This document shows positions 1-36,631 of a DNA stretch of 36,631 bases, piece by piece. Both the position numbers and the translations under genes were made by a program. Source of the DNA: Thermoplasmatota archaeon (lineage in GTDB: Archaea > Thermoplasmatota > Thermoplasmata > Halarchaeoplasmatales > Halarchaeoplasmataceae). The notes beneath the pieces are model-generated. The model was not told where the DNA came from. It made no database searches and worked only from the letters and a program-made list of their open reading frames with translations. The stretch is taken from the NCBI GenBank assembly GCA_018334835.1, contig JAGXLF010000010.1:1-36631 (forward strand). The letters are read 5' to 3'. Position 1 is the stretch's first letter; every line of letters starts with the position of its first letter.

Positions 1-34
1 AAGAGTAAGGGTATCCCAAGTTGAAGGAGTACAT

Positions 35-595
35 TTGAAAGTTGATGAAATAGTAGGGTTAGAGGAAGGACTAGAAGAAGTTCCTCCTATGGAGAGAGAG
101 ATCGAAGAAGAAACGACTTGTCCGAACTGTGGATCAATGCTTCCTCCTGAGGCTGAAGAATGTTCTGTGTGCGGAGAAGTTCTAAAACCATCCAAAGAGG
201 GAGAACTTGAAGAGATGGAAGAGCCGGAAGAAGTCCCTCCTATCGAGAGAGAGATCGAAGAAGAGGTTATTTGTTCGACCTGTGGATCAGTGAATCCTCC
301 TGAGGCTGAAGAATGTTCTGTGTGCGGAGAAGTTCTAAAACCATCCAAAGAGGGAGAACTTGAAGAGATGGAAGAGCCGGAAGAAATCCCACCTATCGAG
401 AGAGAGATCAAGGAAATTGAAAACCTTGAAGAATTAGAAAAAGAGATAGAAGAAGAGGATGTGTGTCCGACCTGTGGCTCGATAATTCTAATAGATGTGG
501 AAGAATGTCCTGAATGTGGAGAAAAATTACGAGAAGAGAAGAAAGTATTCTCTCAATTTTTCAAGAATATTACGGATTCTATCCGGGGTCGATAG
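35..595 (+). CDS. Acidic protein with three zinc ribbons and a tandem duplication (5' end uncertain)
   Basis: I do not recognise a named family. The protein holds three treble-clef style zinc ribbons, each CPxCG/CSxCG followed about 13 residues later by CxxCGE. They are separated by very acidic linkers rich in Glu and Pro. The first two ribbons and linkers are near-identical 51-residue copies and the third is diverged. The last 20 residues turn basic and aromatic. The reading frame is open back to base 2, so this may be the C-terminal part of a larger protein. A TTG at 35 with a GAAGGAG ribosome site at 23-29 would also make a complete start. Such ribbons usually bind zinc and serve as protein- or nucleic-acid-contact modules; the actual role is unknown. 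A T-rich tract follows the stop codon. Confidence 0.7.
   Translation: MKVDEIVGLEEGLEEVPPMEREIEEETTCPNCGSMLPPEAEECSVCGEVLKPSKEGELEEMEEPEEVPPIEREIEEEVICSTCGSVNPPEAEECSVCGEVLKPSKEGELEEMEEPEEIPPIEREIKEIENLEELEKEIEEEDVCPTCGSIILIDVEECPECGEKLREEKKVFSQFFKNITDSIRGR
83..410 (+). repeat. 153-bp tandem repeat, two full copies and a partial third
   Basis: Copies start at 83 and 236, with a partial third at 389. The period of 153 bp equals 51 codons. Bases 143-232 and 296-385 are identical over 90 bases including third codon positions, which indicates a recent duplication or gene conversion. It lies inside the zinc-ribbon gene. Confidence 0.9.
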
Positions 596-606
596 TTCGC
601 CCGATA

Positions 607-627
607 TTTGTTTTGTTTTTCTTTTCT
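607..627 (+). terminator. T-rich archaeal-type terminator
   Basis: An almost uninterrupted T tract lies 12 bases after the zinc-ribbon gene's stop codon, in the 78-bp space between two convergent genes. Oligo-T tracts on the coding strand are the usual intrinsic termination signal in archaea. Confidence 0.5.
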
Positions 628-673
628 ATACTAGATGAAGTTAATAGTTTCTCATTGGTATATCTTTTGAAGC

Positions 674-1864
674 TCACTCCATGAGTTCGATTAAAAATTC
701 TTTGATCTTTTCGGCATCTTCATCGAAACCTCCACCCTGAGCAAAGTTAGATGTACCTCCCCCTCCTCCACCCAATTCATGGCTCATCGTTTGGATAAGA
801 TCGTTCGCGCTGATATTTTCAACTTTATCTCCTACTCCAACCAGCACACTCAATGATTCTCGTTCATTGATTATCACCATCACTTCATCTTCTCCGACTT
901 CATCTTTCGCTTTGTGAGACAGCATCTCAGTATCTTCTGTTGAAACTGTCTGCATCAAAAGGTCAAAGTCTTCTCTCCCAAATCTCTCAAATTCTTCCAG
1001 CTCCCTTTCTATCTTTTCGGACTCCAATGTCTCTATTTTATCTTCCATCTCGTTCGATCTCTCTTGTAAATGTCTTATCTTCTTAGGTAGATCTCTTTTA
1101 TTAGTGTTCAGCGCTTCTAAAGCTCTAAGAATGGACCTTTCTTCTCGATAATCTCTTTTCAAAGCTTCTTCACCAAAGGAGAAAACTATGCGAGTTACGC
1201 CCTTCTGAAGTTTCTTTTTACCCTCTATACGTATCCTCCCGACCTCTAACGTGTTCTCAAGGTGGGTACCGCTGCACACACCTCTATCCCAATCTTCCAC
1301 CTCGATCATCCTGACCTTCTCGCCTTCGGGTATCTCTTTTGCAAAGGCTATTTTCTCAGACTTTTCTATTTCTTCCCTGTCCAATATCTTCCATCTTACA
1401 GGTCTATTTTCTAGGATGACTTTATTGCACAGTTCTTCTAGTCTCAGTAGTTTCTTTTTATCGATGTGAGTATCGGTCTCAAAATCTATCCTAGCTTTTT
1501 TCTCTCCGATATCGAACCCGGCATAACTGACCTTTCCCATGACCTCTCTACCGGCCCCATAAACAATGTGAGCGCCGGTATGTCCTCGCATGCAGGTGTA
1601 TCTAAAATCCCCGTCTATCTTTCCTTTAACCACGTCCCCTACTTCTAGATCATGTTCCCCCAGGTGATGAACTATATCATCCCCTTTCTTTTGTACATCT
1701 TCGACTTCGTAGCCACCTAATGTACCTTTATCCGGCGGCTGCCCTCCTTCTTCAGGGTGAAAATATGTCATCTCTAATACAATCTTATTACCTTCGACCT
1801 TTTTCACTTCACTCTCGAAATCCATCTTTTTAGGCTCTTCCCAAAATGGGGGATGATATGTCAT
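674..1864 (-). CDS. alaX: Alanyl-tRNA editing protein, AlaX-L type with DHHA1 domain
   Basis: A free-standing editing enzyme that hydrolyses Ser-tRNA(Ala) or Gly-tRNA(Ala) made by mistake by alanyl-tRNA synthetase. Residues 1-230 match the AlaRS editing (second additional domain) fold. The zinc ligands are visible as HTGAH (H95, H99) and CSGTH (C197, H201). A charged coiled coil covers about 250-295. The C-terminus carries the AlaRS C-Ala/DHHA1 glycine loop (six glycines at 365-370, then SNFAQGGG). At 396 aa it fits the long AlaX-L class. Its upstream T-rich stretch (1866-1890) contains a possible TATA element and may also terminate the aminopeptidase gene 48 bp upstream. Family assignment is firm; which mischarged amino acid it prefers cannot be read. 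Confidence 0.93.
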   Translation of the reverse strand: MTYHPPFWEEPKKMDFESEVKKVEGNKIVLEMTYFHPEEGGQPPDKGTLGGYEVEDVQKKGDDIVHHLGEHDLEVGDVVKGKIDGDFRYTCMRGHTGAHIVYGAGREVMGKVSYAGFDIGEKKARIDFETDTHIDKKKLLRLEELCNKVILENRPVRWKILDREEIEKSEKIAFAKEIPEGEKVRMIEVEDWDRGVCSGTHLENTLEVGRIRIEGKKKLQKGVTRIVFSFGEEALKRDYREERSILRALEALNTNKRDLPKKIRHLQERSNEMEDKIETLESEKIERELEEFERFGREDFDLLMQTVSTEDTEMLSHKAKDEVGEDEVMVIINERESLSVLVGVGDKVENISANDLIQTMSHELGGGGGGTSNFAQGGGFDEDAEKIKEFLIELME

Positions 1865-1912
1865 GAAATAAAAAAAGAGGGTTACGGTCTAAAAACGTTT
1901 TGCTTCGTTGTT

Positions 1913-2983
1913 TCAAAGTTCCCAGAAGAACTTACCGTCTTTCATTATTATTTCATCGTCCACCTTTAGGAGACCTTCACTCATATCCTTTATCATGTCT
2001 ACGTGGATTGCACTTTCGTTCTGTTCTCTATCTTCACCTATACATCTAGCGTAAGCTCTACCCAGTGCAAGATGTACTGTATCACCCATCTTTTCATCGA
2101 AGAGCATATTCTTGGTGAACACATCTATCCCTCGATTAGTTCCGATACCAAGTTCACCCAATCGCTTAGCGCCTTCATCGGTATCCAATGTATCTTCCAA
2201 AGCTTCCTCGTTTTGTTCAGCCGAATATTCAACTACTTCGCCGTCCTCAAATTTTAATTTTACACCGTTAATCTCCTTTCCTCGATGTATCAGCGGTTTA
2301 TCGAAAAGTATATCTCCGTTAACACTATCGACAACTGGAGCAGTGAACACCTCACCGCTGGGCATATTGTGGTCCCCATCAGAATTGATCCCGATCATAC
2401 CGTCGATACTCATGGTGAGCTCCGTTTCTGGTCCTTCTATGTATACCTCACTGCCTTCATCCAATTTTTCCTTCAGTTGTTCCTGCATATCGTGTACTTC
2501 CTGCCAATCTCGCAATACAGCATCATAGACGAAGTCTTTATATTCGTCCAATGACATCCCAGCCATCTGTGCCTGGGCGTTTGTTGGATGCTGCGTACCA
2601 CACCATCTTTTTGACATCTGTTCTTCCCGGATAGGTTGTCGAGCCTTGGAATATTCCGCCATGGTTTTACCAGGCACATCACTCATAGCCTTCAGATTAG
2701 GATCAGAACTTATCCCGATTATAACGTCAGCCTCTTCCATCAGGGCTAAGACATGTTCTGGAGTTTCGAATTCACCTTCAAAATTCTTTAGATATGCTCG
2801 TTGTGACTCGCTCGATGAGTACAGGGTTATAGGTTTTGCTCCCTTTTTACCTATCTCTTTCTGTAGAGCGATAACCAAGTCCTTTGCTTCTTCTCCAGCA
2901 CTGATGACCACATTGTCTCCTTCTTCTATACCGGTACTCCATTCCGTCAAAATTTCCGCATGTTCTTTTATCCTCTTATCCAT
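1913..2983 (-). CDS. M29 family aminopeptidase (aminopeptidase T/AmpS type)
   Basis: A cytosolic dimetal exopeptidase that removes N-terminal residues from peptides, likely finishing proteasome or protease products. The C-terminal metal site of family M29 is visible: E211 in GEVFTAP, E277 in LGELGIGTN, H304 and Y311 in DTVHLALGRAY, and H327/D329 in the HVDMI motif. Length (356 aa) is slightly under the usual 370-415. The start is an ATG with AGGTGA seven bases upstream. The gene is divergent from gatD, and a TATA box and an 8-bp inverted repeat sit just upstream, so a repressor may control it. The assignment is good; substrate range is unknown. Confidence 0.9.
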   Translation of the reverse strand: MDKRIKEHAEILTEWSTGIEEGDNVVISAGEEAKDLVIALQKEIGKKGAKPITLYSSSESQRAYLKNFEGEFETPEHVLALMEEADVIIGISSDPNLKAMSDVPGKTMAEYSKARQPIREEQMSKRWCGTQHPTNAQAQMAGMSLDEYKDFVYDAVLRDWQEVHDMQEQLKEKLDEGSEVYIEGPETELTMSIDGMIGINSDGDHNMPSGEVFTAPVVDSVNGDILFDKPLIHRGKEINGVKLKFEDGEVVEYSAEQNEEALEDTLDTDEGAKRLGELGIGTNRGIDVFTKNMLFDEKMGDTVHLALGRAYARCIGEDREQNESAIHVDMIKDMSEGLLKVDDEIIMKDGKFFWEL

Positions 2984-2996
2984 GTATCTTCACCTT

Positions 2997-3018
2997 TGTT
3001 TGCATCTATCTGCAAACA
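2997..3018. promoter_or_regulatory. Inverted repeat, candidate operator of the M29 aminopeptidase gene
   Basis: Perfect 8-bp arms TGTTTGCA and TGCAAACA flank a 6-bp spacer. On the minus strand the repeat lies 14-35 bases upstream of the aminopeptidase ATG and about 14-35 bases downstream of the TATA-like box at 3032-3039, so it covers the predicted transcription start. The position suits a dimeric repressor. It could instead form an mRNA hairpin next to the ribosome site. Confidence 0.55.
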
Positions 3019-3031
3019 TCAAATGTGAAGG

Positions 3032-3039
3032 ATTATAAA
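3032..3039 (-). promoter_or_regulatory. TATA box for the M29 aminopeptidase gene
   Basis: The minus strand reads TTTATAAT here. It is the best match to the archaeal TATA consensus in the 134-bp divergent region, and it places the transcription start near 3006-3012. Confidence 0.5.
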
Positions 3040-3117
3040 ATACTTTGTCAGAATCTCTCTCATTCCGTGCAAACAAAAATTGTTTTTAGTTCCCTCTACT
3101 TATACATTGCAGATAAG

Positions 3118-4377
3118 ATGGTCAGAGATTTACCAAAAAACATCGAAGATGGAGACAGGATAAGGATAGAGAAAGGTGATAAAAGTTACGAAGGCATATT
3201 GATGCCGCATCATCGTTTTAGCCGCGAGGACATCATCACTCTCAAGCTCGACAATGGCTACAATATAGGGATAGAGGCGGAAGATGATATAAAAGTAAAA
3301 TTGCTCGAAAAGAAGAAAGAAAAGCCAGGAAGAAGTAAAAAGAAAGTGGGGAAAGACGAGGAGAAACCGGATATCTCTATCCTCGGTACAGGAGGAACCA
3401 TAGCTAGTTATGTTGAATATCGAACGGGAGCGGTACATCCGGCGGAGGATGCTGACGACGTTCTTTATTCGAACCCCGAGATAGCTGAAAGATGCAATCC
3501 AGAGGTCGATATAGTTTTCAGTAAACTAAGCGAAGATTTGAAACCGGAGGATTGGGTCACCATAGCAGATAGAGTTCTCGAGAAATTAGAAGGAGGTGCT
3601 GAAGGAGTGGTGATCTCTCACGGTACAGATACCATGGGTTATACCGCAGCAGCTCTCTCATTCCTGTTGGAAGGGTTTTCCTCCCCTGTTGTACTGGTAG
3701 GTTCCCAACGCTCGAGCGATAGACCTTCTAGCGATGCACATCTCAACCTTCTAGGAGCGATAGAGGTCGCAAAAAGTGGAAATCCTGGAGTCTTCGTCGT
3801 CATGCATGATTCGATCTCAGACGAAATTTGTGCCATCCATAGAGGTACTAAGGTAAGAAAGATGCACACAAGCAGAAGAGACGCGTTTGAATCTGTGAAT
3901 GAAGATCCAGTGGGTGAAGTGAATCCTAAAACGGGCGAAGTCGAATTTGAAAAGGAGTTCGAACCGGTAGAAAAAGATCTCGGTCGTAGGGGAAGTATAG
4001 TGGATGACGTAGCACTCTTGTATTCTAACCCAGGTATAGATAAAGAAGATATAAGAAGAGCGGGAGAAAAGAAAGGAATAGTGATAGTGGGAACCGGATT
4101 GGGTCATATCAGGACTGATCTAGTTCCGGAGATTAAAAAGCTCATCAAGAGAGGAATTCCGATAATAATGACTAGCCAGTGTCTTTTCGGTACAATAAAC
4201 ATGAACGTTTATTCAGCCGGAAGAGAACTCTTGGAAGTGGGCGTGGTCCCCGGTAAAGACATGCTGCCCGAGACCGCGATGGTGAAACTCATGTGGGCTC
4301 TCAGCCTTGAAGAGGACACTGAAGATGTCATGATGAAAGATATAGCCGGAGAAATAACTGATAGGAGGACAAGGTGA
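3118..4377 (+). CDS. gatD: Glu-tRNA(Gln) amidotransferase subunit D (asparaginase-like)
   Basis: GatD is the glutaminase subunit of the archaeal GatDE complex. It releases ammonia from glutamine (or asparagine), which GatE uses to turn Glu-tRNA(Gln) into Gln-tRNA(Gln). Residues 1-65 form the small beta-barrel extension typical of GatD and absent from simple asparaginases, followed by a Lys-rich linker to about 82. The L-asparaginase I domain then shows ILGTGGTIAS (T91, T94) and the HGTDTMGYTA catalytic motif. An in-frame GTG at 3025 would add a hydrophobic 31-residue tail unlike GatD, so ATG 3118 is preferred. gatE starts 5 bp after the stop, with AGGAGG just before the gatD stop codon. Very firm. 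Confidence 0.95.
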   Translation: MVRDLPKNIEDGDRIRIEKGDKSYEGILMPHHRFSREDIITLKLDNGYNIGIEAEDDIKVKLLEKKKEKPGRSKKKVGKDEEKPDISILGTGGTIASYVEYRTGAVHPAEDADDVLYSNPEIAERCNPEVDIVFSKLSEDLKPEDWVTIADRVLEKLEGGAEGVVISHGTDTMGYTAAALSFLLEGFSSPVVLVGSQRSSDRPSSDAHLNLLGAIEVAKSGNPGVFVVMHDSISDEICAIHRGTKVRKMHTSRRDAFESVNEDPVGEVNPKTGEVEFEKEFEPVEKDLGRRGSIVDDVALLYSNPGIDKEDIRRAGEKKGIVIVGTGLGHIRTDLVPEIKKLIKRGIPIIMTSQCLFGTINMNVYSAGRELLEVGVVPGKDMLPETAMVKLMWALSLEEDTEDVMMKDIAGEITDRRTR

Positions 4378-4381
4378 TAAG

Positions 4382-6253
4382 ATGGGACGGGATTACGACG
4401 AACTCGGGTTGAAAGTAGGACTGGAAATACATCAACAGCTGGACACCAAAAAACTGTTCTGTGATTGTAATTCAGAATTGGTCGAGGAAGAGGGCTTAGA
4501 GGTGATTAGAGATCTGAGACCTACGGAGAGTGAACTCGGTGAGGTCGACGAAGCGGCTCTGATGGAGGCTCAGAAAGAGCTCAAGTTCAGATATCAGGCT
4601 CCCGAAAGTTCGAGCTGTCTAGTCGAACTGGACGAGGAACCTCCGCAGGGTCCTGATGAGGAAGCTCTAGACCTAGCTTTGACGATGGCCCTTTACACCG
4701 AATCAGATATCGTTGATGAGATCGCCTTCATGAGGAAGATCGTTATCGATGGGTCTAATACGACTGGCTTTCAAAGGACTGCATTAATAGCGACTGACGG
4801 AACTTTAGAGGTCGATGGAAAACAGATAGGCATCCCTACGATGTGCCTGGAAGAGGACGCCGCTAGGAGTATAGAGGAAAAGAAAGATGAAAAGGTCTAC
4901 CGGTTGGACAGGTTGGGTATCCCGCTCGTTGAGATAGCCACAGATCCGGACATGACGTCTCCGGAGGAAGCGAAGGAAGTCGCTCAAAATATAGGAGGTC
5001 TTTTCAGAGGTACTAGAAAAGTGAAACGAGGTATAGGGAGTATCAGAGAAGACTTGAATGTTTCTGTAGAGGAAGGGGCTAGAGTGGAGATGAAAGGTGT
5101 ACAAGAATTAGATATGATTCCTGAATATGTAGAGAAAGAGGTGGAAAGACAGCTCGATCTTCTAGATATAAAAGAGACACTTGAATCTAGAGAAGCCGAA
5201 GTAGATGATAAGATATACGACGTTACAGAATCTTTCGAGAAATGCGAGAGCGGAATCATCAGAAGTAATCTCGATGCTGGAAAGGGCGTGTATGCCGCGA
5301 AGCTCACGGGTTTTGATGGTCAATTGAGAGGTGAAGAGGGCGAAGCTTTGCTCGGACCAGAACTTGCCGAGTATGCGAAAAAGACAGGCGTGGAGGGAAT
5401 ATTCCACAGCGATGAACTGCCTAAATACGGGATAGAAGAGGAAGAGATCGGATCGGTCGAAAAAGAACTTGGTCTACATGAAAAAGATGCCTTCGCTCTT
5501 GTTACAGCTCGTGAAAAAAAGGCTGAAGAAGCTCTTCGAAAAGTCATCGAAAGAGCGAAAATGTCTCTTGAAGGAGTTCCAGAAGAGACCAGACAGGCTC
5601 GACCCGACGGAACAACGGTTTTCATGAGACCTCTAGCGGGAGAGGCTAGGATGTATCCCGAAACGGATATACCACCGAAATATGTCGATGAGAAAAAGTT
5701 AGAAAAATTAAAAGATCAATTACCAGAAAGGCCCGGAAAGAAGATCGAACGGTTTCAACAAGAATACGGGCTGAATGAACAGCAGAGCGAACAGTTATTC
5801 AAGAAAGGATATGATGTTCTTTTCGAAGATTGTTTGAAGAGGTGTAGCGATCCTTCTGTGGTTGCTAACACTTTCTTACATACTTTTCCGGACCTTCAAA
5901 AGGAAGGATACGATACTGAAAAGATCAAGAAAGAAGAACTTTTCGACGTCCTCCAAAGATACGATTCAGGTGGATTTGCGAAAGAAGGTATCCCTGAGCT
6001 TTTGAAAGAGATCATCGATGGTAAAAGTGTAGGCGAAGCGGTGAAAAGTGTAGGACTAGAGTCCGTTGACGAAGAAGATATAAGAGAGGTCATTATCGAA
6101 GTTATAGAAGACAGGATCGATTTCGTGGAGGAACGAGAGATGGGGGCGATAGGTCCATTGATGGGGGTCGTTATGGAAGATCTAAAAGGTAAGGCCGATG
6201 GTGAAAAAGTAAGTAAGGTATTAAGAGAAGAGATACAGAAGAGAATCGGATAG
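4382..6253 (+). CDS. gatE: Glu-tRNA(Gln) amidotransferase subunit E
   Basis: GatE is the tRNA-binding kinase and transamidase subunit found only in archaea. It phosphorylates the glutamate on Glu-tRNA(Gln) and amidates it with ammonia channelled from GatD. The N-terminus has GLEIHQQLDTKKLFCDC, the GatB/GatE cradle signature. About residues 290-400 is the GAD domain shared with bacterial AspRS, which separates GatE from GatB. Next come a linker with MRPLAGEARMYPETDIPP and the helical, YqeY-like tail that recognises tRNA. The length of 623 aa is normal. The start is an ATG with strong AGGAGG; the gene forms an operon with gatD and is followed 2 bp later by the HEAT-repeat gene. Confidence 0.96.
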   Translation: MGRDYDELGLKVGLEIHQQLDTKKLFCDCNSELVEEEGLEVIRDLRPTESELGEVDEAALMEAQKELKFRYQAPESSSCLVELDEEPPQGPDEEALDLALTMALYTESDIVDEIAFMRKIVIDGSNTTGFQRTALIATDGTLEVDGKQIGIPTMCLEEDAARSIEEKKDEKVYRLDRLGIPLVEIATDPDMTSPEEAKEVAQNIGGLFRGTRKVKRGIGSIREDLNVSVEEGARVEMKGVQELDMIPEYVEKEVERQLDLLDIKETLESREAEVDDKIYDVTESFEKCESGIIRSNLDAGKGVYAAKLTGFDGQLRGEEGEALLGPELAEYAKKTGVEGIFHSDELPKYGIEEEEIGSVEKELGLHEKDAFALVTAREKKAEEALRKVIERAKMSLEGVPEETRQARPDGTTVFMRPLAGEARMYPETDIPPKYVDEKKLEKLKDQLPERPGKKIERFQQEYGLNEQQSEQLFKKGYDVLFEDCLKRCSDPSVVANTFLHTFPDLQKEGYDTEKIKKEELFDVLQRYDSGGFAKEGIPELLKEIIDGKSVGEAVKSVGLESVDEEDIREVIIEVIEDRIDFVEEREMGAIGPLMGVVMEDLKGKADGEKVSKVLREEIQKRIG

Positions 6254-6255
6254 AT

Positions 6256-7635
6256 ATGATGGATAGGATAGAAGAGCTGAAAGATGAGAGGGATATAGAA
6301 AAACTGATCGAACTTCTCCAAGAGAGTGAAGTTCAAATTAGAGAAGAAGCGGTAAAAACTCTAGGCATGATTGGTGCAGAGAAGGCTCTTTCTCCCCTCA
6401 TAGAACGGTTGAAAGAGGACCCAGCATCTACGGTAAGAGCTAATGCGGCACTAGCCCTGAGCAATCTTGAAAGTGAAGAGTGCAAGACAGCTTTGAAAGA
6501 GGCGGCTGATGACGAAGATTGGAAGGTCAGGCATGATGCAGCTATCGCTATGGGAGATTTTCAGGAAGAAACATTAGAAGAAAAACTTTGCTCTCTTATC
6601 AAGGATGAAGAGTTAGAGGTCAGGAGAAAGGCCATTAATTCTCTCGGAGAGATCGGTGACGAGGATAAGATATCCGAAATCCAGGGACATTTAGAAGATG
6701 AGAGTCTAAAAAAACACGCTGCTAGAGCTATAAGTAAGATCGGGACTAAAAAGGCTGTAGAACCGCTCGAAGAGATATATTATGATGGTGATCAGGAGAT
6801 AAGAGAGATTGCAGTCCAAGGCATAGGGAAAATCGAGAGAGAAGAGATCTCATCGGTAATTCTAGATGCGCTCGAGGATGACAGTTGGAGGATAAGAGAA
6901 GAAGCCGCCAAAATATTGGGGGATAAAGAAGATGATGAGTATATACCGAATCTCGTTGAAAGGTTAAAAGATGAGAACAAGTACGTTGTAGAGGCAGCTC
7001 TCAGAAGTTTGGGCAACCTCGATAAAGACGAAGTTCTTGAAGCGATAAAAGGAAAGATGGATGATGAGGAACCTAATATAAGGATCGCTGTTGCCGATGC
7101 GTTAGAGACCACCGATACGGAGAAGTCCGCAGAATTGCTGTTAGATCAACTCAAAAAAGAGGACCATCCAAGAGTGCTCTGGTCTATCTCCGAATCTATA
7201 TCTGGTATATCTAAAGAGATCTTGAAGGAACTAAAAGATGAGATCGATTCGATCGGTCCAAATAAAGATATCTTTGTCTCTATTTCTATGAGCAAAGCAG
7301 GTTTTTCATCTTATGCTGAAGATCTGATACCTGCTCTAGAATCTGAGAGGTGGAAGATCAGACAAAAAGCTGCAGAAGCCTTTGGTAACGTAAAAATGGA
7401 AGAACTGAACAAACGGAATAGAAAAAAAGTCATCAGTAAACTGCGCGATAGACTGAAAGATAATGATAAGTGGGTAAGAGCTAGATCTGTCAGAACTTTG
7501 GGTAATTTCATCTCTAAAGAGGGTGAAGAGATCGATCTGGAAGAGGAGAAAAAAGAAATTTTCGAGATGGAGGATACAGAAGCGGACGAAGATGTTTTAG
7601 AGGCCGTTAGAGATGTAAAAAATCTCTTAGAATAG
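6256..7635 (+). CDS. HEAT-repeat (PBS-lyase-like) protein
   Basis: The whole protein is built from about a dozen HEAT repeats of 30-32 residues with the pattern VRxxAAxALGxIGxxxxxxxLxxxLxDxxxxVR. It is soluble and very rich in Glu and Lys, with no catalytic motif. Such superhelices act as scaffolds for proteins or RNA; relatives are often annotated as phycocyanobilin-lyase-like without that activity. It starts 2 bp after gatE and runs in the same operon, so it may act with GatDE or simply share its transcription; nothing in the sequence decides. A second ATG lies three bases after the first. No truncation is visible. Confidence 0.88.
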   Translation: MMDRIEELKDERDIEKLIELLQESEVQIREEAVKTLGMIGAEKALSPLIERLKEDPASTVRANAALALSNLESEECKTALKEAADDEDWKVRHDAAIAMGDFQEETLEEKLCSLIKDEELEVRRKAINSLGEIGDEDKISEIQGHLEDESLKKHAARAISKIGTKKAVEPLEEIYYDGDQEIREIAVQGIGKIEREEISSVILDALEDDSWRIREEAAKILGDKEDDEYIPNLVERLKDENKYVVEAALRSLGNLDKDEVLEAIKGKMDDEEPNIRIAVADALETTDTEKSAELLLDQLKKEDHPRVLWSISESISGISKEILKELKDEIDSIGPNKDIFVSISMSKAGFSSYAEDLIPALESERWKIRQKAAEAFGNVKMEELNKRNRKKVISKLRDRLKDNDKWVRARSVRTLGNFISKEGEEIDLEEEKKEIFEMEDTEADEDVLEAVRDVKNLLE

Positions 7636-7664
7636 ACGTGAAAATTCACAGAGGGGAGAAAGAT

Positions 7665-7985
7665 ATGGATCAAGAATATATTATGGTTCTCACAACCACT
7701 GGAAATGAGAAAGAAGCGGAAAAGATCTCAAAAAAACTGATCGAACAAAACCTGGGTGCTTGTGTTCAGATACTTGGTCCTATAAAGAGCACATATTCAT
7801 GGGAAGGCGAATTGATGAAAAGCGAAGAATGGATGTGTTTCATAAAGACCCGTTCCGACAAGTTTAGAAAAGTTGAGAGTAAGATCAAAGAGGTACACAG
7901 TTATGAAAATCCGGAGATAATAGCCTTACCGATAATAGAAGGGAGTCAAGAATATTTGGAATGGGTCGATGAGAAAGTAAGTTAG
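7665..7985 (+). CDS. cutA: CutA1 divalent-cation tolerance family protein
   Basis: A small trimeric ferredoxin-like protein of the CutA family, linked to copper tolerance in bacteria but of uncertain role in archaea. The 106-residue product has the full set of family motifs: VLTTTGNEKEAEKI at the start, NLGACVQI, STYSWEGEL, EEWMCFIKT and HSYENPEIIALPI, ending in EYLEWV. A GTG 27 bases upstream would extend it, but the strong GAGGGGAG site at 7651-7658 points to the ATG at 7665. It is the last gene of the gatD-gatE-HEAT operon, 29 bp after the HEAT stop codon. Confidence 0.94.
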   Translation: MDQEYIMVLTTTGNEKEAEKISKKLIEQNLGACVQILGPIKSTYSWEGELMKSEEWMCFIKTRSDKFRKVESKIKEVHSYENPEIIALPIIEGSQEYLEWVDEKVS

Positions 7986-8000
7986 CGAGGATATACGAAA

Positions 8001-8010
8001 ATTTATTTAT
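8001..8010 (+). promoter_or_regulatory. TATA box for the prsW-like gene
   Basis: ATTTATTTAT sits 26-35 bases upstream of the ATG at 8036, and no ribosome site precedes that ATG. A leaderless or nearly leaderless transcript is expected. Confidence 0.5.
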
Positions 8011-8035
8011 CAAATCTTCCTTTTCTCCTATCAGG

Positions 8036-8776
8036 ATGTACCAGGAATTACTTATAACGGCCGCCATACTCGTGGGATCAGCTTTTATACCATCTCTCAT
8101 ATATCTGATCTGGATAAGAAATGCAGAGGTATATGTGAAGAAGAGCTGGTCTGACCTCGCGAGAACATTTTTATGGGGGGCAGGACTTTCAGTCTTATTT
8201 GCGGTAGTTTTGTCATTGATTTTTGTAGGTGTGATATCCACCCCACAGTTACAGCGTGAATATGAGTTCTTAACGGATGAAACCGTTCAAACGCTTGTAA
8301 TAGTCGTGATCATAGCACCTTTTGTCGAGGAGTTCACTAAAGTATTGGGTGTCTTTTCTGTTAAAAGCTCACTTACAGACATAGAGGCGGGCTTGATCTT
8401 CGGAGCGGCCTGTGGCCTTGGATTTGCAGCTTCAGAAAATCTTCTCTATGAAAGTTCAGTTTACTTTGCCGAGGGTTTCGGTTCTGCATTCATCGGCATA
8501 GTGGTCCTAAGAAGTATCGCTAGTACTCTTCTCCACGGTAGTGCTAGTGCCATGGCTGGATACGGTGTAACTAGAACAAAATTTGGGGGATGGCATCTCT
8601 TCCTTCCATATTATCTACTCGCGGTTATAATGCACGGTGCTTTCAATTTTTTAGCATCACTTGAATTGCTGGTTGCTGGTGACATCTCAATTTTTGCGGT
8701 GTTGTTAGCTGTTTTATTCTCCTTACTCTCTATAACGTATGTACGGAAAAAGATAAAGAAACTCGATAAAAGTTGA
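8036..8776 (+). CDS. PrsW-family intramembrane protease-like protein
   Basis: A polytopic membrane protein of the PrsW / type II CAAX-protease-like (ABI) superfamily. About seven hydrophobic segments are visible. The family motifs are in order: E98-E99-x-x-K102 at a membrane edge, E134-N135 in the AASENLLY segment, H167 in LLHGSASAMAGYG and H200 in IMHGAFN. Bacillus PrsW cuts the anti-sigma factor RsiW, but archaeal members have no known substrate. The TATA box fits a leaderless start. mfnA follows within 17 bp, suggesting co-transcription without implying a shared function. Family fairly sure, substrate unknown. Confidence 0.85.
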   Translation: MYQELLITAAILVGSAFIPSLIYLIWIRNAEVYVKKSWSDLARTFLWGAGLSVLFAVVLSLIFVGVISTPQLQREYEFLTDETVQTLVIVVIIAPFVEEFTKVLGVFSVKSSLTDIEAGLIFGAACGLGFAASENLLYESSVYFAEGFGSAFIGIVVLRSIASTLLHGSASAMAGYGVTRTKFGGWHLFLPYYLLAVIMHGAFNFLASLELLVAGDISIFAVLLAVLFSLLSITYVRKKIKKLDKS

Positions 8777-8793
8777 ATAATAGAGGTGTTAAA

Positions 8794-9924
8794 TTGGATC
8801 ATGATCTTACGAAAAGTGGAAAGGATGTCAAAGAAATTACAGAGACACTGAAAAATTTCAAAGAGAAGGATTTTGATTTCTCTTCAGGTAGGGTTTTCGC
8901 TTCTATGTGTACCGAACCCCTCGATATAGCTAAAGAAGCTTACATAGAATTCATTGAATCAAACTTGGGAAACCCCGGGCTTTACCCAGGTACTAAGGAG
9001 ATGGAAAATCAGGTCCATAAAACCGTTAGCTCACTCATCAATGCAGACCGGATGAAGAGTGTTTCTGTAGGGGGAGGTACTGAAGGTAATATCATCGCTC
9101 TCTGGAGAGCAAGAGAAAGTACAGATAATCGGAAAGTGCTCTTACCCAAGAGCGCACACTTCTCTTTCGAAAAGGCGTGTTCACTCCTCGATATGGAACC
9201 AGAATACGTCTCTCTGATGGAAGATTGTACTGTAGATACGGTAGAGCTAGAAGAAAAGATAGATGACGATACTGCCGCGGTTGTGGGTATAGCGGGGACG
9301 ACAGAACACGGCGCTATAGACCCAATCGAAGAGATAGCTTCCCTGTCAGGTGAGATACCTTTTCATGTAGATGCCGCATTTGGAGGTTTTGTTATCCCTT
9401 TCCTTAAGATGATGGAATATGATGTTCCTTCGCTAGATTTGACTACGAAAGGAATCGATTCTATCTCTCTTGATCCTCATAAGATGGGTATGTCCCCGGT
9501 ACCGCTAGGTCTTTTCTATTCCAGCGGTGAAAAAGAGATATCTGTTGATTCGCCCTATCTGACAGGAAAGGATCAGAAGAGCATAAGAGGGACAAGAGCT
9601 AGTGCTTCAATCCCGGCTTTTTGGGCTACGATGAATTTATTAGGAATTGACGGATACAAGGAGATTATTTCGGATTGTATGGAGAAAACTGACTATCTAA
9701 TAGAGTTGATGGAGGAAAAAGATTTTGATACTATAACTGAACCGAGGATGAACATAGCCTCGTTTAGAAGCGAACAGCCTGAAGTATTGGTAGAGAGATG
9801 CGCTGAAAAAGATTGGTATATCTCAAGAACGGTACATCCTCCCGGACTGAGATTTGTAGTGATGCCTCATGTGACAGAAAGATCGATAGAAAAGATAGTG
9901 GGATTCTTGGGTGAGTTGAGATGA
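8794..9924 (+). CDS. mfnA: PLP-dependent L-tyrosine/L-aspartate decarboxylase MfnA
   Basis: A group II PLP decarboxylase. Archaeal relatives make tyramine for methanofuran in methanogens, or beta-alanine from aspartate for coenzyme A in other archaea. The core shows GGGTEGN, PKSAHFSFEKA, the cofactor aspartate in HVDAAFGGF and the Schiff-base lysine in SLDPHKMGM. The start is TTG 8794, five bases after AGAGGTG; a further upstream TTG at 8773 overlaps the prsW stop and has no ribosome site. Length from 8794 is 376 aa, as in MfnA. Its TGA overlaps the dph2 ATG. No methanogenesis genes are in the window, so the aspartate (CoA) role seems more likely; that is inference. Confidence 0.9.
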   Translation: MDHDLTKSGKDVKEITETLKNFKEKDFDFSSGRVFASMCTEPLDIAKEAYIEFIESNLGNPGLYPGTKEMENQVHKTVSSLINADRMKSVSVGGGTEGNIIALWRARESTDNRKVLLPKSAHFSFEKACSLLDMEPEYVSLMEDCTVDTVELEEKIDDDTAAVVGIAGTTEHGAIDPIEEIASLSGEIPFHVDAAFGGFVIPFLKMMEYDVPSLDLTTKGIDSISLDPHKMGMSPVPLGLFYSSGEKEISVDSPYLTGKDQKSIRGTRASASIPAFWATMNLLGIDGYKEIISDCMEKTDYLIELMEEKDFDTITEPRMNIASFRSEQPEVLVERCAEKDWYISRTVHPPGLRFVVMPHVTERSIEKIVGFLGELR

Positions 9925-10901
9925 ACGGTTTGAAGATCGGTAGTTTCGAATTCGATATAGAGAAGGCAAAGTCTGAACTGGAGAAGATCGGGGCCGAAAA
10001 GATCATGATACAGTTACCGGATGGGTTGAGGCCTAAGCTAGACCGGTTTTTGGAACAGTTCGACCAAGAGATAGTTGTTTGGGGAGGCTCTTGTTATGGC
10101 GCTTGTGATCTTCCTGAAGATATAGGTGAAAACGACGTTTTGATCCACGTAGGTCATGCTGAGATACCTAACCTAAAGGTGGATTATCCTATAATCTATC
10201 TTCCCGGTAGAAGCATAAGATTTCAGGAGATCCCCCAGGAACTGTTTAAAAGGCTCGAAGGTAAGATAGCACTTTATGCCCCCGTACAGCACTTACATCA
10301 ATTGGACAAGCTGACTGAGATATTATCCGAAGAAGGTTACGAGGTAGTTATAGGCGAGGGGGACGATAGAATCGAAAATCCCGGACAAGTATTGGGTTGT
10401 AATTACTCGGTTAGAGTGGAAGATGCTGATAGTCATCTCTACTTGGGCACGGGTAGATTTCATCCCCTTGGACTTTCTTTCTCGCTGATGAGAGATGTCT
10501 TGATCTACAATCCTTCTACCGGTCAAATAGATAAAGTCGATGAAAAAGAAAGGGATGATTTCTTAAGGAAAAGATTCGCATCTATAGTTCAAGCGGAGGA
10601 ATGCTCCAAGATAGGTATTATGATTTCAAGGAAAAAAGGGCAAAGAAGGATGAAAACGGCGGAAGTTATTCGACAAGTTGGAGAGAAAGAGGGCAAGGAG
10701 ATCATCCCTATAGAATTGGATGAAATAAATAAAAACTCGATCGACGATCTCAATTTGGGATGTGCTGTGAATACCGCCTGCCCGAGGATATCTCTCGATG
10801 ACTCAGGTAATTATGATACTTCACTGCTTACTCCGGATGAACTCATGATAGCATTAGGAAGAAAAGATTGGGAAGATTGGAATATGGATGAGATCGATTA
10901 A
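9921..10901 (+). CDS. dph2: Diphthamide synthesis enzyme Dph2
   Basis: An iron-sulfur, non-classical radical SAM enzyme. It transfers the 3-amino-3-carboxypropyl group of SAM to the target histidine of elongation factor 2, the first step of diphthamide synthesis. The three cluster-binding cysteine regions are present: GSCYGAC (C58, C62), GCNYS (C160) and CAVNTACPRIS (C281, C287). These positions agree closely with the structurally known Pyrococcus enzyme. Length 326 aa is typical. The ATG overlaps the mfnA stop (ATGA), so the genes are translationally coupled. It ends 2 bp before the convergent Lrp-like gene. Confidence 0.95.
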   Translation: MNGLKIGSFEFDIEKAKSELEKIGAEKIMIQLPDGLRPKLDRFLEQFDQEIVVWGGSCYGACDLPEDIGENDVLIHVGHAEIPNLKVDYPIIYLPGRSIRFQEIPQELFKRLEGKIALYAPVQHLHQLDKLTEILSEEGYEVVIGEGDDRIENPGQVLGCNYSVRVEDADSHLYLGTGRFHPLGLSFSLMRDVLIYNPSTGQIDKVDEKERDDFLRKRFASIVQAEECSKIGIMISRKKGQRRMKTAEVIRQVGEKEGKEIIPIELDEINKNSIDDLNLGCAVNTACPRISLDDSGNYDTSLLTPDELMIALGRKDWEDWNMDEID

Positions 10902-10903
10902 AG

Positions 10904-11248
10904 TTATTCCTCCATTATCTCTTCGGCCTCGATGAATTCTCCTCTTTCTTTGTAAGCCGTTACGATCATAAGAGAGGTAACGTCTTTGACTCCTTCTAGA
11001 TTTGAGATCTTCTCAGTGAGAAAACCCTTCATATGATCGTAGTTTTTAAACCTCGCCTTTATCACAAAATCGACGTCTCCTGTGACGAGAAGAATGTCTT
11101 CCACATTTTTAAATTTAGAAATTTCATTAGCGATCTTGTCTGATTTCTTTGTGTCGATATCTATTGTTATCAGGGAACTTACTCCCCTATCTTCATAGTA
11201 GTTCGAGAGGACCTCTTCGTAGTCGTCCTGATTGTCGGTTTTTGCCAT
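10904..11248 (-). CDS. Stand-alone Lrp/AsnC effector-binding (RAM) domain protein
   Basis: The C-terminal two-thirds reads as a complete Lrp/AsnC ligand-binding domain: SSLITIDIDTKKSD, NVEDILLVTGDVDFVIKARF, then NLEGVKDVTSLMIVTAYKE. There is no helix-turn-helix N-terminus; the first 25 residues are acidic and do not resemble a DNA reader. Stand-alone RAM domains occur in archaea and probably pair with full Lrp proteins or sense amino acids. GTG 11257 would add three residues; the ATG at 11248, with GAGGATG upstream, is preferred. The gene is convergent with dph2. Confidence 0.8.
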   Translation of the reverse strand: MAKTDNQDDYEEVLSNYYEDRGVSSLITIDIDTKKSDKIANEISKFKNVEDILLVTGDVDFVIKARFKNYDHMKGFLTEKISNLEGVKDVTSLMIVTAYKERGEFIEAEEIMEE

Positions 11249-11302
11249 ATAGATCACATCCTCTTTGATTATTCACCAGTTTTAATTATAGCTTCCGGTT
11301 CT

Positions 11303-11470
11303 CTATATGGTCGTTCCTAGCTCTTCTTGGATGTCTTCGTAGACTTGTTGGAGCAGATTTTCGAAGTCCTCATTTTCGTACTCCACATATCTTCCTAATC
11401 CACTCTGAATTTTTGCTTTATAGGAATCATTATCTTTTATTATTTCTATTGAAGCGAGAGTTTCTTCCAT
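11303..11470 (-). CDS. Small conserved-looking protein, 55 aa, function unknown
   Basis: I do not recognise this protein. It begins MEETLASIEI, has a predicted beta-strand, beta-strand, helix layout, and ends in an acidic amphipathic helix (NEDFENLLQQVYEDIQEEL). The ATG at 11470 is preceded by AAGAGGTG with good spacing. A TATA-like GTATTTAAAT (11505-11514, minus strand) sits at the right distance, so the gene looks genuinely expressed. The frame extends six codons further upstream without a better start. It is a single gene 46 bp upstream of the Lrp-like gene and may be co-transcribed with it. Confidence 0.65.
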   Translation of the reverse strand: MEETLASIEIIKDNDSYKAKIQSGLGRYVEYENEDFENLLQQVYEDIQEELGTTI

Positions 11471-11968
11471 CCAGGCACCTCTTATCACGGGGTAGAGAAC
11501 TATTGTATTTAAATCTTTTTGAGAAGTGGCTGTGTTATTTGCGAATTATTTCGTTTCATCCGCAGAACTACGTTCGAGGAATGAAGGGATAAAGTCCCAC
11601 ACAACCGCAATGGATAGTGAGGATATAGGGAATGATTTCCCTTATTCCTTCAGTTAGTGAATCTTGGGATTGGAAAAATGCCATTCCTATAGCATTTCTC
11701 TATTTTGCATTCTTACTTTTCTTCACTTAACTGAGGCACCCGTCTTTTATGATACTTAGATGTACTCATATACGTCTATATAATGAGATACTTATTCGAG
11801 TAAGAATTGGAATTCATCATTCCAAAGGATCTAAAAATGTTGATAAAATCAATTCTACCTACAAGAAAAGTTCCTACTGAGCCGTAATCCAATCGAAAGA
11901 ACGGTCTGCATCAATTTCAAAAATTTTTTATCACAGGCATTCTATTTAACGATAAAGGGTGAGCAAAA
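11471..11968. other. 498-bp gene-free stretch with hairpins
   Basis: No convincing coding frame. Beyond the promoter of the 55-aa gene, it holds an imperfect long inverted repeat (about 11578-11589 with 11638-11648) enclosing a 6-bp hairpin (AGGGAA/TTCCCT, 11627-11642). A short CTTA/TAAG hairpin lies at 11791-11804 and a perfect 7-bp hairpin (TTGGAAT/ATTCCAA) at 11807-11825. A TATATAAT box occurs near 11776-11783. The fragment may carry a small RNA or decayed DNA from a lost gene; I cannot tell which. It does not form a tRNA cloverleaf that I can find. Confidence 0.5.
11807..11825 (+). repeat. 7-bp perfect hairpin downstream of a TATA box
   Basis: TTGGAAT and ATTCCAA are separated by five bases. 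The hairpin begins about 24-31 bases after the TATATAAT box, so it would sit at the 5' end of any transcript made from that box. Confidence 0.45.
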
Positions 11969-12535
11969 ATGAAGGTTAGATGGTTAGGTAATGCCGCACT
12001 AGAAATTTTCGAGAAAAAGCACATATTGATAGATCCCAATTTTACGGTAGATCCCTTGAAAGAACCAGATATGCTACTCTTGACTCACGAACACGAGGAT
12101 CATTTTTCGCCGGAGTATTACCACAGCTTTGAAAAGGATATAGAGTTTTACGCACCCGCTTTCTCTTTACAAAAATTCGATGTCGAAGGCATCGAAGTAA
12201 AACAAGGCGACGAAATCGACGGTATAAAGGTACTAGACTCCGACTGTTACGGTTCGGACGAATCGGTAAGCTACTTCTACAAGGGTCTTTTACACGCAGG
12301 AGATTCAGCTTATTTCCCTGAAATCGAGGGCGTTGAAGCAATATTTACGGCCTGTTTTCCAGACTATTACGAAGAGTACGTTTCCGCCTTCAAGCGATTA
12401 GAGCCCGAGATAGTTATACCCTTCCATTACGATCCAAAAGAAGGTCTTGAGGATGCAGAAGGACTCGCAGAACGGATGGATAATGAAGGTATCCCAAACA
12501 AGATACTAGAACCTGGAGATTCAATAGATATTTAA
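11969..12535 (+). CDS. Metallo-beta-lactamase-fold hydrolase
   Basis: A small MBL-fold protein (188 aa) of the type related to UlaG and UPF0173 proteins. The metal motif THEHEDH is visible (H40, H42, D44, H45), with H109-x-x-D112 in LLHAGDSAYF and H153 in PFHYDP as further ligands. Together they form a full dimetal site, so it should be an active hydrolase; the substrate is unknown. The start is an ATG after GGGTGAG. T-rich TATA-like elements lie at about 11924-11947. It is 250 bp upstream of the flavin-reductase-like gene, which has its own promoter. Confidence 0.88.
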   Translation: MKVRWLGNAALEIFEKKHILIDPNFTVDPLKEPDMLLLTHEHEDHFSPEYYHSFEKDIEFYAPAFSLQKFDVEGIEVKQGDEIDGIKVLDSDCYGSDESVSYFYKGLLHAGDSAYFPEIEGVEAIFTACFPDYYEEYVSAFKRLEPEIVIPFHYDPKEGLEDAEGLAERMDNEGIPNKILEPGDSIDI

Positions 12536-12785
12536 ATAATCTGTAAACTGAAAAATATTGATAGAAAGAAGGACACGTATTGGAAGAGAGAACCTGAATC
12601 CAGCGCCGGGCACACTTTCAGGGTATGAAAAAGAACTTCCTAATGTGAACTTGTGGCAGTTCATCGAACAAGGAAAAAAGGATAAATTCATCCGAGATCG
12701 AAAGCCTTCTCGAATCTATCTAGAGGTTCTGATCGAGCAAAAAAAGATAAGTATCTTCTTTTTATCTCATATTAGGGTAGAAAAA
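12536..12785. other. 250-bp intergenic region with an in-frame upstream extension
   Basis: The flavin-reductase reading frame stays open for 76 codons upstream, but the TATA box at 12757-12765 and the good domain start at 12786 argue that the extension is untranslated. The translated extension is basic and unlike the neighbours, with no motif I recognise. It may be leftover from an older gene. No other feature is seen. Confidence 0.4.
12757..12765 (+). promoter_or_regulatory. TATA box for the flavin-reductase-like gene
   Basis: CTTTTTATC lies 21-29 bases upstream of the ATG at 12786, the spacing of a leaderless archaeal gene. Confidence 0.5.
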
Positions 12786-13337
12786 ATGTCAGATAAGATA
12801 AAACCACAGGATTATTTCGGGTTTATAGGTCCAAGACCGACTGTATGCGTTTCCACCATCGACTCTAACGGAAATACGAACATCGCACCCTATAGTTTCG
12901 TTACACCACTATCTTTCGATCCACCTTTGATAGGGGTCGCGGCTGCAGAAAGCAGAGACACCACGGCTAACTGCAGAGAAACGGAGAACTTCGTCGTGAT
13001 TCCTGTAACTGAAGACTGGGCAGAAAAGGGCGTAAAAACCGAAGTCTCTCTGCCTAGAGAAGAAAGCGAGTTTGAAGAGGTGGGGTTAACAGAAAAAAAG
13101 TCCAAGAAAATCAGTGCTCCTGGAGTCAAAGAAGCCGCGATCAACATAGAGTGTGAATTTCATAAGGAGGAAAAAATCGGAGACCACATCCTTCTAGTGG
13201 GAAAAATCGTCTTCATAAACACAGATATTGAGGGCGTTAAGAACGGTAGACTTAATCTAGAAGATTTAGGATCCTTAGGTCATATCAAGGGAGAAGAATT
13301 CTGCATTTCGAAAACGGTATCTAGAATAGAGAGATGA
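12786..13337 (+). CDS. Flavin-reductase-like, FMN-binding split-barrel protein
   Basis: A 183-residue member of the flavin reductase-like split-barrel family, which binds FMN and often serves as an NAD(P)H:flavin reductase partner. Diagnostic stretches are RPTVCVSTIDSNGNTNIAPYSF near the N-terminus, SFDPPLIGVAA, the RDTTANCRETENFVV segment and the GDHILLVGKI strand. ATG 12786 follows a TATA box at leaderless distance, and the domain begins right there. It faces the metallophosphoesterase gene with 1 bp between stop codons. The electron acceptor is not deducible. Confidence 0.87.
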   Translation: MSDKIKPQDYFGFIGPRPTVCVSTIDSNGNTNIAPYSFVTPLSFDPPLIGVAAAESRDTTANCRETENFVVIPVTEDWAEKGVKTEVSLPREESEFEEVGLTEKKSKKISAPGVKEAAINIECEFHKEEKIGDHILLVGKIVFINTDIEGVKNGRLNLEDLGSLGHIKGEEFCISKTVSRIER

Positions 13338-13338
13338 T

Positions 13339-14094
13339 TCATCCGAGGGATCTGATCTTCTTGAGCTTTGGAAATTCGAAGAGACCGGCTTCTTTATCGA
13401 CACCTACGGCTTTCATCTCTCCCACTTCTATCATATCCTTGAGAACGGGAGAGAGCAGGTCTTCCTCTCTCAATTGATTCATTTGAGATCCCTGAGCTAG
13501 TCTAGAAAAAGCCGGCAGAACGATCAATCTCATACCGTTCCTCATCTCACCGTAAAGGAAACATCGTACCTTTTCTTTAGCTCCCACCTCGTCGGTCAGA
13601 CTGAGGGCGGGATGTTCGTGGCCCATGATCAGATACTCGGTATCTAGCCTAGTTAGATCTTCGATCTTTTCGTGACCGTGGATGAAATTAACTCCATCGA
13701 ACACGAAAGAATCTTCAAGTCTTACCTGAGGGTATCTCTTAACAGAATATATCAAATAATTATCATGATTTCCCTTCACAAAATATATATCTTCAGCCAA
13801 AGTTTGTGAAAACTCGATGAATTCCTCAACCTCTTTCTTTTCTTGATAAGAAGTTTCTGAAAACTCATGTTTGATGTCCCCACAAACTATTATCTTCTCA
13901 AAATCTTTTTTTTGGCTGATATCTTTCATCTCTTCTTTCATCTCGGAGAGCTGGAATTTCGGCATATATAGTCCAGAATCTGTCATTAGAGATTCTAATC
14001 CCAAGTGAAGGTCTGAGATGACCAGCGCCTCTATCTCTCCGAAATAGAGAGCTGGATAATTCTCGACTATTTCAAATTTTTCAAATATCATCAT
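13339..14094 (-). CDS. Calcineurin-like metallophosphoesterase (Lhr-associated type)
   Basis: A dimetal phosphoesterase. All family motifs are present in order: D28-x-H30 (DLHLG), GD73 (GDIKHEF), GN109HD (GNHDN), H139 (IHGHE) and GH159EH (GHEHP). It starts immediately after the stop of the upstream Lhr helicase (TGA then ATG). The same helicase-phosphoesterase pairing occurs in bacterial DNA-repair operons (the so-called ligase-associated phosphoesterase) and in archaea, so a role in nucleic-acid repair or end processing is likely but inferred. Length 251 aa is normal. Confidence 0.9.
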   Translation of the reverse strand: MMIFEKFEIVENYPALYFGEIEALVISDLHLGLESLMTDSGLYMPKFQLSEMKEEMKDISQKKDFEKIIVCGDIKHEFSETSYQEKKEVEEFIEFSQTLAEDIYFVKGNHDNYLIYSVKRYPQVRLEDSFVFDGVNFIHGHEKIEDLTRLDTEYLIMGHEHPALSLTDEVGAKEKVRCFLYGEMRNGMRLIVLPAFSRLAQGSQMNQLREEDLLSPVLKDMIEVGEMKAVGVDKEAGLFEFPKLKKIRSLG

Positions 14095-16707
14095 TCAACT
14101 CTCACCTTCTACCTTCTCCATCACCTTCTCATGGAGGTTCTGCAGCCGCTTTTTCTTATCTTCAAGTTTCAACACGTCTCCCCGACTCTGTATGACTAAA
14201 TTATGCGCAAAAGGCGAGGGAACATCAGTTTCCACTACTTCATAACTCATCTCTTCTTTTCCCAACATCTCGATTATATTAGAAGCATTTTCGATATCCA
14301 TATAATCTTCGATTATTTCCCGATAAGTCTCTTTAACTATCGGGAATTCTTCATCTATATCCTCACAGGCTGAAAGGAGAAAGTGAGATTTCATCTGCTG
14401 TTTCCCCACACTCATCTTTTTACCCTTGTAATTTCGCAGTATCATTAGAGCTCTCGCAGCGACGTGTCTGAATCTTCTCTTCATCAGCTCTGTCTTTCTT
14501 ACTGCGCTTTTTAAAACTTCTCTCAGATCGGTCTCAATCGCTCTTTCGATCAATCTATTTACAGATATTTCCCTCCTTGGACAGATCAATACGAAGCCGT
14601 GATCATCGACAACTATCCCGACGTTTGAACCTAACATTTCTGAGGCGATATCCGCGAAGATACGACACAATGCATCGTTCACTTCTCTGCCGAAGATGGT
14701 GTGAAATATCAGGTTTATTTTTTCATTTTCGAAGTTCTTTTCGATCAAAAGATGTGAATCGGTCGGTACTCCACCTACATAATGGTATTGTTCTTCCAGA
14801 TAAGAAACGATAGATGAGACCGTATTTTCGTCGAGATAATAGTTCTCTTTTATCCAATCGGAAGGATCATTGTCGTTCTTTATCTTCTCCAATACTTTTC
14901 TATCGAACTTTCCTATCTTCCTACCCAGATCGTAGGTGAGCGGTAACATCTCGGAAAACCAAGAAGGCACTGTAGGCGCTCTCTCAGGTCTAGAATCGAC
15001 ATAGACTTTCATCCCTCGGGTGTATCTGAATTCGTAGGTATCGCCCCCGTGGACGAAGATATCTCCTTTTGTAAGCCTATCCAAAAATTCCTCGTCAAGT
15101 GTCCCTACAAAGCGTCCGTTTCTCGTATGAACCCTGTATGCACTCTCATCGGGAATAGTACCTATATTGGTCATGTAGATGACCCTAGTCATCTTTCCTC
15201 TTCTTCCGAATACCCGAATCCCGTCTTCATCGGTATCTATCCATATCTTCCCGTAAACTTTCTGGTCTTCGAGAGAAGCGTACTCCCCTGCCACGTATTT
15301 CAGAGTCTTCTCGTAATCTTCCCTGTCCAGATCTCTAAAGTTGAAACTTTTCCTGATGATTTCGTAGGCTCTGTCGACTCTCCACTTCCTGTTGCAGCCC
15401 ATCCCGACTATATGCTGAGACAAGACGTCCAAGCAATTTTCTGGTATCCTTACCCTGTCCAATTCCCCATTCTTTGCACATCTCATCATCTCAGTACATT
15501 CCAACGCGTCGCCTCTTTCCATGACTAGGACCCTACCCTTGGCATAATCACCAACATTATGGCCAGAACGTCCTATCCTCTGGATCGCTCTCGATACACC
15601 CTTAGGAGATGAAAGCTGAAGCACGAGATCGATATAACCTATATCTATACCGAGTTCGAGTGAAGTGGAGGTCACCACTACGCTCAGTTCTCCCGCCTTC
15701 AGAGACTCCTCTACATCGAGTCTCTTGTTTCGACTCATAGAAGAATGGTGGGCGCCGATATCGCCCTCATAGAAGGCAGGATCTTTGTTCTTCAGGTTAT
15801 TGACCACTCTTTCCGTAGCACTTCGAGTATTCGTAAATATCAAAGTGGTGACGTGATTTTTAACCAGGGTGTCGATCTTATCGTACATCTTGTCGTTGAC
15901 CACCTCACCGGAAGTGTGGATCAGATCATCAACTGGAGATAAAACCTTCAAATCCATGTCCTTAGATGAAGAAACCTGGACTATGTTGCACGGCCTAGGG
16001 TTTCCGTTCTCATATCCCACTAGAAATCTTGCTATCTCTTCGATAGGTGCCTGGGTGGCGGAAAGTCCGATCCTAGTCAACTCATGATCGCACATCTCCT
16101 GTAATCTTTCTAAAGAGAGTGAAAGGTGCGCCCCTCTTTTATTATCACATAGAGAATGTATCTCGTCTACTATCACGTAATTTATTTCTTTCAATTTTTC
16201 TTTGAACTTAGGAGCATTCAGTATTATGCCTAGGGTTTCCGGAGTGGTGACCAATATATGCGGAGTTTCCTTCAACATCTTCTGTCTCTCCTGTGAAGGT
16301 GTGTCTCCTGTCCTTACTGCACTTCTAACTTCCGGCATGTCTACGTTCATTTCTTCTGCCATCTCTTTTATCCCATCTAAAGGATCCTTAAGATTACGCT
16401 GTATATCGTTACCTAGTGCTCTCAGCGGAGAAACATAAAGGCAGTAGACCTTGTTCTCCAGTTTTCCTTTATCTCCTTTCAAAAACAGCTCGTTGAGTAT
16501 CGATAGGAAGGCAGAAAGAGTCTTTCCGGAACCCGTAGGAGATGATACTAGGGAATTTTTGTTCTCATGGATAAGTTCAAAGGAATGTTTTTGAGGAGCA
16601 GTCAATCCATCGAACTTCTCATTGAACCACCTTTTTACGTAAGGTTCAAAATCTTCTGGTAATTTTTCAGAATATCCCGACTCGTCTACCCGTTTTACGG
16701 ACATCAT
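14095..16707 (-). CDS. lhr: Lhr-type SF2 DNA/RNA helicase
   Basis: A large superfamily 2 ATPase that moves 3'-5' on DNA and RNA:DNA hybrids in studied relatives. Motif I is SPTGSGKT (56-63), motif II is DEIH, motif III is SATQAP, and the second RecA domain carries IFTNTRSATERV and the RIGRSGHN arginine-finger motif. A winged helix and the Lhr beta-barrel domain follow. The length of 870 aa is that of the Lhr core without the extra bacterial C-terminal extension. Two ATGs are adjacent at the start; no strong ribosome site is seen. The metallophosphoesterase gene abuts downstream. Confidence 0.94.
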   Translation of the reverse strand: MMSVKRVDESGYSEKLPEDFEPYVKRWFNEKFDGLTAPQKHSFELIHENKNSLVSSPTGSGKTLSAFLSILNELFLKGDKGKLENKVYCLYVSPLRALGNDIQRNLKDPLDGIKEMAEEMNVDMPEVRSAVRTGDTPSQERQKMLKETPHILVTTPETLGIILNAPKFKEKLKEINYVIVDEIHSLCDNKRGAHLSLSLERLQEMCDHELTRIGLSATQAPIEEIARFLVGYENGNPRPCNIVQVSSSKDMDLKVLSPVDDLIHTSGEVVNDKMYDKIDTLVKNHVTTLIFTNTRSATERVVNNLKNKDPAFYEGDIGAHHSSMSRNKRLDVEESLKAGELSVVVTSTSLELGIDIGYIDLVLQLSSPKGVSRAIQRIGRSGHNVGDYAKGRVLVMERGDALECTEMMRCAKNGELDRVRIPENCLDVLSQHIVGMGCNRKWRVDRAYEIIRKSFNFRDLDREDYEKTLKYVAGEYASLEDQKVYGKIWIDTDEDGIRVFGRRGKMTRVIYMTNIGTIPDESAYRVHTRNGRFVGTLDEEFLDRLTKGDIFVHGGDTYEFRYTRGMKVYVDSRPERAPTVPSWFSEMLPLTYDLGRKIGKFDRKVLEKIKNDNDPSDWIKENYYLDENTVSSIVSYLEEQYHYVGGVPTDSHLLIEKNFENEKINLIFHTIFGREVNDALCRIFADIASEMLGSNVGIVVDDHGFVLICPRREISVNRLIERAIETDLREVLKSAVRKTELMKRRFRHVAARALMILRNYKGKKMSVGKQQMKSHFLLSACEDIDEEFPIVKETYREIIEDYMDIENASNIIEMLGKEEMSYEVVETDVPSPFAHNLVIQSRGDVLKLEDKKKRLQNLHEKVMEKVEGES

Positions 16708-16722
16708 AAGAACGTAATACTA

Positions 16723-16929
16723 CTACAATTTGAGTTTTGTCATCGGATACAAGAATTTTTGATCGGTGATTTTAGAGATATACTCAAAAAGAGGCAAATT
16801 TGGTTTATCTTTAACCAAAGAAAAAAGTTTTCGTGTCAATGAACTGCGAATTTGATATCTAGAAAAACGGAAATATCGATCTCTACATAGAGCGTTGAAG
16901 GCCATAAAATCTAGTTTTCCATCAGGCAA
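16723..16929 (-). CDS. Doubtful 68-aa open frame
   Basis: I recognise no family. The product is basic and aromatic (many Arg, Phe, Tyr), unlike the acidic proteins around it, and could be a shifted or decayed remnant, for example of a mobile gene. The possible TTG start lies about 22 bases after an ATAAATTT element on the minus strand, and no ribosome site is clear. It lies in the 280-bp gap between lhr and a small membrane protein gene. Probably not a functional gene. Confidence 0.2.
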   Translation of the reverse strand: MPDGKLDFMAFNALCRDRYFRFSRYQIRSSLTRKLFSLVKDKPNLPLFEYISKITDQKFLYPMTKLKL

Positions 16930-16987
16930 GGTACGAAATTCTAGTAAAATTTATAACATACGAAATAGAATTAAGTATTGGTAAGAA

Positions 16988-17200
16988 TTGCATCCTAACA
17001 TCGTGAAGATCTACATCGTAGCTGGAGTTATTATAGCCTCTATATGGATTATTTCCTTCACTAATCTCCTTCAACTGGGTATAGTGGGGTATTTCTTGCT
17101 GATCATCTTCACAGTTCTATTCGGAATATCTGTCTTCTCGAAAGGTCCCGGGCCTGGTCGATCAGGTGAAGATGAAAGCGCTGAATTCGAGCATTGGTGA
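16988..17200 (+). CDS. Small two-helix membrane protein, unknown function
   Basis: A 70-residue protein with two hydrophobic stretches of about 20 residues (roughly 7-27 and 30-50) and a soluble acidic tail containing GPGPGRSGED. The sequence does not identify it. A TATA-like TTTATAAC is near 16949-16956. The start could be TTG 16988 or GTG 17003, and the latter removes five polar residues only. Its stop is one base from the end of the convergent hisC gene. Confidence 0.55.
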   Translation: MHPNIVKIYIVAGVIIASIWIISFTNLLQLGIVGYFLLIIFTVLFGISVFSKGPGPGRSGEDESAEFEHW

Positions 17201-17201
17201 T

Positions 17202-18209
17202 TTAAAGGATCTCGTCTAGAGTTTCTAGAAAATGATCATTAGTTTCTCTGTCTCCAACTGTTATCCTGACGTGGTCCTCAAGTCTTGGTTCTTCAAAGGT
17301 TCTTATCCTGATACCCCGTTCGAGAAGCTCTTGATATAATTCAGAAGCTTCTATGAAAGCGGGTTTTTTGCAGAGCAAAAAGTTCGTATCTGAAGGCAAA
17401 GGATTGAAACTCCTATCGTCTAACTCATCAGAGAGTCTCTCTCTTTCTTCGATAGTCTTATTTATCGATTTTTCTACCTGAGATTTTTTTTCTAATGCAG
17501 ACAGAGCGACCTCTGAAGACACACTATTGACATTATAAGGGAGCATATTTTCTAGATATTCTACACCCTTCTCCGCTGACATCAAAGCATATCCTACTCT
17601 AATCCCTGCAAGACCCCAGGCCTTCGAAAATGTCCTAACAATGATCAAATTATCGTATTCTTCAATGAGAGAGATGTGATCCCGTTCTGAATATTCTACA
17701 TACGCCTCATCTATCACAGCGAGTTCAACATTCTCGAGTATAGTTATGATCTTTTTGCGCTTTACATGTAAACCGGATGGATTGTTAGGAGAACAAACAA
17801 GAACCGCTTCAACTTCGTTCAAATAATCGATCTTCGAAGGAAGAGTGAAATCCGGGTCTAATGGGATCTCAATAGCCTTTCTATCATTGCGTGAAGCGAA
17901 AAAGGAATACATCTCATAAGAAGGATGGAAGTAACCTAAGGTACTATCCTTGGGAACAAACGTTTTACAGATAGTATCGAGCACTGCATCAGACCCGTTA
18001 TCTACCACGACCTGTTCGTGATTCAACCCATGAAAATCAGCGAGACATCTTTTCAATTCTGTTGAAGTGGGGGAGGGGTAATTTCTGAGAGAGAAATATA
18101 ACTCATCTTTGATATCCTCGTAATACTCCTCAGGTAGCAAAAGGTTTTCATTTGAATCGAGTGGGACTTCGGAACCTTTCTCAGGATAGGATATGCCCAT
18201 ATAACTCAC
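17202..18209 (-). CDS. hisC: Histidinol-phosphate aminotransferase
   Basis: A fold-type I PLP enzyme that converts imidazole acetol phosphate and glutamate to histidinol phosphate in histidine synthesis; relatives also transaminate aromatic amino acids. Visible features are DSNENLLLPE near the N-terminus, NYPSPTSTEL, the cofactor-binding CSPNNPSG, AVIDEAYVEY and the Schiff-base lysine in RTFSKAWGLAGIRVGY, with the C-terminal RITVG. Length 335 aa is typical. A TATA-like TTTATTAA is 20-30 bases upstream and no ribosome site is seen, so a leaderless GTG or ATG (18200) start is likely. No other his genes are adjacent. Confidence 0.88.
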   Translation of the reverse strand: MSYMGISYPEKGSEVPLDSNENLLLPEEYYEDIKDELYFSLRNYPSPTSTELKRCLADFHGLNHEQVVVDNGSDAVLDTICKTFVPKDSTLGYFHPSYEMYSFFASRNDRKAIEIPLDPDFTLPSKIDYLNEVEAVLVCSPNNPSGLHVKRKKIITILENVELAVIDEAYVEYSERDHISLIEEYDNLIIVRTFSKAWGLAGIRVGYALMSAEKGVEYLENMLPYNVNSVSSEVALSALEKKSQVEKSINKTIEERERLSDELDDRSFNPLPSDTNFLLCKKPAFIEASELYQELLERGIRIRTFEEPRLEDHVRITVGDRETNDHFLETLDEIL

Positions 18210-18282
18210 AGAATAGTATTGAAAAGCAGTTTTAATAAATTAACGTTCGAGAGTATAAGAGACAGATAAGGAAAGGTGTTTA

Positions 18283-20472
18283 TCAGTGATAAGCTCTTGG
18301 TCTATCGCTTACATCTCTAGTTTCCTCACTTTCCTCCTTCTTCTTCTTGACCTTTTCGAACGCTTCTTCGAAGTGTTTCTGTTTTATAGTGCTCTTCTCT
18401 ACGTCTTCTTCGTCTTCTCCTTTTCCACTTTGGACCACTTCTCGGATAGAAAGCATAACTGCTTCATTACATATGGAGGCTATATCAGCTCCGCTCATAT
18501 CCTTCGTCTTCTTAGCCAATTCGTTGAAGTCGACTTCGCTGTCAATCGGTCTTTCCCTGGTGTGGATATCAAATATCTCTTTTCTAGTTTCTTCGTCCGG
18601 CAAATCTACACTGATATTTCTGTCAAATCTGCCTGGCCTCAACAGTGCTGGATCTATAAGTTCAGGCCTGTTCGTCGCGCCTATAACGATAACATCATGC
18701 AGTGCCTCGAGACCATCTAATTCAGTCAACAATTGAGATATAACTCTCTCTGAAACATTGGAATCGGAACTACTCCCTCTTTCGGGAGCTAATGCATCGA
18801 TCTCATCGAAGAACACTATAGTCGGTGCAGCCTGTCTGGCTTTTCTAAAAGTTTCTCTAACAGCTTTCTCGCTTTCACCGACCCATTTAGAAAAAAATTC
18901 TGGTCCTTTTACGGATATGAAGTTAGCGTCGCTCTCGTTTGCGACCGCCTTTGCTATCAATGTCTTTCCGGTGCCAGGTGGACCTTTCAATAGGATACCT
19001 TTAGGAACCTCAGCTTCCATGTGATCAAATAGATCTTCGTACTGTAAGGGCCATTCTACTGCTTCTCTCAGTTCCTGTTTTGCTTCTTCCAGTCCGCCGA
19101 CATCTTCCCAGGTAACATCTGGCGTCTCTATGACCACCTCTCTCATCGCCGAAGGTTCCATCTCTCTGAGAGCCTGATTTATATGCTTGTTTCTGACTTC
19201 TAGATCTTCTAACACCTCGGAAGGGATCTGTTCAGCCTCGAGATCTATATCGGGCAATACGTCTCTGAGTGCGTTCATAGCTGATTCCTTGGCAAGAGCC
19301 TCTATATCGGCACCTACAAAACCGTGGGTGTGAGAGGCTAAATCTTCTAGGTCGATGTCATCAGAAAGAGGCATGCCTCTAGTGTGTATTTCGAGGATCT
19401 CTTTTCTACCGTCTCTATCGGGCATGCCTATCTCAATCTCTCTATCAAACCTGCCAGGTCTCCGCAAAGCGGGATCTAAAGCATGAGCTCTGTTGGTCGC
19501 TCCTATAACTATCACTTTTCCCCTTGCTTGTAGACCATCCATCAAAGAAAGAAGCTGTGCAACGACTCTTCTTTCAGTCTCACCGGAGACTTCGTCCCTC
19601 TTCGGGGCGATTGAGTCTAACTCATCGATGAATATTATCGATGGTTGGTTTTCTTCCGCTTCTTCAAAGATCTCTCTTAATCGGCCTTCACTCTCGCCAT
19701 AATATTTAGACATTATCTCAGGTCCACTTATAGTGAAAAAGTTCGCATCTGTCTCGCTCGCGACGGCTTTAGCCATCAAGGTTTTACCCGTACCTGGAGG
19801 GCCCTGAAGCAGCACTCCTTTAGGAGCTTCTACACCAACTTTGTCAAAAAGTTCTGGATGTCTCAAGGGGAGTTCTACCATTTCTCTGACCCTCTCGACT
19901 TCTTCGTTGAGACCTCCGATGTCTTCATAAGAGACCCTAGGTGCTCTAGTGACCTCTTCTTTACTGATAGGTTTTTCCGAGATAGTAACTGTAGTTGTTT
20001 CAGGTTTTATGATTACGGCCTTTTTAGAGGGTGAGAACGATTTTACGACTAACTCTATCTTGTTGCCCATTATATTGAGAGTTATAGTATCTCCTTTAGT
20101 GATAGGTCTGTCTCTCAAAGCCTGTTTTCTCAGATATTCTTCTCCACCCATCAATCTTACAGGTTGTGTAGGAGCAAAAGTGACCTTGTTAGCGGGTACC
20201 GTGTCCACTTTCTCGATACCCACTTTTTCATCTATTTTCACTTTTGCATTTCTTCTGGTAGGACCATCTATCCTGATAATTCCCGTATTTCTATCGCTCT
20301 CATCACCCGCCCAAACTTTCGCGGCGGTAATGTCGTCCCCATGGATAAGAATGATATCTCCGCTTTTGAGACCTAATTTTTCTTTGACCTCAGGATCGAT
20401 TCTAGCCAACCCTCTTCCGACATCACTTGACTGTGCCTCTGCTACTTTCAGTACTTTTTCGTTCCCTTTCAT
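18283..20472 (-). CDS. Cdc48/VAT-type double AAA+ ATPase
   Basis: The archaeal p97 homologue, a hexameric ATPase that unfolds proteins and feeds the proteasome. The N-domain (residues 1-175) begins with the double-psi barrel ([17 protein letters not shown]). D1 has Walker A GPPGTGKT at 224-231 and Walker B FIDELDS; D2 has a second GPPGTGKT near 500 and FFDEIDA, with arginine fingers in RRPGRFDRE and LRPGRFDRN. The last three residues, Ala-Tyr-His, resemble the HbYX tail that docks on 20S proteasomes. AGGTGA precedes the ATG. The gene is divergent from the DUF4010 gene. Confidence 0.96.
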
Positions 20473-20558
20473 GTTTTTTCACCTATAAACTATACAAAGT
20501 TATGTTGTTATATTCTTGTTGTAAAGATATGTTTAAGAGATATTTAAAGCTTTCGTAT

Positions 20559-20579
20559 ACCGCTGTCACTTTAAGCGGT
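20559..20579. promoter_or_regulatory. Inverted repeat at the predicted start of the DUF4010 transcript
   Basis: Perfect 6-bp arms ACCGCT and AGCGGT with a 9-bp spacer lie in the 152-bp region between cdc48 and the DUF4010 gene. A TATA-like ATATTTAAA at 20540-20548 puts the plus-strand transcription start inside the repeat. It may be an operator or a leader hairpin. Confidence 0.4.
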
Positions 20580-20624
20580 CAGAATCAAAAAAACTATACT
20601 TCCATCTACCTATTATCCAATCAA

Positions 20625-21899
20625 ATGGTTATCTCACTAACACATATTATTTCTTTCCTATCAGCCGTCCTTATAGGATTGATTACCGGCTTAGAGAGGA
20701 CAAGTAGAGCATCGAAGGAAGATGAGATCAAAGGAGCTGGTATACGGACTTTTGCCCTGGTCTCAATGGTAGGTTTTTTAGTCACTTTTGTCTTTAAAAA
20801 CGAAGTAGAATTATTGCTGATCACAGTTCTGATATTTTCTTTTCTTTTCATCTCTCTTCCGATCTTACGGAGGATAAAGGGTTCAACAGGATTGACAACT
20901 TCTAACGCGTTACTATTAGTTTTCTTAATCGGGATGATCTTTGGACTCGGTCGGCCTATATTAGGGGTTGTAAGTGGAATATCCTTATTGATCTTAACTT
21001 CATCAAAAAGTATACTCCATAATTTTGCCGATGTTTTATCAAAAAAGGATCTGATGAGCGCCGTTCGTTTTTTGATCGTTGCTATTATACTAGTACCGAT
21101 CATATATGCGTTAGGTCCGATACATCCTCTTATAGGTCCAGGTAGAGTATTTGACCCACTCCAAGCTCTGATGATGGTACTCTTTGTTTCTAGCATATCT
21201 TTCCTGAGTTACGTCGTGATGAAGGTTCTAGGACCCGGGAAAGGATTACAAATATCCGGTTTTATAGGAGGTTTGGTGAGCTCTGCCGCAGCTACGGCTT
21301 CAATATCAGAAAAATGTGAAAATATCACAGGAGAATTGAATAGCCCTGGGGTCAGTATCCTCCTTGCCAACACATCCATGTTCATCAAAGATTATGTCAT
21401 AATATTCACGGTGGCCGGTTATGTTTTGGCTAGAGACTTTTTCTTGCCGATAATTTTGTTATTGTTCGTGACGGGAACATTTATTTTGTTTTTCAGGAAA
21501 AAAAGAGATCTTATGAGCACTAACTCAGATTCTCTAGAGATAGATTTGGGCACTCCATTTGCATTGATGCCCGCAGTTAAATTTGCGATACTTTTCAGTC
21601 TAATTTGGGTTTCAAGTTATCTTTTACAGAACTACCTCGGTGGAACCGGAGTCTATATGGTATCTATCGGTGGCTTGATCTCGACTACGTCCGTTTCTGC
21701 TTCTATATCATCACTATATATTGCGGGTGAAATAGGAGCTTTGACAGCTTTATCAACGATGTTACTTGCCTTCGGACTCGGATCCATATCTAAGGTATTG
21801 ATCGTCAGAGCATATAACAAACGACTAGCGGAGAAGGTCACCTTCCCGATGCTTGCTTTAGGCACCATATCATTTATATTAGTGCTCCTGTTAAATTAA
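20625..21899 (+). CDS. MgtC/SapB-N plus DUF4010 membrane protein
   Basis: A polytopic membrane protein (425 aa, about 12 hydrophobic helices). The N-terminal part has the MgtC/SapB-type signature LIGLITGLERTSR followed by GAGIRTFALVSMVG. The rest matches DUF4010, including GFIGGLVSSAAATASISE and a similar repeated GGLISTTSVSASISSL. MgtC domains are tied to magnesium or virulence phenotypes in bacteria, but the transport or regulatory role of this fusion is not established. The frame opens 66 codons upstream through low-complexity sequence, yet ATG 20625 begins the conserved region. No ribosome site is clear. Confidence 0.85.
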   Translation: MVISLTHIISFLSAVLIGLITGLERTSRASKEDEIKGAGIRTFALVSMVGFLVTFVFKNEVELLLITVLIFSFLFISLPILRRIKGSTGLTTSNALLLVFLIGMIFGLGRPILGVVSGISLLILTSSKSILHNFADVLSKKDLMSAVRFLIVAIILVPIIYALGPIHPLIGPGRVFDPLQALMMVLFVSSISFLSYVVMKVLGPGKGLQISGFIGGLVSSAAATASISEKCENITGELNSPGVSILLANTSMFIKDYVIIFTVAGYVLARDFFLPIILLLFVTGTFILFFRKKRDLMSTNSDSLEIDLGTPFALMPAVKFAILFSLIWVSSYLLQNYLGGTGVYMVSIGGLISTTSVSASISSLYIAGEIGALTALSTMLLAFGLGSISKVLIVRAYNKRLAEKVTFPMLALGTISFILVLLLN

Positions 21900-21952
21900 A
21901 CGTAAAACGGGAAAAGCTAATAAACATGAAAGACAAAGGAGTGTGTGGTTAG

Positions 21953-23485
21953 ATGATAAGTACGGGCGTTCTCTATGCGCTGATCCTGATCTTTGGGTTC
22001 ATAGGCATTATGGTTCTCTTAGATAAGTTTGACCTTTTAGAACCTCTAAGCATGGAGCTTTCTGGCCCCTTTTTGATGTGGAAGACTAAAAGAGGTAGAG
22101 ATCTCATAGATAGGATAGCTGAAAAAAAGCGTTTTTGGGAGATTTACGGCAGTATCGGGATAGTCCTAGTTGCTATAGCGATGGTCATCATCTTCATCAT
22201 GGTGGCTTTCAACGCTTATGTAGCAACACAAATTCCCGCCGAGCAGGCTCCTCAGGCCGACGAAATTCTCGTTATACCTGGTATAAATCCCTTCATACCT
22301 ATAGGCTACGGTATTTTGAGCTTGGCCGTGGGGATAATAGTACATGAATTCTCACATGGAATACTTTCAAGAGTAGCGGATGTGGACATCAAGTCCCTTG
22401 GACTGATATTCATTGTAGTTCCTCTGGGCGCCTTTGTGGAACCTGATGAGGACCAGTTGGAAAAAACTGAAAGGATAAAAAGAGATAGGATGTACGCCGC
22501 TGGAGCGACTTCTAATATAATATTAGCTATAATTCTTGTCATTATATTCTCGACTATTTTTATGGGATCTGTCTCAACGAGAGAAGATGGACCGATGATA
22601 ATGAACATCGCCAAGGGCTCGCCGGCAGATGAAGCAGGTATGAGTCTACATAAACAGATATGGAGTATTGAAGGTAATAGGACCAAAGATCAGGATGATC
22701 TAAACTCAATAAATATCCAACCCAATAAAACAGTGAAGGTAACCGTTTTGAAGGGTAAGGAATTCCACACTTATAATGTAACTGCCGGTCTCGTGATCAC
22801 AGGTATTTTGAAAGACTATCCCGCCCACGATGCCGGACTTAAGAGCGGAGACATAATAAGCGAAGTGGACGGAGAACTTATTAAAAACAGTAATGATCTC
22901 AGTTCTTTACTAGCTAAAAAAGACGACGATGACGAATTGAATATCACGTATCACAGGAAAGAGGATGGAGAATACAGGGAACAGGATTCTGTCAACCTGA
23001 CGTTAAAAAATGGAAGGATCGGTATCAATATGGGTTATCTCGGTGTTACTACTCAAGAGGGGGATTGGTTGATACAATTATTATCTAAGCCCCTGTCCGG
23101 TGCGGAGACAGGTACTGAGTTGCTCCAAAATGCCGCTAGCTACATAGCCATGCCATTATTTGGATTGTCTCCAGTACCCGAAGAGATCGTCGAACAGTAC
23201 GAAGTAAACGGTCCTCTGTCTATCCTGCCTTCTAGTTCGTTTTGGACTATAGCAAATTCACTATACTGGATATTCTGGTTGAATATCCTTTTAGGTTTGT
23301 TCAACGCCCTGCCGGCCATCCCATTAGATGGTGGGCATCTCTTTAGAGATTGGATCAAGGGACTATCCGAAGGATTGGGTCTCAATGAAGAAATCGGAGA
23401 AAAAGTGTCCTCAGGGATGAGCTACGCTCTGGCTTTACTTGTCCTTTTCCTTCTGATGTGGTCCATGATAGGTCCTAGGATATGA
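21953..23485 (+). CDS. Site-2-type membrane metalloprotease with two PDZ domains
   Basis: An M50 intramembrane zinc protease. The zinc motif HEFSH (H131, E132, H135) lies in a membrane helix, and the third ligand is in NALPAIPLDGGH near the C-terminus. Between them two PDZ-like segments are seen (KGSPADEAGM and [20 protein letters not shown]). Six or more membrane helices are evident. Such proteases release membrane-bound regulators or clear membrane fragments. AAGGAG lies 11 bases before the ATG. The neighbours give no substrate. Activity is likely because all ligands are intact. Confidence 0.92.
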   Translation: MISTGVLYALILIFGFIGIMVLLDKFDLLEPLSMELSGPFLMWKTKRGRDLIDRIAEKKRFWEIYGSIGIVLVAIAMVIIFIMVAFNAYVATQIPAEQAPQADEILVIPGINPFIPIGYGILSLAVGIIVHEFSHGILSRVADVDIKSLGLIFIVVPLGAFVEPDEDQLEKTERIKRDRMYAAGATSNIILAIILVIIFSTIFMGSVSTREDGPMIMNIAKGSPADEAGMSLHKQIWSIEGNRTKDQDDLNSINIQPNKTVKVTVLKGKEFHTYNVTAGLVITGILKDYPAHDAGLKSGDIISEVDGELIKNSNDLSSLLAKKDDDDELNITYHRKEDGEYREQDSVNLTLKNGRIGINMGYLGVTTQEGDWLIQLLSKPLSGAETGTELLQNAASYIAMPLFGLSPVPEEIVEQYEVNGPLSILPSSSFWTIANSLYWIFWLNILLGLFNALPAIPLDGGHLFRDWIKGLSEGLGLNEEIGEKVSSGMSYALALLVLFLLMWSMIGPRI

Positions 23486-23529
23486 ACTCCGAAATTTTTT
23501 ATGTTTAGCCTGAGTTGAGGTAAAACGCC

Positions 23530-24948
23530 ATGTTATCTTACAAAGAAGTTCCAGTAATGGATAAAAATTCAGAATATAGAGGGGTTCCTCCCGAGGAACT
23601 GATGGAGAACGCTGGTAGAAGACTGGCAGAAGCTATCACGAAAAAATTTTCTGAAAGACCTGTCCTTTTCATCTGTGGAACCGGAAATAATGGAGGAGAC
23701 GCTTATGTCGCTGCCCGATATTTGACGAAAGAATGGGACAAAACCAAGGTAAAGATCTATCTTGTGAGGGGTGAAGAAGATATAAGGAGTGATATAGCTA
23801 GAAAAAATTTCGAACAACTAGACTGCAAGATAAAAGACGAAATCATTTGGTCTGAGATCGGAAGAAAAACTATACTAGTAGATGCGCTGCTCGGCACGGG
23901 AGTGAAAGGAAAGATCAGACAACCATACAGAGGAATCATAGAAAACATCAATGAGGTGGAGAATCCAGTAATTTCTGTGGACGTACCTAGTGGTCTGGGA
24001 TCAGATATGTCAGTACGTCCAGACTTGACTGTTACTTTTCAGGACAAAAAGGAAGGCATGTCCGTTGAAAATTCCGGAGAAATAGAGGTGGTAGATATAG
24101 GTGTCCCAAAGGAGGCGTTGACCCACACAGGGCCCGGAGAGATGTTACTGTATCCAAAATCAAAAGAGGACTCACACAAAGGAGAAAACGGTGAACTGTT
24201 GATAGTTGGAGGAGGGCCTTATACAGGAGCACCAACACTAGCCGCAATGGCTGCCTACCGCACAGGCGTCGATCTGGTTCATTTGATGGTTCCAGCATCG
24301 ATCTCAGAGGTAGTATCTGGATACTCACCTAATTTTCTTGTTCATCCTCTTGAGGGAGAACATCTAGTGGAGAACCACATCGATAAGATCTTGAAACTAT
24401 CTAGGGAATGCGATTCGATCATCATCGGACCTGGCCTAGGCGAAGATAAAAGAACTCTAGATACGGTTTCGAAGTTAGTCGGGGAATTAGATATTCCAAT
24501 GCTGATAGATGCGGACGGATTGAAAGCGATCCGGGATGGAAAAACTGAGTTCTCCCCCAATGTCGTACTAACACCTCACAGGCAGGAATTCGAGATGTTA
24601 GCCGATGATAAAGAAAAAGATAGAGAACTGCAGAGAAGAGCGGATGACTTTGCGAAAAGAAATTCTGTAGTGCTTGTTGTGAAGGGGAAGGTGGACTACA
24701 TAACAGATGGAGAAAGATATAGATGGAATGATTTCGGAAACGAGGGCATGACTGTAGGAGGAACGGGTGATACATTGTCAGGTGTTATAGGAGGACTGAT
24801 GAGTAAAAGATTAGAACCTTTCAATTCTGCTAGGCTCGGAACATACATGACCTGTAGAGCCGGAGATATAGCTTTCGAAGAGTTGAGATGGGGGCTCACG
24901 CCTGTAGATATCACAAAGAGAATACCAAAAACTTTCAAGGACCAATAA
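23530..24948 (+). CDS. nnr: Bifunctional NAD(P)H-hydrate epimerase and ADP-dependent dehydratase
   Basis: A metabolite-repair enzyme that restores NADH and NADPH damaged by hydration. The N-terminal YjeF domain (1-210) epimerises the R-hydrate and shows GTGNNGGDAYVAARYL, DALLGTGVKG and SVDVPSGLGSD. The C-terminal ribokinase-like domain (about 215-472) dehydrates the S-form using ADP and shows GGGPYTGAPTLAA, GPGLGED, DADGLKA, LTPHRQEFEML and the catalytic GGTGDTLSG. The fusion and its 472-aa length are standard. GAGGT precedes the ATG, with a T-rich TATA element further up. The upstream protease ends 44 bp away. Confidence 0.95.
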   Translation: MLSYKEVPVMDKNSEYRGVPPEELMENAGRRLAEAITKKFSERPVLFICGTGNNGGDAYVAARYLTKEWDKTKVKIYLVRGEEDIRSDIARKNFEQLDCKIKDEIIWSEIGRKTILVDALLGTGVKGKIRQPYRGIIENINEVENPVISVDVPSGLGSDMSVRPDLTVTFQDKKEGMSVENSGEIEVVDIGVPKEALTHTGPGEMLLYPKSKEDSHKGENGELLIVGGGPYTGAPTLAAMAAYRTGVDLVHLMVPASISEVVSGYSPNFLVHPLEGEHLVENHIDKILKLSRECDSIIIGPGLGEDKRTLDTVSKLVGELDIPMLIDADGLKAIRDGKTEFSPNVVLTPHRQEFEMLADDKEKDRELQRRADDFAKRNSVVLVVKGKVDYITDGERYRWNDFGNEGMTVGGTGDTLSGVIGGLMSKRLEPFNSARLGTYMTCRAGDIAFEELRWGLTPVDITKRIPKTFKDQ

Positions 24949-24992
24949 TTATTACTCATGAAGCGATCTAAACGATGCCCTGATGGCTAATT

Positions 24993-25000
24993 TTTTATAC
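24993..25000 (+). promoter_or_regulatory. TATA box for urocanate hydratase
   Basis: TTTTATAC lies 43-50 bases before the chosen ATG. It would give a leader of about 20 bases that contains the TAGGTG ribosome site. Confidence 0.45.
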
Positions 25001-25042
25001 TCTCTTCTTCTATAACCAAATAAAAGTAAATAGGTGTGTATG

Positions 25043-26689
25043 ATGACAGATATAAAGGCTCCTAGAGGATCAGAATTGACCTGTAAGGGTTGGAAACAAG
25101 AGGCGATGCTGAGACAGTTGAAAAATAATCTTGAGAACGCTGAAGACCCCGATAATCTGATAGTTTACGGAGGTTCCGGAAAAGCTGCGCGGAACTGGGA
25201 ATGTTATGATCAAATAGTTGAAAGCTTGAAAGAGTTGGAGAACGACGAGACCTTGCTGGTCCAAAGTGGAAAGCCTGTCGGAGTCTTCAAGACATATGAA
25301 AGATCACCTCGGGTATTGATCGCCAACTCCAATCTGGTCCCAAAATGGTCAAATTGGGATAAATTCTACGAGCTTGAGGATCTAGGTCTTATGATGTACG
25401 GACAGATGACCGCCGGGAGCTGGTGTTATATAGGAACACAAGGTATTATCCAGGGAACCTATGAGACTTTCGCTGCTGCGGCCCGAAAACATTACGATGG
25501 GGATTTAGAAGGTAAATTTTGCCTGAGTGGGGGACTTGGTGGTATGGGTGGTGCCCAGCCCCTCGCGATAAAGATGAACGGCGGAGTTGCTCTAGTAGTA
25601 GAGATAAATCCTGAGCGTGCAAAAAAGAGGTTGGATGCCGGTTACTGCGATGTCGTCCTTGAAGATCTAGATGAAGCACTGGAAGTCTGCAAAAATGCCA
25701 AAGAAGAAGGAGAAGCTAAAGCTGTAGGTTTGATCGGAAACACAGCCGAAACCCATCCTGAGATATTTGATAGAGGCATAAAACTAGATATGGTCACCGA
25801 TCAGACCAGCGCTCACGACGCTATGTCGTACTTCCCTAGAGGCATGACATTCCAAGAAGCTCTAGATCTTAAGGAATCCGATCCTGAAAAGTACAAGAAG
25901 AGAAGCATGAAGTCGATGAAACTGCACTGCAAAACTATGGTGAAGATGCAGAAAAAAGGTTCGATAGTTTTCGATTACGGCAACAATCTTAGAGGCCAGG
26001 CCTACGAGGCAGGCTTCGAAAACGCCTTCGAATATCCGGGTTTCGTCCCTGCTTACATTAGACCTATGTTCTGCGAGGGAAGAGGTCCCTTCAGGTGGAT
26101 AGCTCTATCCGGCGATCCAGAGGATATATTGAAGACCGATGAAGTGGTGAAAGAACTGTTTCCAGATAACGAACAGTTGGTTAATTGGATCGACCTAGCA
26201 GAGGAAAACTTGCCTTGGGAAGGTTTGCCTGCAAGAGTTTGTTGGCTCGGTTACGGAGAAAGAGAGAGGTTTGCTAAGCGGATAAACGAGATGGTCAAGA
26301 GCGGAGAGTTAAAGGCGCCTATCTCTATAACAAGGGATCACCTTGATACGGGAAGTGTAGCAAGTCCGAATAGAGAGACCGAAAACATGAAAGACGGAAG
26401 TGATGCGGTTGCTGATTGGCCCTTGTTGAACGCTCTCCTGAACACGAGTGCAGGTGCTGACAGCATCTCAATACATAACGGCGGCGGTGTCGGTATAGGC
26501 CTCTCTACACATGCTGGTATGGTCGTTGTTGCGGACGGCACAAAAGAATCTAAAGAAAACATAAAGAGGGTCTTCAAAACAGACCCTGGGATAGGTATTG
26601 TGAGACATGCCGATGCGGGTTACGAAAAAGCTAAGAATTTTGCAAGTGAAAACCAGATCAAGATTCCGATGATGGAAAAAGACGAGTGA
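25043..26689 (+). CDS. hutU: Urocanate hydratase
   Basis: Urocanase converts urocanate to 4-imidazolone-5-propionate, the second step of histidine degradation, using tightly bound NAD+ as an electrophile. Family blocks are plain: the N-terminal [41 protein letters not shown], the NAD-binding [18 protein letters not shown], the [14 protein letters not shown] segment bearing the essential cysteine, and [21 protein letters not shown]. From ATG 25043 the protein is 549 aa, close to bacterial enzymes. Start codons GTG 25034 and ATG 25040 are alternatives; TAGGTG at 25031-25036 fits 25043 best. Histidase and imidazolonepropionase are not adjacent. The partner FTCD lies 2.6 kb downstream on the other strand. 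Confidence 0.96.
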
Positions 26690-26769
26690 ATATCCCAGAA
26701 TCTAAAACTTTTCCTCCCTACAGGTTTTGAATTGGTATCCTCCGAAAAAGATTCAGTAGTGGTGATCAG

Positions 26770-27405
26770 ATGAGGAAAGAAAAAGAAATAGAAGTCATCT
26801 CTTTCGACATGGACGGTACCTTGATACCAAAAGATTTTGCAGACGACTTTTGGTTAAAAAAGATTCCACATCTTTATTCTCAAAAGACTAGCCTGCCCAA
26901 AAAAGAAGCCCGAGAAAGATTTATTGAAGAGTATGATGAGATGGGCAGAGACGATATCAGATGGTACGAACCTGAATATTGGTTCTCGAAATACGAATTG
27001 GAACAGGAACCCAGGGAGGTTCTGGAAAAACTTAGGACAAAATATGAACTCTATGATGACGCAAAAGAGGTCATAAAGAAACTTCACGAGAAATACTCGT
27101 TGATAATAATTTCAAACGGGATCAAGATGTTCATAGAAGTGGGTCTCGGAGGATTCCAAACCTATTTTACGGCTCTCTACTCGTCAGTATCTGATTTTAG
27201 AATGAGTAAAAAAACGCCTTGCTTATATAGAGAAATTTGTAAGAAACTCGATGTAGAGCCCGAGAAAGTGATACACGTGGGAGATGATCGTGAGAACGAT
27301 CATGTACCAGCTAAAAAGGCCGGGATGCGATCATACCTGGTGAGCCGAAATGAAAAAAACAATAATGAATTGAATGACCTTAGAGAATTGCTTGAAATAT
27401 TGTAA
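26770..27405 (+). CDS. HAD-superfamily phosphatase
   Basis: A haloacid dehalogenase-type hydrolase (211 aa) with a helical cap between motifs I and II. Motif I is FDMDGTL (D13 nucleophile, D15), motif II is IIISNG, motif III is the lysine in MSKKTP, and motif IV is HVGDDRENDHVPAKKAGM. This points to a small-molecule phosphatase of the phosphoglycolate-phosphatase / HAD-IA group; the substrate cannot be read. GGTGAT precedes the ATG. It starts 80 bp after hutU and could be read through from it. Confidence 0.88.
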   Translation: MRKEKEIEVISFDMDGTLIPKDFADDFWLKKIPHLYSQKTSLPKKEARERFIEEYDEMGRDDIRWYEPEYWFSKYELEQEPREVLEKLRTKYELYDDAKEVIKKLHEKYSLIIISNGIKMFIEVGLGGFQTYFTALYSSVSDFRMSKKTPCLYREICKKLDVEPEKVIHVGDDRENDHVPAKKAGMRSYLVSRNEKNNNELNDLRELLEIL

Positions 27406-27422
27406 GTGATTCATCAGATAAT

Positions 27423-28295
27423 TCAGTTATCTATCAGCTCTATATCAGTCCCTTTCACGTGTGCATATTTTCCCTGATTGCCACCCCTGTAATTTGAAAC
27501 TGAAAATATCGATAATAATTTTTTATCAAAATAATATTTGTAGCCGTTTTTTTGGACCTGGTGAGCCCTGATGATCATAGAAAGGTCATTTACTTTAAGA
27601 AAACTCTCGACGGCTTTTTCTCCGTAGCGTTTGTATCCTCCTCTCTGAAAATTGGGTTGAAATGTGTCTATCTCTTCGGTGGGATCGTTCCAGAATATCT
27701 CTTTATACCTCTCATCCCCATGGTTGAGATCCATTATTTCAAAATAGGACGTTATACCTTCAGGTATGCCTCCATGGACTGCAAAATATTCATTTCCAAT
27801 CACCATAGCCACTGGAAATCTATCGTAGAGAGACACTATTTCTCTAAATAGTTTTTTTGAGAACCTCCTATTGACTACACTTTGGAAACCATAACCCCGG
27901 TTCATGCGTTCAGTTTCATGATTACCTCTCAGTAATATTACTTGACCGGGCTTTTCCATCTTCAAGGAGATCAAGTAGGCTAGATTTTCGAGTTGTTCGT
28001 CTCCCCGATCTATGTAATCGCCAAGATAAACTATAGGTAGATCCTTCTTGATGGCTTCTTCTGCCGGTTTTTTAGCAGCGTTCAGATGTCCGTGAGTATC
28101 TCCCACTATTAGGAACTCATCCCATCCCTTTTCAATCAGATTATCTCCCTCTAAATACTCTTTAGAATCGTATATGAAATCGAGATATTCGGCCTCTGAA
28201 ACCGATCTGATACCTTTAGAGTGGATCTTCTCTGCGATATCCATCATTTTTAATCTAATTAGTTCTCTAATATTTGAATCACACGGTGGAGTCAT
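27423..28295 (-). CDS. PPP-family serine/threonine protein phosphatase
   Basis: A dimetal phosphatase of the PP1/PP2A/archaeal PP1-arch family, acting on phosphoserine and phosphothreonine. Motifs: GDTHGH (D66, H68), GDYIDRG (D93, D96, R97), GNHE (N125, H126), the metal-binding FAVHGG, then RAHQ near the C-terminus. The length of 290 aa covers one catalytic domain plus an N-terminal helix of about 55 residues. A TATATA element about 20 bases upstream of ATG 28295 suggests a leaderless start; a start at M17 (28247) is possible. No kinase gene is nearby. Confidence 0.92.
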   Translation of the reverse strand: MTPPCDSNIRELIRLKMMDIAEKIHSKGIRSVSEAEYLDFIYDSKEYLEGDNLIEKGWDEFLIVGDTHGHLNAAKKPAEEAIKKDLPIVYLGDYIDRGDEQLENLAYLISLKMEKPGQVILLRGNHETERMNRGYGFQSVVNRRFSKKLFREIVSLYDRFPVAMVIGNEYFAVHGGIPEGITSYFEIMDLNHGDERYKEIFWNDPTEEIDTFQPNFQRGGYKRYGEKAVESFLKVNDLSMIIRAHQVQKNGYKYYFDKKLLSIFSVSNYRGGNQGKYAHVKGTDIELIDN

Positions 28296-28382
28296 AATTG
28301 AAATAAAATTCTATATATTAGTGAGAAAGAAAACAAGAAAGTTACGTCTACATATGGAAATGTGATAGGTGAAGATAGATTT

Positions 28383-29195
28383 TCAGTTTTGAATTATCTT
28401 CTCTCGAAAGACGTCTTTGATCTCTTCTATCTCCAGCCTGTGAACAGGGACTTTTTCTCCGTTCGCGAAGACCCAGTCCCAGTTCCAAGGGCTTATAGAA
28501 TAATTCACTGCTTCTTCCCGTGTATCTATCTCATGGATTTTGAGTTCTATATCATCCGTATCTAGTTCTTTTACAGCTCTTTTGACCTTCTGCTGGTGGT
28601 GAATACTATAAGGACATCTGTGACTGAAGCCCACATCTACAGCCACTTTCCCTTGATCAGAAAGATCTCTAGATTCAAAATTCGGGCCTAAAAGCGAAGG
28701 CTTTTTAGATGGTCTGTCAAATGCTAGATACATGAGGGATAGATAATCCTGCTTTTCTATGACGTCAAAACCTAATTCCTTGAACATATCTACTGGAAAA
28801 TGTACAGGATGGTCCCAGGCCAGTACAGCAAGGCCCTTAAATTCATGTTTAGTTTCTTTTATGAGGATATTTAGCATTTCATTTTCCTCTCTATGATGTT
28901 CCTCTTCATCCTCTTTATCTAATGTAGCCCAATGGAAACACATTATCACTGCGAAACTCGGTGCTTCGATAGGATAGGGGGCAGTCTCTGCCGGCATGTA
29001 TTCAATGAAACCTCTTGGAGTTCCTTCATTGTAAAATATAAATCCTTCTAAACCAATTTCCACCATCATCTCTCTCCACGAGATAGTCCTAGACAGATCT
29101 CCAAGAAACTCTTTTTCCTGCACTTCTAATCCTCCTGGACAGCAGATTATATCTTCTATGTTTTTAGAGGATAAACGCTTCAACTCACCGTTCAT
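28383..29195 (-). CDS. GNAT-like acyltransferase fused to a YoaP-like thioredoxin-fold domain
   Basis: Residues 1-155 look like a GNAT acetyltransferase-type fold (RGFIEYMPAE, the strand FAVIMCFHW, LIKETKHEFKGLAVLAWD, FKELGFDVIEKQDYLSLMYL). After a linker, residues 168-270 match the YoaP-like module: VDVGFSHRCPYSIHH with one cysteine (C194), a following helix, and the closing SPWNWDWVFANGEKVPVHRL. Proteins with this pairing are annotated as GNAT/YoaP family; the acetyl acceptor and the role of the cysteine are not known. A TATA-like CTTTATACT is near 29217-29225, about 25 bases upstream of the ATG. It lies between the phosphatase and FTCD genes on the same strand. Confidence 0.75.
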   Translation of the reverse strand: MNGELKRLSSKNIEDIICCPGGLEVQEKEFLGDLSRTISWREMMVEIGLEGFIFYNEGTPRGFIEYMPAETAPYPIEAPSFAVIMCFHWATLDKEDEEEHHREENEMLNILIKETKHEFKGLAVLAWDHPVHFPVDMFKELGFDVIEKQDYLSLMYLAFDRPSKKPSLLGPNFESRDLSDQGKVAVDVGFSHRCPYSIHHQQKVKRAVKELDTDDIELKIHEIDTREEAVNYSISPWNWDWVFANGEKVPVHRLEIEEIKDVFREKIIQN

Positions 29196-29254
29196 GTTGT
29201 CTCTTGAGATAACTACAGATAAGTATAAAGATATTACTTAGGAAGAAAATATTT

Positions 29255-31096
29255 TCAGTCCGGATCTAACCTATTCTTAGCCTTTTCTATCACTATAGAC
29301 TTTTTTTCTCTGTACTCTTCTTGAAGACTTTCACACTCTTCGAGCATCTCTTCTACGAACTTCTCGTCCTCTATATCGCCGAGATTGATTTTCACGTTGG
29401 CTGTACCGCCTAAGACACCAGAATATGCCATCTGGGCCGCTACGAGAGCATCACTTAAGGCTTCCTTTTTTCCATGTTCCGCAGCTTTCTCGGCAAGATC
29501 TATGACTTTTGCAGAGGTTTTCGCTGTCTCCATGGGTACCTCAACGGCATGTTTAAGACCTTCCTGCATCGCTTCTTTCCTCTTCTTGCGCTCTTTCTCT
29601 GTCGATTTAGGCATTTTTTTAGCTTCCATATACTTGTCGAAAGCGTTGGTGTCTTCATCCACAGCTCTTAAAAGATCATCTTTCAATTCCTGTGCCTCTT
29701 CCGCCATGGGCATCAATATCGGATCTACGTCAGCGGTGTTTCTTCCCCCAGTACTCAGGTTAGAGACCATCGAGGAAAGTGCAGCTCCTATCGAGCCAGA
29801 TAAGGCGGCTATACTTCCACCGCCAGGTGTAGAAGAATCTCTAGAGACCTCATTGACAAAATCTTCGACATCCATATCAACAAGAGCGTCTTCCGGTTTC
29901 ATCGGACCTCCAATCAACTTTTCATCAGGGTCGAATTCAGCAACATCTCTTAGACCAAGAGATTGAATAGCGGTCTCTATTATGTCTTCTTCAGGTATCC
30001 CTTTGGCTTGATTCATCTTATCAAGATAGTACTTCCCAGTTCTCAACAGTGCTTCGTAAGGTGCTAAACCTACGATTTCGCTACCTGTTACTCTCACGCC
30101 CATCTTTCTAGCCCGGTCTCTAGCAAATTCGTATACATCGTCCAGGCTAGTTTCTTTAAAATTAGTCAGATTGATAGAGACTTGAGCCCGTTCGTATTCA
30201 TCTACATACCAACCTATCGATTTACAGTGGTCGAATTTTCCTCTCTGTTTGACCGCCTTCCCTTCTAAATCATCGACATCGTAATCGTACTCCTTTTCTA
30301 GGAACTCCTGCAGGTCATAGCCGTGTTCATCTGCGGTATGATCCTTCACCTCTTGGAAAGAATCACCTACAAACTCACATTCACCACAGGGGAACTCATT
30401 CTCTCCATATCGGACTATTTTACCTTTCCAGTAGTGCTGATCAGGACTGTTCTCTCTCTTGGCTCTCCCCCTTCTCCTCATCTCTAACGCTATGTCCCAG
30501 GCGATCTTTTTGTTCTTAGTATTGAGATTTATGTTGTAAGCTATCAGGAATTCTCTAGCGCCGATGACCGTAGCGCCGGTCCTTTTGACTCTATCGTTCC
30601 ACTCCGCGGGTCCGTAATCTGGCTCCCACTCCGGATCGACCAGCTTCTCATCGAGACCTTCGTACTGACCGCTTCTTATGGATGCGAGATTTTCTCTTTT
30701 TGGTTCAGACGCGGCTTCCTCGTAAAGGTAAACAGGTATGTCCAATTCTTCACCCACTCTTTCTCCTAATTCCTTAGCTATTTGGACGCAGTCGGCCATA
30801 GTAGTTCCTTTGACTGGAACGAACGGGCAGACATCGGTCGCTCCCATTCTAGGATGGCTTCCCTCGTGTTGGCTCATATCAATAAGTTCTGAGGCCTTTT
30901 TGATAGCATTGAACGCCCCTTCTTTGACTCCATCCGGCGGTCCGACAAATGTTACCACTGTCCTATTAGTGTCCTCTCCCATATCTACATCTTTGACCTC
31001 TACTTTATCTACTGCCTTGATCTCATCAGTTATTTCATCTATCACGCTTTCGTCCCGCCCTTCTGAGAAATTAGGTACGCATTCTACAAGCTTCAT
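29255..31096 (-). CDS. ftcD: Glutamate formimidoyltransferase / formimidoyl-THF cyclodeaminase fusion with a C2H2 zinc-finger insert
   Basis: FTCD moves the formimino group of N-formimino-glutamate to tetrahydrofolate and then deaminates it to methenyl-THF, ending histidine degradation at glutamate. Residues 1-210 and 284-400 form the transferase (CVPNFSEGRD, the HEGSHPRMGATD motif with the catalytic His near 81, GIGWY-like SIGWYVDEYERAQVSINLTN). About 410-613 is the all-helical cyclodeaminase (SSTPGGGSIAALSG). Between the two transferase subdomains sits an unusual acidic insert with C237-x2-C240-x12-H253-x4-H258, a textbook C2H2 finger. ATG 31096 is preferred over TTG 31108, since a TATA-like ATATATTT is at leaderless distance. 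Confidence 0.93.
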   Translation of the reverse strand: MKLVECVPNFSEGRDESVIDEITDEIKAVDKVEVKDVDMGEDTNRTVVTFVGPPDGVKEGAFNAIKKASELIDMSQHEGSHPRMGATDVCPFVPVKGTTMADCVQIAKELGERVGEELDIPVYLYEEAASEPKRENLASIRSGQYEGLDEKLVDPEWEPDYGPAEWNDRVKRTGATVIGAREFLIAYNINLNTKNKKIAWDIALEMRRRGRAKRENSPDQHYWKGKIVRYGENEFPCGECEFVGDSFQEVKDHTADEHGYDLQEFLEKEYDYDVDDLEGKAVKQRGKFDHCKSIGWYVDEYERAQVSINLTNFKETSLDDVYEFARDRARKMGVRVTGSEIVGLAPYEALLRTGKYYLDKMNQAKGIPEEDIIETAIQSLGLRDVAEFDPDEKLIGGPMKPEDALVDMDVEDFVNEVSRDSSTPGGGSIAALSGSIGAALSSMVSNLSTGGRNTADVDPILMPMAEEAQELKDDLLRAVDEDTNAFDKYMEAKKMPKSTEKERKKRKEAMQEGLKHAVEVPMETAKTSAKVIDLAEKAAEHGKKEALSDALVAAQMAYSGVLGGTANVKINLGDIEDEKFVEEMLEECESLQEEYREKKSIVIEKAKNRLDPD

Positions 31097-31172
31097 ATTA
31101 TCTACCAATCTCTATATCGAGAAATATATGGGAGATAAAAAGATTTGGGAGGGTGTTTTAATTTTTATAACT

Positions 31173-31859
31173 TTATAGGGGATCAGCATCCGCTGGATCC
31201 ATCGGATAAATCACCGTATTAGGTCCTTCTCTTAAGAAAATATTCTCTTGTTCTGGCATAACAAAAAAACCGTAAACCTTAGTTATAGGTATAGGGGAAA
31301 AATAGCTGTAAGTTATGACCACATTGTGTTCAAACGTTCCGCCAATTCCTCCTTTTCCTCCAATAACGCCTGATGATCTTTCCAAATAGTAAACCCCTAA
31401 TCTGCCCGGCAGTCTGGTTATTTCATCAAAGTCTATCTCATCTTTAATACCCTCTACAACCCAATCATGCCAATAGTATTTCTCGTCCTCCATTTCTTTA
31501 ATGACAGCGTCAGTATCAGAGGAAGGACCTATCTGATGTTCCACTGGTTTATCTATATAACTTCCTGACCCTTGAGGAACACGATGTCTGTCCATCAGTC
31601 CATCACTGAGGGTAGAAGATGAATAATGTGCAAGAGGCATAAACAGCAATATTAACAAAATCAGAGTCACTTGAAAAATTTTAATATCTTTTTTCTTGCT
31701 TTTCAAGACTTTTGATGACTCATATTCCCGCCCTTTACTGAAGTCGCTAGTTCCCCTCATTATTGATTTCTTTTTCCAAATAAGTAAAACTGGTATCATG
31801 AATACTAGCGGCAATGTGTAGTAGGTAATATATAACAAATACATTGTGACTTCCGACAT
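31173..31859 (-). CDS. Membrane-anchored protein of unknown function
   Basis: I do not recognise a family. The 228-residue protein has two membrane helices (about residues 6-27 and 58-78) separated by a basic loop (KGREYESSKVLKSKKKD). After it comes a region of about 150 residues that would lie outside the cell if the basic loop is cytosolic. That region holds a Gly-rich stretch (SGVIGGKGGIGGTFEHN) and a predicted beta-rich end, and finishes in DPADADPL. There are no catalytic motifs and no cysteines. It is divergent from the giant secreted protease gene across a 212-bp space containing a perfect palindrome. Confidence 0.65.
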   Translation of the reverse strand: MSEVTMYLLYITYYTLPLVFMIPVLLIWKKKSIMRGTSDFSKGREYESSKVLKSKKKDIKIFQVTLILLILLFMPLAHYSSSTLSDGLMDRHRVPQGSGSYIDKPVEHQIGPSSDTDAVIKEMEDEKYYWHDWVVEGIKDEIDFDEITRLPGRLGVYYLERSSGVIGGKGGIGGTFEHNVVITYSYFSPIPITKVYGFFVMPEQENIFLREGPNTVIYPMDPADADPL

Positions 31860-31863
31860 AATC

Positions 31864-31875
31864 TATCGATCGATA
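31864..31875. promoter_or_regulatory. Perfect 12-bp palindrome next to the membrane-protein start codon
   Basis: TATCGATCGATA reads the same on both strands. It lies five bases upstream of the ATG at 31859 and about 20 bases downstream of a TTTTATTA element (minus strand, 31893-31900), thus at the likely transcription start. It may be a repressor site or a methylation target. Confidence 0.4.
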
Positions 31876-32021
31876 ATTACTTCCAGGGGAAATAATAAAA
31901 GTTTTGATAGAAGATAATTCGATCCTAAAGTTTATCTTTTGGTTATCTGATTATCTCTAACTAGTGTGAACCAATTCGATTTCTAACAAACTTCTCAGCC
32001 GAAATAGTAGAACTTCCAAAG

Positions 32022-32029
32022 ATATATAA
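32022..32029 (+). promoter_or_regulatory. TATA box for the giant secreted protease gene
   Basis: ATATATAA lies 43-50 bases before the chosen ATG at 32072, giving a start near 32050 and a short leader containing an AAAGAGG ribosome site. This argues against the ATGs at 32042 and 32048. Confidence 0.55.
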
Positions 32030-32071
32030 AGAAAACTATCAATGGATATGGCAATCAAAAAGAGGATAACA

Positions 32072-35000
32072 ATGAGATATAAAATAGTTGCTTTCACCCT
32101 TTGTCTACTCCTGCTCCTCAGCGGACTGTTAGTTGTGGCACAGGGACTAGAAAGGGACGATAGAGAAAAAGTAGTGACTGAAGATAAAATTGATGAGGAT
32201 CGGAGTGTCAAAGAGAACGTTGAAGAGACAATACCCGAAAGAGAACTTATACATGATTCCTATGAACCCAACTTTGAAGATGTGTCTATAGATGAAAGAT
32301 GGGGACGCACAAATGAGCGAGTCAACTTAGAAGGGGAAATCGAAAACAAACAAGCACATCAACCATATAACCATTTCCACAGTGAATCAACACTAACAGG
32401 GGAAATCTCACGAGAGGATCAAAATAGTGTCCCATGGAATGATCCAAATCTAGCAGAGGATTATGAGGAGAGAGAGCCTATCCGGATCAACAATAACACT
32501 GACTTTGCCGATAAAGCTTCGGAAGAAAATTGGTCGGGTAATGGAACATTGGAAGATCCGTATATAATCGAGGAATATGAGATAGATGGAAGTGGTCCCG
32601 GTTACTCAATATACATCGGAAATGTAACTGATCACTTTGAAGTGAGTGAATGCCATCTACACAATACTAGCGGCGGACAAGGAGAATACTCCATGAACAG
32701 TGGTGTTCATCTTTTTAACACCTCTAACGGTCATATTAGTGACAACTTTCTATCGAACAATACCTTCATGGGTATCCATCTCGAGCACTCTCATAATAAT
32801 ACTATATCTAACAATACTGCATATTCAAACGAGGGCCATCAAATCCTCCTTGAGGATTCAGATGAAAATAAGGTCATAAACAATGATATCTATGGGGAGA
32901 ACCTATCTTTGAACCGGTCTAGTTCTCACGAAGACATAGAATACTCTAAAGACAGCGTTTTGGTTCAAGTAGAATCACCCGATAAAGATATGATAAGGAG
33001 TATGGGTCAGGAGAGAGCGCTGAAACTCCAAACGGATCATATAGCGGATGCCGTCAAGGGAAGCACCTCGCGCACATATCCTGCATTCGATATGGCTGAA
33101 ATCAGCCTCAATGACGGTATGGATGTGAAGAGTGCAGTGGAATTCTTGACTAGCAGGGATGAAGTGATCACTGCTGAGCCAAATTATCTGATGGATTTCC
33201 AGAAAACACCGAACGACCCCGGATATGATTCACTCTGGGGTATGCCGATGATCGATACGCCTAGTGCATGGGATATAACCACAGGTAGTGAAGAGGTCGT
33301 GGTTGCTGTGATAGATACGGGTATAGACTACAATCATCCTGACCTGAAAGACAATATGTGGACTAGTGAGGAAGGATACCACGGTTACAATGCTGTTAAC
33401 GATTCTTATGATCCGATGGATGACTTAGGTCACGGAACTCACGTAGCTGGAACGATCGGCGCTGTCGGCGACAACGGCCTCGGCGTTGTGGGAGTGAACT
33501 GGAACGTAAGTCTGATGGGAGTGAAAATAGGAGATGCTGGGGGACTTACTATCGGAAATGCGATAGCCGGTCTTGAATACGTTTTAGAAAAGAAAAAGGA
33601 AGGCGAGAATATCGTTGCAACTTCCAACAGCTGGGGTGGTGGAGTAGAAAGTGAACTACTGTATGAAGCGATCGAACAACATCAGAAAGAAGATATTTCA
33701 TTTGTAGCCGCTGCGGGAAATGCTGGAACAGATACTGATCAGAACCCATTCTATCCGGCGAACTATGATCTGACAAATATTATCTCCGTCGCAGCAACTG
33801 ACCAAAACGATGAACTAGCATATTTCTCAAATTACGGAAGGCGGAGTGTACACGTAGGCGCACCAGGAGTTGATATAAACAGCACTATACCGGGTGGCGA
33901 GTATGTTCATGCAAGAGGTACCTCGATGGCTGCCCCTCACGTATCTGGATTGGTAGCTCTATTGGCCTCGCATAATTCCTCTTACGATCATAACCAGCTT
34001 AAGAACGCGATATTATCATCGGCTGATCAGCCTGAAGATCTTCAGAATCGAACCTTGACTGATGGACGGATCAATGCGTATCAAGCTTTAGAGCTCTCGC
34101 CAGATCCGGACAATATAAGATTTTGGGTTCATCGACCGACCTTAGAGGCTGAATGGAGAGAAGAAACACCCATATCTATCTCTTTAAACGACGGTGTGAA
34201 TCCTATCATTGAAGCAAATGTGACCGTTGATTTCAGCACAAGAGACGACACCGTCTATCTCGAAGACGACGGCTCTCAAGGCGACCAAATTGACGACGGT
34301 TATTATACTGGTAAATGGGTACCTCAAAATTTAGGAGAAATCGATCTGACCATCACTGCTGTTTTGGACGGAGAGTGGGAACTTACCAAGAATATAACAA
34401 CAGAGGTGCAAGGAGACTCTGGAATCGCACTTGTAGATTCAAAAAGTAACAGTTTGAGCAATAATGAAATAAATGATAACTACTATGGTATCTCTCTTTA
34501 CTCCTCTGAATCCAATGAATTTATGAACAGTACTGTTTTGAATAACACCCACACAGGTGTTCGACTTTATAAGTCAAGAGATAACGAGATGATAGATCAT
34601 ACAATTTCAAACAATCGAAATGGTATTTTATTAGAGGAGTCTGATGGCAACTCAGTATCTTACGCTAACATCTCAGACAATTCTATAGGCGTCATACTAC
34701 AATTCTCTGACAACAATACTTTCTCAAACAACAATCTATCTAACAACAATGCCGGTTTGATCATCGAAAACTCTATAGAGAATCAAGTTATCGAGAACGA
34801 AATCTCTAATCAACGATTCTACAATTTGGTTCTCTTTCAATCTACCAGCAATAGAATAGTTAACAATAACCTATCTAACCAATTTTTCGGTCTTCTCATC
34901 CAGAACTCTAATGAAAATCGCGTAAAAGAGAACAAGATCTCCAATAACCTATATGGTATGGCTCTCTTTCAATCGGACAATAACAGAGTTTTGAAAAACA

Positions 35001-36631
35001 ATGTATCTAACAATGATCTCGGGATATTCCATCTAGAAGCCAGTTATAACAAACTCGAAGAGAACAACATATCGAACAATATGATCGGGATATATATCGG
35101 AAACTCCAAAAATGTAGAGTTAGTCGGCAATATCATGATTGATGGGAGTATCTACATGGAGGGAACTTCCTTGGAACATTGGACCACCCACTCGATCGAT
35201 ACATCAAATACAGTGAATGGTGATCCAGTTTACTACTGGAAGAACGAAAGTGGGGGTACAGTTCCCCAAAATGCTGGACAGATTATATTGGCTAACTGCG
35301 ACGAAGTGGAAGTGAAGGAGCAGGAAATCAGCGGTGGTAGCGTTGGGATTCTATTGGGCTTTTCTTCTAATAACAAACTTATGGAAAACAGCGTTACAAA
35401 CTCAAATTGGGAAGGTATCACCCTCTTCGAATCAGATGGTAATTTACTGGAGAACAACCTCGCATCTGAAAACGAATTCCCAGGTGTCTTCATGTTCCAA
35501 TCTGATGATAACATACTCGCTAATAACACCGCATCCGATAATAACTACGGGATCATAACCTTTGGGTCCAGAAACAATACATTCAATCAAAATACCGTGA
35601 GCTCTAATCAGAGGGAGGGAATCACTCTTTCCGAATCAGATGAAAATGTATTAAAAAGTAACGCTGCTTCTGAAAATGGATACCCTGGTTTCTATCTTTA
35701 TGAATCTAATAGTAATAAATTTACTAACAATACCGGATCGAACAATGATTATGGAGTACTGATATACCGATCTGATAATAATGAATTTATCAATAATACA
35801 GTAAGTTCTAACAATGTAGAGGGTATCACTATTCGGGAATCAAATGGAAACATATTGAAGAATAATATCGCATCTGAAAATGAGTACCCCGGTATCTTTC
35901 TACTTAATTCTGATGACAACAACTTCATAAAAAATACTGTGGGACAGAATGATTTCGGTTTCTATTTGGGTCTCTCTAATAACAATACTTTCACGAAGAA
36001 TACAATTCTAGATAACGGTGAGGTAGGTATTTATATCGAGGATTCAAGAGAAAATTTGATCTTTCGGAACAAAATCATAGAAAATGAGAACCAGGCATGG
36101 GACAATGGAGATAATGAGTGGGATGCAGGTGACCCTGCGAAAGGAGGAGAAGGTGGAAATTACTGGTCGGACTATGACGGTAAAGATAGAGGCGATGGGG
36201 TCGGAGACAAACCTTACAATATCGAAGGCGATGAAAACAGGGATAATTACCCATGGATGAATCAAGAGATGATGAAACAATATGAACTTACAATCAACTT
36301 AGAGGGTGAAGGAATAGTAGAAGTCGATGGAGAAAAATTGGATTCAGAAAAAGGGTATACATATAAGGAAGGTACTGAAGTCGAGCTTGAAGCAACCGGG
36401 GATAAAGGATGGAAATTTGAAGAATGGACAGGAGACTACGAAAGTATTGAAGAAAACATAACTATTACAATAGAGGATGATGTGGAATTAACGGCGAACT
36501 TTCAAGAAGAAGATAAAGATATACTTGATCGTATAAGAAACATAATAGATCTACCTGATTTACCAAACAGACCAGACGGGAGAGAGATACCCGGATTCTC
36601 TTTTTTCCTACTAATACTTGGAGCAGTCTTA
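32072..36631 (+). CDS. Secreted subtilisin embedded in a NosD beta-helix protein, PGF-CTERM-like end (cut by window)
   Basis: An uninterrupted frame runs 1520 codons to the window end. Residues 1-24 are a signal peptide (MRYKIVAFTLCLLLLLSG). About 25-135 is an acidic linker. About 140-278 starts a NosD-type right-handed beta-helix (GTLEDPYIIEEYEIDG header, then SNNT repeats). About 294-375 is an inhibitor-I9-like propeptide (DSVLVQVESP to AEPNYLMDF). About 385-665 is an S8 subtilisin with its catalytic set intact: D415 (VIDTGID), H454 (GHGTHVAG), N550 (AAGNAG) and S618 (GTSMAAPHVSG). A beta-sandwich covers about 675-780. About 783-1343 returns to NosD repeats, roughly two dozen, including the SNTVNGDPVYYWKN block. 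An InlB-like repeat (WKFEEWTGDY) covers about 1405-1480. PGF (1507-1509) begins a hydrophobic tail that the window cuts. It should be exported and probably anchored by an archaeosortase. Confidence 0.9.
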   Translation, partial: MRYKIVAFTLCLLLLLSGLLVVAQGLERDDREKVVTEDKIDEDRSVKENVEETIPERELIHDSYEPNFEDVSIDERWGRTNERVNLEGEIENKQAHQPYNHFHSESTLTGEISREDQNSVPWNDPNLAEDYEEREPIRINNNTDFADKASEENWSGNGTLEDPYIIEEYEIDGSGPGYSIYIGNVTDHFEVSECHLHNTSGGQGEYSMNSGVHLFNTSNGHISDNFLSNNTFMGIHLEHSHNNTISNNTAYSNEGHQILLEDSDENKVINNDIYGENLSLNRSSSHEDIEYSKDSVLVQVESPDKDMIRSMGQERALKLQTDHIADAVKGSTSRTYPAFDMAEISLNDGMDVKSAVEFLTSRDEVITAEPNYLMDFQKTPNDPGYDSLWGMPMIDTPSAWDITTGSEEVVVAVIDTGIDYNHPDLKDNMWTSEEGYHGYNAVNDSYDPMDDLGHGTHVAGTIGAVGDNGLGVVGVNWNVSLMGVKIGDAGGLTIGNAIAGLEYVLEKKKEGENIVATSNSWGGGVESELLYEAIEQHQKEDISFVAAAGNAGTDTDQNPFYPANYDLTNIISVAATDQNDELAYFSNYGRRSVHVGAPGVDINSTIPGGEYVHARGTSMAAPHVSGLVALLASHNSSYDHNQLKNAILSSADQPEDLQNRTLTDGRINAYQALELSPDPDNIRFWVHRPTLEAEWREETPISISLNDGVNPIIEANVTVDFSTRDDTVYLEDDGSQGDQIDDGYYTGKWVPQNLGEIDLTITAVLDGEWELTKNITTEVQGDSGIALVDSKSNSLSNNEINDNYYGISLYSSESNEFMNSTVLNNTHTGVRLYKSRDNEMIDHTISNNRNGILLEESDGNSVSYANISDNSIGVILQFSDNNTFSNNNLSNNNAGLIIENSIENQVIENEISNQRFYNLVLFQSTSNRIVNNNLSNQFFGLLIQNSNENRVKENKISNNLYGMALFQSDNNRVLKNNVSNNDLGIFHLEASYNKLEENNISNNMIGIYIGNSKNVELVGNIMIDGSIYMEGTSLEHWTTHSIDTSNTVNGDPVYYWKNESGGTVPQNAGQIILANCDEVEVKEQEISGGSVGILLGFSSNNKLMENSVTNSNWEGITLFESDGNLLENNLASENEFPGVFMFQSDDNILANNTASDNNYGIITFGSRNNTFNQNTVSSNQREGITLSESDENVLKSNAASENGYPGFYLYESNSNKFTNNTGSNNDYGVLIYRSDNNEFINNTVSSNNVEGITIRESNGNILKNNIASENEYPGIFLLNSDDNNFIKNTVGQNDFGFYLGLSNNNTFTKNTILDNGEVGIYIEDSRENLIFRNKIIENENQAWDNGDNEWDAGDPAKGGEGGNYWSDYDGKDRGDGVGDKPYNIEGDENRDNYPWMNQEMMKQYELTINLEGEGIVEVDGEKLDSEKGYTYKEGTEVELEATGDKGWKFEEWTGDYESIEENITITIEDDVELTANFQEEDKDILDRIRNIIDLPDLPNRPDGREIPGFSFFLLILGAVL
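34417..36100 (+). repeat. Array of degenerate NosD-type coding repeats
   Basis: About two dozen units of roughly 22-24 codons carry the pattern S-N-N-N-x-x-x-N-N-x-x-S-N-N-x-x-G-I-x-L. They are visible at DNA level as recurring tctaacaat and ggtatc words. A shorter array of the same kind occurs upstream at about 32600-32905, before the protease domain. The copies are diverged, so they are old rather than recently amplified. Confidence 0.8.

Follow-up and report, generated by a model that had tools for sequence, protein, structure and literature searches.

Fusions of a subtilisin (S8) domain with NosD beta-helix repeats are already known, and the one from Methanosarcina acetivorans (NP_616940.1), tabulated in a 2008 survey of serine proteases (PMC2605481), places both in one archaeal secreted protein, although with the NosD part only C-terminal to the protease. 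Autotransporters, among them the subtilase Ssp, also have proteases on a beta-helix; in both Ssp and the SPATEs a three-stranded beta-helix carries the protease, which in Ssp sits at the top of a helix of only 248 residues and in the SPATEs protrudes from the side of the stalk (PMC9977779). In these proteins, however, which belong to bacterial type V secretion, the protease lies ahead of the helix and does not interrupt it. In archaea, a stalk-bound subtilisin in the form of a separate subunit has been known since the 1990s. In Staphylothermus marinus, the surface stalk tetrabrachion bears STABLE, an archaeal protease of the subtilisin family for which a role in supplying peptide fermentation has been proposed (PMC5744192), but STABLE is a separate polypeptide on a coiled-coil stalk, with no insertion into a beta-helix. 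Neither the M. acetivorans fusion nor the autotransporters nor STABLE have a protease and its propeptide between the coils of a rod.

The protein described here is a conserved S8/NosD combination in which the inserted arrangement, and not the fusion as such, is new. The reading towards which we lean is that of a secreted, probably surface-tethered S8 protease, whose cassette of propeptide, S8 and Ig-like domain sits in a turn between successive coils of one N-capped, right-handed beta-helix. Protease and propeptide would thus lie inside the rod and be kept there across an archaeal family, whereas the known examples carry the protease outside. If this is true, activation of the enzyme and cleavage of the stalk would be a single event, and adjacent coils of a beta-helix would tolerate about 500 residues of inserted domain between them, providing a concrete and testable example of a solenoid with a domain inserted into it, and also of the way in which uncultured archaea may digest proteins at their surface.

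The locus and the domain layout of the protein

The window, that is, the whole stretch of 36,631 nucleotides analysed, is the entire contig C114 of a metagenome-type draft genome (1.7 Mb, 84% complete, 114 contigs), and its GatD/GatE, diphthamide synthesis and CDC48 genes identify it as archaeal. On the plus strand, an open reading frame at 32042-36631 runs from an ATG, without internal stops, to the end of the contig, where it is still open and its 3' end is missing, giving 1530 residues. The first-pass annotation had given 32488 as the start of its feature, which falls inside this frame at about residue 149; the protein does exist as an open reading frame, which begins at 32042.

The chain opens with a putative signal peptide region (residues 1-35, 32042..32146), suggested by its hydrophobic run IVAFTLCLLLLLSGLLVV, the real start being perhaps Met11, and continues with an acidic linker with no Pfam match (residues 36-140, 32147..32461). 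A NosD N-cap header follows (residues 141-221, 32462..32704), with GNGTLEDPYIIEEYEID at residue 166, and then three complete NosD coils (residues 222-284, 32705..32893), the last of which ends after strand 3 in the AF2 secondary structure. The propeptide (residues 300-387, 32939..33202) and the S8 catalytic domain (residues 388-690, 33203..34111) come next, together with an Ig-like beta domain (residues 691-790, 34112..34411) which is conserved along with the S8 cassette. A second NosD segment, found by both Pfam and AF2, occupies residues ~793-1400 (34418..36241); it has no N-cap, and its first element is strand 1 of a coil. A divergent InlB B-repeat (Flg_new_2, PF18998; residues 1437-1489, 36350..36508) is also matched in Pfam, and the start of a hydrophobic C-terminal tail, IPGFSFFLLILGAVL (36587..36631), is seen in the last 15 residues, as IPGF and a hydrophobic run reaching the contig end.

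In profile searches, the query protein scored 345.6 bits for NosD (PF05048) over six stretches and 308.7 bits for TIGR03804, both above cut-off, and its 291 bits for the Pfam Beta_helix model likewise pass. For the NosD copper chaperone subfamily (TIGR04247) it reached 189.6 bits against a cut-off of 300, and an identity as the copper maturation factor of nitrous oxide reductase was rejected on this ground, the likeness being to the repeat protein only. The NosD-protease-NosD architecture is therefore real. The NosD header and first repeats that the first-pass annotation had recognised ahead of the protease are present (coils up to about residue 284), and the repeats do resume behind it, for some 600 residues from about residue 793; its order of NosD, propeptide, S8 and NosD stands, although the Ig-like domain between S8 and the second helix had been missed.

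The protease and its propeptide

The complete S8 catalytic domain claimed in that annotation is borne out by a Peptidase_S8 match of 178.4 bits over residues 417-665 (cut-off 21.8) and by the presence of D425, H464, S628 and the oxyanion asparagine N560, which stand in columns and motifs that are invariant in an alignment of 14 family sequences. In a Foldseek search with the AF2 model, the nearest solved structure was deseasin MCP-01 (PDB 3vv3; 43-46% identity, TMt 0.86). Deseasin MCP-01 and thermitase are the closest solved catalytic domains, but both are free secreted proteases with no beta-helix.

The propeptide had been described as I9-like. Pfam scores it as a fervidolysin-type prodomain (PF22148, residues 331-381, with 21.5 bits just above the cut-off of 21) and not as PF05922/I9; nevertheless, in the model it folds and docks as it does in pro-Tk-subtilisin. 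In fact, the propeptide-S8 unit matched the unautoprocessed forms of that enzyme (2z2z/2e1p) with a TMt of 0.80-0.81 and an rmsd of ~3 A, from which we infer that the propeptide would occupy the usual inhibitory position. Pro-Tk-subtilisin and fervidolysin thus share both propeptide fold and docking with the query, although their propeptides are N-terminal and free, unlinked to any solenoid. Since the alignment with the chains of thermitase and of the AK.1 protease begins at residue 389, the cut is predicted near 387/388, and auto-removal of the propeptide should nick the rod at about this point. The earlier suggestion that propeptide removal would sever the N-terminal helix part from the remainder is accordingly supported as a predicted consequence of the model. 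That the enzyme is catalytically silent or never auto-processed, its subtilisin fold being a structural bulge, is very improbable, given that D, H, N, S and the surrounding motifs are invariant across the family and that the propeptide has been retained and is predicted to be docked.

Conservation of the arrangement

Homologues were searched for with residues 291-791 as query in the order, which comprises 16 genomes of a single family, and the NosD segments of the relatives were identified with Pfam and with phmmer searches that took entire NosD segments as queries. Full-length relatives were found at 45-66% identity, and the order NosD-propeptide-S8-Ig-NosD occurs in 13 proteins including the query, from 10 of the 16 genomes and five of the six genera. 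A fourteenth case (L176, genome G024), in which PKD domains come after this order, is from another family of the class, a lineage represented by two genomes only. Among 400 genomes of the class and 390 of the phylum, no other helix ahead of S8 was found in the long open reading frames read among matches at E<=1e-60; the survey covered matches of at least this strength, the shorter frames above the threshold being read in part. Four relatives from the phylum have S8 followed by NosD only.

A simple fusion or a misassembly had been named in the first-pass annotation as what would speak against an insertion. The draft is of metagenome type, in 114 contigs, and the gene reaches a contig end, as could be expected of an assembly chimera or a mis-called frame; nevertheless, the frame has no internal stops, and independent assemblies contain 13 more proteins with this order, one of them from a different family. 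Such an origin is thus hardly credible, and misassembly and simple fusion in particular are ruled out by the 14 proteins sharing this order. The other objection foreseen, homologues devoid of the N-terminal repeats, comes down to a single paralogue, which is nested inside the S8 clade of the family.

The length of helix ahead of the protease varies from ~130 to ~1000 residues. Short forms have the header and a few coils, some 130-150 residues ahead of the cassette, while the five long forms have ~900-1000 residues, with about 35 extra coils at the same place. One short form (L041, contig G006:C68, 4160-6874, plus strand) breaks off at residue 905, partway through the second helix and inside a 53-kb contig; this early stop marks a pseudogene, a frameshift or an assembly error. 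Moreover, the protein is absent from the four other species of the query's genus (G009-G012, 93-94% complete), and the query S8 domain is closest to those of genus g3, a distribution that points to loss of the gene or its transfer inside the family.

One solenoid or two

In all 14 proteins the helix is left after strand 3 of a coil, with the pattern N-x-[IL]-x-x-N-x-[IVLM], and re-entered at strand 1, with G-[IVLM]-x-[ILV], a few residues past the last Ig strand. In the AF2 model the N-terminal part ends at the strand pairs 137-139 and 142-144, and the C-terminal part starts with the strand 653-658 (model numbering). Among the 13 family members, no N-cap header was found other than that at the N-terminus, the second segment being uncapped, and in the G024 protein the cap is incomplete, the contig being cut at its start. 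By comparison, where NosD follows S8 in the four relatives from the phylum, the helix opens with a cap that is complete but of a different type (YTTIQDAI...GDTIYV).

The structure was predicted with AF2 for 770 residues. A first alignment depth of eight sequences modelled S8 poorly (pLDDT mostly 25-60 over 245-550), and hence the model built with 66 sequences was used. This model has a mean pLDDT of 92, the five models ranging from 90 to 92, and a pTM of 0.86. According to a simple bound, pTM would be at most ~0.84 if either flank were loosely placed, and therefore both flanks have a predicted position. The model places all its parts confidently, and the view in the first-pass annotation of an insertion into, and not beside, the solenoid gains support from the coil phase shared by all 14 proteins, the missing second cap, the conservation in the family and the AF2 placement.

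The main alternative is that the protease has two independent helices, one short and one long, on either side of it like beads on a string, and that the leader at the N-terminus is lost with the propeptide to leave S8, Ig-like domain and stalk. The linker at residues 285-299 is flexible and of low confidence (pLDDT below 50), so the N-terminal part could swing free; subtilisin propeptides are normally degraded, and one paralogue has no N-terminal helix. On the other hand, an N-cap is missing from the second helix and no C-cap is visible on the first, the phase of the coils is the same in 14 of 14 proteins, the pTM implies a defined position for both flanks, and the helix of ~1000 residues before the protease in some relatives would be costly as a leader to be discarded. 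We regard two separate helices as unlikely, albeit deserving of consideration. A different role for the N-terminal part, as a dedicated aid to folding or secretion (an extended pro-region) that keeps the protease latent until it reaches the cell surface and has no part in the stalk, is improbable. Among the short forms this part scores 102-165 bits end to end, above the ~64-72 bits for solo NosD proteins, which would be expected if its role were tied to the cassette; the long forms, however, have some 35 more coils at the same place, and the header is an ordinary NosD cap.

Origin of the S8 domain

In a maximum-likelihood tree, the S8 domains of the family form one clade (support 100/98), which groups with bacterial deseasin-like enzymes, apart from other S8 proteins of the phylum. 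Its acquisition from bacteria is therefore plausible. The four relatives with C-terminal NosD fall in another, strongly separated S8 clade, and S8 and NosD were therefore joined at least twice.

The paralogue from the query genome (L027, contig G000:C80, 1059-2987, plus strand) is 64% identical to the query over propeptide, S8 and Ig-like domain, has neither NosD segment nor a transmembrane helix, and ends 50 residues past the Ig-like domain. Because it is nested within the family clade, it is probably a free secreted derivative, for which loss of the NosD segments would be the simplest reading. One family member also has a second S8 protein, of bacterial type (L052, contig G005:C44, 74-6004, plus strand, at least 1977 residues), which groups with one planctomycete S8 on a long branch and is possibly a contamination or a recent transfer.

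Probable surface attachment

A strong C-terminal transmembrane helix is present in seven relatives, most of them with a cytoplasmic tail, and membrane tethering of the query protein is likely from the sequences of these relatives. Three long relatives of genus g3 (L049, L050 and L051) have no transmembrane helix, and end in a domain of GW(N/Q)-x-(I/L)-x-x-P repeats; their attachment to the cell is not explained by such a helix. Neither feature of the beta-helix autotransporters, a C-terminal beta-barrel translocator and a protease before the helix, was found, the helix being on both sides of the protease and the tails being transmembrane helices or soluble domains.

The first-pass annotation had seen a PGF-CTERM-like tail and pointed to an ArtA archaeosortase. 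An archaeosortase A gene is indeed present in the query genome (279 residues, contig G000:C67; TIGR04125, 143 bits against a cut-off of 75), and a search of the same genome with PGF-CTERM (PF18204) returned no match at E<=1. The query's own tail is cut by the contig end after 15 residues, too early to qualify as the tripartite PGF-CTERM signal, and the membrane segments of the relatives are ordinary transmembrane helices, so that ArtA anchoring is one possible mode of attachment. Two solo NosD proteins of the query genome, of 1898 residues (L054, 3822-9515, minus strand) and 2168 residues (L055, 5360-11863, plus strand), have the same header as the query and a C-terminal transmembrane helix with an acidic cytoplasmic tail, forming a family of large surface proteins built on a beta-helix.

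Proposed mechanism and function

If the cassette is inserted into one solenoid, as we favour, the precursor would be exported, the N-cap and the first coils would fold, and the propeptide would fold in turn and inhibit S8, which would then cleave its own chain near residue 387/388. As a covalent link connects the propeptide to the N-terminal coils, the self-cut would split the rod into two chains, one with cap, coils and propeptide and the other with S8, the Ig-like domain and the long stalk. The coil phase and the missing caps suggest that the two pieces remain stacked, so that the cap segment would most likely stay on the stalk through coil-coil pairing while the propeptide is degraded. What remains would be an active protease at the flank of a rod whose C-terminal hydrophobic segment keeps it at the membrane.

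A further-reaching version is tentative. The cassette would break a continuous beta-helix, activation would cut the rod, and the cap half, kept by stacking, would later be shed as a switch, a cue or an exposed sticky end, with the position of the cassette being evolutionarily mobile in whole-coil steps.

As regards function, the likely role would be the external digestion of proteins for an archaeon using peptides or amino acids, or else the processing of surface proteins. No conserved gene neighbourhood was found around the gene among its relatives, and the substrate is therefore only a guess. Near the gene, the window has a urocanase (hutU, 25034-26689) and a fused formiminotransferase-cyclodeaminase (FTCD, 29255-31108), which by their sequences would represent histidine degradation in an archaeon. 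M29 and M50 peptidase genes are also found in the window, and all four genes fit an amino-acid user.
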